Shown piece after piece: positions 1 to 64,000 of a DNA stretch of 64,000 nucleotides. The notes under the pieces were generated by a model. That model searched no databases. It had not been told where the DNA came from and was given only the letters and a program-made list of their open reading frames with translations. How positions within the stretch are numbered: position 1 is the stretch's first letter; every line of letters begins with the position of its first letter. Source of the DNA: Albidovulum denitrificans (GTDB lineage Bacteria; Pseudomonadota; Alphaproteobacteria; Rhodobacterales; Rhodobacteraceae); contig NZ_PVEP01000001.1 of NCBI RefSeq assembly GCF_002973535.1, positions 248,001 through 312,000 on the forward strand, given 5' to 3'. The translations under genes were made by a program, and so were the position numbers.

Positions 1-1472
1 TGCAGCTGAAATCCGGCGGCTATATCGTGATCGGCGTGACTGAGGCGCTGGTGGCGATCGACGTGAACTCTGGCCGGGCGACCAAGGAAGGCTCGATCGA
101 GGACACGGCCCTCAAGACCAACCTTGAGGCGGCGGAAGAGGTGGCGCGGCAGTTGCGCCTGCGTGACCTTGCGGGCCTGATCGTCATCGACTTCATCGAC
201 ATGGAAGAGCGCAAGAACAACGCCGCCGTCGAGAAGCGCCTGAAAGACAAGCTGAAGACCGACCGCGCCCGCATTCAGGTTGGCCGCATCTCGGGCTTTG
301 GCCTTCTGGAGATGAGCCGTCAGCGTCTGCGCCCCGGCATGCTGGAATCCACCACGCAGCCCTGCGCGCATTGCCACGGCACCGGGATCATCCGCTCCGA
401 TGACAGCCTTGCGCTGCAAATCCTGCGCCAGCTGGAAGAGGAGGGAACGCGGAAGCGGTCGCGCGAGGTGCTGTTGAAGGCGCCGGTCGCGGTCGTCAAC
501 TTCCTCGTCAACAACAAGCGCGAGCATATCGCGCAGATCGAGCTGCGCTATGGCATGGCCGTGCGGCTTGAGGCGGAACCCGCGCTCATCAGCCCGGATT
601 TCGAGATCGAGAAGTTCAAGACCGCCACCCGCAATGTCCCGGAAGCGCCCAGCCAGGTGGTGTCGGTCGACGCGCTGAGGATGCAGGACGCGGAAGAGGA
701 CGAGGATATCGTCGAAGCGGATGAGGATGAGGAGGCCGAAGAGGCCGCGCCCGCACCCGCGTCCGAGGATGGCGACGCGCCGCGCAAGAAAAAGCGCCGT
801 CGTCGGCGGCGGCGGAAGTCCGGCAATGGCGGTACCGATGCCGCGCGTGAGGACGGCCACGATGAGGGCGAGGCTGAGGCCGGGGCCGAGGCCGCGACCG
901 ATGAGGCGCCCGCCGAGACTGGCGCGGATGCGGATGCGGCTGGGTCGGAACCCGCCGAGCCGAAGAAGCGCCGGGTAAGCCGGTCGTCCCGCAGCCGCAA
1001 ATCGAAGGTTGAGGAGACCCCGGCGGAAGAGGTCGCAGCGACCGAGGCACCCGCCGAGGCCGCAGAGGCCACCGAGGCGCCCGCTGAGGCGGAAGCCGCG
1101 CCGAAGCCAAAGGCCCGCCGGTCCCGCGCCAAGGCCAAACCGGCCGAAGAGGCACCCGCCGAGGCTGCCGAGGCCCCGGCAGAGGAAGCGCCTGCCAAGC
1201 CGAAGACCACGAGGTCGCGGACCCGCAAGCCCAAGGCCGCGCCGGTCGCCGCGGCGGAACCCGTGGCGGAAGCCGCGCCCGCGCCCGCCGCGGCTGAACC
1301 CGCGCCGGAGCCGGTAGAGGTCGCCGCCTCCGCCCCGGTGCCGATGCCCGAACCGGCCCCCCATGCGGCTAACAGCGCCCCGCAGGCCGACCCGGCCGAG
1401 GCCGAGGCGCCCGAGGCCGAAGACAGCGCCGCGAAACCGCGCCGTCGCGGCTGGTGGTCGCTTGGCCGTTAA
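1..1472 (+). CDS. rne: Ribonuclease E, C-terminal part (5' end outside window)
   Basis: Endoribonuclease of the RNase E/G family, the scaffold of the RNA degradosome. The reading frame is already open at base 3 (QLKSGGYIVIGVTEALVAID), so the gene begins upstream; the GTG at 27 is internal. The visible part starts in the catalytic core (AIDVNSGR, DLAGLIVIDFIDM), followed by the zinc-link region (QPCAHCHGTG) and the small domain. From about base 700 the protein becomes a low-complexity Ala/Glu/Pro/Arg tail with an arginine block (KKKRRRRRRR). Such disordered tails bind RNA and degradosome partners in other alphaproteobacteria. A strong hairpin with a T-run follows the TAA. The alternative, RNase G, is unlikely because RNase G lacks such a tail. 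Confidence 0.95.
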   Translation, partial: QLKSGGYIVIGVTEALVAIDVNSGRATKEGSIEDTALKTNLEAAEEVARQLRLRDLAGLIVIDFIDMEERKNNAAVEKRLKDKLKTDRARIQVGRISGFGLLEMSRQRLRPGMLESTTQPCAHCHGTGIIRSDDSLALQILRQLEEEGTRKRSREVLLKAPVAVVNFLVNNKREHIAQIELRYGMAVRLEAEPALISPDFEIEKFKTATRNVPEAPSQVVSVDALRMQDAEEDEDIVEADEDEEAEEAAPAPASEDGDAPRKKKRRRRRRRKSGNGGTDAAREDGHDEGEAEAGAEAATDEAPAETGADADAAGSEPAEPKKRRVSRSSRSRKSKVEETPAEEVAATEAPAEAAEATEAPAEAEAAPKPKARRSRAKAKPAEEAPAEAAEAPAEEAPAKPKTTRSRTRKPKAAPVAAAEPVAEAAPAPAAAEPAPEPVEVAASAPVPMPEPAPHAANSAPQADPAEAEAPEAEDSAAKPRRRGWWSLGR

Positions 1473-1492
1473 GGCACGGAAGAATCCCAAGA

Positions 1493-1518
1493 GGCCGGGC
1501 CATGCGCCCGGCCTTTTT
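1493..1518 (+). terminator. Rho-independent terminator of rne
   Basis: An 8-bp GC-only stem (GGCCGGGC at 1493-1500, GCCCGGCC at 1506-1513) with a five-base loop is followed by five T residues. It lies 21 bases after the rne stop codon. Confidence 0.85.
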
Positions 1519-1611
1519 CGTTAAGGGGGGCGACATCGCGCCACGGTCATGTGACCGGCCGAAACACTTTGCCCCCGTGACGCCGCCCCGGCCATCGGCT
1601 AAGGCTGACCC

Positions 1612-2376
1612 ATGCTTGAAACGACCCTCATCGACGCCGGGTTCGCCCTTGCCGCGCTGATCGCGCTTCTGGCGGGGCTTTTGTCGTTCCTGAGCCCCTG
1701 CGTCCTGCCCATCGTGCCGCCTTACCTGGCCTATATGGGCGGGATCAGCATGCGCGACCTTGCCGATACCGAGGCCGACCACCGCGCCGCGCGCCGCCGG
1801 ACGCTTCTGGCGGCGGCTTTCTTCGTCCTTGGCCTGTCCACCGTCTTCCTGCTTCTGGGCTTTGCCGCCACGGCGCTGGGGCGGGCCATCGGGGCCTGGA
1901 TGGACTGGTTCAACTTCGCCGCCGGGATCGTCATCATGGTCTTTGGCGCGCATTTTCTTGGCGTGATCCGCATCGGCTTTCTGAACCGGGAAATGCGCAT
2001 GGATGCGGGCGACCGGGGCGGGTCGGCCTTTGGCGCCTATCTGCTTGGCCTCGCCTTCGCGTTTGGCTGGACGCCCTGCATCGGCCCGCAGCTTGGCATG
2101 ATCCTGTCGCTGGCCACCCAGGACGGGTCCTACACGCGCGGCCTTGGCCTGCTGGCGATCTACGCGCTTGGCCTTGGCATTCCCTTCCTGCTGGTCGCGG
2201 CCTTCTTCCCGCGCCTGACCGGGGCCATCGGGTTCTTCAAGCGCCACATGGACCGGATCGAGCGGATCATGGGCCTTCTGCTCTGGACCATCGGCCTTCT
2301 GATGCTGACGGGCGGGTTCAGCCAGTTTTCCTACTGGCTGCTGGAAACCTTCCCGGCGCTGTCCAACCTTGGCTAG
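1612..2376 (+). CDS. ccdA: Cytochrome c biogenesis protein CcdA (DsbD transmembrane family)
   Basis: Inner-membrane thiol-disulfide reductant conduit that passes electrons from cytoplasmic thioredoxin to the periplasm, for example to apocytochrome c or thioredoxin-like CcmG. The 254-residue product has about six hydrophobic segments. It carries the two family cysteines in their usual contexts: C30 in LSFLSPCVLPIVPPY and C156 in FGWTPCIGPQ. The length is normal for a free-standing CcdA without the DsbD alpha and gamma domains. It is transcribed alone between the rne terminator and a converging gene. A repeat element (2384-2431) directly follows its stop. Confidence 0.93.
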   Translation: MLETTLIDAGFALAALIALLAGLLSFLSPCVLPIVPPYLAYMGGISMRDLADTEADHRAARRRTLLAAAFFVLGLSTVFLLLGFAATALGRAIGAWMDWFNFAAGIVIMVFGAHFLGVIRIGFLNREMRMDAGDRGGSAFGAYLLGLAFAFGWTPCIGPQLGMILSLATQDGSYTRGLGLLAIYALGLGIPFLLVAAFFPRLTGAIGFFKRHMDRIERIMGLLLWTIGLLMLTGGFSQFSYWLLETFPALSNLG

Positions 2377-2383
2377 ACCGGCC

Positions 2384-2431
2384 TATAGCATTTCGGGTTT
2401 GCACTGAATCAGCGAAAACCCGAAACGCTTT
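2384..2431. repeat. Palindromic repeat family A, copy 1 (short, internally deleted)
   Basis: The outer arm TATAGCATTTCGGGTTTGCA is followed closely by the complementary arm AAACCCGAAACGCTTTA. The first 20 bases are identical to the copy at 36519, but about 45 inner bases present in the copies at 22722 and 36519 are missing. It sits between the converging ccdA and arylsulfotransferase-like genes and overlaps the stop codon of the latter. Confidence 0.8.
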
Positions 2432-3773
2432 AACCGCCCGTGCAGGTGGTCAGCTTCGCAAGCGCCGCGTCGCCCTCGGCCTGCGACATGTAGCGGCTCC
2501 ACCCCATGCGGTAGGAATTGCCGTCCTTGCCCTTGTTGATGAACTCCGCCAGCTCCGTCCCGTCGGGCCGCGCAAAGATCAACCGGCCAGAGTTCTCCTC
2601 CTCGATCATCGCCGCGCCATCCGGCAGCAGGGTGAACAAGCCCTCGAACAGCGTATGCGCCTCGGTCGCCTTGAAGGCGGGGTCGAAGGGCATCGTGTCG
2701 GCGCCGGTGGTGAAGTCATGCACGACGATTTCGTTCGTGCCATGGACCCGCGCGCCGGTGCCGCGATCATAGGCGTTGTTGTCGAAGACCCCGATGCGGT
2801 GATCGTCGAGGATATCGACGTCATGCTGGGCCAGCCACGGGCCTTGCTGGTACCACACGATCTCATCCGTCGCGGGGCGGTAGAGCATGATCATCGACAG
2901 GTGCCGAAAGCTCAGGAACAGGTCGCCCTTCTTCCAGTAGGGGCCGTCCTCAAGCACCGGCTCAAGGTCGTTCAGGTGGATCGGGTCGTCCTGATAGCGC
3001 CCGGCGCCGAAGAGGTCATATTCCATCCCGTGATCGAGAAGGATCTGCGTCACCGATTTCTTCCACAGGACCTCCCCCCTGGGGCCGACATGGACCAGCG
3101 CATCGTCGTTGAAGTCTTCCGTCGTGCGCTCCACCGCGCTGGGATCGACATAGCCGGGGATCCAGTAACCGCCCGCGCCGTCGCTTTCGGTTGAATGGTG
3201 GAACAATTCGCCCGTCTGGGACCAGAGCGCCTTGCTGCATCCGTCCAGGCCGAAGAGATAGGATTGGTGATCCTTTATCACCAATGTGCCGTCTGACGTC
3301 AGATAGGGGTGAATTGCGCGATAATGCGCGGTGTTCCACAGCGTCGGTTCGACCAGCGCCGAGTCGGGCGGGGCGGGCAGCAGCGTATCGGCATCGGGCA
3401 GCCATTCATGTTTCACAGTGCCGTCCGCCAGCGACACCAACTGCACCACATGCCGCCGCCGGTCGCCGTCATAATGGCTTAGCAGCACATAGCCGGTCAG
3501 CCCGGCGTCCTTGGCAATGGTCCATCCGGCGGGCTTGTCGCCGAAGCGATGCGGCTGGAAGGCCTGCATCGTGGTGTCGCCCTTCATCAGCGCCTTCACG
3601 GTATCGGGGATCTCTGCCACGTCGAGCGCGGCCGGGCCGAGCGCGCCGAAGCGGTCCGTCTCGCGTTCCCCGTCAAGGACGAGGACACCAAAGCCGATCA
3701 TCCCGATCAGGCCGAAAAGAAATAGCAGAAGGACCAGCCACAACTCGACCCTCGCGAAGAGAATATTCCGCAC
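2430..3773 (-). CDS. Arylsulfotransferase-like membrane-anchored protein (copy 1)
   Basis: Probably a PAPS-independent arylsulfotransferase-family (Arylsulfotran_2-like) beta-propeller facing the periplasm. The 447 residues start with one hydrophobic anchor (about 9-33). They then show repeated blade-like strands and the histidine-containing motifs HHS (192-194), HLND (266-269), QHD (316-318) and FDN (330-332), plus a late E-x-x-SGR. The same motif order occurs in the protein at 10587-11903, so the two are paralogues at the two ends of the sugar gene run. Known family members transfer sulfate between phenolic esters; the actual donor and acceptor here are unknown. A function in modifying the surface glycan made by the neighbouring genes is inference from location. 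Confidence 0.7.
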   Translation of the reverse strand: MRNILFARVELWLVLLLFLFGLIGMIGFGVLVLDGERETDRFGALGPAALDVAEIPDTVKALMKGDTTMQAFQPHRFGDKPAGWTIAKDAGLTGYVLLSHYDGDRRRHVVQLVSLADGTVKHEWLPDADTLLPAPPDSALVEPTLWNTAHYRAIHPYLTSDGTLVIKDHQSYLFGLDGCSKALWSQTGELFHHSTESDGAGGYWIPGYVDPSAVERTTEDFNDDALVHVGPRGEVLWKKSVTQILLDHGMEYDLFGAGRYQDDPIHLNDLEPVLEDGPYWKKGDLFLSFRHLSMIMLYRPATDEIVWYQQGPWLAQHDVDILDDHRIGVFDNNAYDRGTGARVHGTNEIVVHDFTTGADTMPFDPAFKATEAHTLFEGLFTLLPDGAAMIEEENSGRLIFARPDGTELAEFINKGKDGNSYRMGWSRYMSQAEGDAALAKLTTCTGG

Positions 3774-3883
3774 GTTTCCACCCGTTCAATCCGTCAATCT
3801 CTGGCGCGAAGCCTAACACCTTGCCGCCATTGCGCAAAGTTTCAACCGCGCGGGGCGGCGGGGCAGGGACCCCGCCACCCTTT

Positions 3884-4915
3884 TCACTTGGTCCAGCGCA
3901 GATCGCCGTCCAGCCGCCCGTCACGGACATGGCCGCGCAGGATGTTCAGCCGGATGAAGCGCGAGTCCCGCACGCCCTTGTCAGCAAAGTCGATGGCGCG
4001 CACCTCATCGGCCAGTTCCTCAACCGCCTTGCGGAAATCCTTCTGCGGCTGGTGGTTCGGCGCCAGTTCCGCGAAACGCGAGAAATCGACCCGGTAGGAG
4101 CGGTTATCGGGCGCGGCATTGGTGTTGATCTCAACCGCGACGCCGCCCAGAACCGCAGCCACATCCTCGGCCAGTTGACCGATCTGCCAGGTCCAGGCCT
4201 GCGAGCCGACATTGACCTCGACCATCTCCGCGCCGTCGCGGGTGACGGCCCATTCGATGGCCCGCGCCATATCCTCGACATGGATCAGCGGCCGCCAGGG
4301 GGTGCCGTCGGACAGGACCTCGATCTTGCCGGTGCGCAGCGCGGTCGCGACGAAGTCGTTCAGCACAAGGTCAAGCCGCAGCATCGGGCTGGCCCCGCAG
4401 GCGGTGGAAAAGCGCAGGCTGGTCACCATCAACCCGTCGCCCGCGATCCCGCGCAAACCCACCTCGGTCGCCACTTTCGATCGTGCATAGGCCGTCAGCG
4501 GGTTCAGGGTGTCGGTCTCTTTTCGGAAACTGTCGGACCCGGCACCGTACATTGAACACGAACTGGCAAAGACGAACCGTTTGACGCCCGCCGTTTTCGC
4601 TGCCTTTGCGGCCTTCAGAACCGCCTCGGAATTGATGTCCGCCGTGGCGTTTTCGAACTCCTTCCCGATCGGGTCGTTCGACACCGCCGCCAGCGCCACG
4701 ACCGCGTCGAAGCCCGCGAAATCATCCTTGGTCAGGTCGCGCACATCGCCCTTGCGCTGGCTTGCAAAAACGCTGTCGGGAAAGCCCGCGGCCTCGGACC
4801 CGTTGAACCAGTTCGCATCGATTCCATGCACTTCGGCGCCGGGGATCGCGCGTGTCAGATGCGCCGCCGCGACCGGCCCGATATAGCCCCTGTGACCCAC
4901 AAGCAGGATCTTCAT
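3884..4915 (-). CDS. NAD-dependent epimerase/dehydratase (extended SDR) of nucleotide-sugar metabolism
   Basis: Extended short-chain dehydrogenase of 343 residues. It has the Rossmann motif G7-x-x-G10-x-x-G13 (VGHRGYIG), a catalytic-type serine region SSCS (118-121) and the Y143-x-x-x-K147 pair. The Asp-Glu pair found after the serine in 4,6-dehydratases is absent, so an epimerase or reductase is more likely than a dehydratase. I prefer the ATG at 4915 over the one at 4927: AAGGA lies about 11 bases before 4915, whereas before 4927 AGAAGG abuts the ATG. It is divergent from the cytidylyltransferase gene at 5171, and the shared 255-bp spacer probably holds promoters for both. Confidence 0.85.
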   Translation of the reverse strand: MKILLVGHRGYIGPVAAAHLTRAIPGAEVHGIDANWFNGSEAAGFPDSVFASQRKGDVRDLTKDDFAGFDAVVALAAVSNDPIGKEFENATADINSEAVLKAAKAAKTAGVKRFVFASSCSMYGAGSDSFRKETDTLNPLTAYARSKVATEVGLRGIAGDGLMVTSLRFSTACGASPMLRLDLVLNDFVATALRTGKIEVLSDGTPWRPLIHVEDMARAIEWAVTRDGAEMVEVNVGSQAWTWQIGQLAEDVAAVLGGVAVEINTNAAPDNRSYRVDFSRFAELAPNHQPQKDFRKAVEELADEVRAIDFADKGVRDSRFIRLNILRGHVRDGRLDGDLRWTK

Positions 4916-5170
4916 CTTCGTAATCATCCTTCTAAAATGCCGAAGCGCGAAACGATCGGCTGCCGCTGCCTAAACTGACGACAAAGCGTGATACGTCAAC
5001 CGTCCAGAATGGCATAGCTGTAGCGAAAGGGCCGGTCTTGTGCTACCCCGCTGCCACGGGTGCAGGCCGTTCGGGACCGGCGCGAACATGCGTTGTCCGG
5101 GGCGCCGATCCGATGGGGGCCGGGCGAATTTCCGCGCCAAATGGCCCGGAGTTTGGAAGGAGTGGATTTT

Positions 5171-5941
5171 ATGAAGTGTGTCATTCTGGCCGGCGGTCTT
5201 GGAACCCGGCTGGCCGAGGAAACGGTCCGCATCCCGAAGCCGATGGTGGAAATCGGCGGCCGCCCGATCCTGTGGCACATCATGAAGATCTATTCGACCC
5301 ATGGCATCAACGACTTTGTCGTCTGCTGCGGCTACAAGGGCTATGTCATCAAGGAATACTTCGCCAACTATTACCTCCATGGCGCCGACGTGACCTTCGA
5401 TCTGCGCAAGGGCACGACCGAGATCATCAACAACCAGACAGAGCCGTGGCGCGTCACCCTGATCGACACCGGGCAGGACAGCATGACCGGCGGCCGTCTG
5501 CGCCGGGTGATGCCGCAGCTGAAGGATGAAGAGGCGTTCTGCATGACCTATGGCGACGGCGTCGGCAATGTCGATGTCGCGGGCCTCATCGCCTTCCACA
5601 AGGCCCATGGCAAGATGGCCACCGTCACCGCCGTCCCGCCTGCCGCGCGCTTCGGCCGTCTCGACATCCGCGCAGGCCAGGTCCACGAGTTTTCCGAAAA
5701 GCCCGCCGACGATGGCGGCGTCATCAATGGCGGCTATTTCGTCCTGTCGCCCAAGGTCGCGAAATACCTCGACGATGACGCGACCATCTGGGAACGCGCC
5801 CCCCTGATGGGGCTTGCGAAGGATGGGGAGTTGATGGCCTACGAACACAAGGGCTTCTGGCAGCCGATGGACACGATCCGCGAAAGGCAGGAGCTTGAGG
5901 CGCATTGGGCCACCGGCGCGGCGCCCTGGAAGATCTGGTAA
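5171..5941 (+). CDS. rfbF: Glucose-1-phosphate cytidylyltransferase
   Basis: Forms CDP-glucose from glucose-1-phosphate and CTP, the first step of CDP-deoxyhexose synthesis for surface polysaccharides. The 256-residue protein matches the usual family length. It shows the nucleotidyltransferase start ILAGGLGTRL, then PKPMVEIGGRPILWH, GYKGYVIKEYF, MTYGDGVGNVD and the terminal GFWQPMDTIRER. The ATG at 5171 is chosen because GGAAGGAG lies at 5155-5162. It is the first gene of a tightly packed plus-strand run ending at 11903. The usual partner, CDP-glucose 4,6-dehydratase (rfbG), is not in the window. Confidence 0.93.
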   Translation: MKCVILAGGLGTRLAEETVRIPKPMVEIGGRPILWHIMKIYSTHGINDFVVCCGYKGYVIKEYFANYYLHGADVTFDLRKGTTEIINNQTEPWRVTLIDTGQDSMTGGRLRRVMPQLKDEEAFCMTYGDGVGNVDVAGLIAFHKAHGKMATVTAVPPAARFGRLDIRAGQVHEFSEKPADDGGVINGGYFVLSPKVAKYLDDDATIWERAPLMGLAKDGELMAYEHKGFWQPMDTIRERQELEAHWATGAAPWKIW

Positions 5942-5968
5942 ATGTTGGACGCGATGCAGGAGAATACC

Positions 5969-7207
5969 GTGACGACCACCCCCAAATGCCGCCATTGCGG
6001 GTCCGACATGCCGATGACCTTCGTCGATCTCGGCCTGTCCGCGGTCGCCAATTCCTACGTTCCGATGGACAAGGCGGGGGAGCCTGAGGCGAAATACACC
6101 CTTCACACCCGCGTCTGCCCGAACTGCTGGCTGGTGCAGGTGGATGAGGACGTTCCGGCCGACAAGATCTTTACCTCGGACTACGCCTATTTCTCCTCTT
6201 TCTCCGATAGCTGGCTCGACCATGCCCGCCGCTATGCGGAGATGATGACGAAAAAGCTGGCCCTCGGCCCCGACAGTCTGGTGGTAGAGATCGCGTCGAA
6301 TGACGGCTACCTCCTGAAGAACTTCGTCGCCGCCGGGATCCCGGTCCTTGGCGTCGAGCCTTCCGGCTCTGTCGCCGCGGCGGCCGAGAAGATCGGCGTG
6401 CCGACGATTGTCGAGTTCTTCGGCGAAAAGCTCGCCAAGCGGCTTTCCGATGAAGGCAAGCGCCCCGACCTGATCTGTTCGGCCAACGTCCTGGCCCATG
6501 TCCCCGACATCAACGATTTCGTTGCCGGTGTCGCCACGCTTCTGACCGGGGACGCGGTCTATACGGTCGAATTCCCCCATCTCCTGCGCCTCATCAAAGA
6601 GGTGCAGTTCGACACGATCTATCACGAACACTATTCCTACCTGTCGCTTCTGGCGGTCGAAAAGGTATTCGCCGACAAGGGCTTGCGGGTTTTCGATGTG
6701 CAGGAACTGCCGACCCATGGCGGCTCGCTTCGCGTCTATGCCTGCCGCAAGGACGCGCGTTGGACCGAACAGCCCGGCGTCGCCAAGGTCCGCGCCGATG
6801 AGGCGGCGGCGAAGCTTGACAGCGAGGAAGGCTATCAGGGCTTTGCCGAGAAGGTTCAGGCGGTCCGCGACGGGCTTTTGCAATTCCTCAACAGCGCCAA
6901 GGTGCAGGGCAAGACCGTTGCCGCCTATGGCGCGGCGGCGAAGGGCAACACGCTGCTGAATTACTGTCAGGTCGGGCCGGACCTGATCGCCTATTGCGTC
7001 GACCGCAACCCGGCCAAGCAGAACACGCTTCTGCCCGGCAGCCGCATCCCGGTCCATGACGTCGATCACCTGCGCAAGGCGCAGCCCGATTTCGTGCTGA
7101 TCCTGCCCTGGAACCTGAAGGCCGAGGTCATCAGGCAACTTGCCGACCTGCGCAAGGGCGGTACCCGTTTCGTCACCGCGGTGCCTGAGACGACGATCAC
7201 CGTATGA
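5969..7207 (+). CDS. SAM-dependent sugar C-methyltransferase
   Basis: NDP-hexose C-methyltransferase-type protein of three parts. The N-terminal zinc-binding region has paired cysteines (CRHCG, then CPNCW). The SAM-binding Rossmann core carries VVEIASNDGYLLKNF. The C-terminal domain contains AAYGAAAKGNTLLNYC. In characterised relatives this fold methylates a carbon of a 4-keto nucleotide sugar, giving a branched-chain sugar. The GTG at 5969 has AGGAGA six bases upstream and is preferred; ATGs at 5942 and 5954 are alternatives, the former directly after the rfbF stop. The 3' end overlaps the next gene by four bases (ATGA), so translation is probably coupled. Confidence 0.85.
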   Translation: MTTTPKCRHCGSDMPMTFVDLGLSAVANSYVPMDKAGEPEAKYTLHTRVCPNCWLVQVDEDVPADKIFTSDYAYFSSFSDSWLDHARRYAEMMTKKLALGPDSLVVEIASNDGYLLKNFVAAGIPVLGVEPSGSVAAAAEKIGVPTIVEFFGEKLAKRLSDEGKRPDLICSANVLAHVPDINDFVAGVATLLTGDAVYTVEFPHLLRLIKEVQFDTIYHEHYSYLSLLAVEKVFADKGLRVFDVQELPTHGGSLRVYACRKDARWTEQPGVAKVRADEAAAKLDSEEGYQGFAEKVQAVRDGLLQFLNSAKVQGKTVAAYGAAAKGNTLLNYCQVGPDLIAYCVDRNPAKQNTLLPGSRIPVHDVDHLRKAQPDFVLILPWNLKAEVIRQLADLRKGGTRFVTAVPETTITV

Positions 7208-8079
7208 CCGGGGGCCGCGTCCTCGTCACCGGCGCGACCGGGCTGATCGGGCGGCACCTTGCCGCCCCTCTGGCCGCGCGCGGGTATGAGGTTGTGGCGC
7301 TCAGCCGCAAGGGCGGCGGGCTGACGGGCGATCTTCTGGCCGATCCCGAAGGGGTGGCCGAACGGGCAGGGGCCAGCCACCTGATCCACCTTGCCTGGCA
7401 TGACGCGCCGACGGCCCGGATGACGGCGGCGGAGAACCTCGACTGGACCGTCGCCTCGCTGCGCCTCTTGCGCGCCTTTGCCCGCCACGGCGGCCAACGT
7501 GCGGTGATGGTGGGCAGTTGCGCCGAATATGACTGGCGCGGTGCGGGGCATCTGACCGAGGACGCGCCCCTGACCCCGCAAAGCCCCTATGGTGCCGCCA
7601 AGGCCGCGACCGGCCTCGCCGCGATGGGCCTTGCGCCCGCGCTCGGCCTCTCGCTGGTCTGGGCGCGGCCTTTCTTCCTTTACGGTCCGGGTGAGCCGCC
7701 GGGCCGGCTTTTCGGCGACATCATCAAGGGGGTGTCCGCCGGGCGGCCGGTCGATTGCACCGACGGTCTGCAACGGCGCGATTTCCTTCATGCGGCGGAT
7801 GTGGCGGGGGCGCTGGCGCATCTTCTGGCCTCTGACGCGACGGGCGCGGTCAATATCGGCTCAGGCCAGGCCATCGAGGTGCGCGCGATGATCGGCGAGC
7901 TTGCCCGCCAGATGGGGCGCGAAGACCTGATCCGCCTTGGCGCGCGCCCGCGCCCCAAAGATGACCCGGCCGTGATCGAGGCCGGGATTACCCGCCTTGC
8001 CGCCACCGGCTTCCGCCCGCACTATGACCTCAAGACCGGCATAAGCGCCGTCCTGACAGCCGAGAAGGCCCACGCATGA
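7204..8079 (+). CDS. NAD(P)-dependent sugar epimerase/reductase (extended SDR)
   Basis: Extended SDR of 291 residues. It has the nucleotide-binding motif G10-A-T-G13-L-I-G16 at the N-terminus, a GSCAEYD serine segment near 104-110 and the catalytic Y129-G-A-A-K133. As in the other SDR of the locus, the dehydratase-type Asp-Glu is missing after the serine. A 4-ketoreductase or epimerase acting on the CDP-sugar after C-methylation is therefore the likely role; this is inference from position. It overlaps the preceding methyltransferase by ATGA and the following gtrA by the same arrangement. Confidence 0.85.
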   Translation: MTGGRVLVTGATGLIGRHLAAPLAARGYEVVALSRKGGGLTGDLLADPEGVAERAGASHLIHLAWHDAPTARMTAAENLDWTVASLRLLRAFARHGGQRAVMVGSCAEYDWRGAGHLTEDAPLTPQSPYGAAKAATGLAAMGLAPALGLSLVWARPFFLYGPGEPPGRLFGDIIKGVSAGRPVDCTDGLQRRDFLHAADVAGALAHLLASDATGAVNIGSGQAIEVRAMIGELARQMGREDLIRLGARPRPKDDPAVIEAGITRLAATGFRPHYDLKTGISAVLTAEKAHA

Positions 8080-8501
8080 TCGCCGCCCTGCAAGCGCGCC
8101 CGGACCTCTGGCGTTTTGTGAAGTTCCTGTTCGTGGGCGTCCTGAACACGATCTTCGGCTTTCTCGCCTATGCTTTCTTCCTGCGCGTCGTGGGCCTGCC
8201 CTGGCAATGGGCGCTGGCCGTCTCCTATGTCATTGGCGTCCTTTGGAATTTCGGCACCCACGGCAAGATCGTCTTTCAGACCGAGGGCTTCGGGCGGCTG
8301 CCGCTTTACATCCTTGCCTACGCCTCGCTCTTCTTCCTCAACAAGCTGGCGCTGAAGGCGGCGATCGGGGCGGGGTTGTCCGATCTTTGGGCGCAGGCGC
8401 TTCTGGTGCTGCCGATGGCGATGGTCGCCTTCATCCTCGTCTCACTGGCGCTGACCGGGCGGCTGCCCTTCGGCGGAAAGGAAAAACCCGATGCACACTG
8501 A
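8076..8501 (+). CDS. GtrA family membrane protein
   Basis: Small polytopic protein (141 residues, four hydrophobic helices) with the GtrA signature near its N-terminus (LWRFVKFLFVGVLNTIFGF). GtrA-like proteins are proposed to flip undecaprenyl-phosphate-linked sugars across the inner membrane so that a GT-C enzyme can use them outside the cytoplasm. It is translationally coupled on both sides: four bases overlap with the SDR upstream, and eleven bases overlap with the large membrane protein downstream. A partner lipid-sugar synthase (GtrB-like) is encoded at 14093-15094 on the other strand. Confidence 0.85.
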   Translation: MIAALQARPDLWRFVKFLFVGVLNTIFGFLAYAFFLRVVGLPWQWALAVSYVIGVLWNFGTHGKIVFQTEGFGRLPLYILAYASLFFLNKLALKAAIGAGLSDLWAQALLVLPMAMVAFILVSLALTGRLPFGGKEKPDAH

Positions 8502-10569
8502 CCGGATCGGCAACGGGGCCGACACCGCCCCCCGCGCGATGGCCATGGCGGCGCTTCTGGTTCTCTTGGCCGGGCTGACCGTCTGGCTTGGCCTCGGCAC
8601 GCTGCGCGAGGTGCTGACGCGCTGGGACCTCGGCGCCTTGGCCCACCCCTATGTCCTGCCGGGCCATGCCCTGACGCTTTACGTCGTGACGCCCTTGGTG
8701 ACGCTGGCCTCCGCCTTTCTTTTCCTCGCGCCGGGGCTGATCCTGTCGGCGGTCTTCGGGCGCGAAAAACACGCCGCCGCATGGATCGTCTCGGGCCTCG
8801 CCTCCTCGCTGGTGATCCACATCGCCGCGACGACGGTGTTCCAGCTGGCCACCGGCGTGATCCTGAAGGGGCTGCCCTACCTCTCCTTCGTCGTGGCGCT
8901 CTCGGTCGCGGCGCTGCTGGTCGCGGGGCTGCGCCTGTCGCAGGGCCATGCGAACCGCCTGAACCTGGAACGGTCGGGCCGCGACCTCTGGATCGGGGCG
9001 GCGCTGTTCCTGCTTTGCCTCATCCTCTTCGCGCCGAAGTTCTATTGGGAGAATTTCACCGGCGACGGCTCCGGCTCGCTGCAATTCGCGCGGCTTTACA
9101 TCAACGAACTCTGGCCGTTCTGGAGCCGTGAGGCCGGCCCGATCTCGAAGGCGCCGAGCATCACAATGGTGCTGTTCGTCTTCCCCGAAAGCTGGTTCCT
9201 GCGGCTTTTCGGAGAATGGGAATTTTCCGTCCGCGCACCGCTTCTGATGTACCTGGGCCTCCTCTACCCCGTGCTGGCGCAACTGATCCGCACCGGGCGC
9301 GAACATCTGCCCGATCTGCGGGCGACGGACGTTGCGCTCATCATCGGCGCGCTCCTTCTCTACGTCCTCGCCAATGTCTATTCCGGCGGTTACCACGTCT
9401 ATTTCGGCGACAGCCCGATGCCCGCCGCGCGCGAGACGCTGGCGATGATCTGCTTCATGGGCTTCGTGCTGTTCTTCATCGAGGATCGCCGCGCCCTGAT
9501 GGTCGTGGCGGGCATCCTTTGCCATCTCGTCATTCCCACCGGAGTTCTCTGGCTGGTGATGTGGCCCGCCGCCGTCTTTCTGGTCTGGCGCCCGATGCCA
9601 TGGGCGCGGCTGTTCTGGGTCGCCGGGATCGTCGTCGCGGCGGTGCTGATCTCCGTCCTTGTGCCGGTGATCGCCAGGCAATTCGGCCTGCCGGTGACGG
9701 GCGACGAATTCGGCGCCGACAGCATCACCGCGCGGCTGCGCTATATCAGCTTCTTCGACTTCGGCCGCTTTGCCTTCTGGGCGGTGCCGCTGGGCATCCT
9801 GCCTGCCATCTTCCTGCTGACATGGCGCTCGCAGGACCGGGTGTCGCGGGCGCTGACGCTGCTGACGCTGGCCTATTTCTTCTTCTTCTACTTTCAGGCC
9901 TACCGCGTCCTTCTGCATCATTTCATCCCGGCGATGATCCCGCCCTTGGTCATCATGTGGCGCTCGCCCCTGATGCAGGACGCGCGCTGGGGCGCGCCCT
10001 TGCGCGGGCTGGCGGCGGTGCTGCTGGCGGTCTCGACCTGGGCTTCATGGCCGGAAATGAGGATGCACGGCTTCGAACGCTTCATCGGCCAGTATGTCGC
10101 GACCGAAGGCCCGGTCTTCGAGATCGCCGAACCCGGCGACGGCGACCGCTTCCCCGGCTTCAGCGAGAAATCGCTCGACATTGCCCACGTGCTGCTCGGC
10201 AAGCTCTTTCCCATGACCTATGGCGAGGATGACCCCAGGATGCGCTATTACGGCGCGCCGCTGGTCTGGTGGTTCTATTCCTACGAGCCCCGGCCCGAGG
10301 GGATTGAACCGATCTATATCCTCCAGCCGCTCGACCGGGCCGGGCCGGAGGATGGGGAGCCGCTGGCGACCGAACAGGGCTATGGGCTGTTCGTCCGCGA
10401 CCGCGCGCTTTATGCAGACCACGGCGCGACACAGCTGCCCGTCGATACCGGCGCCGCGATCTATGTCACGCCGCGCACGGTGATTTATGGCGCGGGCGAT
10501 GCCCCGCTTGACGGGCGGGTGGTCGTCAATATCAGCAAGCAGATCAAGCGGCTGATCGGAAGGAACTGA
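8491..10569 (+). CDS. Large polytopic membrane protein, probable GT-C glycosyltransferase
   Basis: A 692-residue protein with roughly a dozen hydrophobic segments in its first 520 residues and a soluble C-terminal tail of about 160 residues. The first large non-cytoplasmic loop carries acidic residues (FYWENFTGDGSGSLQFARLY region), as expected of GT-C enzymes that use polyprenyl-phosphate sugars, but I do not recognise a named family. RBS GGAAAGGA lies just before the ATG. Position between gtrA and an arylsulfotransferase-like gene suggests it adds a lipid-carried sugar to a surface glycan in the periplasm. It could also be an uncharacterised polymerase or ligase. Confidence 0.65.
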   Translation: MHTDRIGNGADTAPRAMAMAALLVLLAGLTVWLGLGTLREVLTRWDLGALAHPYVLPGHALTLYVVTPLVTLASAFLFLAPGLILSAVFGREKHAAAWIVSGLASSLVIHIAATTVFQLATGVILKGLPYLSFVVALSVAALLVAGLRLSQGHANRLNLERSGRDLWIGAALFLLCLILFAPKFYWENFTGDGSGSLQFARLYINELWPFWSREAGPISKAPSITMVLFVFPESWFLRLFGEWEFSVRAPLLMYLGLLYPVLAQLIRTGREHLPDLRATDVALIIGALLLYVLANVYSGGYHVYFGDSPMPAARETLAMICFMGFVLFFIEDRRALMVVAGILCHLVIPTGVLWLVMWPAAVFLVWRPMPWARLFWVAGIVVAAVLISVLVPVIARQFGLPVTGDEFGADSITARLRYISFFDFGRFAFWAVPLGILPAIFLLTWRSQDRVSRALTLLTLAYFFFFYFQAYRVLLHHFIPAMIPPLVIMWRSPLMQDARWGAPLRGLAAVLLAVSTWASWPEMRMHGFERFIGQYVATEGPVFEIAEPGDGDRFPGFSEKSLDIAHVLLGKLFPMTYGEDDPRMRYYGAPLVWWFYSYEPRPEGIEPIYILQPLDRAGPEDGEPLATEQGYGLFVRDRALYADHGATQLPVDTGAAIYVTPRTVIYGAGDAPLDGRVVVNISKQIKRLIGRN

Positions 10570-10586
10570 CGGGAAGGACCGGGGCG

Positions 10587-11903
10587 ATGGAAAAGGCGAA
10601 ACTGATCTCGATCCTTGCCGGGACGGCGCTGGTCCTTGGCGGCACCTTCGTGGCGGGCCTTTATTCGGCGGTGAAGGAAAACAAGGCCTATGACGTCGTC
10701 TGGGGAACGCTGGACGAGGCCAAGACGCTTTATGAGGAGTTGCCGAACCTGCGCGGGACCGAGCCGATCCATTTCCTGCGCCCGGCGCGCTATCCCGGAA
10801 AGGGCGTGACCGTCAACGACCCGGCGGCCAAGCAGGATGACCTGATCCTGCTTTCGGGCTTTTTCGACGGCAACAACAAGGTCCGCCTGATGCGCCGCGA
10901 CGGGACGGTGCTGAACGAATGGACGCTGAGCGCCTCGGCCCTCTTCCCCGATGCGAGCTTTTTCCGCGACCCGCCCGCGACCGACTGGAACGCCATCACC
11001 CATGGCACGATCATCACGCCTGACGGCGACATCGTCGCCAGCTTCGAAAGCGGCGGGGTGATGCGGCTGGATCGCTGCGGCAAGGTGAAATGGACGACGC
11101 CCGGCATCCTTGGCCACCATTCGCCGAACTGGATGGCCGATGGCGGTATCGTCATCGCCGGGGGCTACCACGTCGACAAGCAAACCAAGGACATCCCCTG
11201 GCCCTTCGCGGGACCGTATTGGGAGGATCTGGTCTACAAGTTTTCCCCCGACGGCAAGCTGATCTATCAAAAGCCGCTGACCGAGATGTTCATCGAAAAC
11301 GGGTTTGAACCGCAGCTGACCGCGACCGGCTTCTTCAACACCCGCATCAATGGCGAGTTTCACCTTAACGAGGTTGAGGAACTGCTGCCCGAAAAGGCGG
11401 CCGCCTTCCCGATGTTTGAGGCGGGGGACCTCATGCTTTCGGTCCGCAACCGCAACCTTGTCATGGTGACGGATGCGAAGGCCGAAAAGATCAAGTGGTG
11501 GATGATCGGTCCCTTCATCCGCCAGCACGACCCCGATTTCAACCCCGACGGCACGATCACCGTCTTCGACAATCACAGCGACCTGAGCGTGAATGGATCG
11601 CGCGGCGGCGGCAGCCGGATCTGGCGTATCGACCCGGCGACGAAGACCGCCGTCACGATCTATGGCGGGCGGCCCGATCAGCCGATGTATTCCCCCGAAC
11701 GCAGCACGCATCAGATGCAGCCCGACGGCGACATCCTGATCGCCGAGGCGCAATCGGGCCGCGTGATCGAGGTGACCCCGGCGGGCAAGATCGTCTGGGA
11801 ATACATCAACCGCTACGACAAGGATCGCGTGACCTGGGTCCACGACGCCGAGGCGTTCGATCCGTCCTATTTCACCGTCACCGACTGGAACTGCGGCGGC
11901 TGA
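10587..11903 (+). CDS. Arylsulfotransferase-like membrane-anchored protein (copy 2)
   Basis: Paralogue of the protein at 2430-3773, 438 residues, with one N-terminal hydrophobic anchor (about 6-27) and a predicted periplasmic beta-propeller. It shows the motifs HHS (177-179), HLNE (259-262), QHD (313-315) and FDN (327-329), and near the end STHQMQPDGDILIAEAQSGR, close to the family consensus. It is the last gene of the rfbF-methyltransferase-SDR-gtrA-GT-C run, 17 bases after its neighbour, so it is almost certainly co-transcribed with sugar genes. That is the main argument that it modifies or recognises the glycan. Sulfotransferase activity itself is unproven. Confidence 0.72.
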   Translation: MEKAKLISILAGTALVLGGTFVAGLYSAVKENKAYDVVWGTLDEAKTLYEELPNLRGTEPIHFLRPARYPGKGVTVNDPAAKQDDLILLSGFFDGNNKVRLMRRDGTVLNEWTLSASALFPDASFFRDPPATDWNAITHGTIITPDGDIVASFESGGVMRLDRCGKVKWTTPGILGHHSPNWMADGGIVIAGGYHVDKQTKDIPWPFAGPYWEDLVYKFSPDGKLIYQKPLTEMFIENGFEPQLTATGFFNTRINGEFHLNEVEELLPEKAAAFPMFEAGDLMLSVRNRNLVMVTDAKAEKIKWWMIGPFIRQHDPDFNPDGTITVFDNHSDLSVNGSRGGGSRIWRIDPATKTAVTIYGGRPDQPMYSPERSTHQMQPDGDILIAEAQSGRVIEVTPAGKIVWEYINRYDKDRVTWVHDAEAFDPSYFTVTDWNCGG

Positions 11904-11951
11904 GGGGCGGTCGGCCGCTGGCCCGGCGGCGCCGGGTGGCAAACGGGCCAC

Positions 11952-12013
11952 GTCCCGGACCCGATCCGGGACCTCTTCCTCTGGCAGCGGAGGTCCCGGA
12001 TCAGGTCCGGGAC
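11952..12013. repeat. Palindromic repeat family C, inverted pair forming a large hairpin
   Basis: Two 24-base units (11952-11975 and 11990-12013) are inverted relative to each other and match at 23 of 24 positions around a 14-base loop. Each unit is itself palindromic (GTCCCGGA...TCCGGGAC). Related units lie at 29136-29159 and 29244-29267. The pair sits between converging genes and could act as a bidirectional terminator. Confidence 0.85.
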
Positions 12014-12029
12014 AGCATCGCATGGGGCC

Positions 12030-14096
12030 TTACCGATCCGGCGACCAGTCCGGCGTGTAATGCCGGATCTCGCGGCCCGGAAACGCGGCCTTCAGCGCCG
12101 CCATGTCCAGCGTGCCGGTATCCCACAGGAACACCGGCTTGCCCGGCCGCAGATAGGGATCGTTCAGCATCAGGGCCGAGCCTTCGTTGCCGATATCGGT
12201 AAAGACCACGACAGCGTCCCCGAAGGTGCCCTTCGCGGCCTCCTCGCGGAAAAGCGTGTAGAAATGGTTGTATTCGTAGTACTTCGTCACCCCGCGCCAG
12301 GGCGTGAAGACCAAAATCCCGAACGCACAGCAAAGCGCGATCACGGCGTCAAGCCGCACACCCCCCGCGGCTGAAATCCCGAACCTATCCCGCAGCGCCC
12401 TATAGCCGCGCATCGACAGGTAGAGGAACGGAAAGATCGCCAGGAACCAGTAGCGCGGCCCCATGTAATAGGTGTCCGCGAACCAATAAAGCGCCATGAC
12501 CCCGATCACCACGACCGACACCAGAAGCATCGCCAGATCGAACCCCGCCTTCCGCGACCAGAGCAGATAGGCGAAGATCAGCGCCAGCGAGCCGATGGGC
12601 CAGCCGAGCATGTCGAATTGCAGGCTGACAACGGAATTGACCGTGTTCAGCGCCGCCTCAAGCGCGCCATGGCCGGGCCAGAGGTCCAGCGCCCCCCAGC
12701 CATCCGGCGGCCCGATCTGCGGCCCGAAGCCATAGGCATTCGCCCCCGGCGCCCAGTGCCGGTCGAGGTAATCCGACAGCGGCAGGACCAGCGCATGCCC
12801 GGTGATATGCGCATTATAGGCCAGAAGGGCGGCCACGACGGCCAGCGCCCCGGCGGAAAACTGGACCGCGCGCAGGATGCCCCGGTCGCGCCCGGTCAGC
12901 ACCCAAAGCCCGCTCAGCACCCCGATCACCAGCCCGTCCATCGGCCGCGCGGCGAAGACCACGCCGATGGCAAGGCCCGCGATCACCAGCGCCCGGCCCG
13001 GCGCCTTGCCCCCGTCCTCGGCCCGCAGGATCAGCCACCAGGCCAGCAGGATCATGCTCAGCGTCAGAACATGCGGCATCAACGACCCGGCGGCAAAGGC
13101 CAGCCAGGGCGAGGTGCCAAGAAGAAGCGCCACCATATCCCCGGCCTCAACCCCCACGCGGCGGCGGGTGATGTCATAGGCCAGCAGGACCGAGACGCCC
13201 GCCAGCAACGGGTTCACAATCCAGGGCAGCCCCAGCAAGACCCCAAGCGCCAGCACGGCAGGCCAGCCGGGCAGGGTGGCCGAAAACCAGCGTCCGTCCT
13301 TCACCTCGATCAGGTAGTACTCCAGCCCCGGCACCGCCGCTTGCGGAGGGGCGGGCAGCGTCAGCGCGCCATGGGCGAAGGTGTTGGCCTGAAAGAGATA
13401 GGCAACCTCATCCTCCACATGCGGCATGTGCTCAAACGCGAACCAGCCCATCGCGAGGCCCGCCGCCACCGCAACCACCGCCGGAAGCACGGGCATTGTC
13501 CGCGTCGCCCCGTTCATCGGGGACGGTACCTGAACCATCAGGATCACCATCCCCAGATGCAGCGTCAGAAGCGCGCCGCCCGCGACCACATGGGCCAGGT
13601 AATTCGGCAGCGAACCGTAGGACAGATAGCCGAGGATCGGCACCGAAAACACCGTCGTCAGTGCAAGGTAAAGCGCGATCCGCCCCAGACCCAGCCGCGC
13701 CCGGCCCATGGCGATCATCCGCCCCGGTCCCAGCCGCAGCGCCACGCCAGCCACCACCAGCGCCTCGGCCAAGATCAGCCCCGCCGCCAGCCACTCCCCC
13801 GGCCCCTTCGGGCGCAGGTGCAGCGTCGGGAACCAGAGCGCCTCGGTCAGGTAAAGCTGCGCGGCCCCGCCGATCACGAAGACGAAGGCGAGACCGCCAA
13901 AGGCCGCCGCCCCGCGCTTCAGCGAAAACCCCAAGGTCCAGAGCGCGACCGCCAGAACCGCCAGCGCCCAGCGGTCCACCCCGGCCATCGCCATGCCAAT
14001 CGCGGGCAGGAAGAACGCCCCCGCCAGCGCGAGGATCGCGCCAAAGGTCGCGGCCTGGCCCAGCGGGCGCGGCACCGGCACTGGCCCTGTGGTCAT
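12030..14096 (-). CDS. Polytopic membrane protein, probable GT-C (GT39/ArnT-like) glycosyltransferase
   Basis: A 688-residue integral membrane protein with many hydrophobic helices and a short soluble C-terminus. The first long external loop carries FEHMPHVEDEVAYLFQANTF. Acidic residues in that position are the usual catalytic feature of GT-C enzymes that take sugars from polyprenyl phosphate. It also contains DTYYMGPRYWF near residue 540. Its start overlaps the end of the upstream GtrB-like glycosyltransferase by four bases, so the two form a synthase-transferase pair: one loads the lipid carrier and the other transfers the sugar in the periplasm. The acceptor is unknown. Confidence 0.7.
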   Translation of the reverse strand: MTTGPVPVPRPLGQAATFGAILALAGAFFLPAIGMAMAGVDRWALAVLAVALWTLGFSLKRGAAAFGGLAFVFVIGGAAQLYLTEALWFPTLHLRPKGPGEWLAAGLILAEALVVAGVALRLGPGRMIAMGRARLGLGRIALYLALTTVFSVPILGYLSYGSLPNYLAHVVAGGALLTLHLGMVILMVQVPSPMNGATRTMPVLPAVVAVAAGLAMGWFAFEHMPHVEDEVAYLFQANTFAHGALTLPAPPQAAVPGLEYYLIEVKDGRWFSATLPGWPAVLALGVLLGLPWIVNPLLAGVSVLLAYDITRRRVGVEAGDMVALLLGTSPWLAFAAGSLMPHVLTLSMILLAWWLILRAEDGGKAPGRALVIAGLAIGVVFAARPMDGLVIGVLSGLWVLTGRDRGILRAVQFSAGALAVVAALLAYNAHITGHALVLPLSDYLDRHWAPGANAYGFGPQIGPPDGWGALDLWPGHGALEAALNTVNSVVSLQFDMLGWPIGSLALIFAYLLWSRKAGFDLAMLLVSVVVIGVMALYWFADTYYMGPRYWFLAIFPFLYLSMRGYRALRDRFGISAAGGVRLDAVIALCCAFGILVFTPWRGVTKYYEYNHFYTLFREEAAKGTFGDAVVVFTDIGNEGSALMLNDPYLRPGKPVFLWDTGTLDMAALKAAFPGREIRHYTPDWSPDR

Positions 14097-15094
14097 GCTT
14101 TGCGCGGCGTCAGCGGCGTGACCCGGTCGCTTCCGGCCGGAAGGGTGACGGTGTCGTCGATATTGATCCGCTCCTTCTCGATCACGCTTGGCCCGCCACG
14201 CACCTGATTGTGGATCGCGGTGATGTATTCACCCAGCATCCCGATGAACAGAAGCTGCACCCCCGACAGGAAGAACAGCGCGACGATGATCGTCGTCGTC
14301 CCGCGCGGCGCGTCGCCCAGCCCGACGAACCAGGCCAGCACCGAAAAGACCGAAAACAGGATCGACATGACCGCGATGCCGGACCCCACGAGCGTGCAGA
14401 ACCGCATCGGCGCCTTGGTGAAGGCGAAGATCGCGTTCAGCGCCTGGTCGATCAGCATCATCAGGTTGTGCTTCGACACGCCGCGTTTCCGCGCCTTCCA
14501 GGTGTAGGGGATGATGACCTTCTTGAACCCGACCGAGGCGATGATGCCGCGAATATAGGGGTAGTGGTCATTATGGCTTAGCACTGCGTCCAGAACCTTG
14601 CGGTCGACCAGCTGGAATTCGCCCACGTCCGGGGACAGTTCGAAATCCGACAGCCAGTTGATGATCCGGTAGAACGCCTTGCGGGCCGAACGCAGGACAA
14701 AGCCTTCCTCGCGCGTGGATCGCGCGCCCGCGACCACGTCATAGCCCGATTCCCACAGCTTCACGAATTCCGGCAGATGCTCCGGCGGGTCCTGAAGATC
14801 GACCGGCAGCATGCAGAGCGTGGCGTCGCCGGTGGAATGCTTCAGCCCGTTGAAGGTGGACCGATAGACGCCGAAATTGCGCGCGTTCACCACCACCTTG
14901 ACCGACGGGTCCTTCGCGGCGATGGCGCGCAGGATCTCCACCGTCCGGTCGGAAGAGGCGTTGTCGACAAAGATATGCTCGCGCTCATAACCGGGCAGAT
15001 CGCGGTCGAAGATCGCCTTGACCGTGTCATAGCAGGTCTCGACATTGTCTTCTTCGTTGTAGCAGGGGGAAACGACGGTAATCTTTTTCATCAT
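14093..15094 (-). CDS. Family 2 glycosyltransferase, GtrB/DPM1-like polyprenyl-phosphate sugar synthase
   Basis: Transfers a sugar from a nucleotide donor to a polyprenyl phosphate at the cytoplasmic face. The GT2 domain is recognisable from VVSPCYNEEDNVE, the HIFVDNASSDRT segment, the DLQDPPE metal-binding region and KRGVSKHNL. Two C-terminal transmembrane helices follow, then LFIGMLGEYI, typical of DPM1/GtrB/ArnC relatives. The ATG at 15094 (or 15091) fits the family N-terminus MMKKITVVSPCYNEE; an upstream start at 15277 would add an atypical, uncharged 61-residue leader. It is coupled to the GT-C gene downstream by an ATGA overlap. Confidence 0.88.
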   Translation of the reverse strand: MMKKITVVSPCYNEEDNVETCYDTVKAIFDRDLPGYEREHIFVDNASSDRTVEILRAIAAKDPSVKVVVNARNFGVYRSTFNGLKHSTGDATLCMLPVDLQDPPEHLPEFVKLWESGYDVVAGARSTREEGFVLRSARKAFYRIINWLSDFELSPDVGEFQLVDRKVLDAVLSHNDHYPYIRGIIASVGFKKVIIPYTWKARKRGVSKHNLMMLIDQALNAIFAFTKAPMRFCTLVGSGIAVMSILFSVFSVLAWFVGLGDAPRGTTTIIVALFFLSGVQLLFIGMLGEYITAIHNQVRGGPSVIEKERINIDDTVTLPAGSDRVTPLTPRKA

Positions 15095-15399
15095 CAGGAA
15101 ATCCGGCAGACCTTCTTCTGACCAATGGGCCAAGGGGCCGCGACTCCCGGACCCCGATGGGCGAAGTGTAGCGCATCCGGCAGATGATTTCCCGCGAAAA
15201 TCAGATACCTGGGCGATGACCCTGCCTGTGTTGCCATCAAACCCGGCCGGGCAGGGGGATTGTGTCCGGTTCGTCAACGATCCCCGGCGCCGGGCAAGGG
15301 ACGCGCAGGAAATACGTCTTTCGCAAAATCGCTTTCGTAAAACGTGAACATGGCCGCCGCGCCGCCGCTATACTCCTGCGAAATCACGGGAGGAATCGC
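15095..15399. promoter_or_regulatory. Divergent intergenic region with candidate operator and promoter for the carnitine cluster
   Basis: This 305-base spacer separates the GtrB-like gene (minus) from the BKACE gene (plus). I see an imperfect inverted repeat, ACGTCTTTCG at 15314-15323 against CGTAAAACGT at 15336-15345 (8 of 10 pairs). It also reads as direct repeats TTTCGCAAA and TTTCGTAAA. A TATACT hexamer at 15369-15374 is placed as a -10 element, with only a weak -35. GGGAGGA at 15388-15394 is the ribosome-binding site. No small gene is convincing here. Confidence 0.35.
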
Positions 15400-16314
15400 A
15401 TGCCGCTAACCATGAATCGTGACGTTTTCATCACCTGCGCCGTGACCGGATCGGGCAGCACCCAGGACCGCAGCCCGCATGTCCCGCGCTCGCCCGCCGA
15501 GATCGCGAATTCTGCCATCGACGCCGCCCGCGCCGGGGCCGCCATCGTCCATTGCCACGTCCGCGACCCCGAAACCGGCAAACCCTCGCGCGACCCGAAG
15601 CTTTACCGCGAGGTCACCGACCGCATTCGGGAAAGCGAGGTCGACGTGGTCCTGAACCTGACCGCCGGGATGGGCGGCGACATCGTCTTTGGCCCCACCG
15701 AACGCCCGCTGCCGGTGCAGGCGGGGACCGACATGATCGGCGCCGCCGAACGGGTCGTCCACGTCGCCGAATGCCTGCCGGAGATCTGCACGCTTGACTG
15801 CGGCACGATGAACTTCGCCGAGGCCGATTATGTGATGACCAACACCCCCGGCATGCTCCGCGCCATGGGCGCGATGATGACCGAACTTGGCGTGAAGCCG
15901 GAGATCGAGGCCTTCGACACCGGCCATCTCTGGTTCGCAAAGGAGCTGGTGAAGGAAGGCGTGCTGAAAGGCCCGGCGCTGGTGCAACTGTGCATGGGCG
16001 TCCCCTGGGGCGCGCCGGACGACCTGAACACCTTCATGGCGATGGTCAACAACGTCCCCGATGACTGGACCTTCTCCGCCTTCGCGCTGGGGCGCAACCA
16101 GATGGCCTATGCCGCCGCCGCCGTCCTTGCGGGCGGCAACGTCCGCGTGGGGTTGGAGGACAACCTCTGGCTTGGCAAGGGGCAGCTTGCGACCAACGCC
16201 CAGCTTGTCGAACGCGCCGCGACCATCGTGACGAACATGGGCGCGCGCGTGATCGGACCGGAGGAGGTGCGGGCGAAGCTGGGGCTGGTGAAACGGGCGC
16301 CGAAGGCGAAGTGA
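15400..16314 (+). CDS. BKACE family enzyme, probable 3-dehydrocarnitine cleavage enzyme
   Basis: Beta-keto acid cleavage enzyme (Kce/DUF849 family). The zinc-binding pair H51-C-H53 (VHCHVRDP), the GTDMIGAAER segment and E253 in GLEDNLWL match the family pattern. In characterised carnitine pathways this enzyme converts 3-dehydrocarnitine plus acetyl-CoA into glycine-betainyl-CoA plus acetoacetate (CdhC role). The carnitine dehydrogenase-thioesterase gene two positions downstream makes this substrate the best guess rather than 3-keto-5-aminohexanoate. Start ATG 15400 has GGGAGGA six bases upstream. 304 residues, normal length. Confidence 0.87.
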   Translation: MPLTMNRDVFITCAVTGSGSTQDRSPHVPRSPAEIANSAIDAARAGAAIVHCHVRDPETGKPSRDPKLYREVTDRIRESEVDVVLNLTAGMGGDIVFGPTERPLPVQAGTDMIGAAERVVHVAECLPEICTLDCGTMNFAEADYVMTNTPGMLRAMGAMMTELGVKPEIEAFDTGHLWFAKELVKEGVLKGPALVQLCMGVPWGAPDDLNTFMAMVNNVPDDWTFSAFALGRNQMAYAAAAVLAGGNVRVGLEDNLWLGKGQLATNAQLVERAATIVTNMGARVIGPEEVRAKLGLVKRAPKAK

Positions 16315-16336
16315 GAATGGCGGGGGAGGCCGGGAC

Positions 16337-16957
16337 ATGGACAAGGTCAAGTTCACCCAGATGAAGGACGGCGACCGGGAGGATTATGAATTCCTCACCG
16401 CGCATGAGGTTGCCTATACCGAAAAGACGGCCGAGCGGCTGCTGACCGCGATGAAGGACCTCGACGCCAGCCTTTCCGGCTATCAGATCACGCGGCTTGG
16501 CCATTCCGTCCAGGCAGCGACCCGCGCCTGGCGCGACGGCGCGGATGAGGATTGGGTGGTCGCGGCGCTTCTGCACGACATCGGCGACATCTATGCGCCC
16601 TATAACCACGACGAATACGCCGCCACGATCCTGCGCCCCTTCGTGCGCGAGCAATGCGCCTGGGTGGTGGAGAAACATGGCGATTTCCAGATGCTCTATT
16701 ACGGCCACCATGTCGGCGGCGACCGGAACAAACGGGACCGCCATCGCGACAGCCAGTATTTCGACGATTGCGCCGAATTCTGCGAACGCTGGGACCAGTC
16801 AAGCTTCGACCCCGCCTATGCGGATCTGCCGCTTGAGTTTTTCCGCCCGATGGTCGAGCGCGTCTTCGCCCGCAAGCCCTATGACCCGGCAGTGATCCGC
16901 GCGGGCGAGAGGGTGGCGCTGACCGATGCGGTGGTGGCGGCGGACCGGGCGGGCTGA
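16337..16957 (+). CDS. HD-domain protein in the carnitine cluster (possibly PhnZ/TmpB-like diiron oxygenase)
   Basis: A 206-residue HD-superfamily protein. Candidate metal ligands are H56 (RLGHSVQ), H80-D81 (LLHDIGD), H91 (NHDEYAATILRPF) and H114 (VEKHGDFQ), with a later aspartate. This spacing, and the segment after H91, recall the HD-type mixed-valent diiron oxygenases PhnZ and TmpB more than ordinary HD phosphohydrolases. TmpB acts on a trimethylammonium phosphonate, which would fit the quaternary-amine context. The Tyr/Glu lid pair described for PhnZ is not evident, so substrate and even reaction are open. It lies between the BKACE gene (22 bases) and the dehydrogenase-thioesterase gene. 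Confidence 0.65.
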   Translation: MDKVKFTQMKDGDREDYEFLTAHEVAYTEKTAERLLTAMKDLDASLSGYQITRLGHSVQAATRAWRDGADEDWVVAALLHDIGDIYAPYNHDEYAATILRPFVREQCAWVVEKHGDFQMLYYGHHVGGDRNKRDRHRDSQYFDDCAEFCERWDQSSFDPAYADLPLEFFRPMVERVFARKPYDPAVIRAGERVALTDAVVAADRAG

Positions 16958-17080
16958 GGCGCGACGAAACTTCGCGCGACATGGCCGGGCATAACCCGGC
17001 TGTCGCGACGGAAAACCTACGCGGACACGACGAAAGAACGACGCCCCGAAGGGGGCCGGAACAGGGAAGGGACGGTGCAT

Positions 17081-18535
17081 ATGGCACGCAAGGCAGCAAT
17101 CATCGGGGGCGGGGTCATCGGCGGCGGCTGGGCCGCGCGGTTCCTCCTGAACGGCTGGGACGTGGCGGTCTTCGACCCCGACCCGGAGGCGGAACGCAAG
17201 ATTGGTGAGGTGCTGGCCAACGCCCGCGCCGCACTGCCCGCGCTTTCCGACGTGCCGATGCCGCCGGAGGGACGGCTGACCTTTGCAGGCAGCATTACAG
17301 AAGCCGTGGAAGGCGCTGAATACATTCAGGAATCCGTCTCGGAGAGGCTTGACCTGAAACACCGCATCCTCGCCCAGATCCAGCAATCGAGCCATGGCGT
17401 CCCCATCGGCTCTTCCACCTCCGGCTTCAAGCCGTCGGAACTGCAAGAGGGCGCCGCCGACCCCTCGGTCATCTTCGTCGCGCACCCGTTCAACCCGGTC
17501 TACCTTCTGCCGCTCGCCGAGGTCGTGCCAAGCGTGAAGTCCGATGCGAAACTCATTGAGAACGCAAAGGAAATCCTGCGGCAGATCGGCATGTTCCCGC
17601 TGCATGTCCGCAAGGAAATCGACGCCCATATCGCCGATCGTTTCCTTGAAGCGGTGTGGCGCGAGGCGCTTTGGCTGGTCAAGGACGGCGTCGCCACGAC
17701 CGAAGAGATTGATGAGGCGATCCGCATGGGCTTTGGCCTGCGCTGGGGCCAGATGGGCCTGTTCGAGACCTATCGCATCGCGGGCGGCGAGGCCGGGATG
17801 AAGCACTTCCTGGCACAGTTCGGCCCCTGCCTGACCTGGCCCTGGACCAAGCTGATGGATGTGCCGGAGTATAATGACGAGCTTGTCGACCTGATCGCCG
17901 GGCAGTCCGACGCGCAGTCCGGCAAGTACACGATACGGGAGCTTGAGCGCATCCGCGACGGCAACCTCATCGGCTTCATGCGGGTCCTGAAGGATCGCGA
18001 CTGGGGCGCGGGCAAGGTGCTGAAAGAGCATGACAAACGCCTTGCCGCGCTGCTGCCGGAACCGCCGAAGGCAGAGGTCCTGGAACTGGCGCAGATGCAG
18101 GTCCTGCCGGGCTGGATCGACTATAATGGCCATATGACCGAAAGCCGGTATCTGTTCGCAGGAACAATGGTTTGCGACAATCTCCTCAGGTTGATCGGCG
18201 CCGATATGGACTATGTCGCGGGCGGCCATTCCTACTTCACCGCCGAGAATCACGTCATCCACCTGGATGAGGCCAAGCTGGGCGATCACCTGACCGGTAC
18301 GGTGCAGGTCCTGTCCTATGATGAGAAACGGCTGCACGCCTTCATTCGTATTCTGAAGGGCGAGACGGTCATCGCGACGGTCGAACAGATGCTGCTGCAC
18401 GTCGACATGAAGGCGGGCAAGGCCTGCCCCGCCGCGCCGGAGGTTCTGGCAAGGCTGAAACCCATCGCCGAGGCCCATGCCGCGCTCCCGCGCCCCGAAA
18501 GCGCCGGGCGCCACGTCGGGCAAAGAAAGGGGTAA
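17081..18535 (+). CDS. lcdH: Bifunctional L-carnitine dehydrogenase / betainyl-CoA thioesterase
   Basis: Fusion of two enzymes that flank the BKACE step. Residues 1 to about 325 form an NAD-dependent 3-hydroxyacyl-CoA dehydrogenase-like carnitine 3-dehydrogenase (IIGGGVIGGGWAARF near residue 7, HPFNP at 135-139). Residues from about 335 to 470 form a hotdog thioesterase with the D347-Y-N-G-H-M motif. The fusion oxidises L-carnitine to 3-dehydrocarnitine and hydrolyses glycine-betainyl-CoA to glycine betaine. The same fusion is known in rhizobia. Start ATG 17081 has AGGGAAGGGA ahead of it. Four bases separate its stop from the acyl-CoA dehydrogenase start. Confidence 0.9.
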   Translation: MARKAAIIGGGVIGGGWAARFLLNGWDVAVFDPDPEAERKIGEVLANARAALPALSDVPMPPEGRLTFAGSITEAVEGAEYIQESVSERLDLKHRILAQIQQSSHGVPIGSSTSGFKPSELQEGAADPSVIFVAHPFNPVYLLPLAEVVPSVKSDAKLIENAKEILRQIGMFPLHVRKEIDAHIADRFLEAVWREALWLVKDGVATTEEIDEAIRMGFGLRWGQMGLFETYRIAGGEAGMKHFLAQFGPCLTWPWTKLMDVPEYNDELVDLIAGQSDAQSGKYTIRELERIRDGNLIGFMRVLKDRDWGAGKVLKEHDKRLAALLPEPPKAEVLELAQMQVLPGWIDYNGHMTESRYLFAGTMVCDNLLRLIGADMDYVAGGHSYFTAENHVIHLDEAKLGDHLTGTVQVLSYDEKRLHAFIRILKGETVIATVEQMLLHVDMKAGKACPAAPEVLARLKPIAEAHAALPRPESAGRHVGQRKG

Positions 18536-18539
18536 GGTT

Positions 18540-19703
18540 ATGGATTTCGGACTGACCGAAGAACAGGCGATGATCGTCGAGACGACCCGCGCCTTCGTCG
18601 AGAATGAGCTTTATCCCCATGAGGCCGAGGTCGAGCGCACCGGCCACCTCCGCATGGATCTGATAAAAGAGTTGCAGGCCAAGGCGATAGAGGCCGGTCT
18701 TTATGCAGCGAACCTGCCCGAGGAGGTCGGCGGCGCGGGCCTCGATACTTTGACCTGGCTGCTTTACGAAAAGGAGCTTGGCCGCGCCAATTACGCGCTG
18801 CACTGGACCTGCGTCGCGCGGCCGTCGAACATCCTTCTGGCCGGGAATGACGAACAGCGGGAGAAGTACCTTTATCCCTGTATCCGGGGGGAGAAATGGG
18901 ACTGTCTCGCCATGACCGAACCCGGCGCCGGCTCTGACCTGCGCGGCATGAAGGCGAGCGCCCGCGAGGATGGCGACGACTTCATCCTGAACGGCACGAA
19001 ACACTTCATCTCCCACGCCGATCTTGCTGATTTCACGATCGTTTTCATGGCCACGGGGGAGGAACAGACGCCGCGCGGCCCGAAGAAGAAGATCACCGCC
19101 TTCTTCGTCGACAAGGGGACGAAGGGATTCACCGTCCGCGAGGGCTATCGCAACGTCTCCCATCGCGGCTACACCAACGCGGTGCTGGAATTCGACGATT
19201 GCCGGGTGAACCGGCGGCAGGTGCTGGGTGAGGTTCACAAGGGCTTCGACGTCGCGAATGACTGGCTTGGCGCGACCCGGCTTCAGGTCGCCTCCACCTG
19301 CCTCGGCCGCGCCGAACGCGCGCTGGCTCATGCCGTCAGCTACGCGGCAGAGCGCGAGCAGTTCGGCCAGAAGATCGGCAAGTTTCAGGGAATATCCTTC
19401 AAACTCGCGGACATGGCGATGGAACTTAAAGCGGCGGAACTGCTGACGCGCGAGGCCGGGTGGAAATACGACCAAGGCACGGTGACCGAGGCCGACATGT
19501 CGATGGCCAAGCTGAAGGCGACCGAGGTCTTGGCCTTCATCGCCGATGAGGCGATCCAGATCCATGGCGGGATGGGCCTGATGGACGAACTGCCGCTGGA
19601 GCGCATCTGGCGCGACGCGCGGGTGGAACGCATCTGGGAAGGCACCTCGGAGATCCAGCGCCACATCATCAGCCGCGAGATGCTGCGCGCGCATGGCGCG
19701 TGA
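18540..19703 (+). CDS. Acyl-CoA dehydrogenase, probably acting on gamma-butyrobetainyl-CoA
   Basis: FAD-dependent acyl-CoA dehydrogenase of 387 residues with the full set of family segments: MDFGLTEEQ start, AMTEPGAGSDLRGM, the REQFGQKIGKFQ helix, QIHGGMGLMDE and WEGTSEIQR. The frame is open further upstream, but ATG 18540 with GGGGTAAGG before it gives the canonical N-terminus. In this operon it most plausibly oxidises gamma-butyrobetainyl-CoA to crotonobetainyl-CoA, the CaiA-like step run in the oxidative direction. Substrate assignment is inference from neighbours (CaiD, carnitine dehydrogenase). Confidence 0.88.
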   Translation: MDFGLTEEQAMIVETTRAFVENELYPHEAEVERTGHLRMDLIKELQAKAIEAGLYAANLPEEVGGAGLDTLTWLLYEKELGRANYALHWTCVARPSNILLAGNDEQREKYLYPCIRGEKWDCLAMTEPGAGSDLRGMKASAREDGDDFILNGTKHFISHADLADFTIVFMATGEEQTPRGPKKKITAFFVDKGTKGFTVREGYRNVSHRGYTNAVLEFDDCRVNRRQVLGEVHKGFDVANDWLGATRLQVASTCLGRAERALAHAVSYAAEREQFGQKIGKFQGISFKLADMAMELKAAELLTREAGWKYDQGTVTEADMSMAKLKATEVLAFIADEAIQIHGGMGLMDELPLERIWRDARVERIWEGTSEIQRHIISREMLRAHGA

Positions 19704-19710
19704 AGGGAGC

Positions 19711-19896
19711 GCCTCCGGCGGGAGTATTTATGAACAGAAGAAACGAAATGTTAACCTTCCTCGCCGAGCCTGCCTGTGCGGTACAGGCGGGAGCGCCGAT
19801 GACCGCAACAGGAGAAGGCACCCCGCTTCGGGCGACCGCGCGGGGTGCTGACTTCTTCTGTTCGGAAATACTCCGGGGTCCGGGGCGGCGCCCCGG
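19711..19896. repeat. Palindromic repeat family B, two inverted copies with an internal hairpin
   Basis: Copy B1 (19711-19743) reads GCCTCCGGCGGGAGTATTTA then GAACAGAAGAA. Copy B2 (19850-19896) reads GACTTCTTCTGTTCGGAAA then TACTCCGGGG and a GC-rich palindrome. The two face each other, with exact 10-base complementarity GAACAGAAGA/TCTTCTGTTC. Between them are two further small hairpins (GCCTGT-N5-ACAGGC; CACCCCGC against GCGGGGTG). Related copies lie at 31697-31744 and 63294-63344. The whole 220-base gap holds no credible gene. Confidence 0.75.
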
Positions 19897-19923
19897 CCGC
19901 TATCCGGCTGCGGGGCGTCTGAC

Positions 19924-21921
19924 ATGACCCGCGACCTGTCCCGCCTTCTGCGCCCGCGCTCGATTGCCGTCATGGGGTCCGTCTGGGCGGAAAACGTCAT
20001 CGCGCAATGCCGCAAGATGGGCTTTGACGGGCCGGTCTGGCCGATCCATCCCAAGAAGGCCGAGGTCGGCGGGCTGCCCGCCTTTGCGACCCTTGCCGAT
20101 CTGCCCGCCGCGCCGGACGCGACCTTCATCGGCGTCAACCGCCACGCGACCGTCGATGTGGCGGCGCAGCTTTCCGCGATGGGGGCGGGCGGGGCGATCT
20201 GTTTCGCCTCGGGCTGGACCGAGGCCGGGGAGCCGGAGTTGCAGGACCGGCTTGTTGCGGCCGCCGGGCCAATGCCCATCCTTGGGCCGAACTGTTACGG
20301 TGTCATCAACTATCTCGACGGCGCGCTCCTTTGGCCCGACCAGCATGGCGGGCGGCGGGTGGAGCGGGGCGTGGCGCTTCTGTCGCAATCCTCCAACATC
20401 GTCATCAACCTGACCATGCAGGCGCGCGGGCTGCCGGTGGCCTATGTCGCCTGTCTGGGCAATGCCGCGCAGATCGGGCTGGCGGAGCTTGCGGGCGCGC
20501 TCTTGGCGGATGACCGGGTCACCGCCATCGGCATGTATGTCGAAGGGATCGACGACGCGCCGGGCTTTGCCGCGCTGGCAGAGACCGCGCGGGCGGCGGG
20601 CAAGGGGATCGTCTGCATCAAGGCGGGCAAGACCGAGGCGTCGCGCTCTGCCGCCGCCTCCCACACCGCCGCGCTGGCCGGCGGTGGTGCTGCCTCGTCT
20701 GCCTTCTTGCGGCAGGCGGGGGTGGCGGAGGTGAACACCCTGCCGGAACTCATTGAAACACTGAAGATTTTCCATGTCCACGGGCCGCAGATCGGGACCC
20801 GGCTTTGTTCGCTGTCCTGTTCGGGGGGTGAGGCGGGGCTGGCTTCAGACCTCGCGCAGCCTTTCGGCATCGCTTTCCCGCCGCCTTCTGAGGCGCAGCG
20901 GCAGCGGTTGGGGGAGATCCTTGGCCCCATCGTCGCGATCGCCAACCCGCTCGATTACCACACCTTCATCTGGGGCGACGGGCCGCGCACGACGGATGTG
21001 TTTACCACGATGCTGGCGGGCTATGACGCCGGGATCTACATCATCGACCCGCCGCGCCCGGACCGCTGCGATCCGTCCTCGTTCCAGCCCGCGCTCGATG
21101 CCATCGTCGCGGCGCAGGAAGCGACGGGGAAGCCCGCCTTCCCGGTCGCCTCGCTGCCGGAGAATTTCGATGAGGATCGGGCCATCGCGCTGATGGCGCG
21201 GGGCGTGGCGCCGCTGATGGGGCTGGAGACGGCTTTGGGGGCGCTGAGGGCGGCGCAGACCGGGGCCGGGCGGGCCGGGTGGCGACCTGCGGCAGTGCAG
21301 CCCGCGCGTGACACAAGGATGCTGGATGAGGGCGAGGGCAAGCGGCTGCTCGACGCCGCCGGGGTGGCGGTGCCGAAGGGCGTTCTGGGCGCCACGCTGG
21401 ATGACCTGCGCGCCAAGGCCGCCCATCTGAGGCCGCCGCTGGCGCTGAAGGGGCTTGGCTTTGCGCACAAGACCGAGGCGGGGGCGGTGCGGCTGGGCCT
21501 GGACAGCCTTGACGGTCAGGCGGAGATGCCGGGCGCGACGGGCTATCTGGCGGAGGAGATGGTGACGGACGCGGTCGCGGAAATCCTTCTCGGCCTGACC
21601 CGCGATCCGGTCTATGGCGTGACCCTGACGCTTGGCCTTGGTGGCGTGACGGCAGAGGTTCTGGCCGATACCGTGACGCTGGTCCTGCCGGTTGGCGAGG
21701 ATGAGATCCTGACCGCGATACGGCGCCTGAAGCTTTGGCCGCTGCTGGACGGTTACCGGGGGCGGGCAAAGGCCGACATGATGGCGGTGGCGCAGATTGC
21801 CGCCGGCCTTGGGCAGATGATGCTGGAGCGGCCGGAGCTGGAAGAGATCGAGATCAACCCGATCCTCGTCCGACCCTCGGGCGCGGTGGCGGTGGACGCA
21901 TTGATACGGGAGGCGCTGTGA
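19924..21921 (+). CDS. Acetate-CoA ligase (NDP-forming) family acyl-CoA synthetase
   Basis: A 665-residue fused alpha-beta acyl-CoA ligase of the ADP/NDP-forming type. It comprises a CoA-binding domain (LRPRSIAVMGS at the N-terminus), a succinyl-CoA-ligase-like flavodoxin domain with the phosphohistidine candidate H247 (SHTAALAGG), and a C-terminal ATP-grasp domain (ALKGLGFAHKTEAGAV). It forms acyl-CoA from acid, CoA and nucleoside triphosphate via a phosphoenzyme. Its stop overlaps the caiD start. It may therefore activate gamma-butyrobetaine or carnitine in place of the AMP-forming CaiC ligase; this is inference from context. Confidence 0.87.
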   Translation: MTRDLSRLLRPRSIAVMGSVWAENVIAQCRKMGFDGPVWPIHPKKAEVGGLPAFATLADLPAAPDATFIGVNRHATVDVAAQLSAMGAGGAICFASGWTEAGEPELQDRLVAAAGPMPILGPNCYGVINYLDGALLWPDQHGGRRVERGVALLSQSSNIVINLTMQARGLPVAYVACLGNAAQIGLAELAGALLADDRVTAIGMYVEGIDDAPGFAALAETARAAGKGIVCIKAGKTEASRSAAASHTAALAGGGAASSAFLRQAGVAEVNTLPELIETLKIFHVHGPQIGTRLCSLSCSGGEAGLASDLAQPFGIAFPPPSEAQRQRLGEILGPIVAIANPLDYHTFIWGDGPRTTDVFTTMLAGYDAGIYIIDPPRPDRCDPSSFQPALDAIVAAQEATGKPAFPVASLPENFDEDRAIALMARGVAPLMGLETALGALRAAQTGAGRAGWRPAAVQPARDTRMLDEGEGKRLLDAAGVAVPKGVLGATLDDLRAKAAHLRPPLALKGLGFAHKTEAGAVRLGLDSLDGQAEMPGATGYLAEEMVTDAVAEILLGLTRDPVYGVTLTLGLGGVTAEVLADTVTLVLPVGEDEILTAIRRLKLWPLLDGYRGRAKADMMAVAQIAAGLGQMMLERPELEEIEINPILVRPSGAVAVDALIREAL

Positions 21922-22724
21922 TGGCCAAGATGGAGATGAGAACCGCAGGACCGATACGGACCCGAAGGGAGGGCGGCATCCTAGAGGTGACGCTGGACCG
22001 GCCCAAGGCCAATGCGATCGACCTTGCGACGAGCCGGATCATGGGCCTGACCTTCCGCGATTTTCGCGACGATGACGGCCTGCGGGTCTGCATACTGCGG
22101 GCGGAGGGGGAAAAGTTCTTTTGCCCCGGCTGGGACCTGAAGGCGGCCGCCGATGGCGATGCGGTCGATGGCGACTATGGCGTCGGCGGGTTCGGCGGGT
22201 TGCAGGAATTGCCGAACCTGAACAAGCCGGTGATCGCCGCCGTCAACGGCATCTGCTGCGGCGGGGGGCTTGAACTCGCGCTGTCGTGCGACCTGATCCT
22301 TTGTTCCGACACTGCCACATTCGCGCTGCCCGAAATCCGGTCGGGGACGGTGGCCGATGCGGCCTCGATCAAGCTGCCGAAGCGCATTCCCTACCATGTC
22401 GCGATGGACCTTCTGCTGACCGGCCGCTGGTTTGACGCGGAAGAGGCGCTGCGCTGGGGGCTGGTGAAGGAGGTCACGACGCAGGCCGAGTTGCTGTCGA
22501 AGGTCTGGGACCTCGCCCGGCTTCTCGAAAGCGGCCCGCCGCTGGTCTATGCCGCGATCAAGGAAGTGGTGCGTGAGGCCGAGGACATGCGGTTCCAGGA
22601 TGCCCTGAACCGGATCACCAAGCGGCAGATGGCGACCGTGGACCGGCTTTACTCGTCCGAGGATCAGCTTGAGGGCGCGCGCGCTTTCGCCGAAAAGCGC
22701 GATCCGGTCTGGAAGGGGCGTTAA
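21921..22724 (+). CDS. caiD: Crotonobetainyl-CoA hydratase / carnitinyl-CoA dehydratase
   Basis: Enoyl-CoA hydratase family protein (267 residues) with strong resemblance to enterobacterial CaiD: ILEVTLDRPKANAID near the start, KFFCPGWDLKAAA, LNKPVIAAVNGICCGGGLEL for the oxyanion hole, and the diagnostic C-terminus AFAEKRDPVWKGR. It interconverts crotonobetainyl-CoA and carnitinyl-CoA. The catalytic region matches except that CaiD's LPEAKLG is LPEIRSG. ATG 21921 overlaps the ligase stop by one base (TGATG), so it is coupled. A family A repeat follows its stop immediately. Confidence 0.9.
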   Translation: MAKMEMRTAGPIRTRREGGILEVTLDRPKANAIDLATSRIMGLTFRDFRDDDGLRVCILRAEGEKFFCPGWDLKAAADGDAVDGDYGVGGFGGLQELPNLNKPVIAAVNGICCGGGLELALSCDLILCSDTATFALPEIRSGTVADAASIKLPKRIPYHVAMDLLLTGRWFDAEEALRWGLVKEVTTQAELLSKVWDLARLLESGPPLVYAAIKEVVREAEDMRFQDALNRITKRQMATVDRLYSSEDQLEGARAFAEKRDPVWKGR

Positions 22725-22814
22725 AGCGTTTCGGGTTTGCGTTAAGGCGGTAAGCATCAGACTTAGAACGACATAAGTTCGAATTCTGAGTCAGTGTAAA
22801 CGCGAAATGCTTTA
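22722..22814. repeat. Palindromic repeat family A, copy 2 (full length)
   Basis: A 93-base two-tier palindrome. The outer arms are TAAAGCGTTTCGGGTTTGCG and its near-complement ending GCGAAATGCTTTA. The inner arms are CAGACTTAGAAC and GTTCGAATTCTGAG. It includes the caiD stop codon and occupies the whole gap between converging genes. GC content is visibly lower than in the flanking genes. Confidence 0.85.
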
Positions 22815-23408
22815 GGACGCCGAGGGGTGCAGGGCGGGACGGTAACCCGCCTTGAGGACCGCGACGGTGGGGGCCGGGGTCAGGACGGTGACGCGGCCCG
22901 ATCCGGGGCGCGGTGAGCTTGCACCGTAGCCGGACGGTGACCACGGCAGGAGGCGGTCGCCGAGGATGAGGGCGGGGGTCCTGGCACCCCGGATGAAGGT
23001 GCCGTCGGGGAGGTCGGTCAGGTCGGCCTCATGCGTTCGTTGTACGCGCAGGCGCGGGACCACGCGGGCCTCATGCAGCGTGGCGTCGATCTCTTTTGCC
23101 GAGGGTTTGCTGCCGGTCGTCTTTGCCCAGGCTTCGCGGAAACGGTTGTAATCCGCGCAGGGTCGATGACCGGCCGCGAGTGCCAACGCTTCGTCGAGGA
23201 AGAACAACTCCGTATAGCAGCCGGGCTGCATGAGCTTCCGCTCCCGGCCCTTGAATTCCAGCACACAACACACCCAGTTGCGGTGGCGAAAAGGGGCGGT
23301 GATCCGACCCATATCGTCATGGAGAATCCCACGATTGCCCATGAACATCCCCCGCGCAGGATCGGCGACAATCGCCCCCTCGGGCGTGATGCGGTTCTGG
23401 CGGGTCAT
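22812..23408 (-). CDS. Hypothetical protein of unknown function, coupled to an SDR gene
   Basis: I do not recognise a family. The 198-residue protein is soluble, starts MTRQNRITPEGAIVADPARG and has motifs such as FMGNRGILHDD, NWVCCVLEFKGR and GCYTELFFLDEALALAAGHRPC, with four cysteines in the first half. The C-terminal part carries AARTPALILGD-like segments followed by a Ser/Gly/Pro linker and a basic end. ATG 23408 overlaps the stop of the upstream SDR gene by one base, so it is translated with it. The cysteine and histidine content could suit metal binding, but that is only a possibility. Confidence 0.65.
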   Translation of the reverse strand: MTRQNRITPEGAIVADPARGMFMGNRGILHDDMGRITAPFRHRNWVCCVLEFKGRERKLMQPGCYTELFFLDEALALAAGHRPCADYNRFREAWAKTTGSKPSAKEIDATLHEARVVPRLRVQRTHEADLTDLPDGTFIRGARTPALILGDRLLPWSPSGYGASSPRPGSGRVTVLTPAPTVAVLKAGYRPALHPSAS

Positions 23409-24154
23409 CACCGCATCCGAAGCGCGCCGTCGAGGCGGATCACCTCGCCGTTCAGATACCCGCATTCGACGATGAAGCGGGCGAGGGCCGCATATTCCGC
23501 CGGATCGCCCAGCCGTTTGGGATAGGTCACTTCCGCCGCGAGGCTGTCCTGCACCTCTTGCGGCAACCCGCGCAGCATCGGCGTGGCGAAGATGCCCGGC
23601 GCGATGGCGCAGACGCGAATGCCGGCGCTGGCCAGATCGCGCGCGGCGGGCAGGGTCAGCCCGACGATGCCGCCCTTGGACGCGGCATAGGCCGCCTGGC
23701 CCTTTTGCCCGTCAAAGGCCGCGATGGAGGCGGTGTTGACGATCACGCCCTTCTCCGCCCCCTCATTCCGCGCCATGACCTCGGCCGCGAGGCGCATCAT
23801 GTTGAAGCTGCCGACAAGGTTGATGTCCACCGTCCGGCGAAAGCTGGAAAGCGCATGCGGCCCCTCGCGGCCCAGCGTCTTTTCCCCGATGGCGATGCCC
23901 GCGCAGTTGACCAGCACGTCGATGCCGCCCATCGCCCCGGCGGCCGTGTCGATGGCGGCTTTGGCCGACCCCTCATCGGTCACGTCCACGGCGACAAAGC
24001 CCGCGCCGATCGCGTCGGCCTGCGCGGCCCCGGCATCCGCATCCCGGTCGGCGATGGTGACCGTGGCGCCCGCATCGCGAAAGGCCGCCGCCGTCGCCGC
24101 GCCAAGGCCCGAGGCGGCCCCGGTGACGATGGCGCGTACATCCTTCAGTTGCAT
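23408..24154 (-). CDS. SDR family dehydrogenase, 3-hydroxyacyl-CoA dehydrogenase type 2 (HSD10)-like
   Basis: Classical short-chain dehydrogenase of 248 residues. It has the TGxxxGxG motif (VTGAASGLG), NCAG, the serine region VNTASIAAFDGQKGQ and the Y-A-A-S-K catalytic pair. The long insertion before the active site and the CAIAPGIFATPML segment resemble 3-hydroxyacyl-CoA / 3-hydroxy-2-methylbutyryl-CoA dehydrogenases. It heads a two-gene unit with the hypothetical gene at 22812, on the strand opposite the carnitine cluster. A TGAAC-N4-GTTCA palindrome lies 17 bases before its start codon and may be an operator. Confidence 0.85.
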   Translation of the reverse strand: MQLKDVRAIVTGAASGLGAATAAAFRDAGATVTIADRDADAGAAQADAIGAGFVAVDVTDEGSAKAAIDTAAGAMGGIDVLVNCAGIAIGEKTLGREGPHALSSFRRTVDINLVGSFNMMRLAAEVMARNEGAEKGVIVNTASIAAFDGQKGQAAYAASKGGIVGLTLPAARDLASAGIRVCAIAPGIFATPMLRGLPQEVQDSLAAEVTYPKRLGDPAEYAALARFIVECGYLNGEVIRLDGALRMR

Positions 24155-24170
24155 CGCATCCCCCCTGAAA

Positions 24171-24184
24171 TGAACACCCGTTCA
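24171..24184. promoter_or_regulatory. Candidate TetR-type operator upstream of the SDR gene
   Basis: Perfect inverted repeat TGAAC-ACCC-GTTCA just upstream of the minus-strand SDR start (24154). The arm sequence resembles sites bound by TetR-family regulators of acyl-CoA metabolism. No such regulator is adjacent. Confidence 0.4.
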
Positions 24185-24430
24185 GATAAGGCTAGAACCA
24201 CGTGATTGTGAAGTCCAGCGGGGATTTCCGCCGGGTCTGGCCCGTCCTGTCGGCTGGCTCTGGCCGGGTTGGCACACATCGCCCTCAACGCTCTTCACGC
24301 CAGTGTGAGACCCCCTTGGATCGCGCGGTTAGGGCGTTAGCTCTACCCCTGCGTGTCGGGCCGGGAACGGGAGGCTGGGGTCCCGCGTTGCGCATGCAGA
24401 ACTATAAACGAGCATTGAATGGAGACAGAG

Positions 24431-25030
24431 ATGAATACTCCGAAGAACGTCCTCCTCGGGACTGCCTTTGGCGCGCTGATGGGCGTTCCCGCCTTTGCAG
24501 GCGGCCTCAGCCAGCCGGTGACAGAGCCCGCGCCGATGGCCCCGGTGGTGCAGATCGCCCCGTCGCAGGACTGGACCGGCGGCTATGTCGGCGCCCAGCT
24601 TGGTTATGCCGACGGCGAATATGGCCCCGCCAGCGGCGACAACTGGACCTATGGCGTGCGCGCGGGCTACGACTGGGACTTCGGCAACTGGGTGCTGGGG
24701 GCCGGGCTTGACTGGGACAAGACCGATGTCGATCTGGGCGGCGGGCCGGACAACCTCGATTCCATCGCGCGGCTGAAACTGCGCGCCGGCGCCGATCTGG
24801 GCCGGACGCTGGTCTATGCCACGGCGGGCGCGGCCCATGCCAAGGCCGATATCGGCGGGGCGAGCCTGTCCGATACCGGCTGGTTCGCGGGTCTGGGCGC
24901 CGAATACGCGATCAACGACCGCTGGACGGTCGGGGGTGAGGTGCTTCAGAACGAGTTCGACAATTTCGACAAGACCGGCGTCGACCTGAAGGCGACGACC
25001 GCGACGGTGAATGTGGGATTCCGCTTCTGA
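24431..25030 (+). CDS. Outer membrane beta-barrel protein (OmpA/opacity-like)
   Basis: A 199-residue secreted protein. It has a signal peptide (MNTPKNVLLGTAFGALMGVPAFAGG), a short proline-rich linker, then alternating amphipathic strands rich in Gly and aromatic residues (WTGGYVGAQLGY, GDNWTYGVRAGYDWDFGNWVLGAGL). It ends in VNVGFRF with the terminal Phe required for BAM assembly. This is the eight-stranded outer-membrane barrel pattern. ATG 24431 is preferred because GGAG sits six bases upstream. It is monocistronic and converges on the TPM gene, with a GC-rich hairpin in between. Specific function unknown. Confidence 0.82.
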   Translation: MNTPKNVLLGTAFGALMGVPAFAGGLSQPVTEPAPMAPVVQIAPSQDWTGGYVGAQLGYADGEYGPASGDNWTYGVRAGYDWDFGNWVLGAGLDWDKTDVDLGGGPDNLDSIARLKLRAGADLGRTLVYATAGAAHAKADIGGASLSDTGWFAGLGAEYAINDRWTVGGEVLQNEFDNFDKTGVDLKATTATVNVGFRF

Positions 25031-25055
25031 TCCTGCCGGTGCGATCCTGAAAGAT

Positions 25056-25081
25056 GGGGCCGTCCTTCGGGGCGGCCCCTT
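25056..25081 (+). terminator. Probable terminator after the barrel gene
   Basis: GGGGCCGTCC pairs with GGGCGGCCCC across a short TTC-type loop (one G-U pair); only two T residues follow, so this is a weak candidate. Confidence 0.5.
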
Positions 25082-25092
25082 GCCGTTCCGCC

Positions 25093-25953
25093 CTACCAGC
25101 GCCCGCTGGCGCCGCCGCCCGAGGATCGCCCGCCGGAGAACCCGCCACCGCCGCCCTGACGTCCGCTGGCGCCGATCCTCTCCTCGCGTTCTTCCCGGTG
25201 GTCGCAATTGCGGCATTCGGTCAGGATACGCGCGGTCCCCGGCGTCCCCGGACCGGCATGCACGATGGTAGAGCGGCTGCGGTTCAGCGTCCGTTGCCCG
25301 CAGGCGGGGCAACGCTTCAGCCCGGCGGCAAGGTCGCCGATCTTGCGGCCAAAGAGGGCAAAGCCCGCGATGGCGGCAAAGCCGATCCCGAAAAGCCAGC
25401 TTCCGATCCTGTTGCCGTTCGTTCCCGGCCGGTCGGGCAGGGGTTCGGGCGCCAGCCTTGCCGCGTGACGGCGCGCGATGCGGTCGGCCACCGCCTCCAT
25501 CCCGGTCTCGATCCCGTTGGAATAATCGCCTTCGCGAAAGGCGGGAACCAGCCAGCGGCTGACGATGTCCTGCGCAAGGACGTCATAGCCCTGGTCATAG
25601 CCCGCGCCGAGTTCGATCCGCGTCTCCCGATCCTCGGGCAGGACCAGAAGCAGGATACCGTCATTGCGCTCGGGGTCGCCGATGCCCCAGCCGTTGAAGA
25701 GCCGCGTCGCGAACCCTTCAAGCGGGACGACCGGCGGGTAATCCTTCCGCGTCGGCAGGGTGACCACCGCCGCCTCGACGCCGGTATCGCGGCGCAGGCC
25801 CGCCAGCAGCGCGTTCAGGCGCCGTTCCGCATCGGGCGTCAGCAGGTCGGCGATGTCGGTGACGGCCCCGTCCGCAGGCGCCGGATAGGGGTTGGCCAGC
25901 ACCGGCGCCGAGAGCCACACCAACCCGAGAACAAGCGCGAGACTGCGCAGCAT
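25093..25953 (-). CDS. TPM domain (YgcG-type) membrane protein
   Basis: A 286-residue protein with a signal peptide, a TPM/repair-PSII domain (about 25-165, including VTDIADLLTPDAERRLNALL and NDGILLLVLPEDRETRIELGAGY), one transmembrane helix (SWLFGIGFAAIAGFALFG) and a cytoplasmic zinc-ribbon-like part (CPACG ... CRNCDH). It ends in a Gly/Ser-rich tail (GFSGGRSSGGGASGRW), characteristic of the family. The role is unclear; TPM proteins are linked to membrane or photosystem protein quality control. ATG 25953 gives a normal signal peptide; ATG 25968 is an alternative. Confidence 0.82.
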   Translation of the reverse strand: MLRSLALVLGLVWLSAPVLANPYPAPADGAVTDIADLLTPDAERRLNALLAGLRRDTGVEAAVVTLPTRKDYPPVVPLEGFATRLFNGWGIGDPERNDGILLLVLPEDRETRIELGAGYDQGYDVLAQDIVSRWLVPAFREGDYSNGIETGMEAVADRIARRHAARLAPEPLPDRPGTNGNRIGSWLFGIGFAAIAGFALFGRKIGDLAAGLKRCPACGQRTLNRSRSTIVHAGPGTPGTARILTECRNCDHREEREERIGASGRQGGGGGFSGGRSSGGGASGRW

Positions 25954-26209
25954 ACTGATCTCCGTCAAACCTTTGCGGCGTCATATCCCCGATCCGGTAT
26001 CGAAGGTCAAATGCCGCTGCGATCCGTTCGACGGGGAGTTGTTCTTTCACGACACCCGATCCCGTGACGCGAATTTCGGTTGCATATGGGCCACGCGGCG
26101 TTAATTGCTCGCCCCGAAGGCATGATAACGCCAAATTAACTCCGCAATCGTCGCATAGTCAGCGGCGAAGAGTTTGATTCGACGTTTTGGGCATAGAGTG
26201 GAGCGAAAG

Positions 26210-26827
26210 ATGCGTATCGGTAATCGACTGGTGAAACTGGCAAGCGCGATGGCGCTGGTGGTCCTTGCAGGGTGTTCGGGAACGTTCCGCACCTATTATG
26301 ACGACCCGGTGCCAGCCGCCCAATCCGCCAACTGGCGCCTGTCCTCGGTGCATGTCACCGCGCCGCGTTCCCTCGTCGTCTCGGAAGAGGAAGTCTTCGT
26401 GCCGAAGGCCGACATCGTCTGGCGCGAGGACCCGTCGGGCAACCGCTATGAACAGGTCGAGGCGCTGATGCAAAGCGCCATCGCGCGGGGCGCGGCGGGG
26501 CTGCACGGGTCGCGCCCGGTCACGATCGAGGCGACGATGGTCCGCTTCCATGCCATGACCATGCTGGCCGAGGCGAAGGCACCGGCGGGGGTTCACAACG
26601 TCGAATTCAACATGACGATCCGCGATGCCCGCACCGGCGCGGTGCTTTACGGCCCGGAATTCGTCGAAGCCTCTTTCCCGGCGATGACCGGCGCCCAGAT
26701 GGCGCGCGCACGGGCGGCGGGGCAAAGCCAGCGCAGCCAGATCTCCAACAACGTCGCGCTGACGATCCGCGGCCTCTTGGGCCTTGGCCCCGACGCGCGC
26801 AAGACCTTCTCCGGCATCGGCGCCTGA
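26210..26827 (+). CDS. Putative lipoprotein (DUF6778-like)
   Basis: A 205-residue predicted lipoprotein. The N-terminus MRIGNRLVKLASAMALVVLAGC has a clear lipobox ending at C22. The mature part begins with SGTFRTYYDDPVPAAQSANWRL and continues with an alpha/beta domain (VEFNMTIRDARTGAVLYGPE) resembling a Rhodobacteraceae-restricted uncharacterised family. ATG 26210 follows GAGCGAAAG; an earlier in-frame start at 26174 would bury the signal peptide. The 256-base divergent spacer upstream shows no motif I can name. The function is unknown. Confidence 0.75.
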   Translation: MRIGNRLVKLASAMALVVLAGCSGTFRTYYDDPVPAAQSANWRLSSVHVTAPRSLVVSEEEVFVPKADIVWREDPSGNRYEQVEALMQSAIARGAAGLHGSRPVTIEATMVRFHAMTMLAEAKAPAGVHNVEFNMTIRDARTGAVLYGPEFVEASFPAMTGAQMARARAAGQSQRSQISNNVALTIRGLLGLGPDARKTFSGIGA

Positions 26828-26847
26828 TAGTCACGGGTCCGGGCCGT

Positions 26848-27198
26848 TCAGCCCCCGTCACGCGGGGGCAGGGCGGCCTGCACCTTTTTCGGCAGCGCGG
26901 CGCGGATCAGGTCATAGGACCGCAACAGCCGGTGGCGCAGCTCATCCTCCGCCGTCCCCTCGGGCAGATAGACCCAGGAGCGGTGGAAATAGGGCGCGCG
27001 TTCGGCCACCCCGGCCTCGATCAGCATTTCCGCCGTCTCGACACTGTCGGTCTTGACCGAAAGCCCGGTCTGCACCGCGCCGATACAGGCGAACATCTTG
27101 CCGCCGACCTTCCAGGCATCATGCCCGCCACCCCAGGGGTCCGAGACGTCGGCCCCAGGCAGCGTTTCGCAGATGGCACGGGTTGCGGCGCGGATCAT
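26848..27198 (-). CDS. MmcQ/YjbR family protein
   Basis: Small alpha/beta protein of the MmcQ/YjbR family (116 residues) with the characteristic GGGHDAWKVGGKMFACIG, LSVKTDS and a terminal helical part. Family members have a DNA-binding-like fold resembling a CyaY or MC-type domain, but their role is not settled. ATG 27198 gives the usual N-terminus (MIRAATRAICETLPGAD); starts at 27243 or 27348 would add unconserved residues. It converges on the lipoprotein gene with a 20-base gap, and is divergent from cysS. Confidence 0.82.
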   Translation of the reverse strand: MIRAATRAICETLPGADVSDPWGGGHDAWKVGGKMFACIGAVQTGLSVKTDSVETAEMLIEAGVAERAPYFHRSWVYLPEGTAEDELRHRLLRSYDLIRAALPKKVQAALPPRDGG

Positions 27199-27402
27199 CC
27201 GCCAAGGATGCCACGGGACAGGCGGCGCGGAAAGCCTTTGCATGACGGGAAGGCAGGCGCTATCACGTCGGGTATGAGAACGCATCGCATCATCACCTGC
27301 TGCATTACCGGCTGACATCGTCAGGCGGGCCGTTCTTTCTGTTTCCAAGCTGAAAAGAGACTGCTAAGCCCGCCGCCGGGACGCGCGCGCGAAGGAAAAG
27401 GC

Positions 27403-28884
27403 ATGACCGAGATCAGGCTGACGAACACCAAGACCCGCAAGAAAGAGGTCTTCACGCCCATCGACCCGGACAACGTGCGGATGTATGTCTGCGGCCCCAC
27501 CGTCTATGACCGCGCCCATCTGGGCAACGCCCGCCCGGTGATCGTCTTCGACGTGCTCTACCGGCTTTTGCGCCATGTCTATGGCGCGGACCACGTCACC
27601 TATGTGCGCAACTTCACCGATGTCGACGACAAGATCAACGCCGAGGCGCAGCGGCGCAAGGCGGCCGGTGACCCGCGCAGCCTTGAGGAGCTGATCCGCG
27701 AGCGGACCGAGGAGACGATCGGCTGGTACCACGCCGACATGGACGCGCTTGGCGCGCTGCGCCCGACGGTGGAGCCGCGCGCGACCGATTTCATCGGCCA
27801 GATGATCGGCATGATCGAGGGGCTGATCGCCAGCGGTCACGCCTATGCCAAGGACGGCCATGTGCTGTTCCGGGTGCGGTCCTATCAGGGCTACGGCAAG
27901 CTGTCGGGGCGCACGGTCGACGACATGATCGCCGGGGCAAGGGTGGAGATCGCGCCCTTCAAGGAGGACCCGATGGACTTCGTCCTCTGGAAACCCTCCG
28001 ACGCCGACCTGCCGGGCTGGGAGTCGCCCTGGGGCCGGGGGCGGCCCGGCTGGCACATCGAATGCTCGGCCATGAGCCATGAGTTGCTGGGCGACAGTTT
28101 CGACATCCACGGCGGCGGCATCGACCTGCAATTCCCCCACCACGAGAACGAGATCGCCCAGTCGAAATGCGCCCACCCCGAGGCGGAATTCGCCAAGGTG
28201 TGGATGCATAACGAGATGTTGCAGGTCGAGGGCAAGAAGATGTCGAAATCGCTCGGCAACTTCTTCACGGTGAGGGATTTGCTGGACAAGGGGATACCGG
28301 GCGAGGTGATCCGGTTCGTGTTCCTGTCGACGCATTATTCGAAGCCGATGGACTGGACTTTGCCGAAGTCTAGAGAGGCGATACGCACCCTTCGCGATTG
28401 GATCAGCGTTGCAGAACAATCCGCACAGGTACCAAATGCTGAGGTAATCGCGGCACTAGCTGATGACTTAAACACCTCGTTGGCAATCACGAAGCTTCAC
28501 GAGCTCTTTAGTGGCGGCTCATATGCGGAACTTACCGCATCTGCCAAGCTTCTAGGTTTCGATTTGCTTGCCTTGAAATCGGCCAGTTGGGCAACACCCT
28601 TCGAGCGGCGTGATCTCGTTGAGTGGCTGGACTACAACGCAACGGTAGGAAGCCTCGGATGGGGACATTTCTCCGAAGATACCGTCACCGCAATTCACAA
28701 CCTTCTTCGCCGCTGGATGACATTGCGGTGGGAAGCAAAGTGGAGCCAAGCGGATGACCTAAAGCGATCCGCCGAACTGATTGGGCTGAGATTTGAAGTG
28801 TCTAAATCAAAGGATGGAACGTCGTCTGGCACAGCGCACATTGAAGGAGACTTCGACCCCGCCAAGCTGGAGGCCCTGAAATGA
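27403..28884 (+). CDS. cysS: Cysteinyl-tRNA synthetase with a compositionally foreign C-terminal domain
   Basis: Class I aminoacyl-tRNA synthetase charging tRNA-Cys. The catalytic core is complete: the zinc cysteine and signature [49 protein letters not shown] and KMSKS. The 493-residue length is normal, and the anticodon-side domain keeps ALADDLNT. From about 28366 to 28860, however, GC falls to about 53% (254 of 480 bases counted by hand in 28381-28860), against 73% in a 60-base sample upstream. Codons such as CTA, AAT and TTA become frequent. The last residues (FDPAKLEAL) return to local style. This looks like allelic replacement of the C-terminal domain without loss of frame. Confidence 0.95.
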
Positions 28885-29308
28885 CCTCCGCAACGTCCGT
28901 TCCGCGCCGAACACAGGTTTGCCCCCGGCCCGAGGGTGGGGGCGATTTCGCCCCCGCCCTGGGGGGCGGGTCGGGGGCGAACCGGTTCGCAGGCGAACCG
29001 GGGCAGGCTTTCACATTCGCGGTTCGCTTGAGCGACGGGACGGGCGCTGCGCGCGGCCTTGCCGCGCGCTTGGTCGGGGGCGGGTCGGGGGCGAACCGGT
29101 TCGCAGGCGAACCGGGAAGAGCCGTTGCAACCCCCGTCCCGGACCCGATCCGGGACCTCCTCCCGCTGAAACAGAGGCCCCGGCGCGGGGGCCGGGGCGC
29201 GATGGGGGCAGGGCGCGGTGTCGCCGGAAGGCGCGCAGCCCCCGTCCCGGACCTGATCCGGGACCTCGCCCCAACAGACAGGCGCCTGGCCCTGAACGGG
29301 GGCGCGCT
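28885..29308. repeat. Repeat-rich spacer between cysS and cimA
   Basis: A 424-base region without a credible gene. It holds an exact 41-base duplication at 28962-29002 and 29076-29116, each copy containing the palindrome CGAACCGGTTCG. It also holds two family C units in direct orientation (29136-29159 and 29244-29267, differing at one base) and a hairpin GGGGGCGA/TCGCCCCC near 28940-28955. The plus strand is open in two frames through it, but the translations only reflect the repeats. Confidence 0.8.
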
Positions 29309-30931
29309 ATGACCCGTGAACGCCTCTATCTCTACGACACCACGCTGCGCGACGGCCAGCAGACGCAGGGCGTGCAGTTCTCGGTCGCCGACAAGGTCCA
29401 GATCGCCCATGCGCTCGACCGCATCGGCATCGACTATATCGAGGGCGGCTGGCCCGGCGCCAACCCGACCGACAGCGACTTTTTCGCGGCCCGGCCCCAG
29501 ACCCGCGCCACCTTCACCGCCTTCGGCATGACCAAGCGCGCCGGGCGGTCGGCCGATAATGACGACGTCCTCGCCGCGGTCCTGAACGCCGGGACCCCCG
29601 CCGTCTGCCTCGTCGGCAAGACGCATGACTTCCACGTCACCACCGCCCTCGGCATCACGCTCGACGAAAACCTCGACAACATCGCCGCCTCCGTCGCCCA
29701 TATCGTCGCGAAGGGGCGCGAGGCGCTTTTCGATGCCGAACATTTCTTCGACGGCTGGAAGGCCAACCCGGATTACGCCACCGCCTGCTGCAAGGCGGCC
29801 TATGACGCGGGTGCGCGCTGGATTGTCCTCTGCGACACCAATGGCGGCACCCTGCCGCCCGACATTCAGGCCGCCACCCGCGCCGTGATCGCGGCGGGCG
29901 TCCCCGGCGACCATATCGGCATCCACACCCATGACGATGCGGGCCTTGGCGTCGCCAATGCGCTCGCCGCCGTCACCGCGGGCGCGCGCCAGATCCAGGG
30001 TACGCTGAACGGGCTTGGCGAACGCTGTGGCAATGCCAACCTCACCAGCCTGATCCCGACACTGCTCTTGAAGGAGCCCTATGCCAGCGCGTTCGACACC
30101 GGCATCACGATGGACGCGCTGAAAGGGATGACGAAGGCGAGCCGGATGCTCGACGACATCCTGAACCGCGTGCCCTTGCGCAGCGCGCCTTATGTCGGCG
30201 CCTCGGCCTTTGCTCACAAGGCCGGCCTTCATGCCAGCGCGATCCTGAAAGACCCCTCGACCTACGAACATGTCGACCCGGGGCTGGTCGGCAATGACCG
30301 GCTGATCCCGATGTCGAACCAGGCCGGGCAGTCGAACCTGCGCGCCCGCCTCGCCGCCGCCGGGATCGCGGTGGACCCGAAGGACAGCGCGCTCGCCCGC
30401 ATCCTTGACGAGATCAAGGCGCGTGAGGATCAGGGCTATGCCTATGACGGCGCGCAGGCCTCGTTCGAGTTGCTCGCGCGCCGCGAACTGGGGCTTCTGC
30501 CCGATTTCTTCGAGGTCAAGCGCTACCGCGTGACGGTGGAGCGGCGGAAGAACAAATACGACCGGATGGTGACGCTGTCCGAGGCGGTCGTGGTGGTCAA
30601 GATCGGCGGGCAGAAGGTGCTGTCGGTCAGCGAAAGCATGGATGAAAGCGGATCGGATCGCGGCCCGGTCAACGCGCTCGCCAAGGCGCTTGGCAAGGAT
30701 CTTGGCCCCTATCAGGCCTGCATCGACGACATGAAACTGGTCGATTTCAAGGTGCGGATCACCCAGGGCGGGACCGAGGCCGTCACCCGCGTCATCATCG
30801 ACAGCGAGGACAGCGCGGGCCATCGCTGGTCCACGGTGGGCGTCAGCCCGAACATTGTGGATGCGTCGTTTGAGGCGCTGCTGGACGCGATCATCTGGAA
30901 GCTTGTTCGCGACAGGATGCAGGCGGGATGA
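29309..30931 (+). CDS. cimA: (R)-citramalate synthase
   Basis: Condenses acetyl-CoA with pyruvate to citramalate, giving a threonine-independent route to 2-oxobutyrate for isoleucine. The 540-residue protein has an HMGL-like TIM barrel (LYDTTLRDGQQTQGVQFS, GGWPGANPTD, HTHDDAGLGVANAL, the GTLNGLGERCGNANL segment) and a C-terminal LeuA regulatory domain (SVSESMDESGSDRGPVNAL). The GGWPGANPTD segment is typical of CimA rather than 2-isopropylmalate synthase. The frame extends far upstream through repeats, but ATG 29309 gives the conserved start. It overlaps the next gene by four bases. Confidence 0.92.
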   Translation: MTRERLYLYDTTLRDGQQTQGVQFSVADKVQIAHALDRIGIDYIEGGWPGANPTDSDFFAARPQTRATFTAFGMTKRAGRSADNDDVLAAVLNAGTPAVCLVGKTHDFHVTTALGITLDENLDNIAASVAHIVAKGREALFDAEHFFDGWKANPDYATACCKAAYDAGARWIVLCDTNGGTLPPDIQAATRAVIAAGVPGDHIGIHTHDDAGLGVANALAAVTAGARQIQGTLNGLGERCGNANLTSLIPTLLLKEPYASAFDTGITMDALKGMTKASRMLDDILNRVPLRSAPYVGASAFAHKAGLHASAILKDPSTYEHVDPGLVGNDRLIPMSNQAGQSNLRARLAAAGIAVDPKDSALARILDEIKAREDQGYAYDGAQASFELLARRELGLLPDFFEVKRYRVTVERRKNKYDRMVTLSEAVVVVKIGGQKVLSVSESMDESGSDRGPVNALAKALGKDLGPYQACIDDMKLVDFKVRITQGGTEAVTRVIIDSEDSAGHRWSTVGVSPNIVDASFEALLDAIIWKLVRDRMQAG

Positions 30932-31698
30932 GCCTGATGGCCTGCGCGGAACGGGTGGAAAAGGGCGATCCCGACCGTTTTGCCGCCACCATGGCCGCGC
31001 CGCCTGCCGCCCGCGCGCACCTCTGGCCGCTTTATGCCGTGAACCTTGAAATCGCCCGCGCGCCCTGGGCCTCGTCCGAACCGATGGTGGCCGAGATGCG
31101 GCTGCAATGGTGGATCGACACGCTGGGGGAACTGGCCGAAGGCCGCGACCGCAGCGGCCACGCGGTGACCGAGGCGCTGGCCCCGATCCTGCGCACCGAC
31201 CCCGACATCGCGCGGCTGCTCCAGAACCTTGCCGAGGCGCGGCGCTGGGATTGCTGGGCGGAACCGTTCGCCGACCGCGCCGCCTTCGATGCCTATCTCG
31301 ACGCCACCTCCGGCAACCTCGCCTGGGCCGCCGCCCGCGCGCTTGGCACCGCGCCCGATGCCGAAGCGGCGATCCGCGATTTCGCCTGGGGCGCGGGCCT
31401 TGCCCAATGGTTCCGCGCCGCGCCGGAGCTTGAGGCGCGCGGCCGCTTCCCCTTCACCGACGGGCGCCCCGCCACCCTTGCGGCGTTGGCCGCCGAGGGC
31501 CGCGCCCGAATCGCCCGCGCCCGCGCCACCGGCATTCCCGCGCGCGCGCGCCCCGCGCTCTGGCCCGGCGCCACCGCCGCCGCGACCCTGCGTCTGGCGG
31601 AACGCGGCCCCGCCCGGATCGCGAACGGGGCGCTGGCGCCCTCCGATTTCCGCAAACGCGCCACACTCCTCTGGCGCGCGCTCACCGGCACGTTCTGA
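30928..31698 (+). CDS. Squalene/phytoene synthase family protein
   Basis: A 256-residue all-helical protein of the squalene/phytoene synthase superfamily (LWPLYAVNLEIARAPWASSEPMVAEMRLQWWIDTL near the N-terminus). The aspartate-rich DxxxD motifs needed for prenyl-diphosphate binding are not recognisable. It therefore probably belongs to the non-catalytic branch that includes NDUFAF6, a respiratory complex I assembly factor, rather than making carotenoids or hopanoids. It is coupled to cimA by a four-base overlap, but no functional link is known. A family B repeat follows. Confidence 0.75.
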   Translation: MSLMACAERVEKGDPDRFAATMAAPPAARAHLWPLYAVNLEIARAPWASSEPMVAEMRLQWWIDTLGELAEGRDRSGHAVTEALAPILRTDPDIARLLQNLAEARRWDCWAEPFADRAAFDAYLDATSGNLAWAAARALGTAPDAEAAIRDFAWGAGLAQWFRAAPELEARGRFPFTDGRPATLAALAAEGRARIARARATGIPARARPALWPGATAAATLRLAERGPARIANGALAPSDFRKRATLLWRALTGTF

Positions 31699-31744
31699 CT
31701 TCTTTGTTGCAAAAGTACTCCGGGGGTGCGGGGGCTGGCCCCCG
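31697..31744. repeat. Palindromic repeat family B, copy 3
   Basis: Reads GACTTCTTTGTTGCAAAAGT, then ACTCCGGGGGTGCGGGGGCT and GGCCCCC. It begins inside the stop codon of the upstream gene and lies between converging genes. It is the same element as at 63294-63344 (inverted) and 19850-19896. Confidence 0.8.
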
Positions 31745-31755
31745 AGCCACGGCCC

Positions 31756-32982
31756 TCACGCCTCGCGCGGACGCATCACCAGCCAGATCAGCGCCCCGCC
31801 CGCCAGCACGAGGAAGGGCAGCATCGCGATATTCACCGCCTGCCAGCCCGCAACGACGCTTGTGCCGGAGCAGTTCATCAAGCCCCCGGAGGAGAGCGAG
31901 GCAAAGGTGACCCCGCCAAAGACGATCAGGTCGTTGATCCCCTGAATCCGTCCCCGCTCATGCGGTTCATGGGCCGAGGACAGCATCGCCGTCGCGCCGA
32001 TGAAGCCGAAGTTCCAGCCGATCCCCAGCAGCACCAGCGCGATGAAGAACTGTTCCAGTTCCACCCCCGACAGCGCCACAGCGCCGGCGGCGGCAAGGAT
32101 CGCCAGGCCGATGCCCACGATCAGCGGCGCGCCGTAGCGCGCGATCAGGTGGCCGGTGAAGAAGGACGGGATATACATCGCCAGAACATGCGCGGTCACG
32201 ATATGGCCCGCATCGTCGGTGTCATAGCCGCAGCCGACGACCGCCAGCGGGGTGGAGGTCATCACAAGGTTCATCAGCGCATAGCTGACCATGGCGCAGA
32301 TCATCGCGACAAGGATCATCGGCTGGCGCAGCAATTCCCCCCGGCTGCGGCCCAGCGTCACGCCGCCCGGCTCGGGCATCGGGCGCGGGATGTCGAGGAA
32401 GAAGAACAGGGACGCGCCGACGACGTTCAGCGCGATCACCGCCAGATAGGTGCCGTAGAAGGCGACCGGCAGCGCATCCGCCGTCGCGGTGGCCAGTTGC
32501 GGGCCGATCACGGCCGAAACAAGCCCGCCCGCCATGACCCATGAGATTGCCTTGGGCCGGAACGCGTCGGAGGCCATGTCGCCCGCCGCGAAGCGGTAAA
32601 AGCCCTGCGCCGACATATAGGTGCCGGTGACAAGCGAGCCGAGAAGGAAGACCCAGAAGGACCCGATCGACAGGCCATAGGCCGCGATCGTGGCCCCTGC
32701 CGCCCCCGCCGCCGTGCCGATCCAGAATCCGACACGCCGCCCGAAACGCCCCATCAGCGCCGACATCGGCGTGGCCGACAGCATGGACCCCAGCACGATC
32801 ATCGAAATCGGCAGCGTTGCCCAGCAGGGGTTCGGGGCCAGCATCTGCCCCGCCAGCCCGCCGACGACGAAGATCATCGGCATCTGCGCGCCAAGGATCG
32901 CCTGCGCGGCGATCAGGACCAGCACATTGCGGCGCGCGCGCGCGTCGTCATCCTGCGGCAGATCGGGGGTTGCGGTGGACAT
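31756..32982 (-). CDS. Major facilitator superfamily transporter
   Basis: A 408-residue membrane protein with about twelve hydrophobic helices. The MFS loop between helices 2 and 3 is visible (SALMGRFGRRVGFWIG). It is probably a drug or metabolite exporter, but the substrate cannot be told from sequence. ATG 32982 is supported by GGGAG about eight bases upstream; 33036 would add an unusual arginine-rich leader. It lies 79 bases downstream of a TetR gene on the same strand, which may regulate it. Confidence 0.85.
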   Translation of the reverse strand: MSTATPDLPQDDDARARRNVLVLIAAQAILGAQMPMIFVVGGLAGQMLAPNPCWATLPISMIVLGSMLSATPMSALMGRFGRRVGFWIGTAAGAAGATIAAYGLSIGSFWVFLLGSLVTGTYMSAQGFYRFAAGDMASDAFRPKAISWVMAGGLVSAVIGPQLATATADALPVAFYGTYLAVIALNVVGASLFFFLDIPRPMPEPGGVTLGRSRGELLRQPMILVAMICAMVSYALMNLVMTSTPLAVVGCGYDTDDAGHIVTAHVLAMYIPSFFTGHLIARYGAPLIVGIGLAILAAAGAVALSGVELEQFFIALVLLGIGWNFGFIGATAMLSSAHEPHERGRIQGINDLIVFGGVTFASLSSGGLMNCSGTSVVAGWQAVNIAMLPFLVLAGGALIWLVMRPREA

Positions 32983-33061
32983 GACTGACTCCCTAGCCCC
33001 GCGCCACGCGGCCCACAAGGACCCGAGGCAGCGCAAAATTGTCGCGGTGACAATTCTTGTC

Positions 33062-33679
33062 TCAGGCGTCGGGCGGGACGAGGCCGAGGCCGCGCAGGTA
33101 GATGCCGATCCCGCTTTCCAGCAGATCCTCGGGCGAATAGGGCGAGCGTGTCCCCGGCTGGCCGCGCGCGAAGAGTTCCACCACGCCGTGGCTCATCGCC
33201 CAGATATGGGCGGCGAACATCGAGGCGGGCGGGCGGCGGCCTTCGGGGATGTGCTTCGACAGTTCCTCGGCCGCGCGCAGAAGGACCCCGCGCGCCCGCT
33301 CGGCGGATCGGGCCAGATCGGGGTTGGAATTCAGCGAGATGCCGCTTTCGAACATCGCCGGATAATGGCCCGGAAACTTGCGCGCGAAGGCCAGATAGGC
33401 CCGCCCCGTCGCTTCGAACGCCGCAAGCGCCGAAGGGCGGCCGCCGTCATAGGCATGGTCCAGAAGGTCGGCGAAGATCGCAAAGCCCTGGCGTGCCACC
33501 TCGGCGATCAGGTCGTCGCGCCCGGCGAAATGGCGATAGACGGCCGCCGGGGTGACGCCCGCCGATTTCGCGGCATCCGAAAGGGTAAAGCCCTGCGGCC
33601 CCTGCGCCTCGATCAGCTTCAGCGTCGCCTCGATCAGCGCCTGACGCAGGTTGCCGTGGTGATAGCCCCGTTTAGGCAT
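33062..33679 (-). CDS. TetR/AcrR family transcriptional regulator
   Basis: A 205-residue repressor-type protein. It has an N-terminal TetR helix-turn-helix ([41 protein letters not shown]) and a TetR_C-like ligand domain ([20 protein letters not shown]). The ATG at 33679 overlaps the stop codon of ppk2 by eight bases (ATGCCTAA), so it is translated from the ppk2 transcript. The likely target is the MFS gene downstream, though no palindromic operator stands out in the 79-base gap. Confidence 0.88.
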
Positions 33680-34580
33680 CGAGCGTCTTCGGCCCGCCGC
33701 AGATGCTGCCATCAACCTTGCCGATGGCCTTTGCGTCCTTGCGGGCATAGTCGACGGCGTTCAGCACGGTCTGGATGGCGGCGATGCGGGCGCGCTTCTT
33801 GTCATCGGCGCGGATCACCGTCCAGGGCGCGACATCGGAATGGCTGCGTTCCAGCGTCTCACGGATCGCATCCGTATAGGCATCCCATTTCTTCAGCCCC
33901 TCGACGTCGATCCAGCTCAGCTTCCACTGTTTCAACGGGTCGTTCTCGCGCGCGAGGAAACGGCGAAGCTGCTCGGCCCGCCCGACGTTCAACCAGAGTT
34001 TGACGAGGATGATCCCCTCATCGACCAGCATCTTCTCAAACCCCGGAAGCTGCTTGAAAAACAGCTCCCTCTGATCGTCCGTGCAAAAGCCGAAAACCTT
34101 TTCGACCACGCCCCGGTTGTACCAGGACCGGTCGAAAAGCGCGACCTCGCCCGCCGCCGGAAGCCAGTCGATATAGCGCTGGAAGTACCACTGCGTCGCC
34201 TCGCGGTCGGTGGGTTTCGGCAGCGCGACGATATAGGCATTGCGCGGGTTCAGGTTCTCGCGCAGCCGCTCGATGGCGCCGCCCTTGCCGGCCGCATCGC
34301 GCCCCTCGAACAACACGCAAAGCCGTTTGCCCTTTTCGCGCAGGTCATAGAGCATCTTCACAAGCTCCACCTGCAAGCGCTCCATCTGTTTGTCGTATGC
34401 CTTCCCCTTCATCTCTTCGTCATAGGGGTAGCTGTCGGACAGCATGTCGTCCTTGCCGGCCTTCTCGATGGCCTTGCGGATTGCGGCGGGGGCATCGTTT
34501 TCCAGAAACGCGGTGATGTCGCCGACGAAGGGAATATCGGGCGCGGCGGCCCCGTCCTTGCCGGATTTCGATGTCGCCAT
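33672..34580 (-). CDS. ppk2: Polyphosphate kinase 2
   Basis: Reversible nucleotide-polyphosphate phosphotransferase of the PPK2 family (302 residues). It has the Walker A loop [13 protein letters not shown], the lid-proximal [17 protein letters not shown] and Walker B-type [11 protein letters not shown]. It is a single-domain enzyme, so it probably regenerates ATP or GTP from polyphosphate. ATG 34580 has GAGGA eight bases upstream; the open frame extends to 34742 with unconserved residues. It heads a ppk2-tetR-MFS unit. Confidence 0.92.
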
Positions 34581-34653
34581 GGCGGTGTCCTCGGTCTGTC
34601 GGTTGAACGCAGTATGGCGATCCGGCCCGGCGGCGCAACGCCCCGCCGCGCCG

Positions 34654-35589
34654 TCAGCGCGCGGTCTGGCCGATCCGGTCCATCTCGAACGGGGTCGATT
34701 GATAGATCTCGTTGATCCAGTTGCCGTAAAGCAGATGCGCATGGCTGCGCCAGCGGTTCAGCGGCCGGCGTGACGGATCGTCGCCGGGAAAGTAGTTGAC
34801 CGGGATCTGGATCGAGGCGCCCGCGACCTGGTTGTTCGCAAGGTCACGCTGATATTCCTCGTTCAGGGTGCCGCTGTCATATTCGAAATGGTTGAAGACA
34901 TAGATCGCCCGGTGGCCGGGATCCTCGACCAGCGCCGGGCCGACCTCATCCGAGTTCAGGAGAAGCCGCAGACCCGCCGCCTCGATCTCGTCCCGCCGCA
35001 TCTCGGTCCAGCGGCTGACAGGCATCACGAAATCGTCGGAGAAGCCGCGCAGATAGCCGCTTTGCGGGGCAAGGTTGGTGTGGCGGTAGCAGCCGAAAAG
35101 CTTGTGGTCGAGAAGGTATTTCTTCACGCCATGGAAATGGTTGATCATCGCCATCCCGCCCCAGCAGACGCCGAAGGTCGAATGCACGTTGGTCTGGGTC
35201 CAGTCCATCACCTCGCAAAGTTCGTCCCAATAGGTCACCTCTTCGAACGGCAGGTGTTCGATGGGCGCGCCGGTGATGATGAGGCCGTCGAACTTTTCCT
35301 CCTTCACCTCCTGAAAGGGGCGGTAGAAGGCCTCCATATGTTCGGCGGCGGTGTTGCGGGCCTGATGCTCGCTCATGCGGATCAGTTGAAAGTCGATCTG
35401 AAGGGGCGTCGCGCCGATCAGCCGGGCGAACTGGTTTTCGGTCTGGATCTTCTTCGGCATCAGGTTCAGAAGGCCGATCCGCAGGGGCCGGATGTCCTGA
35501 TGGCTGGCGCGGGCGGGCGACATCACCATGACGCCTTCCTTCGACAGCACGTCAAAGGCGGGAAGCGTCTCGGGCAGGGTGATGGGCAT
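34654..35589 (-). CDS. metA: Homoserine O-acyltransferase
   Basis: Acylates homoserine (with acetyl-CoA or succinyl-CoA) as the committing step of methionine synthesis. The 311-residue protein has [18 protein letters not shown], the nucleophile cysteine in FGVCWGGMA, and FNHFEYD. MetA-type enzymes from alphaproteobacteria mostly use acetyl-CoA, so the acyl donor is uncertain. It starts only 35 bases after the upstream ATPase gene. There is no room for the SAM-II riboswitch often found before this gene, so it is probably co-transcribed. Confidence 0.92.
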
Positions 35590-35624
35590 CTGATTTCTCC
35601 TGTGATGTCCCGGAGATAGAGCGG

Positions 35625-36488
35625 TCAGCCGCGCGCCTCAAGGGCCTTGGCGATCAGCGCGTCGAACTCCGCCGCACTCTGGATGCGCGCGACCTCGGCC
35701 GCCGGAACCGCGACGCCCCAGTTCCGCGCCATCGCCGCATAGGCGGGCTGGCGATGGGCGAGGACCTGGGAATAGCCCCAGCGCAGGAAGGCGTCGGGAT
35801 CGACCTTGTCTTCGGTCAGGTTGTTTTCGTCCAGGTAGCGCGCCCAGATCGTGTTCAGGAATTCCGGCTGGTAATAGATCGGCTTCGGCGCGCGGTCGAA
35901 GCGGCGGATCAGGTCGGCGGTGTTGGCCTCTGTCCCCTCGATCCAGACCAGAAGCAGGTTGTCCGACAGCGCCGTCAGCACCGGGTCGGCCGGATCGTCG
36001 GGGTTGACCACCTCACAGATCGAGCCGCCGGAATCGCAGACGAAATTGTCATAGCCGTAAAGCTCCCGCGCGCGGTCGATGAAGCGCGGCGTATCAAGCA
36101 GGGCAGAGATTTCGGCCCCGCGATGCTGATCCTGACGGCGCAGGTATTCTGCGAAAGGCACGCCACCCTTCGCCGGATCGCCCGGCTTGCCGAGATAGGT
36201 CGAGAGCGGCGCGAGGTTGTTGAAGGTGATGTTGGAAGAGATATGGACGGAATCCGTCAGCAAAAGCTCCCGCAGGAGCGGGACCTTCATCGCCTCGCGC
36301 TTGAAGTTGTCCGAGATATATTCGCCCATGTAGCGGGTGCCGATCCGGTAGTCGATCGAGTAGTGGAACCAGTCCCCCGCCGCCCGCAAAAGGTTGGAGA
36401 CATGGGTCTTGCCCAGCCCCGACATGCCAAAGAGAAGCACCTTCTTGCGCGGCGCGGCGCGCCAGTCGGAAGCGTTTTGATAGATCAT
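35625..36488 (-). CDS. P-loop ATPase/kinase-like protein of unknown function, next to metA
   Basis: A 287-residue soluble protein with a clear Walker A loop ([17 protein letters not shown], about residues 18-34). Then follow [22 protein letters not shown], an acidic strand [12 protein letters not shown] that may be Walker B-like, and [19 protein letters not shown]. The layout suggests a small-molecule kinase or nucleotide-dependent switch, but I do not recognise a named family. ATG 36488 is preded by GGGATGGGA; ATG 36497 is also possible. Co-transcription with metA hints at a role in sulfur amino-acid metabolism, which is inference only. Confidence 0.7.
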
Positions 36489-36518
36489 CGGTCCCATCCC
36501 GGTTGGTCGGCGCCTGAC

Positions 36519-36611
36519 TATAGCATTTCGGGTTTGCAGTGAATCAGAAATCGAACTTATTTTGTTCGAATTCTGATACTTACTTTCTCAATGCAAACCC
36601 GAAACGCTTTA
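36519..36611. repeat. Palindromic repeat family A, copy 3 (full length)
   Basis: A 93-base two-tier palindrome. The outer arms TATAGCATTTCGGGTTTGCA and TGCAAACCCGAAACGCTTTA pair at 18 of 20 positions. The inner arms ATCAGAAATCGAAC (36543-36556) and GTTCGAATTCTGAT (36564-36577) pair at 13 of 14. Same length as the copy at 22722. It lies between two minus-strand genes. Confidence 0.88.
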
Positions 36612-36630
36612 GCCGGAACCGGAACGGATT

Positions 36631-37560
36631 TCACGCGCTTTCTTGTGTCCGGGCGCGGCGTTTCGGCCCGATGCGGCCATCAAGGATCAGCAGGCCCAGC
36701 GCCAGGATGCCGAAACCCAGATAGGCCGTCAGCGGCAGCGCCTCGCCATAGACCAGTGCGCCCAGCGCGATGGCAAAGGGCGGGATCAGCAGCGTGACAA
36801 GGCTGAGATTGCCCGCGCCCGCGACCTGAAGGACGGCGTAGTACAGCAGATAGGCGAGCGCCGAGGCCATCAGCGCAAGGTAGGCCAGCGCCGCCCATGT
36901 CGCGGGGGCGTAGCCGAACGTCGGGACCCCCTCGCGCCAAAGCGCCAGCGGGATCATCACCAGCGCCGCGCCCGTCACCATCCCCGCCGCCGACACCTCG
37001 GGCCGCAGGCCCTTCAGCGCCACGCGCCCATAGGCCGCCGCACAGGCGTAAGAGAGGCAGGCCCCGAGGATCGCGATCTGCCCCAGCGACCGGGGATCGA
37101 ACGCGAAAAGATGGCCCACCCCCATCGCCATCGCCACGCCGGTGAAGCCCAGCGCGACGCCAAGCCCCTTGCGCAGGGTCAGCCTCTCATCCGCGAAGAC
37201 CAGCGCCGACAGCAGGACCGCGAAGATCGCCGTCGCCGCGTTGAGGATCGCGGCAAGGCCCGATTCCACCTGCGTCTGGCCCCAGACGATCAGCGTGAAG
37301 GGGATCACGTTGTTCAAAAGCCCCATGATCAGGAACCGCCCGGCATGGCGCCCGCCCGGAAGCGCCAGCCCGCGCCAGAAGATCCAGCCCCAGAGGACAA
37401 TCGCCGCGCCCCCGACCCGGAAGGCAACGGTGGTCAGCACGCCGACCTCTTCCAGCGCCGCGCGGTTGGACAGGAACGATCCGCCCCAGATCAGCGCAAG
37501 CAGAAGGAGAAGCGCCCAGGCGCGGGGGGAGAGGTTCTGTTGGGGAATATTCCGTGTCAT
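36631..37560 (-). CDS. EamA/DMT family transporter
   Basis: A 309-residue protein with ten predicted transmembrane helices arranged as two EamA repeats (LIWGGSFLSNRAALEEVGVL near the start, VLLSALVFADERLTLRKGLGVALGFTGV in the middle). Drug/metabolite exporters of this family move amino acids, nucleotides-related solutes or drugs; the substrate is not predictable here. It is a single gene between a repeat element and the FadL-type porin gene. Confidence 0.87.
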   Translation of the reverse strand: MTRNIPQQNLSPRAWALLLLLALIWGGSFLSNRAALEEVGVLTTVAFRVGGAAIVLWGWIFWRGLALPGGRHAGRFLIMGLLNNVIPFTLIVWGQTQVESGLAAILNAATAIFAVLLSALVFADERLTLRKGLGVALGFTGVAMAMGVGHLFAFDPRSLGQIAILGACLSYACAAAYGRVALKGLRPEVSAAGMVTGAALVMIPLALWREGVPTFGYAPATWAALAYLALMASALAYLLYYAVLQVAGAGNLSLVTLLIPPFAIALGALVYGEALPLTAYLGFGILALGLLILDGRIGPKRRARTQESA

Positions 37561-37624
37561 GGCGCGTTGCTACCCGCGCCCGCAGCCCCCCGCCACCCGG
37601 AACTTGCGCATAGGCGAAACGGAA

Positions 37625-37650
37625 ACGGCCCCGCGCGATGGCGGGGCCGT
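37625..37650 (-). terminator. Probable terminator of the FadL-type gene
   Basis: Perfect 10-bp stem (ACGGCCCCGC and GCGGGGCCGT) with a six-base loop, 22 bases past the stop codon at 37673. On the minus strand it is followed by only a short T-rich stretch. Confidence 0.6.
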
Positions 37651-37672
37651 CCGTCGGTCGGTGACCGAAAGC

Positions 37673-38719
37673 TCAGAACGTATAGCCGACGCGGATGCCG
37701 ACGCCGATGCCGTCATTGCCCTTGAACTGCGAGCCGATGCTGGTCGTCGTCGCATCGCCGATGTCGTAATAGCTGACGGCGCCGGTGATCTCGACATTGT
37801 CGACCTTGTAGGTCGCGGCCAGCGCGATGCTCTTGTAGCCATCGGTCGGGGCAAGGTTGCCGACCGGCACGCCTGCCTTCGGTTCATAGCCAAGCACGAC
37901 CGCGCCGGACCAGTTTTCGTTGAACTTGCGGCCAAGGCCCAGCGTATAGGTCAGCACGTTGCTCTTGCCGTCGGCCAGCGGGTTCGCGGGATATTCCGGC
38001 GGCGCGATGTTGAAGCGCGTCCATTCACGCCATTTGACCGAGCCGAACAGAAGCGTGTCCTTGGCGATGCCGGTCTGGAACTCCAGATGCACCGATTGCG
38101 GGATCTCCACATCGAAGGGGTTGGCCGAATTGTCGGTGAAGGTATGCGTGATCGCCGAATTGTAGGTCAGCGAGACCCGCAGCGCGATGTCCGGCTTTTC
38201 ATACGCCACGCCCAGGACATAGCCCAGATCGTTCTGCCGATCGACGCTCAGCGCGTAGGGGCCACCGCCCGAGGGCAGGTTCAGCGAGGCATCGGTCGAC
38301 TGAAGACGCAGGCCGCCATAGGCGCTGAAATTGCTGGGGAAGCGATAGCGCAGAAGGCCGGTGACGGCCGTGGACTTCACCTCGGCCGTCGCGCCGGTGA
38401 ACGGATAGCCGGTCCCCGTCGGATAGCTGACATCCGCCCCGATCGGCTGGTCCACGATCACCGCCATGTCAAGCTGATCGCTCAGCGCGCGCTTGTAGGC
38501 GAAGGAATAGGTCACATAGTCCCCGGCCATGTCGCCGCTGGAGACCGCGCCCATGAAGACGCCGCTGACCGAGGGCTGAAAGCTCCCGAGGCTGAACTCC
38601 ATGTAATTCCCGCTTTTGAACAGCGGCGCGACAGACTGGTTTGAACGCTCGATCCCCCCCGCAAGGGCGGAGCCGGCACCAAGCGCGAGGATACTCGCAG
38701 TCGTAAGAACACGTCCCAT
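37673..38719 (-). CDS. OmpP1/FadL family outer membrane transporter
   Basis: A 348-residue outer-membrane barrel of the long-chain fatty acid / hydrophobic compound transporter family. It has a signal peptide (MGRVLTTASILALGAGSALA), then GGIERSNQSVAPLFKSGNYMEFSLG, many amphipathic strands and the C-terminal GIGVGIRVGYTF with terminal Phe. It takes up hydrophobic substrates through the barrel. ATG 38719 gives a compact signal peptide and has AGGG about nine bases upstream; 38728 is nearly equivalent. It is a single gene with a terminator hairpin downstream. Confidence 0.87.
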   Translation of the reverse strand: MGRVLTTASILALGAGSALAGGIERSNQSVAPLFKSGNYMEFSLGSFQPSVSGVFMGAVSSGDMAGDYVTYSFAYKRALSDQLDMAVIVDQPIGADVSYPTGTGYPFTGATAEVKSTAVTGLLRYRFPSNFSAYGGLRLQSTDASLNLPSGGGPYALSVDRQNDLGYVLGVAYEKPDIALRVSLTYNSAITHTFTDNSANPFDVEIPQSVHLEFQTGIAKDTLLFGSVKWREWTRFNIAPPEYPANPLADGKSNVLTYTLGLGRKFNENWSGAVVLGYEPKAGVPVGNLAPTDGYKSIALAATYKVDNVEITGAVSYYDIGDATTTSIGSQFKGNDGIGVGIRVGYTF

Positions 38720-38806
38720 CACACTCATCCCTAACGTGTTGGTTCTTGATTGCGTCAGAGTGACGCGGGCAGAGGCCTGCGTCAATTCGTGACGCTGCGT
38801 AGCGGG

Positions 38807-39721
38807 CTAAACCGTGCGGTCTGTGGCCGGTTTGCCCCGGCTTTCGGCCCGCAGGTTCAGCCAGTTGGCGCCGAAGATCACCGCGCCGCCGACGATGACC
38901 CAGCGGTCGAAGGGTTCGGCGTAAAACAGCATCCCGATGATCGCGATCAGCGGCAGGCGCAGGAAGTCGATGGGGGTCACGATGGTGGCGGGCGCCAGTG
39001 ACAGCGCCTTGGTCAGGCCCAGATGCGCGACGATGCCGGACACGCCCATCACGAGGACCCAGGGTACGACAGGGGCCGAGGGCAGGGCGATGTCACCGTC
39101 CCACCCGGCCGAGATCAGCGCGAAAACACTCTGCGTCAGCGTCAGCCAGAAGAGGATGCAGAAGACCGAGACGATCCGCGTCAGCCGTTTCGTCAGGATC
39201 GCCGCGCCCGCAAAGCTGACCGCGCAGCCCAAGGCCACCAGAAGTCCGAAGGACAGGCCATCGGCGCCGAAGGGCCGCGCGACGATCAGGATGCCGGAAA
39301 ACCCGATCAGCGCCGCCACCAGCCGCCGCCGCGTGAGTTGTTCGGACAGGAAAAGCGGCGCCAGCAGCGCCACGATGATGGGCGAGGAAAACTCCACCGC
39401 GAAAAGCTGCGCCATCGGGATCAGCATCAGCGCGATCAGCCACAGGACCTGCCCGGCGAAATGGATGCCATGGCGGATGATTTGCAGGTCAAGCCTGCGG
39501 GTGGTGATCTCTGCCATCCGCCCCGAGACGACAACGACCGCCAGCACCAGAACGAAGCCGATCAACGAGCGGTAGAGCATCATCTCGAACGGATCGAGGT
39601 CCCGCGCGATCTGACGGCCCGAAACCGCCAGCGCGCAGAAGCCGAAGATCGAACAGCTCATCCACAGCGCGGCGGCAAGCGGCCGGTTGTCGGTCTGGTA
39701 AGAGGGCGCACCACGAAACAT
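38807..39721 (-). CDS. EamA/DMT family transporter
   Basis: A 304-residue integral membrane protein with ten hydrophobic helices and two EamA halves (LWMSCSIFGFCALAVSGRQIARDLDPFEMMLYRSLIG; PATIVTPIDFLRLPLIAIIGMLFYAEPF). Not closely similar to the transporter at 36631, so not a recent duplicate. ATG 39721 has CAGGGG a few bases upstream; longer starts (39844, 39892) would add non-membrane residues. It is divergent from the TDT gene at 39881. Confidence 0.85.
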   Translation of the reverse strand: MFRGAPSYQTDNRPLAAALWMSCSIFGFCALAVSGRQIARDLDPFEMMLYRSLIGFVLVLAVVVVSGRMAEITTRRLDLQIIRHGIHFAGQVLWLIALMLIPMAQLFAVEFSSPIIVALLAPLFLSEQLTRRRLVAALIGFSGILIVARPFGADGLSFGLLVALGCAVSFAGAAILTKRLTRIVSVFCILFWLTLTQSVFALISAGWDGDIALPSAPVVPWVLVMGVSGIVAHLGLTKALSLAPATIVTPIDFLRLPLIAIIGMLFYAEPFDRWVIVGGAVIFGANWLNLRAESRGKPATDRTV

Positions 39722-39880
39722 GCGCCCCTGATCGCCGCTTGCCGCGCCATTGTCCAGCGCCCCCGATGCGCGGCCCCTCTGCGTCAGCGCGCAAGTTTTC
39801 GGGCCACCGGACAATTTGCCGCTCGTCCGACTCAGCCGTTCCATGCAAGATGAAGAAAAATCGACAAGGGGCAGGCAGAT

Positions 39881-40846
39881 ATGGCATTTCACCCACCGGC
39901 ACCCACGCCGCCCGGTCTGTGGCGGCGCACGCCTCCGGCCATCTTTCCGTCAATCATGGGGCTTTTCGGCCTTGGCATCGCCTGGCGGCGGGGTATCGCG
40001 GTTTTTGGCCTGCCCGACGGGCTGAGCGAGGCGATCCTTGGCGCCACGACGCTGCTTTTCCTTTTTGCGGCGATGGCTTACGCCGTGAAGCTGATGCGCC
40101 GCCCGACCGTCCTGGCCGAGGATCTGAGGATTCTTCCGGGGCGCGCGGGGGTCGGCACGGCGGTGCTGTGCATCTACCTTCTGGCGATGACCGTCACGCC
40201 CTATGACGCGGCCTCGGCGCGCGCGATTCTCATGGCCGGGCTGGCGGTCCACAGCATCTTCGTGCTGGTTCTGATCTATGTCCTTGCCACCGGCCCGGCG
40301 CCGCAGCGGCGTGTGACGCCGGTCTGGCATCTGAACTTTGTCGGCTACATCATCGCCGCGCTGGCCGCCGTAGGGCTGGGATACGAGGCGATGGCGCTGA
40401 TCCTCTTCGGCCTTTCCGCGCTGATGGCGGCCTTCATCTGGGCGGTCAGCATCGAGCAGTTCGTGCGTGAGGATGTGCCTGCGCCGCTGCGCCCGCTTCT
40501 GGCCATTCACCTCGCGCCTGTGGCGCTGCTGGGCCTTGTCGCGAAGGGGCTGGGGATGGAGGCCGTCACCATGGGCTGCGCGGGCATCGCCGGGCTGATC
40601 GTGCTGTGGATGCTGGCACGGCTGCGCTGGCTGACGGAGTCGGGGTTTTCCGCGCTTTGGGGTGCCTTCACCTTTCCCATCGCCGCGACCGCCTCGCTCT
40701 GGCTGGTGCTGGGCGGGGCGTGGCGCTGGCCGGGGCTGGCGCTGCTGACCGTCGCGACCATCGTGATCCCGGCCATCGCCTTCAAGGTGGTGCAGGCCTG
40801 GGCCAAGGGGCAGCTTGCCGTCAAGACCAACGCCGCGATTGCCTGA
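39881..40846 (+). CDS. TDT/SLAC1 family transporter (tellurite-resistance protein-like)
   Basis: A 321-residue protein with about ten transmembrane helices, resembling the tellurite-resistance/dicarboxylate transporter (TehA/SLAC1) family: FPSIMGLFGLGIAWRR at the start and SALWGAFTFPIAATASLWLV in the later half. Homologues are anion channels or sulfite/dicarboxylate exporters. The ribosome-binding site before ATG 39881 is weak. It converges on the amidotransferase gene at 40856. Confidence 0.82.
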   Translation: MAFHPPAPTPPGLWRRTPPAIFPSIMGLFGLGIAWRRGIAVFGLPDGLSEAILGATTLLFLFAAMAYAVKLMRRPTVLAEDLRILPGRAGVGTAVLCIYLLAMTVTPYDAASARAILMAGLAVHSIFVLVLIYVLATGPAPQRRVTPVWHLNFVGYIIAALAAVGLGYEAMALILFGLSALMAAFIWAVSIEQFVREDVPAPLRPLLAIHLAPVALLGLVAKGLGMEAVTMGCAGIAGLIVLWMLARLRWLTESGFSALWGAFTFPIAATASLWLVLGGAWRWPGLALLTVATIVIPAIAFKVVQAWAKGQLAVKTNAAIA

Positions 40847-40855
40847 GGGCAGGGG

Positions 40856-43151
<2,296 letters not shown>

Positions 43152-43167
43152 TGCGCGGGCCGTCTGA

Positions 43168-44337
43168 ATGACCCCCGAAGCGCGCATCGCGGCGGCGATC
43201 CCCATTCTTGATGCCGTTCTGGGCGGCCAGGCGGCGGAGCAGGCGCTGACCCGCTGGGCGCGCGGCAGCCGTTTCGCGGGATCGCGCGACCGGGCGGCGG
43301 TGCGGGACCATGTCTATGACGCGCTGCGCTGCCGCCGGTCTTTCGCGGCCCTTGGCGGGGCGGAGACGGGTCGGGGCCTGATGATCGGCCTGCTGCGCGC
43401 GGGCGGCGTGGCGCCGGAAAGCCTGTTCACCGGCGCGGGCTACGGCCCGGAGCCGCTGACGGCGGAGGAGGGGGCGCTGCCCCCGGACCTGACCACGCTG
43501 CCGCGCGGGGTGCGCCTTGACTGCCCCGACTGGCTGCTGCCCGACTTCGACGCGGCTTTGGGCGATAGCGCCGATGAGGTCCTTGCCCGGATGCGCCAGC
43601 GCGCGCCGGTCTGTCTGCGCGCCAATGCGCGTCAGGGGCGTGAGGCGGCGGCACGGGCGCTGGCGGCGGAGGGGATTGAAACGATCCTCGCAGATGGGGC
43701 GAGCTTCGCGCTGGAAGTGGTTGCCAACGCACAGAAAATCAAGACATCAACGGCCTATTCCGAGGGACTGGTGGAGCTTCAGGACCTTTCCCCCCAATGC
43801 GCGGTCGAGGCGCTGCCGCTGCAAGACGGGATGCGGGTGCTGGACTATTGCGCGGGCGGCGGCGGCAAGACGCTTGCCATGGCCGCGCGGGCCGATCTGG
43901 CCCTGACCGCGCATGACGCGATCCCCGCGCGGATGAAGGACCTGCCCACCCGCGCCGCCCGCGCAGGCATTGCGGTGACGCAGGCCGACACCGGGGCGCT
44001 GGCCAAGATGGCGCCCTTCGATCTTGTCCTGACCGACGTTCCTTGTTCCGGCACCGGCACCTGGCGCCGCGGACCCGAGGCGAAGTGGACGCTGACGCCG
44101 GATCGTCTGGCTGACCTTCTGACGCTGCAAGCCGACATCCTCGACCGTGCGGCGGCGCATGTCGCCCCTGGCGGCTGGCTGATCTACATGACCTGTTCGC
44201 TGCTAAGCCCTGAAAATCGCGGCCAGATCGACCGATTCCTGGCCCGAAACCACGGCTTCGCCCTGCGACATGAGCGCCTTTTCACCCCCCTTGAGGGCGG
44301 TGACGGTTTCTATGCCGCACATCTCTCACGCGTCTGA
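43168..44337 (+). CDS. rsmB: RsmB/NOP family 16S rRNA m5C methyltransferase
   Basis: SAM-dependent RNA cytosine-C5 methyltransferase, probably for 16S rRNA C967. The N-terminal NusB-like helical region (IPILDAVLGGQAAEQALTRWARGSRFAGSRDRAAVRDHVYDALRCRRS) is followed by the Rossmann core with CAGGGGKTLAMA, and the two catalytic cysteines appear in TDVPCSGTGTWRR and YMTCSLLSPEN. 389 residues, slightly shorter than the enterobacterial protein. The 103-base gap downstream carries a CtrA-type palindrome that may double as its terminator. Confidence 0.88.
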   Translation: MTPEARIAAAIPILDAVLGGQAAEQALTRWARGSRFAGSRDRAAVRDHVYDALRCRRSFAALGGAETGRGLMIGLLRAGGVAPESLFTGAGYGPEPLTAEEGALPPDLTTLPRGVRLDCPDWLLPDFDAALGDSADEVLARMRQRAPVCLRANARQGREAAARALAAEGIETILADGASFALEVVANAQKIKTSTAYSEGLVELQDLSPQCAVEALPLQDGMRVLDYCAGGGGKTLAMAARADLALTAHDAIPARMKDLPTRAARAGIAVTQADTGALAKMAPFDLVLTDVPCSGTGTWRRGPEAKWTLTPDRLADLLTLQADILDRAAAHVAPGGWLIYMTCSLLSPENRGQIDRFLARNHGFALRHERLFTPLEGGDGFYAAHLSRV

Positions 44338-44375
44338 CTTAAAATTTGCACAATTTTAGATTGTGAAATGACGAC

Positions 44376-44394
44376 GGTTAAGCCCGGCTTAACC
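44376..44394. promoter_or_regulatory. CtrA box (TTAA-N7-TTAAC) upstream of cckA
   Basis: The sequence TTAAGCCCGGCTTAAC (44378-44393) is a perfect match to the CtrA consensus TTAA-N7-TTAAC and lies 47 bases before the cckA start codon. It is embedded in a 9-bp-arm palindrome followed by TCTTT, so a role as terminator of rsmB is an alternative. Confidence 0.7.
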
Positions 44395-44440
44395 TCTTTC
44401 CGCGCGAATGCGAGGGAACCGAAGTCAGAGGAGTTTCGCG

Positions 44441-46750
44441 GTGTCGCATCCGGCGCTCTATCCCGATCCCGTCTCCCGCGCGGCGCTGAGCGTGGCGCCC
44501 CGTGCCGTGATGCTGCTCTTCGCCGCCGCCCTGTGCGCCGGTGCCGCCATCGCCGTCGAGGGGACGCTTGGCGCGGTGGCGCTTTTGTCGGCGGGCGGCG
44601 GCCTTGCCGCGCTTGCGCTGTTCACCGGCGTTCTCGGCGCCCGCGCGAAGGTGGAGCGGGGCGGCATCAACACCCATATCGCAAGCTTCATCGAACACGA
44701 TGCCTCACCCAGTTTCACCACCGACGCGGCGGGCGAGGTGGAGACGCAGAACCGCGCCGCGCTGGACCGGTTCGGCACCCGCAAGGGCCAGACGCTGGCC
44801 CGCGCGCTGCGCGAGGTCTTTGCCGATCCGGCGGCGGTGCTTTACCGGCTGCAAAACCGGGCCGAGGCCGCCGGGGCCGCGCGTGAGGATCTGGTGACGC
44901 GGCGCGGCCATGTCCGCCTGTCGGTCCACCGGGTCGGAGAGACGGCGTTCCTGTGGCGGCTTGAGGATATGGCCGAACGCGCCATCGGCGGGCGCGGTGC
45001 CGAAACGATCAGCATCCCGATGCTGACCGCCTCGCGGACCGGAACGGTGCTGTTCATGAATGAGGCGCTCAGGCGGCTGGTGGGCGAACGGGTCAAGACC
45101 GTCGACCGGATCTTTGCCGACCTGCCGGTCCGGCCGGGGGAGGAGCATCAGATCCTTGGCGCCGAAGGCCCGGTACGCGCGCTTGTTTCCGAGGTCGAGG
45201 GGCCGGGCGGACGGCGCGAGATCTATCTTTTGCCCGCGACCGGCAGGGACATGCTTCCCGGCGCCGATCCGACCGCGTTCGAGACCTTGCCGGTGGCGCT
45301 TTTGCGCCTGACCCCGGACGGCACCATCGCCGAGATCAACCGCGCCGCGCGGGCGCTGATCGGTGACACTGCCGCCGGGCTGCCGCTTGGCACCGTGCTT
45401 GAGGGGCTGGGCCGCCCGGTCAGCGAATGGATCGGCGATGCGATGGCCGGGCGCGGCACGGACCGGCCCGAGGTGCTGCACCTGCGCCATGAGGAACGCG
45501 AGGTCTTCCTTCAGGTCACGCTGACCCGCACGACCGAGGGCGGGCGCCCCGGCCTGATCGCGACGCTGTCGGACGCGACCCAGTTCAAGACGCTTGAGGC
45601 GCAGTTCGTCCAAAGCCAGAAGATGCAGGCGATCGGCCAGCTCGCGGGCGGCGTGGCGCATGACTTCAACAACCTTCTGACCGCTATTTCAGGGCATTGC
45701 GACCTTCTCCTCCTGCGCCATGACAAAAGCGACGGGGACTATGCCGACCTGGTGCAGATCAACCAGAACGCCAATCGCGCGGCAAGCCTCGTGGGCCAGC
45801 TTCTTGCCTTCTCGCGCAAGCAGACGCTGAAACCGCAGCCCATCGACCTGCGCGACACGCTGGCCGACCTGACCCATCTGCTGAACCGCCTGGTGGGCGA
45901 AAAGGTGCGCCTCACCTTTGCCCATGACCCCGACCTTTGCCCGATCCGCGCCGACAAGCGGCAGCTGGAGCAGGTGATCATGAACCTTGTCGTCAATGCC
46001 CGCGACGCGATGCGCGAGGGCGGCGAGATCAGGATCGAGACCGAAACCGTGACCCTGCGCGAACCGCTTTGCCGCGACCGCGCGACGGTGGCGCCGGGGC
46101 GCTATGTCGTGGTCCGCGTCGTCGATGAGGGGACGGGGATCGCGCCCGACAAGCTGCCGAAGATATTCGAGCCGTTCTTCACCACCAAACGGCAGGGCGA
46201 GGGGACCGGGCTTGGCCTCTCGACCGCCTACGGGATCGTCAAGCAGACCGGCGGCTTCATCTTCTGCGACAGCGTCGTGGGGCAGGGGACGACCTTCACG
46301 CTCTACTTCCCGGTCCATGAGGTGCAGGACGCGGTCGCGCCCGCCCCGGCCCAGCCGGCGGGCGCGCGGAAATCCGTGCCGGCGGGGGACGGCGTCGTCC
46401 TTCTGGTCGAGGATGAGGCCCCCGTCCGCGCCTTCGCCAGCCGCGCGCTGCGGCTGCGCGGCTATACGGTGATCGAGGCCGAAAACGCCGAAGAGGCGCT
46501 GCATACGCTGGAAGATGACAGCCTGAATGTCGATGTCTTCGTGACCGATGTCATCATGCCCGGCCTCGACGGCCCGACCTGGGTGAAAGAGGCGTTGAAA
46601 ACCCGGCCCAACACGCGCGTCGTCTTCGTTTCCGGCTATTCGGAGGAAAGCCTGACCGAGACGCGGGAACGGATCCCGAACTCGGTCTTCCTGCCCAAAC
46701 CCTTCTCGCTGAGCGAATTGACGGCGACGGTGCAGGGGCAGATCCACTAG
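44441..46750 (+). CDS. cckA: Hybrid sensor histidine kinase CckA
   Basis: Top of the CckA-ChpT-CtrA phosphorelay controlling cell cycle, motility or gene-transfer-agent genes in alphaproteobacteria. It has two N-terminal transmembrane helices, two PAS-like regions, a HisKA domain with H407 (GGVAHDFNNLL), an HATPase domain (NARDAMREGG; EGTGLGLSTAYGIVKQTGG) and a C-terminal receiver with D703 (VTDVIMPGLDG). The H-box and HATPase segments closely match CckA. GTG 44441 is preferred because AGAGGAG lies seven bases upstream; ATG 44408 is an in-frame alternative. 769 residues. Confidence 0.95.
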   Translation: MSHPALYPDPVSRAALSVAPRAVMLLFAAALCAGAAIAVEGTLGAVALLSAGGGLAALALFTGVLGARAKVERGGINTHIASFIEHDASPSFTTDAAGEVETQNRAALDRFGTRKGQTLARALREVFADPAAVLYRLQNRAEAAGAAREDLVTRRGHVRLSVHRVGETAFLWRLEDMAERAIGGRGAETISIPMLTASRTGTVLFMNEALRRLVGERVKTVDRIFADLPVRPGEEHQILGAEGPVRALVSEVEGPGGRREIYLLPATGRDMLPGADPTAFETLPVALLRLTPDGTIAEINRAARALIGDTAAGLPLGTVLEGLGRPVSEWIGDAMAGRGTDRPEVLHLRHEEREVFLQVTLTRTTEGGRPGLIATLSDATQFKTLEAQFVQSQKMQAIGQLAGGVAHDFNNLLTAISGHCDLLLLRHDKSDGDYADLVQINQNANRAASLVGQLLAFSRKQTLKPQPIDLRDTLADLTHLLNRLVGEKVRLTFAHDPDLCPIRADKRQLEQVIMNLVVNARDAMREGGEIRIETETVTLREPLCRDRATVAPGRYVVVRVVDEGTGIAPDKLPKIFEPFFTTKRQGEGTGLGLSTAYGIVKQTGGFIFCDSVVGQGTTFTLYFPVHEVQDAVAPAPAQPAGARKSVPAGDGVVLLVEDEAPVRAFASRALRLRGYTVIEAENAEEALHTLEDDSLNVDVFVTDVIMPGLDGPTWVKEALKTRPNTRVVFVSGYSEESLTETRERIPNSVFLPKPFSLSELTATVQGQIH

Positions 46751-46896
46751 GTCGGCCCCGTCGGGTATGCGAGGGGCCAAGCGGTAAATGTCGGCCCCTC
46801 GGTGTTCATCGCGGTGACCCCGCCTGGCGCGCGGGGAGACGGGGCGCCGCGAAGCAAGGGGGCGCGACCTGGCGGCCCGGACTGCGCGCGGCCCGC
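46751..46896. terminator. Short spacer with an inverted repeat between cckA and a sulfotransferase gene
   Basis: GAGGGGCC and GGCCCCTC (about 46770-46799) form an 8-bp stem around a 14-base loop between converging genes. No T-run follows, so terminator function is uncertain. Nothing else is apparent in the gap. Confidence 0.4.
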
Positions 46897-47487
46897 TCAG
46901 CCCAGCGAGGCGTGCAGCGCGAAATCCTCGGCCAGCGCGGCACGAAGCCGCGCCTCGGTCGGCGCGCTGAGTTCGGTGGTCCCCTCGGGCGAGACGTTCA
47001 GGCGCGGCAGGCTGATCTCGCAGTTCAGCCGGTCCTCGAGGAATTCGACGAAGGTCCCGATCCGCTCATAGGGAAAGATCCGGTCCGCGCCGCGCCCCTC
47101 ATGCGGTTTGAGGAAGGCGCCCTGACGGCCGACATCGGCGTAGGGCGGACGCTCTTTCGCCAGATAAGCCTGCACGAAATCGTCGAAGCTGATGTCGCGC
47201 GTGCTGTTTTGCGGCCGCGCCATCCCGTCGCGCTGGCGATAGCGATACCAGCTTCCCAGCCAGTCCACCGGCTCGCGCATCAGCGCGACCACCATGAACC
47301 CCTCACCCGAGGCGCGTTCAAGGAAGGGCGCGAAGCTTTGCCAGTAGCGCCGCACATTGGTGTGCTTGAGGACGGGGGGGCGCTGAATCACCACGCTCGC
47401 CAGCGGCTCAAGTGCCGCCTCGATCGCCGTGGACCCGGTCTTGGGCGTCGCCAGATAGACGAGCCTTTCCTTCCAGAACACCAGCAT
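46897..47487 (-). CDS. Sulfotransferase family protein
   Basis: A 196-residue cytosolic sulfotransferase-like protein. The 5'-PAPS-binding loop is visible at the N-terminus (VYLATPKTGSTAIEAAL), and the 3'-phosphate-binding strand is VALMREPVDWLGSWYRYR. This is the short Rhodobacteraceae type seen near glycan or lipid genes; the acceptor is unknown. Its 192-base upstream spacer is shared with recA and holds a TTAA-N7-TTTA motif 43 bases before its start. Confidence 0.82.
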   Translation of the reverse strand: MLVFWKERLVYLATPKTGSTAIEAALEPLASVVIQRPPVLKHTNVRRYWQSFAPFLERASGEGFMVVALMREPVDWLGSWYRYRQRDGMARPQNSTRDISFDDFVQAYLAKERPPYADVGRQGAFLKPHEGRGADRIFPYERIGTFVEFLEDRLNCEISLPRLNVSPEGTTELSAPTEARLRAALAEDFALHASLG

Positions 47488-47580
47488 TTCAGGCCTTTCC
47501 GCGCGTTTCCGGCACCTTTTCCGCGCGCATTAACTAAAGATTTACCAAAGGAAGAAAAGCTCAATTTTAAGAAAAGACTG

Positions 47581-47629
47581 TTGAAATGTTCTTCTTTTGA
47601 TCTCATAAGAGCGGGAACAAGAGGCGAAC
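47581..47629 (+). promoter_or_regulatory. recA promoter with LexA (SOS) box
   Basis: TTGAAA (47581-47586), a 17-base spacer and CATAAG (47604-47609) form a sigma-70-type promoter. GAAC-AAGAGGC-GAAC (47615-47629) is a perfect copy of the alphaproteobacterial LexA box (GTTC-N7-GTTC read on the other strand), placed over the expected transcription start. Confidence 0.85.
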
Positions 47630-47679
47630 ACAGGCAATGATTGCTGCGCCCTCAGGGGTGTGAAATAAGGAACCGACCC

Positions 47680-48756
<1,077 letters not shown>

Positions 48757-48778
48757 GCGGCCCCTCATGGTGACCCCG

Positions 48779-48804
48779 AACGCGGCCCCCGGCGGGCCGC
48801 GTTT
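48779..48804 (+). terminator. Terminator of recA
   Basis: Perfect 10-bp stem AACGCGGCCC / GGGCCGCGTT with a five-base loop, 22 bases after the recA stop, followed by a short T-rich stretch (TTTGCGTT counting the end of the stem). Confidence 0.75.
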
Positions 48805-48903
48805 GCGTTGGGGCGGGCGGCCCCGCGCAGGAATGTGGACATGGGCCAAGACAAGGGCTAACACGCCAAGGCTGATCCACTCCGCCCGAAAAGGCCCGCC
48901 CCG

Positions 48904-51560
<2,657 letters not shown>

Positions 51561-51564
<4 letters not shown>

Positions 51565-51857
51565 GCGAGACGAAAACCGCGCTGTGGATCGCGCATGTGA
51601 AGGTGACCGACGCCGAGGCCTATGGCAAATATGCGGCCCTCGCGGGACCGGCGATTGCCAAGCATGGTGGGGTCTTCCTGTCGCGCGGTGGGCGCTATCA
51701 GCAGCTTGAGGGCAACGACCGCCCCCGCAACGTCGTCGCGCGCTTCCCCTCGCTTGAGGCGGCGGTGGCCTGCTACAACAGCGCGGAATATCAGGCCGCG
51801 CTGGCCCATGCCAAGGGCGCGTCAGAACGTGACCTGATGGTGCTGGAAGAGGGCTGA
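51561..51857 (+). CDS. DUF1330 domain-containing protein
   Basis: A 98-residue dimeric alpha/beta-barrel-type small protein with the DUF1330 pattern ([58 protein letters not shown]). It is translated by ATGA overlap with alaS, an arrangement that suggests co-expression but gives no functional clue. The biochemical role of the family is unknown. Confidence 0.88.
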
Positions 51858-51876
51858 GGCGCAGCCGGCGGCGGGG

Positions 51877-52275
51877 TCAATGCCCCGTCGCGGCGGGCGG
51901 GGTCAGCACGACGATGTCGACATCCAGCCCGACGCAGTGATGGCGAAGCTCCGACCGGACCGCGCCGAGATTGGGCAGCGGCCCGCTCAGCGCCCGCAAC
52001 TGCCCGGTAAAGCCGCAGCGCAGAAGTTTCGCCCCCACATCGAGAATATCGAAGCGCGGCCCGACCAGCGGCGCGAAGACGACCTGCGGATCGTGGCGCG
52101 CGATATAGTCGATATCGACCTCGTCGAACTGCGCCGAAAGCGTCGTGGTTTCGGCCAGATCGGGCAGGGCGGCGGTCATTTCGACGGGCAGGTCGATCAG
52201 AAGAACGCTGTCCACCCCCGGACCCGCCCCTGCGGACATCCCGGCATCGCTGCGGCCACGATGGCGCGTTGGCAT
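51877..52275 (-). CDS. Receiver-like hypothetical protein divergent from phoR
   Basis: A 132-residue protein whose middle reads like a degenerate response-regulator receiver: a strand VLLIDLPVEM, then HDPQVVFAPLVGPRFDILDVGAKLLRCGFTGQLRALSGPLPNLGAVRSEL, then DVDIVVL. The position normally holding the phospho-acceptor aspartate reads FAPLVGP, so it may not be phosphorylated. The N-terminus is arginine-rich. ATG 52275 has GGAAGGA six bases before it. Divergent from phoR with a 177-base spacer. Any link to phosphate signalling is inference from position. Confidence 0.6.
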   Translation of the reverse strand: MPTRHRGRSDAGMSAGAGPGVDSVLLIDLPVEMTAALPDLAETTTLSAQFDEVDIDYIARHDPQVVFAPLVGPRFDILDVGAKLLRCGFTGQLRALSGPLPNLGAVRSELRHHCVGLDVDIVVLTPPAATGH

Positions 52276-52452
52276 TGTCGGTCCTTCCGTCCTTTCGGTG
52301 GACCCAGCCTTACCCCACGAAGGTATGGGTACTGTCGAACTCTCCCTCCGGTTTAGCGCATCGGGGCGGATCGGAAAAGCAAAAAGCCCGGATTTACTTT
52401 TGCCCGGCCTTCGCCCAGCTTTGCGCGCGCGGGCATTGCAAGGGGGTTTTCC

Positions 52453-53499
52453 ATGACGACCGACATTATTTCCGCCTGTCTTGCGGCCGTTCCGATGCCC
52501 CTTGTCCATATCGACGCCACCCAGCGCGTGCTGTCCGCCAACGCCGCCGCCGACGCGCTTTTTGGCATGGCGCTGAGCGGGCGCGGCGCGGGGACTTTCC
52601 TGCGCCATCCGACCTATCTGGACGGGGTTGAGAGATGTTTGCAGGACGGCGATGCCACAAGCGCGCGCATCACGCTGGTCACGCAATCGGGCGAGACGCA
52701 TCTGGCCGTGACCATCAACCCCTTCACCGATCCTTCGGGCGGCGGGCCGGGCGCCATCATCGCGTTCGAGGATCAGACAGCGCTGGAACAATCCGCCTCC
52801 ATCCGCCGCGATTTCGTCGCCAATGTCAGCCATGAGCTGCGCACACCGCTGACCGCGCTCGTCGGCTTCATCGACACGCTGCGCGGCGCCGCGCGCGACG
52901 ACCCCGCCGCCCGCGACCGTTTCCTTGGCATCATGGAGCGTGAGGCGGGCCGGATGATCCGGCTGGTGAACGATCTCCTCTCTCTCAGCCGTGTCGAATC
53001 GGAGGAACGCCGCAGGCCCGAGGCGCGGGTCGATCTGGTGGCCCTGATTCGCGCGACCCTTGTCACCCTGCGCGATCAGGCCCGCGCCGCCGGGGTGGCG
53101 GTCGATCTTCAGGCGCCCGACGACGCGATCCAGATCCGGGGCGATGCCGACCAGTTGACGCAGGTCTGCCAGAACCTTCTGGAAAACGCGCTGAAATACG
53201 GCGCGGCGGGGCAGGCGGTGACGATCCGGGTGGGCCGGATCGAGCGCGAACCCGTGCTGCGCGGCCCGGCGGTGCAGATCGAATTCATCGACAAGGGCGA
53301 GGGAATCGATGCCCTGCACCTGCCGCGCATTACCGAGCGATTCTACCGCGTCGATACCCATCGCAGCCGCGAAAAGGGGGGGACCGGGCTTGGCCTGGCG
53401 ATCGTGAAACATATCGTCAACCGCCACCGGGGCCGGTTGAAGATTGAAAGCGAACCCGGAAAAGGCAGCAATTTCATCGTTCTGCTGCCTGCCGACTGA
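52453..53499 (+). CDS. phoR: Phosphate regulon sensor histidine kinase PhoR (soluble form)
   Basis: Histidine kinase of 348 residues. It has a PAS domain (about 5-110), HisKA with H127 (NVSHELRTPLTALVGFIDTL), and an HATPase domain (NLLENALKYG; KGGTGLGLAIVKHIVNRH). No transmembrane helices are visible, unlike enterobacterial PhoR, so sensing must go through PstB/PhoU-type contacts. AAGGGGG lies six bases before ATG 52453. It stands upstream of the Pho box, separate from the pst operon's own promoter. Confidence 0.9.
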   Translation: MTTDIISACLAAVPMPLVHIDATQRVLSANAAADALFGMALSGRGAGTFLRHPTYLDGVERCLQDGDATSARITLVTQSGETHLAVTINPFTDPSGGGPGAIIAFEDQTALEQSASIRRDFVANVSHELRTPLTALVGFIDTLRGAARDDPAARDRFLGIMEREAGRMIRLVNDLLSLSRVESEERRRPEARVDLVALIRATLVTLRDQARAAGVAVDLQAPDDAIQIRGDADQLTQVCQNLLENALKYGAAGQAVTIRVGRIEREPVLRGPAVQIEFIDKGEGIDALHLPRITERFYRVDTHRSREKGGTGLGLAIVKHIVNRHRGRLKIESEPGKGSNFIVLLPAD

Positions 53500-53537
53500 C
53501 CCCGTGCGGGGCAGGGGGCGTGGCCTTGCCCCGGACG

Positions 53538-53566
53538 CTGTCGTGAAACTGTTACACGCCTGTCAC
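53538..53566 (+). promoter_or_regulatory. Pho box with three PhoB half-sites
   Basis: Three 7-base units CTGTCGT (53538-53544), CTGTTAC (53549-53555) and CTGTCAC (53560-53566) are spaced by four bases, giving the 11-base period of PhoB binding. They lie 79 bases before the pstS start. Confidence 0.88.
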
Positions 53567-53645
53567 AAAAGCATAGCCGCGGCAGCCTAGACGGCGGGTC
53601 ATGGTCGCCGGAGGGGTGGCCGCCACTGACTTGCAGGAGAATGCA

Positions 53646-54671
53646 ATGAAATCCGCGAAATTTGCCGTTTCGGTGATCGCGCTGGCCGCTGCCGCCGGTG
53701 TTGCCGAAGCGCGTGACCAGATCCAGATCGCCGGGTCCTCGACCGTGCTGCCCTATGCGACCATCGTCGCCGAGGCCTTTGGCGAGAACTTCGATTTCCC
53801 GACCCCGGTCGTGGAAGGCGGCGGTTCGGGCGCCGGGCGCAAGAAGCTGTGCGAGGGCGTGGGCGAAAACACCATCGACATCGCCAACTCCTCCAGCCGC
53901 ATCAAGCAGTCCGACATCGACACCTGCAAAGCGAACGGCGTCGATGAGATCATGGAAGTGCGCATCGGCTATGACGGCATCGTCTTCGCCTCTGACGTGA
54001 ACGGCGCCGAATTCGCCTTCACGCCTGCCGACTGGTACAACGCGCTGGCCGCGAAAGTCATGGTGGACGGCGCGCTGGTCGACAACCCGAACAAGAGCTG
54101 GTCCGACGTGAACGCGGCGCTGCCCGCGCAGGCGATCCAGGCCTATATCCCCGGCACCAAGCACGGCACGCGCGAAGTGTTCGACGTGAAGGTTCTGGAA
54201 GCGGGCTGTGAGGCCACCGGCGCCGCCGAGGCGATGAAGGCCGCGGGCGACGAGAAGGCCGAAGGTTGCCTTGCACTGCGCACCGATGGCGCTTCGGTCG
54301 ATATCGACGGCGACTATACCGAAACGCTCGCCCGTCTCGACGCCAACAAGACCGCCATCGGCGTCTTCGGCCTGTCGTTCTACGAGAACAACACCGACAA
54401 GCTGCGCGTCGCCACGATGGACGGCATCGTGCCGTCGACGGACTCGATCGCGACCGGCGAATACCCGGTGTCCCGCCCGCTTTTCTTCTACGTCAAGAAG
54501 GCGCATATCGGCGTGATCCCCGGCCTGAAGGAATACGTCGAATTCTTCGTCTCGGATGAGATGGCAGGCCCGGACGGCCCGCTGGCGGCCTATGGCCTCG
54601 TCTCCGACCCGGAGCTGGCGGCGACGCAGGCGATGATCGCGAATGAAACGCCGATGGCGCCGCTGAACTGA
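53646..54671 (+). CDS. pstS: Phosphate ABC transporter substrate-binding protein PstS
   Basis: Periplasmic phosphate-binding protein (341 residues). It has a signal peptide (MKSAKFAVSVIALAAAAGVAEA) followed by the phosphate-site segments IAGSSTVLPYA, VEGGGSGAGRKKLCEG and IDIANSSSRIKQSD, then KHGTREVFDVKVLEAGC. ATG 53646 has AGGAGA five bases upstream. First gene of pstSCAB-phoU-phoB and directly behind the Pho box, so it should be strongly induced by phosphate starvation. Confidence 0.95.
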   Translation: MKSAKFAVSVIALAAAAGVAEARDQIQIAGSSTVLPYATIVAEAFGENFDFPTPVVEGGGSGAGRKKLCEGVGENTIDIANSSSRIKQSDIDTCKANGVDEIMEVRIGYDGIVFASDVNGAEFAFTPADWYNALAAKVMVDGALVDNPNKSWSDVNAALPAQAIQAYIPGTKHGTREVFDVKVLEAGCEATGAAEAMKAAGDEKAEGCLALRTDGASVDIDGDYTETLARLDANKTAIGVFGLSFYENNTDKLRVATMDGIVPSTDSIATGEYPVSRPLFFYVKKAHIGVIPGLKEYVEFFVSDEMAGPDGPLAAYGLVSDPELAATQAMIANETPMAPLN

Positions 54672-54732
54672 GCCATGACTCTCCGGGCGGCGGGACCTTT
54701 CGCCGCCCGGTTTACTGCCTGGGTGGGACAAC

Positions 54733-56193
54733 ATGAGTATCGGACTGATCCTTCTGATCGTTCTGGCGCTGGCGGTGGCGGGATATGCCATCGGCCGGGC
54801 GCGCTCGGTCAGGACGGCGGGCGGCGACGCGCGCAAGCTGCATTCGCTGCCCGGTTCTTACGGGCAGATGGCGTTTCTCTTCACCGCTGTCCCCGCGCTT
54901 CTGGTGCTGATGGCCTGGCTGCTGATCCAGCCCATCGTGGTGGAAAACCGCGCCGCAAACCTGCTGACCCCGGCCGACATCCCCGATGGCAGCAACACCT
55001 CCCTTGTCATGGCCGACGTGCGCCGGATCGCCGACGGGCTGGACCTTGTCATGGCCGATGCCGGGATGGGTGAGGGTGAGCTTGCCGCGATGCGCGCCGA
55101 TTTCAGCGACATCCGCACCCGCCTGGGCAATGTCGGCGTCGCCATCGGCGCCAACGTGACCCCCGCCGTGTTCGAGGCGGCAAAGACCTACCGCGCGGAC
55201 AGCAAGACGGGCCGCACCGCCATGGCCGCGCTGGTCCTGCTGATCGCGCTTGGCGGCCTTGGCGTCGCGCTGACCCGCATCCGCCCCGATTTCCGCGCCC
55301 GCAATGTCTCGGAATCCTTCGTCGTCGCGCTCTTGATTGGCTCTTCGCTGGTGGCGATCCTGACGACCGTGGGCATCGTCGCCTCGCTTCTGGTCGAAAG
55401 CATCCATTTCTTCCGGCTTTATCCGGCGCGGGAGTTCTTCGGCAGCCTGACCTGGAACCCGCAATTCCGGGGCAATTCCGAACTTGGCATCTGGCCGCTG
55501 CTTTGGGGCACGCTCTACGTTTCCTTCATCGCGCTGGTCTTCGCGGTGCCGGTGGGCCTTTTGATCGCGATCTACCTCTCTGAATACGCCTCGCGCCGGA
55601 TGCGGGCGGTGGTCAAACCGGCGGTTGAGATCCTCGCGGGCATCCCGACCATCGTCTACGGTCTTTTCGCCCTGATCACCGTCGGCCCGTTCCTGCGCGA
55701 CTATTTCGCCCAGCCGATGGGGCTTGGCCAAAGCTCCTCATCCGTGATGACGGCGGGGCTGGTGATGGGCATCATGCTGATCCCCTTCGTGTCGTCCCTG
55801 TCGGATGACATCATCAACGCGGTGCCGCAGGCCATGCGCGACGGGTCCTACGGTCTGGGCGCGACGCAGTCCGAAACCGTGAAACAGGTGATCCTGCCCG
55901 CCGCGCTGCCCGGCATCGTCGGCGCCATCCTTCTGGCCGCCAGCCGCGCGATTGGTGAAACGATGATCGTCGTCATGGGCGCGGGCGCGGCGGCGAAGCT
56001 AAGCCTGAACCCGTTCGAGGCGATGACGACGGTTACCGTCAAGATCGTCGGCCAGTTGACCGGCGACACCGAATTCGCCTCGCCCGAGACGCTGGTGGCC
56101 TTCGCGCTTGGCCTTGTCCTGTTCGTCTTCACGCTGGGCCTGAACGTGATCGCCCTCGTCGTGGTGCGCAAATACCGGGAGCAGTACGAATGA
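54733..56193 (+). CDS. pstC: Phosphate ABC transporter permease PstC
   Basis: Inner-membrane permease of 486 residues, longer than the roughly 320 of enterobacteria because of an N-terminal extension (residues 1-200) with extra helices and a periplasmic segment. The C-terminal half has the BPD_transp domain with the EAA-type loop (AMRDGSYGLGATQSETVKQVILPAALPGIVGAILLAASRAIGETM). Its stop overlaps the pstA start by four bases. Confidence 0.94.
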   Translation: MSIGLILLIVLALAVAGYAIGRARSVRTAGGDARKLHSLPGSYGQMAFLFTAVPALLVLMAWLLIQPIVVENRAANLLTPADIPDGSNTSLVMADVRRIADGLDLVMADAGMGEGELAAMRADFSDIRTRLGNVGVAIGANVTPAVFEAAKTYRADSKTGRTAMAALVLLIALGGLGVALTRIRPDFRARNVSESFVVALLIGSSLVAILTTVGIVASLLVESIHFFRLYPAREFFGSLTWNPQFRGNSELGIWPLLWGTLYVSFIALVFAVPVGLLIAIYLSEYASRRMRAVVKPAVEILAGIPTIVYGLFALITVGPFLRDYFAQPMGLGQSSSSVMTAGLVMGIMLIPFVSSLSDDIINAVPQAMRDGSYGLGATQSETVKQVILPAALPGIVGAILLAASRAIGETMIVVMGAGAAAKLSLNPFEAMTTVTVKIVGQLTGDTEFASPETLVAFALGLVLFVFTLGLNVIALVVVRKYREQYE

Positions 56194-57536
56194 CCGACGC
56201 GACCGCCACCCAGACCCCGCCGCGCCGGGGCGGGCTGCTTGAGCTTGACGCCCGCACGCGCCGTCGCAACGCCGCCGAGGCGCGGTTCCGCCTTTATGGC
56301 CTGATCGCCGTCGGGATCGGGATGCTGGCGCTTGTGCTGCTGCTGATCTCGGTCCTCTCAAGCGGGCTTGGCGCGTTCCAACAGACCTCGCTGCGCCTTG
56401 ACGTCACCTTGACCGAAAAGGCCCTCGACAAGACCGGCAGCCGCGACCCCGAGGTCATGAAGAAGGTGACGACGATCACCTATGGCAAGCTGCTGGAACA
56501 GGCGCTGGCCAAGACCATCGAGGACAAGGGCATCGTTATCGACGGGCTGTCCAAGACCGACATCAAGGACATGATCTCCAAGGACGCCGCCGCACGGGTG
56601 CGCGACCGGGTGCTGGCCCATCCCGACCTGATCGGCGAGACGGTCCCCTTCACGGTGCTGGCGAATGGCCGGATCGACGGCTACCTCAAGGGGCGCGTCA
56701 CGATGGACAGCGCCCAGCGCGACAGCAACGTGTCGCCGAACCAGCTTCTGCTGGCCGATGCGCTGCGGGCGGACGGGACGCTTTACAAGGCGTTCAACTG
56801 GGCCTTCATCACCGCCCCCGATGCCTCGGAACTGCGGCCCGAGGCGGCCGGGCTTGGCGTCGCGATCCTTGGCTCTGCCTATATGATGATCGTGGTCCTG
56901 TGCCTGTCGCTGCCGCTGGGCGTCGCGACCTCGATCTATCTTGAGGAATTCGCGCCGAAGAACCGCATCACCGACCTGATCGAGGTGAATATCTCGAACC
57001 TCGCCGCCGTGCCGTCGATCGTCTTCGGCATCCTCGGCCTGGCGATCTTCATCAACTTCGCGGGCCTGCCGCAATCGGCGCCCATCGTTGGCGGGCTTGT
57101 CCTGACGCTGATGACGCTGCCGACGATCATCATCTCCACCCGCGCGGCGCTGAAGGCGGTGCCGCCCTCGATCCGCGACGCGGCGCTGGGGATTGGTGCG
57201 TCGAAGATGCAGTCGATCTTTCACCACGTCCTGCCGCTGGCCATGCCCGGCATCCTGACCGGCACCATCATCGGGCTGGCGCAGGCGCTTGGCGAAACCG
57301 CGCCGCTTCTGCTGATCGGGATGGTGGCCTTTGTCCGCGAATATCCCGACGCGCCGCCGGAAGGGTTCTTCGATCCCGCCTCGGCGCTGCCGGTGCAGGT
57401 CTATAACTGGACCCAGCGCGCCGATCCGGCCTTTGTGGAACGCGCATCCGGTGCGATCATCGTGCTGCTGGTGTTCCTGCTGGCCATGAACGCCGTCGCG
57501 ATCCTGCTGCGGCGCCGTTTCGAAAGGCGCTGGTAA
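56190..57536 (+). CDS. pstA: Phosphate ABC transporter permease PstA
   Basis: Second permease subunit, 448 residues, again with a long insertion after the first helix (about 70-220, DUF3333-like, a lysine/aspartate-rich periplasmic region) before the conserved permease core. The EAA loop reads [52 protein letters not shown]. It is translated by overlap with pstC; the enlarged loops in both permeases are typical of this alphaproteobacterial PstCA type. Confidence 0.94.
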
Positions 57537-57558
57537 TATGTCGATGGAGGCTTCGACG

Positions 57559-58356
57559 ATGAACGACATGACACGGGTCGATCCCAGGACCGAGGTCGCC
57601 GACGTCAAGATCTCTGCCCGCAAGGCGCAGGTCTATTACGGCGACAACCACGCCATCCGGGACGTCGATGTGGACATCAACGCGCGCATGGTCACCGCCT
57701 TCATCGGCCCGTCGGGCTGCGGCAAGTCGACCTTCCTGCGCTCGCTGAACCGGATGAACGACACCATCCCCGGCTGCCGGGTGGAAGGGACGATCCTTCT
57801 GGATGGCGAGAATATCTATGACCGGCGCGTCGATCCGGTGCAGTTGCGCGCCAAGGTCGGCATGGTGTTTCAAAAGCCGAACCCCTTCCCGAAGTCGATC
57901 TATGACAACGTCGCCTACGGCCCGCGTATCCATGGCCTGACCCGCACCAAGGCGGAACTGGACGAGGTCGTCGAAACCTCGCTCCGCCGCGCCGCACTTT
58001 GGGCCGAGGTCAAGGACCGGCTGCACGCGCCCGGCACCGGCCTGTCGGGCGGCCAGCAGCAGCGGCTTTGCATCGCGCGCGCGGTCGCGACCTCGCCCGA
58101 GGTGCTGTTGATGGACGAACCCTGTTCCGCGCTTGACCCCATCGCCACCGCGCAGGTGGAGGAGTTGATCGACGAGCTTCGGGCGCAATTCTCGGTCGTG
58201 ATCGTGACCCATTCCATGCAGCAGGCCGCGCGGGTCAGCCAGCGCACCGCCTTCTTCCACCTCGGCAATCTTGTGGAATTCGGCGCTACCGACCAGATCT
58301 TCACCAATCCCGGCGATCCCAGGACGGAAAGCTACATCACCGGCCGCATCGGTTGA
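57559..58356 (+). CDS. pstB: Phosphate ABC transporter ATP-binding protein PstB
   Basis: ABC ATPase energising phosphate import, 265 residues. It has Walker [22 protein letters not shown], the Q-loop segment [19 protein letters not shown], signature LSGGQQQR, Walker [13 protein letters not shown] and the H-loop [16 protein letters not shown] at 57546-57550 favours ATG 57559; ATG 57538 directly after the pstA stop is possible. PstB with PhoU also relays phosphate status to PhoR. Confidence 0.96.
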
Positions 58357-58371
58357 CCCTTGGGGGACAGA

Positions 58372-59085
58372 ATGAACGAAAAGCACATCGTCAAATCCTT
58401 CGACCGCGATCTGGAAGCCATTCAGGCGATGGTCATGAAGATGGGCGGCATGGTCGAAACCGCGATCCTCGACGCCGCCCAGGCGCTTGAGACGCGCGAT
58501 GAGGATCTGGCCGAAAAGGTCCGTCAGGGCGACAAGGCCATCGACGCAATGGAAGAGCGCGTGCATGAAGAGGCAGCCCGGCTGCTGGCGCTGCGCGCGC
58601 CCGCCGCGTCCGACCTGCGCACGGTGCTGAGCGTGATGCGCATCGCGGCCAGCCTTGAACGGGTCGGCGACTATGCCAAGAACATGGCCAAACGCGCCCA
58701 TGTCCTTGGCCAGATGAGCGCCATCGCCGGTGCCGGCGGGTCGCTGCGCCGCATGTCGAAGGCGGTGGTCGAGATGCTGGGCCACGCGCTTGACGCCTAT
58801 ATCCACCGCGATGTGGCGCTGGCCGAGGATGTGCGCAACCGCGACCGTGAGGTCGACCAGATGTACAATGCGCTGTTTCGCGAGTTCCTGACCCATATGA
58901 TGGAGGACCCGCGCAACATCACCGCCTGCATGCATCTGCATTTCATCGCCAAGAACATCGAACGCATGGGCGATCACGCGACCGGCATCGCCGAACAGGT
59001 GATCTACCTCGTCACCGGCGAAATGCCGGATGAGGCGCGGCCCAAGGCCGAAAGCGTGACCACGGTCGGGGTCGGGGGCCATTAG
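58372..59085 (+). CDS. phoU: Phosphate signalling protein PhoU
   Basis: Negative regulator linking Pst transport to PhoR. The 237-residue protein is two three-helix bundles with the metal-binding repeats recognisable as ASLERVGDYAKNMAKRA and KNIERMGDHATGIAEQ. GGGGGACA precedes ATG 58372 by five bases; an upstream TTG is unlikely. Two bases separate its stop from phoB. Confidence 0.95.
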   Translation: MNEKHIVKSFDRDLEAIQAMVMKMGGMVETAILDAAQALETRDEDLAEKVRQGDKAIDAMEERVHEEAARLLALRAPAASDLRTVLSVMRIAASLERVGDYAKNMAKRAHVLGQMSAIAGAGGSLRRMSKAVVEMLGHALDAYIHRDVALAEDVRNRDREVDQMYNALFREFLTHMMEDPRNITACMHLHFIAKNIERMGDHATGIAEQVIYLVTGEMPDEARPKAESVTTVGVGGH

Positions 59086-59087
59086 GG

Positions 59088-59771
59088 ATGCAGACACCCT
59101 CTGTTCTGGTGGTCGAGGACGAACCCGCGCAACGCGAGATCCTGGCCTACAACCTTGAGGCCGAGGGCTTTCGCGTCCAGCAGGCCGACAATGGCGAAGA
59201 GGCGCTTTTGATCGTGGCGGAGGAAACGCCCGACCTGATCGTGCTGGACTGGATGCTGCCGAATGTCTCGGGCATCGAGGTCTGCCGCCGCCTGAAATCG
59301 CGGGCAGAGACCAAGGCGGTGCCGATCATCATGCTGTCGGCCCGGTCGGAGGAAACCGATCTGGTCCGCGGGCTGGAAACCGGCGCCGACGATTACATGG
59401 TCAAACCCTATTCGGTGGCCGAGTTGATGGCGCGGGTCCGCACCCAGTTGCGCCGCTCGCGCCCCGCGACCGTGGGCGAGGCGCTGGAATACGAGGACAT
59501 CACCCTTGATCCCGAAACCCACCGCGTCCACCGCGACGGCAACCTGCTGAAGCTCGGGCCGACCGAGTTCCGCCTGCTGACGACCTTCATGGAAAAGCCC
59601 GGCCGGGTCTGGAGCCGCGAGCAGTTGCTGGACCGGGTCTGGGGGCGTGACATCTATGTCGATACGCGCACCGTGGACGTTCATGTCGGACGGCTGCGCA
59701 AGGCGCTTTGCGCCCATGGCGGCGACGATCCGGTCAGGACGGTGCGCGGCGCGGGTTACGCGCTGGGGTAG
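59088..59771 (+). CDS. phoB: Phosphate regulon response regulator PhoB
   Basis: OmpR-type response regulator, 227 residues. The receiver domain has the acidic pair in VVEDEPAQ, phospho-acceptor D54 (IVLDWMLPNVSG) and K in MVKPYSV. The C-terminal winged helix contains KLGPTEFRLL, WSREQLLDRVWGRDIYVDTRTVDVHVGRLRKAL. It should bind the triple Pho box at 53538-53566 and so control its own operon. Last gene of the pst run. Confidence 0.96.
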   Translation: MQTPSVLVVEDEPAQREILAYNLEAEGFRVQQADNGEEALLIVAEETPDLIVLDWMLPNVSGIEVCRRLKSRAETKAVPIIMLSARSEETDLVRGLETGADDYMVKPYSVAELMARVRTQLRRSRPATVGEALEYEDITLDPETHRVHRDGNLLKLGPTEFRLLTTFMEKPGRVWSREQLLDRVWGRDIYVDTRTVDVHVGRLRKALCAHGGDDPVRTVRGAGYALG

Positions 59772-59780
59772 GGCGCGGGC

Positions 59781-60098
59781 CTATTCGCCGTCGCCATAGC
59801 GCGCGTCGTCATCGGATTCGTCCTCCCCCTCGGGCAGGTATTTGCCCGACAGGCGGATCGACTGGTCGTCATGGCGCGGGTCCATCACCACGTCCGAGGG
59901 CAGTTCCCCGGTCAGCCAGTCGCGAATTTCGTCGCGGGCATCCGCAGGCTCCTGCTCCGTCAGTTCCGCGATATAGGTGATGAAGGCGCGCTGGTCGCCG
60001 TCGATCTCATCCAGCTCCGCCTCATCGGCATCGGGCCAGCGGTCGATGATCGCCTCATAGAAGGCCGCCCAGTTGTCCTGCACATGATGCCACTTCAT
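59781..60098 (-). CDS. Divergent CsbD-like small acidic protein
   Basis: A 105-residue protein whose start MKWHHVQDNWAAFYEAIIDRWPDADEAELDEIDGDQ resembles the CsbD stress-protein family (MxWxxVxxNWxxFxxxxxxxW). It then diverges into YIAELTEQEPADARDEIRDWLTGELP and a disordered, Asp/Glu-rich C-terminal tail ending SDDDARYGDGE. GGGGAG lies eight bases before ATG 60098. CsbD proteins are abundant under stress, and their function is unclear. It converges on phoB. Confidence 0.7.
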   Translation of the reverse strand: MKWHHVQDNWAAFYEAIIDRWPDADEAELDEIDGDQRAFITYIAELTEQEPADARDEIRDWLTGELPSDVVMDPRHDDQSIRLSGKYLPEGEDESDDDARYGDGE

Positions 60099-60196
60099 CG
60101 CCACGGCTCCCCGGAAATGATCGTCTTGTCCAATCTGCACCCGATCGACCCGCCGGAAAAGCCACCCGGCGGTAAAATAGGCGCGCGTGGACGGGG

Positions 60197-60310
60197 TCAG
60201 AACCAGTTCTGGACCGTGCGCGCGCCCGAGGAGACATCATCGCCGACCCCGGCGATGGTGTTGCAGGCGGCCAGGGTGCCAAGAAGCACGATCAGCGCGA
60301 TTTTCTTCAT
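60197..60310 (-). CDS. Entericidin A/B family lipoprotein
   Basis: A 37-residue small lipoprotein: MKKIALIVLLGTLAAC, a lipobox ending at C16, followed by NTIAGVGDDVSSGARTVQNW. This matches the entericidin pattern (NTxxGxGxDxxxxG). Entericidins are small membrane lipoproteins implicated in stress-dependent cell lysis or its antidote in E. coli. GAGGA lies eight bases before the ATG. It starts only four bases after the stop of the large substrate-binding protein gene and is probably co-transcribed with it. Confidence 0.85.
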   Translation of the reverse strand: MKKIALIVLLGTLAACNTIAGVGDDVSSGARTVQNWF

Positions 60311-60314
60311 CTGC

Positions 60315-62129
60315 TCAGTCCTCATACCACCAGACTTCCGGCTGAAAGCCCGGCCAGTCGCCATATAGCGGAATACGTTCGGGATAGTGAAGATTTGCCG
60401 AATGCGCAATCTTGCTGGTCTTTGAAAACCAGAGTGGGATGACCGTGCGCCCCGCCGTCAGCACCCGGTCCAGCGCCTGCGTCGCGGCGATGAAATCGTC
60501 GGTATTGGCGGAATTCAGCATCGCGCCGATCAGGCTGTCCACGGCGGGTGACTTGATCCCGGCCCAGTTCCGCGCGCCGGGCAGGTCGGCCACCTCGGAC
60601 CCCCAGTAAAGGTACTGCTCATTGCCGGGGCTAAGGGACAGCGCGCGCCAGATATAGGTCATGTCGAAGGCGTAGCGGTCGGTCCGTTCTTTGAATTGCG
60701 CGGTGTCGGCGACGGTGACGGTCGGGCTGATGCCAAGGCGTTTAAGCGCCTCGACATAGATGTCGATGATCGACTGCGCCTCGGTCGATCCGGCGGCGAG
60801 GAGAATCTCGAAGGCGAAGGGTTCCCCGGCCGCGTTCTTCAACACCCCGTCCTGCACCGTCCATCCGGCATCTGCCAGAAGGCCCACCGCCGTCTTCAGG
60901 TTCTTGCGGTCGAGCGAACGTTCCGCAGAACCCACGGGCAGGGAATAACCCTCGATCGTGCCGGGCGGCAGGTCGGCGGCAAAGGGCGCCAGAAGATCGG
61001 CCACCCGACCCGTGGCGGGCCCGTGATCCATGCCAAGGACGGAGTTGGAGAAATACGACGTGATGCGCGGTTCGGTCCCGCCGTTCAGCGTCATGTTGAC
61101 GAATTCGAAGTTGAAGGCGTCGATCAGCGCCTCGCGCACGCGCCAGTCGTCGAAGATCGGGTTGCGCAGGTTCATCACGAAACCGATCATCCCCGAAGGG
61201 CGCGAATGCGGGATTTCGGACTTCACCACCGCGCCCGAGGCGATGGCGGGAATGTCAAAGCCGTTCTGCCAGCGCGCCGCGTTCGGTTCGCGGTAGCTGT
61301 TGGTCAGGCCCGCCGTAAAGGCCTGAAAAAGCCCGTTCTCATCGGCGAAATAGTCATAGCGGATTTCATCGAAGTTGAAGCGCCCCCGGTTGATGGCCAG
61401 ATCCTTGCCCCAGTAATCGGGATCGCGGCGAAAGCTGATATAGCGCCCCGGTTCGACCTTGCCGACGGTGTAGGGGCCAGAGCCGATATGCAGATCAAGG
61501 CTGCTTTTCTCGAAATCCTTCCCCGCCCAGTCCGCCTTTTTCAGGATCGGCCGCATCCCCATCAAAAGCGCCAGTTCCCGATCCGGTTCGGTAAAGGTGA
61601 AGCGGATCGAACGCGGGCCGGTCTGCTCCATCTTCGCCACCCGCGACCAGGCGCCCCGGTAGCGCGGATGGCCCTTGGTCCCCAATGTCTCATAGCTCCA
61701 CATCACGTCTTCGACCGTGACCGGGCTGCCATCGGAGAATTTCGCCTGCGGACGCAGGGTATATTCGACCCAGGTATGGCTTTCGTCCGTATCGACCGAT
61801 TCGGCCAGAAGCCCGTAGAGAGAGAAGGGTTCGTCGATGGATCGGGCCATCAAGGTCTCGAACGTGTAAAGCGACAGCCCCTCAACCGGGGTGCCGGTCA
61901 CGATATAGGGGTTGAGCGAATTGAAGCTGCCACCCACCCCCATGACGATCCGCCCGCCCTTGGGCGCATCGGGATTGACATATGGCAATGACACAAAATC
62001 GGGTGGGAGAGCGGGCTTGCCATACATAGCTATGCCATGCTGCGGGGCCGCCCGAAGCGGCAGCGCCGCAAGCGTCAGGATCATCGCCGTCGCGACAATC
62101 CGCGACAGCCCGAGGGGGATGGTTTTCAT
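60315..62129 (-). CDS. Peptide ABC transporter substrate-binding protein (family 5, YejA-like)
   Basis: Large periplasmic solute-binding protein of about 604 residues. It has a signal peptide (MKTIPLGLSRIVATAMILTLAALPLRA), then the SBP_bac_5 fold with YVNPDAPKGGRIVMGVGGSFNSLNPY, ETLMARSIDEPFSLYGLLAESV, YTLRPQAKFSDGSPVTVEDVMWSYETL and a long C-terminal lobe ending YPERIPLYGDWPGFQPEVWWYED. This resembles YejA, which binds oligopeptides or related compounds. ATG 62129 gives the cleanest signal peptide; ATG 62144 and 62150 are also possible. No permease or ATPase genes follow, so its transporter partners lie elsewhere. Confidence 0.87.
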   Translation of the reverse strand: MKTIPLGLSRIVATAMILTLAALPLRAAPQHGIAMYGKPALPPDFVSLPYVNPDAPKGGRIVMGVGGSFNSLNPYIVTGTPVEGLSLYTFETLMARSIDEPFSLYGLLAESVDTDESHTWVEYTLRPQAKFSDGSPVTVEDVMWSYETLGTKGHPRYRGAWSRVAKMEQTGPRSIRFTFTEPDRELALLMGMRPILKKADWAGKDFEKSSLDLHIGSGPYTVGKVEPGRYISFRRDPDYWGKDLAINRGRFNFDEIRYDYFADENGLFQAFTAGLTNSYREPNAARWQNGFDIPAIASGAVVKSEIPHSRPSGMIGFVMNLRNPIFDDWRVREALIDAFNFEFVNMTLNGGTEPRITSYFSNSVLGMDHGPATGRVADLLAPFAADLPPGTIEGYSLPVGSAERSLDRKNLKTAVGLLADAGWTVQDGVLKNAAGEPFAFEILLAAGSTEAQSIIDIYVEALKRLGISPTVTVADTAQFKERTDRYAFDMTYIWRALSLSPGNEQYLYWGSEVADLPGARNWAGIKSPAVDSLIGAMLNSANTDDFIAATQALDRVLTAGRTVIPLWFSKTSKIAHSANLHYPERIPLYGDWPGFQPEVWWYED

Positions 62130-62204
62130 TCTGGCGACACTGCTCATGTCCATTGTCTTTGTCCAAAGGCTAGCCGGGCTTCCTTGGCTTTTCAAACTTT
62201 TAGC

Positions 62205-62233
62205 TTGGACAGCGGCGAAGGACCGCGTATAAA
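62205..62233 (+). promoter_or_regulatory. Sigma-70-type promoter for a small RNA
   Basis: TTGGAC (62205-62210) and TATAAA (62228-62233) are separated by exactly 17 bases, predicting a start near 62240. It points away from the substrate-binding protein gene, and no open frame follows before the terminator. Confidence 0.75.
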
Positions 62234-62239
62234 GGGGCT

Positions 62240-62314
62240 ACTGCTCGATAGGTTTCTTGCCTGTATGAAACCTGCCTCAATAACTTAACGCCCGCCTCGT
62301 GCGGGCGTTTTTTT
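62240..62314 (+). ncRNA. Candidate small RNA with Rho-independent terminator
   Basis: A predicted transcript of about 75 bases. The 5' hairpin AGGTTTC (62250-62256) / GAAACCT (62267-62273) has a ten-base loop containing TTGCCTGTAT. A single-stranded linker CTGCCTCAATAACTT-like follows, then the terminator AACGCCCGC / GCGGGCGTT (62287-62309) with seven T residues to 62314. Promoter spacing, compact folding and a U-rich tail are what an Hfq-type trans-acting sRNA would show. No coding frame with a ribosome-binding site is present. I do not recognise a named RNA family. Tandem genes flank it in neither direction: the upstream gene is divergent and bdhA starts 170 bases later. Confidence 0.7.
62287..62314 (+). 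terminator. Rho-independent terminator of the candidate sRNA
   Basis: Perfect 9-bp stem AACGCCCGC / GCGGGCGTT with loop CTCGT; the T-run 62308-62314 overlaps the stem's last two bases. One of the strongest terminators in the window. Confidence 0.9.
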
Positions 62315-62445
62315 ATTCGGTCGGAGGTAGTCCCGGGCCGGGCACCCGCAACCCAGACCCGTCGCCGCGAATCGCATCTTCGCAACTTTTCCTCCCACCG
62401 CGGCACAAGCGCGTGAAGACAGTGGCATTCGCTAACGCAGCGTCT

Positions 62446-62466
62446 ATGTTCGCTGCATTGCAACAT
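62446..62466. promoter_or_regulatory. Candidate operator before bdhA (PhaR-like)
   Basis: ATGTT and AACAT arms enclose CTGC-ATT-GCAA (62453-62463), close to the TGC-rich palindrome (CTGC-N3-GCAG) that I recall for the PHB regulator PhaR. It lies 17 bases before the bdhA start. Tentative. Confidence 0.35.
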
Positions 62467-62483
62467 GTATCGAGGAGGCGACA

Positions 62484-63257
62484 ATGTCCCTATCCGGCAA
62501 GACGGCCATCGTGACGGGATCGAATTCCGGCATCGGTCTGGGATGCGCCCGGGAACTGGCGCGGGCGGGCGCGGATGTGGTGCTGAATTCTTTCACCGAC
62601 CGGGATGAGGATCACAAGCTGGCCGAAGACATGGCGAAGGAATTCGGCGTCAAGGTCCGCTACATCAAGGCCGACATGTCGAAGGGCGACGAATGCCGGG
62701 CGCTGGTCGAGAAGGCCGGTGGCTGCGACATCCTGGTCAACAATGCCGGGATCCAGTTCGTGTCCCCGATCGAGGAGTTCCCGGTCGAGAAGTGGAACGC
62801 CATCATCGCGATCAACCTGACCTCGTCTTTCCACACCATCGCGGCGGCGCTGCCGGGGATGCGCGAAAAGGGCTGGGGCCGGATCGTCAACATCGCCTCG
62901 GCCCACGGGCTGACGGCATCGCCCTTCAAATCGGCCTATATCGCGGCCAAGCACGGGATCGTCGGGCTGACCAAGACCGTGGCGCTTGAGGCGGCGGGCA
63001 AGGGCGTGACCTGCAACGCGATCTGCCCCGGCTATGTGCTGACCCCGCTGGTCGAGGCGCAGATCCCCGAGCAGATGAAGGTTCACAACATGGACCGAGA
63101 GACGGTGATCCGCGAGGTGATGCTGGACCGCCAGCCCTCGCGCCAGTTCGCGACGGTGGAAGAGATCGGCGGGACGGCGGTGTTCCTGTGTTCCGATGCG
63201 GCAGCGCAGATCACCGGGACGACGATTTCCGTCGATGGCGGCTGGACCGCGATGTGA
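62484..63257 (+). CDS. bdhA: 3-hydroxybutyrate dehydrogenase
   Basis: Short-chain dehydrogenase oxidising D-3-hydroxybutyrate to acetoacetate in PHB turnover (257 residues). It has VTGSNSGIGLG, the NNAGIQFVSPIEEFP segment typical of this enzyme, NIASAHGLTASPFKSAYIAAKHG with the catalytic Ser/Tyr/Lys, and NAICPGYVLTPLVEAQIP. GAGGAGG precedes ATG 62484. Acetoacetate is also released by the BKACE step of the carnitine cluster, though the two loci are 40 kb apart. A perfect 11-bp hairpin follows. Confidence 0.95.
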   Translation: MSLSGKTAIVTGSNSGIGLGCARELARAGADVVLNSFTDRDEDHKLAEDMAKEFGVKVRYIKADMSKGDECRALVEKAGGCDILVNNAGIQFVSPIEEFPVEKWNAIIAINLTSSFHTIAAALPGMREKGWGRIVNIASAHGLTASPFKSAYIAAKHGIVGLTKTVALEAAGKGVTCNAICPGYVLTPLVEAQIPEQMKVHNMDRETVIREVMLDRQPSRQFATVEEIGGTAVFLCSDAAAQITGTTISVDGGWTAM

Positions 63258-63263
63258 GGTGGC

Positions 63264-63289
63264 GTGTCGCCCGCACAAGCGGGCGACAC
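63264..63289 (+). terminator. Perfect hairpin after bdhA
   Basis: GTGTCGCCCGC and GCGGGCGACAC form an 11-bp perfect stem with tetraloop ACAA, six bases after the bdhA stop. No T-run, so it may stabilise the mRNA end rather than terminate. Confidence 0.55.
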
Positions 63290-63293
63290 GGGC

Positions 63294-63344
63294 GGGGGGC
63301 CAGCCCCCCGCGAGCCCCCCGGAGTATTTTGACAACGAAGAAGT
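63294..63344. repeat. Palindromic repeat family B, copy 4
   Basis: GGGGGGCCAGCCCCCC followed by GCGAGCCCCCCGGAGTATTT and TGACAACGAAGAAGTG. Inverted relative to the copy at 31697. Lies between bdhA and the patatin gene and supplies part of the latter's ribosome-binding region. Confidence 0.8.
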
Positions 63345-63354
63345 GAGGGGCCGT

Positions 63355-64000
63355 ATGACTGTTCGGCGGATCAATGTCGCGCTTCAGGGCGGCGGCGCGC
63401 ATGGCGCCTTTACCTGGGGCGTTCTCGACCGGCTGCTTGAGGATGAGACGGTGGAGATCGCCGGTATCTCCGGCACCTCGGCGGGGGCGCTGAACGGGGC
63501 CGCGCTGAAGGCGGGGCTGGTGACCGGGGGGCGGGATGCTGCGCGCGCGAACCTCGACTGGCTTTGGGAACAACTGGGCGCGGTGGGCGACATGCGGCTG
63601 GCGCATTGGTTCCGGGCCTTCCTGCCGATGGCGGGGATCTGGAACGACCTGACCGAGCGGCTGGCGCCGTTTTCGCCCATGGCCACCTGGCAGCGCGTCG
63701 TCAGCCCCTATGACTACGGCTGGTTCTATGCCAATCCGCTGGAACCCGTCGTGGCCGAGTTTCATTCCGACGCGGTCTGTCACACCGATGGCCCGTTCTT
63801 CTGCGTCGCCGCCACCAATGTGCGCAGCGGCAAGATCCGCGTGTTCACCGGCAATGAGATCACCACCGAGGCGATCCTCGCCTCTGCCTGCCTGCCGACG
63901 GTGTTTCAGGCGGTGGAGATCGCCGATCCCGCGACCGGGCGGATGGAGGCCTATTGGGATGGCGGCTATACCGGCAACCCGGCGCTGTTCCCGCTGTTCG
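63355..64000 (+). CDS. Patatin-like phospholipase family protein (3' end outside window)
   Basis: N-terminal 215 residues of a patatin-like serine hydrolase. It shows the oxyanion-hole glycine cluster LQGGGAHGAFTWGVLDRL and the nucleophile elbow GISGTSAGALNG. The catalytic aspartate motif is visible near the window edge as AYWDGGYTGNP. Relatives adjacent to bdhA are often annotated as PHB depolymerase-like or phospholipase; a role in PHB mobilisation is plausible but unproven. GAGGGG precedes ATG 63355. The frame is open to base 64000. Confidence 0.9.
   Translation, partial: MTVRRINVALQGGGAHGAFTWGVLDRLLEDETVEIAGISGTSAGALNGAALKAGLVTGGRDAARANLDWLWEQLGAVGDMRLAHWFRAFLPMAGIWNDLTERLAPFSPMATWQRVVSPYDYGWFYANPLEPVVAEFHSDAVCHTDGPFFCVAATNVRSGKIRVFTGNEITTEAILASACLPTVFQAVEIADPATGRMEAYWDGGYTGNPALFPLF

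Follow-up and report, generated by a model that had tools for sequence, protein, structure and literature searches.

Analysis of a 64,000-nucleotide stretch of the Albidovulum denitrificans genome (hereafter, the window) revealed a small RNA gene on the forward strand, at positions 62240 to 62311/62314, that is almost certainly an ortholog of StsR, making it the stsR gene of this member of the Rhodobacteraceae; the assignment was made by agreement of features. StsR ("sRNA targeting sRNA", formerly RSs0827) belongs to Rhodobacter (Cereibacter) sphaeroides, and passages of the published accounts describe it as a 72-nt orphan sRNA under the control of RpoHI/RpoHII that targets UpsM and the dcw leader and opens both to RNase E (PMC8307010, PMC8625941, PMC11354728, PMC5089854). 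Other passages add that it can bind Hfq (PMC8307010) and that RSs0827 is induced both when iron is limiting and after singlet oxygen stress of long duration (PMC3413700, PMC3688512). UpsM (RSs0682) is an sRNA derived from the dcw 5′ leader in R. sphaeroides. The preliminary description of this locus had treated the RNA as an unannotated sRNA; the kind of RNA is not new, since a relative is already known to have it as StsR. The parts worth following are its reach across the family and a probable second pairing segment at its 5′ end.

The promoter was read directly from the sequence and consists of a −35 element TTGGAC (62205 to 62210) and a −10 element TATAAA (62228 to 62233) separated by a 17-base spacer. 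TTGG and TATA were each conserved in all of 30 loci obtained by a DNA search in relatives of the family and aligned (the near loci). The predicted transcript runs from 62240 (or 62241) to about 62311-62314, and a start at 62240 with an end at 62311, inside the T run, gives 72 nt. It opens with a 5′ hairpin (62250 to 62273) whose 7-bp stem pairs AGGTTTC (62250-62256) with GAAACCT (62267-62273) around the ten-base loop TTGCCTGTAT (62257-62266), and it closes with an intrinsic terminator (62287 to 62314) formed by a 9-bp stem with arms AACGCCCGC (62287-62295) and GCGGGCGTT (62301-62309), the 5-base loop CTCGT and a T run up to 62314 that counts seven T including the stem end. Promoter, hairpin and seven-T terminator had all been reported in the preliminary description, and each of them lies where it had been placed.

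The promoter hexamers by themselves are unremarkable in comparison with chance. A consensus promoter scan of positions 60000-64000, whose rule demands T at the last −10 position, listed zero promoters, and the shuffled sequence yielded 1.0 on average. In the same interval there were 5 terminators vs 3.1 ± 1.7 in shuffles, among which that of stsR has the longest stem, and the fold of 62238-62315 reached −25.0 kcal/mol vs −14.2 ± 2.5 for shuffled sequences (z = −4.4; none of 200 shuffles equalled it). The TTG in the −35 element and the A at the second −10 position are compatible with RpoH rules as given in passages of PMC3441632, and the housekeeping sigma factor could fit too. Directly 5′ of the −35 element, the block CAAACTTTTAG (62193 to 62203, forward strand) is conserved along with the promoter in the alignment of 30 loci, perhaps because it may also contain, on the other strand, the −35 element of the divergent transporter gene. 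The pattern CAAACTTTTANNTTGG, with at most one mismatch, had a single match genome-wide, at stsR, and CAAACTTTTAG together with CTTGG occurred once in the genome. The CenR motif, TGA-N8-TGA in the passage that gives it, was not seen by eye in this conserved upstream block.

Conservation was first apparent in the near loci, in which the first 39 transcribed bases were identical in 30/30 cases while linker and terminator varied. Three of the nine pairs of the terminator stem were changed on both sides, in 7 cells of the alignment; 0/500 shuffles reached 7 cells and 1/500 reached three pairs. All 8 pairs of the 5′ hairpin (including a closing U-G) were invariant over 20 distinct rows, and since this hairpin never varies in the aligned set, it gives no information by itself on pairing. 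A covariance model found the RNA in 392/395 genomes of the family and in 349/351 genera, with no match in the remaining three genomes (G165, G184, and G438). Among 289 genomes drawn from the class, 5 family members scored at least 104.7 bits, and 15 matching genomes of other families had best scores of at most 31.6 bits, which we take for terminator-like chance matches. The preliminary description had called for such a search, and its outcome, with a terminator that covaries and a 5′ hairpin invariant in the aligned rows, bears out the proposal of an independent regulatory RNA of about 72-75 nt: promoter, RNA and terminator are conserved family-wide, the terminator carries compensatory changes, and the RNA matches StsR.

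Of the 97 loci located, 94 retained the sequence ACTGCTCG, the exceptions being G243, G070, and G406; the 97 loci come from four sets, and two of them (G000 and G002) are counted twice, in the near and the other-family sets. The 5′ domain was perfect in 30/30 other-family loci, partly because these were selected as the best-scoring of the covariance-model matches. Altogether, the 5′ domain (nt 1-39) is strongly conserved rather than invariant. The StsR copies of G099, G422, G138, G061, G369, G070, and G406 carry changes in the 5′ hairpin or loop, which is otherwise mostly constant, and lend themselves to tests of co-evolution with the leader. Some family genomes (G354, G415, G347, G204, G176, G158, and others) had several matches to the model; in G347 and G415 the additional match scores low (41.2 and 33.4 bits, respectively).

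The gene upstream of stsR lies on the reverse strand (60315 to 62129) and encodes a family 5 extracellular solute-binding protein (Pfam SBP_bac_5, E 8.4e-57); its start was set at the ATG at 62129, the open reading frame list beginning at a TTG at 62195. It is the divergent upstream neighbour of stsR in 93/95 located loci (30/30 near, 30/30 other family, 25/27 divergent, and 8/8 named); the pattern used for this count missed L095, L096, and L100, the last of which was recovered with a wider pattern. This near-constant arrangement, together with the conservation of the intergenic block CAAACTTTTAG with the promoter, is what could be expected if the RNA, or a common promoter region, mainly controlled the solute-binding-protein gene, and regulation of this gene had been suggested in the preliminary description. 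However, no 7-mer complement of StsR recurs in the leader region of the gene, where the largest excess of any of them was 4/58 distinct loci (expected 0.9), and the RNA is oriented away from this gene and does not overlap it, so that we consider this explanation improbable. A control region common to both genes is possible. The leader itself (62130-62204) is conserved among relatives; GATTGTTGCC, for instance, precedes the ATG in many of the loci. Within the coding sequence, at 62025-62034, the codon pair ATA-GCT, part of the palindrome CATAGCTATG, is often kept at the DNA level: ATAGCT was present in 49/72 finds of the motif GIAMYG or GLSMYG, and CATAGCTATG in 50/94 distinct loci. ATA is used once among the 33 Ile codons of this gene.

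Downstream of stsR and on the same strand, at a distance of 170 bases, lies a 3-hydroxybutyrate dehydrogenase gene, bdhA (62484 to 63257; TIGR01963, 380.5 bits vs a cut-off of 307.05). The strand, the strong terminator, a tiny frame of seven codons (ATG...TAA, 62265-62288) and a weak resemblance to the Rfam families Leu_leader (RF00512, 26.7 bits) and Trp_leader (24.1 bits) would suit an attenuator, or another kind of 5′ leader, that serves bdhA and encodes a short peptide. The scores obtained are nevertheless below the respective gathering scores of 50 and 41, and the RNA stays in loci without the gene: a BdhA-like gene starts at most 700 nt downstream in 65/95 located loci, with 23/30 near and 8/8 named loci but only 20/30 sampled other-family and 14/27 divergent ones. 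In addition, a leader peptide is unlikely because the ATG is missing in G099, G422, and G061, and the conserved part of the RNA is complementary to the leader of another operon. We therefore reject a bdhA attenuator or leader peptide as very improbable. The statement in the preliminary description that the RNA lacks a coding frame needs a correction on account of the seven-codon frame. Complements of the StsR 7-mer TCTTGCC were found in 12/58 bdhA-side regions (expected 2.5), an excess that is probably due to the coding sequence GGCAAGA close to where bdhA begins.

Cereibacter genomes were reached via the ChrR sequence of a solved structure, which gave 53 named loci, strain 2.4.1 not being among them. 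The first 39 nt were identical in C. johrii, C. azotoformans (recorded as Luteovulum azotoformans), C. changlensis, and C. ovatus, the genomes of which gave one near-full-length match each (query 1-125 or 1-130 of 141), and the stsR neighbourhood was common to all four species. C. johrii is taxonomically close to R. sphaeroides. A different, so far undescribed sRNA that happens to have the UpsM-binding sequence of StsR is scarcely credible against the single near-full-length match in each of the four Cereibacter genomes, the comparison being with species other than R. sphaeroides 2.4.1, and against the agreement of length, promoter type and target with StsR. A literature text search gave no match for the RNA sequence and nothing useful on RSP_0826-0828 or on StsR across Rhodobacteraceae.

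The identification of the RNA as StsR agrees with the sequence of its main pairing segment, TGCCTGTATGAAACCTG (StsR nt 19-35, 62258 to 62274, forward strand), which comprises loop and 3′ stem and is complementary to the dcw leader (UpsM). The mraZ leader of the A. denitrificans genome contains a perfect complement of nt 19-35, the match lying within the leader on the strand opposite mraZ, so that it is the mRNA that is complementary to StsR. Target search from the loop had been advised in the preliminary description, which also named TTGCCTGTAT as a seed candidate; the loop is indeed part of the predicted pairing region. A DNA search revealed this short recurring type of match in 23 of 36 other family genomes besides the own genome; no leader-type match was listed at E ≤ 0.1 in the other 13. 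Twenty relatives were fetched from those 23 (G006, G007, and G028 were left out) because a leader match had already been found in them, and all 20 contain a 16-base core of the target site, 190-242 nt upstream of mraZ. Together with the own genome they make up the 21 near leaders, in which the signal for nt 19-35 is present by selection. The dcw leader region had no Rfam match at gathering score.

For a set unselected for the target, 30 divergent genomes chosen for weak StsR scores were reached via mraZ, of which 28 gave leaders (G415 and G061 were left out, with too little leader at contig ends). In each set, leaders holding the complement of each 7-mer of the own or the consensus StsR were counted. 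In the divergent set, 7-mers within nt 19-30 had complements in 11 to 15 of 28 leaders (expected 1.2-1.5), and three consensus 7-mers within nt 20-28 had an exact complement each in 15/28 (expected 1.2-1.5). The duplex energy with the own StsR was determined in 27 of these genomes, G391 being also left out for its partial StsR: 14/27 leaders beat at least 59/60 shuffles, and the energy was not outstanding in the other 13, where at least 2/60 shuffles were as good. For the StsR of the A. denitrificans genome, its own leader was equalled by 1/60 shuffles and by 11/48 leaders from other genomes. Whole-leader duplex energy is a blunt test, and the 7-mer counts with the consensus StsR are clearer. 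In some divergent genomes, among them G070, G303, and G325, even the best match without gaps did not amount to a clear site, and a clear target signal is lacking in about half of the divergent genomes. In G369, StsR nt 27-49, which include non-consensus linker, make 23 perfect pairs with the own leader, and in G369 and G138 the own leader was better in duplex energy than all 48 others. The second seed put forward in the preliminary description, CTGCCTCAATAA, did not hold up, its 7-mer complements being found in 0 to 2 of 21 near leaders (expected 0 to 1.2); part of it, CTGCCTC, was matched in 11/28 divergent leaders (expected 1.9).

The 5′ segment CTGCTCG (StsR nt 2-8, 62241 to 62247, forward strand) was not among the seeds named earlier. 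Its complement in the dcw leader is CGAGCAG, with which it would pair. The complement was present in 20/21 near leaders (expected 1.2), which had not been selected for this segment, and in 9/28 divergent leaders (expected 1.8). In the 20 near leaders with both sites, CGAGCAG follows the first site at a distance of 35-43 nt downstream, and the two sites have the order that antiparallel pairing requires. The exact two-part pattern was found in 273/395 family genomes, counted without a filter for position before mraZ, and was absent in 122/395; a reversed-pattern control gave one match, in G100, and among the matches listed two were unlike a leader, namely G243 (its StsR copy) and G113. Cofolding of StsR with its own leader gave a gain of 22.7 kcal/mol over the separate folds via the main segment only, the 5′ segment not being used. 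The passages of published StsR accounts cited above make no mention of the 5′ end as a second pairing segment. Judged from complementarity, these data indicate that the 5′ end CTGCTCG is a probable second pairing segment.

The cell-division and cell-wall (dcw) cluster begins with mraZ, and in this genome both StsR segments are perfectly complementary to one stretch of the mraZ leader. A mechanism may be proposed whose first steps are carried over from passages on R. sphaeroides. Under stress and in stationary phase, the alternative sigma factors RpoHI/RpoHII would turn on StsR, which would bind Hfq and pair both with the dcw leader itself and with UpsM, its terminated form. This pairing would alter the structure of the leader and expose it to RNase E, and RNase E attack would result in lower dcw expression and slower growth. 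We infer in addition that both segments (nt 19-35 and nt 2-8) may pair at once, with the 5′ end closing a leader loop of 35-43 nt, which would explain the near-invariance of the first eight bases. On balance we favour an ancestral, family-wide switch from stress to cell division, in which the StsR loop and 3′ stem would act on the upstream leader site and the 5′ end on CGAGCAG 35-43 nt downstream, so closing the leader loop, and in which the partners could co-drift, as in G369.

An RNA studied in R. sphaeroides is accordingly present in almost every sampled genome of a large family (392/395), and a matching site precedes the cell-division genes in all fetched near leaders, which were selected for the match. 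Nothing across the 64-kb window reaches an Rfam gathering score, and as no Rfam family does so at the RNA, Rfam-based annotation would miss StsR; the alignment and covariance model obtained here could name it in other genomes. The second pairing segment provides a precise and testable account of the conservation of the 5′ end and of how the leader might be refolded for RNase E.

Among known systems, the Rfam families BjrC1505, mmgR (suhB) and Hrs13 resemble the RNA in being small and in the shape of the terminator, and were rejected at 22.9 bits vs a gathering score of 50 (RF02356), 20.2 vs 41 (RF00519) and 21.1 vs 52, respectively. StsR of R. sphaeroides 2.4.1, as described in the passages cited above, shares with the RNA its length of 72 nt (here predicted) and the UpsM/dcw leader target (here by complementarity); to its RpoHI/RpoHII control corresponds here a promoter that is compatible with RpoH and could also suit a housekeeping sigma factor. 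It differs in that the A. denitrificans genome lies outside the examined Cereibacter records and in that rpoE mRNA, another target reported for R. sphaeroides StsR in the passages considered, is not evident as a target in this genome. ChrR (TIGR02451) had no match in the A. denitrificans genome and was above the cut-off in 28/61 genomes of the relatives set, including several of the same genus; the site published for rpoE was also not recovered when the rpoE regions of two Cereibacter genomes were examined by duplex prediction, which takes no account of accessibility. UpsM differs in being the target and not the RNA found here, its site being elsewhere in the genome (G000:C1, about 973455-973517). 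Its likeness is that of a partner RNA: in the A. denitrificans mraZ leader, the complement of StsR is situated 227 nt upstream of mraZ, and a strong predicted hairpin lies further downstream.
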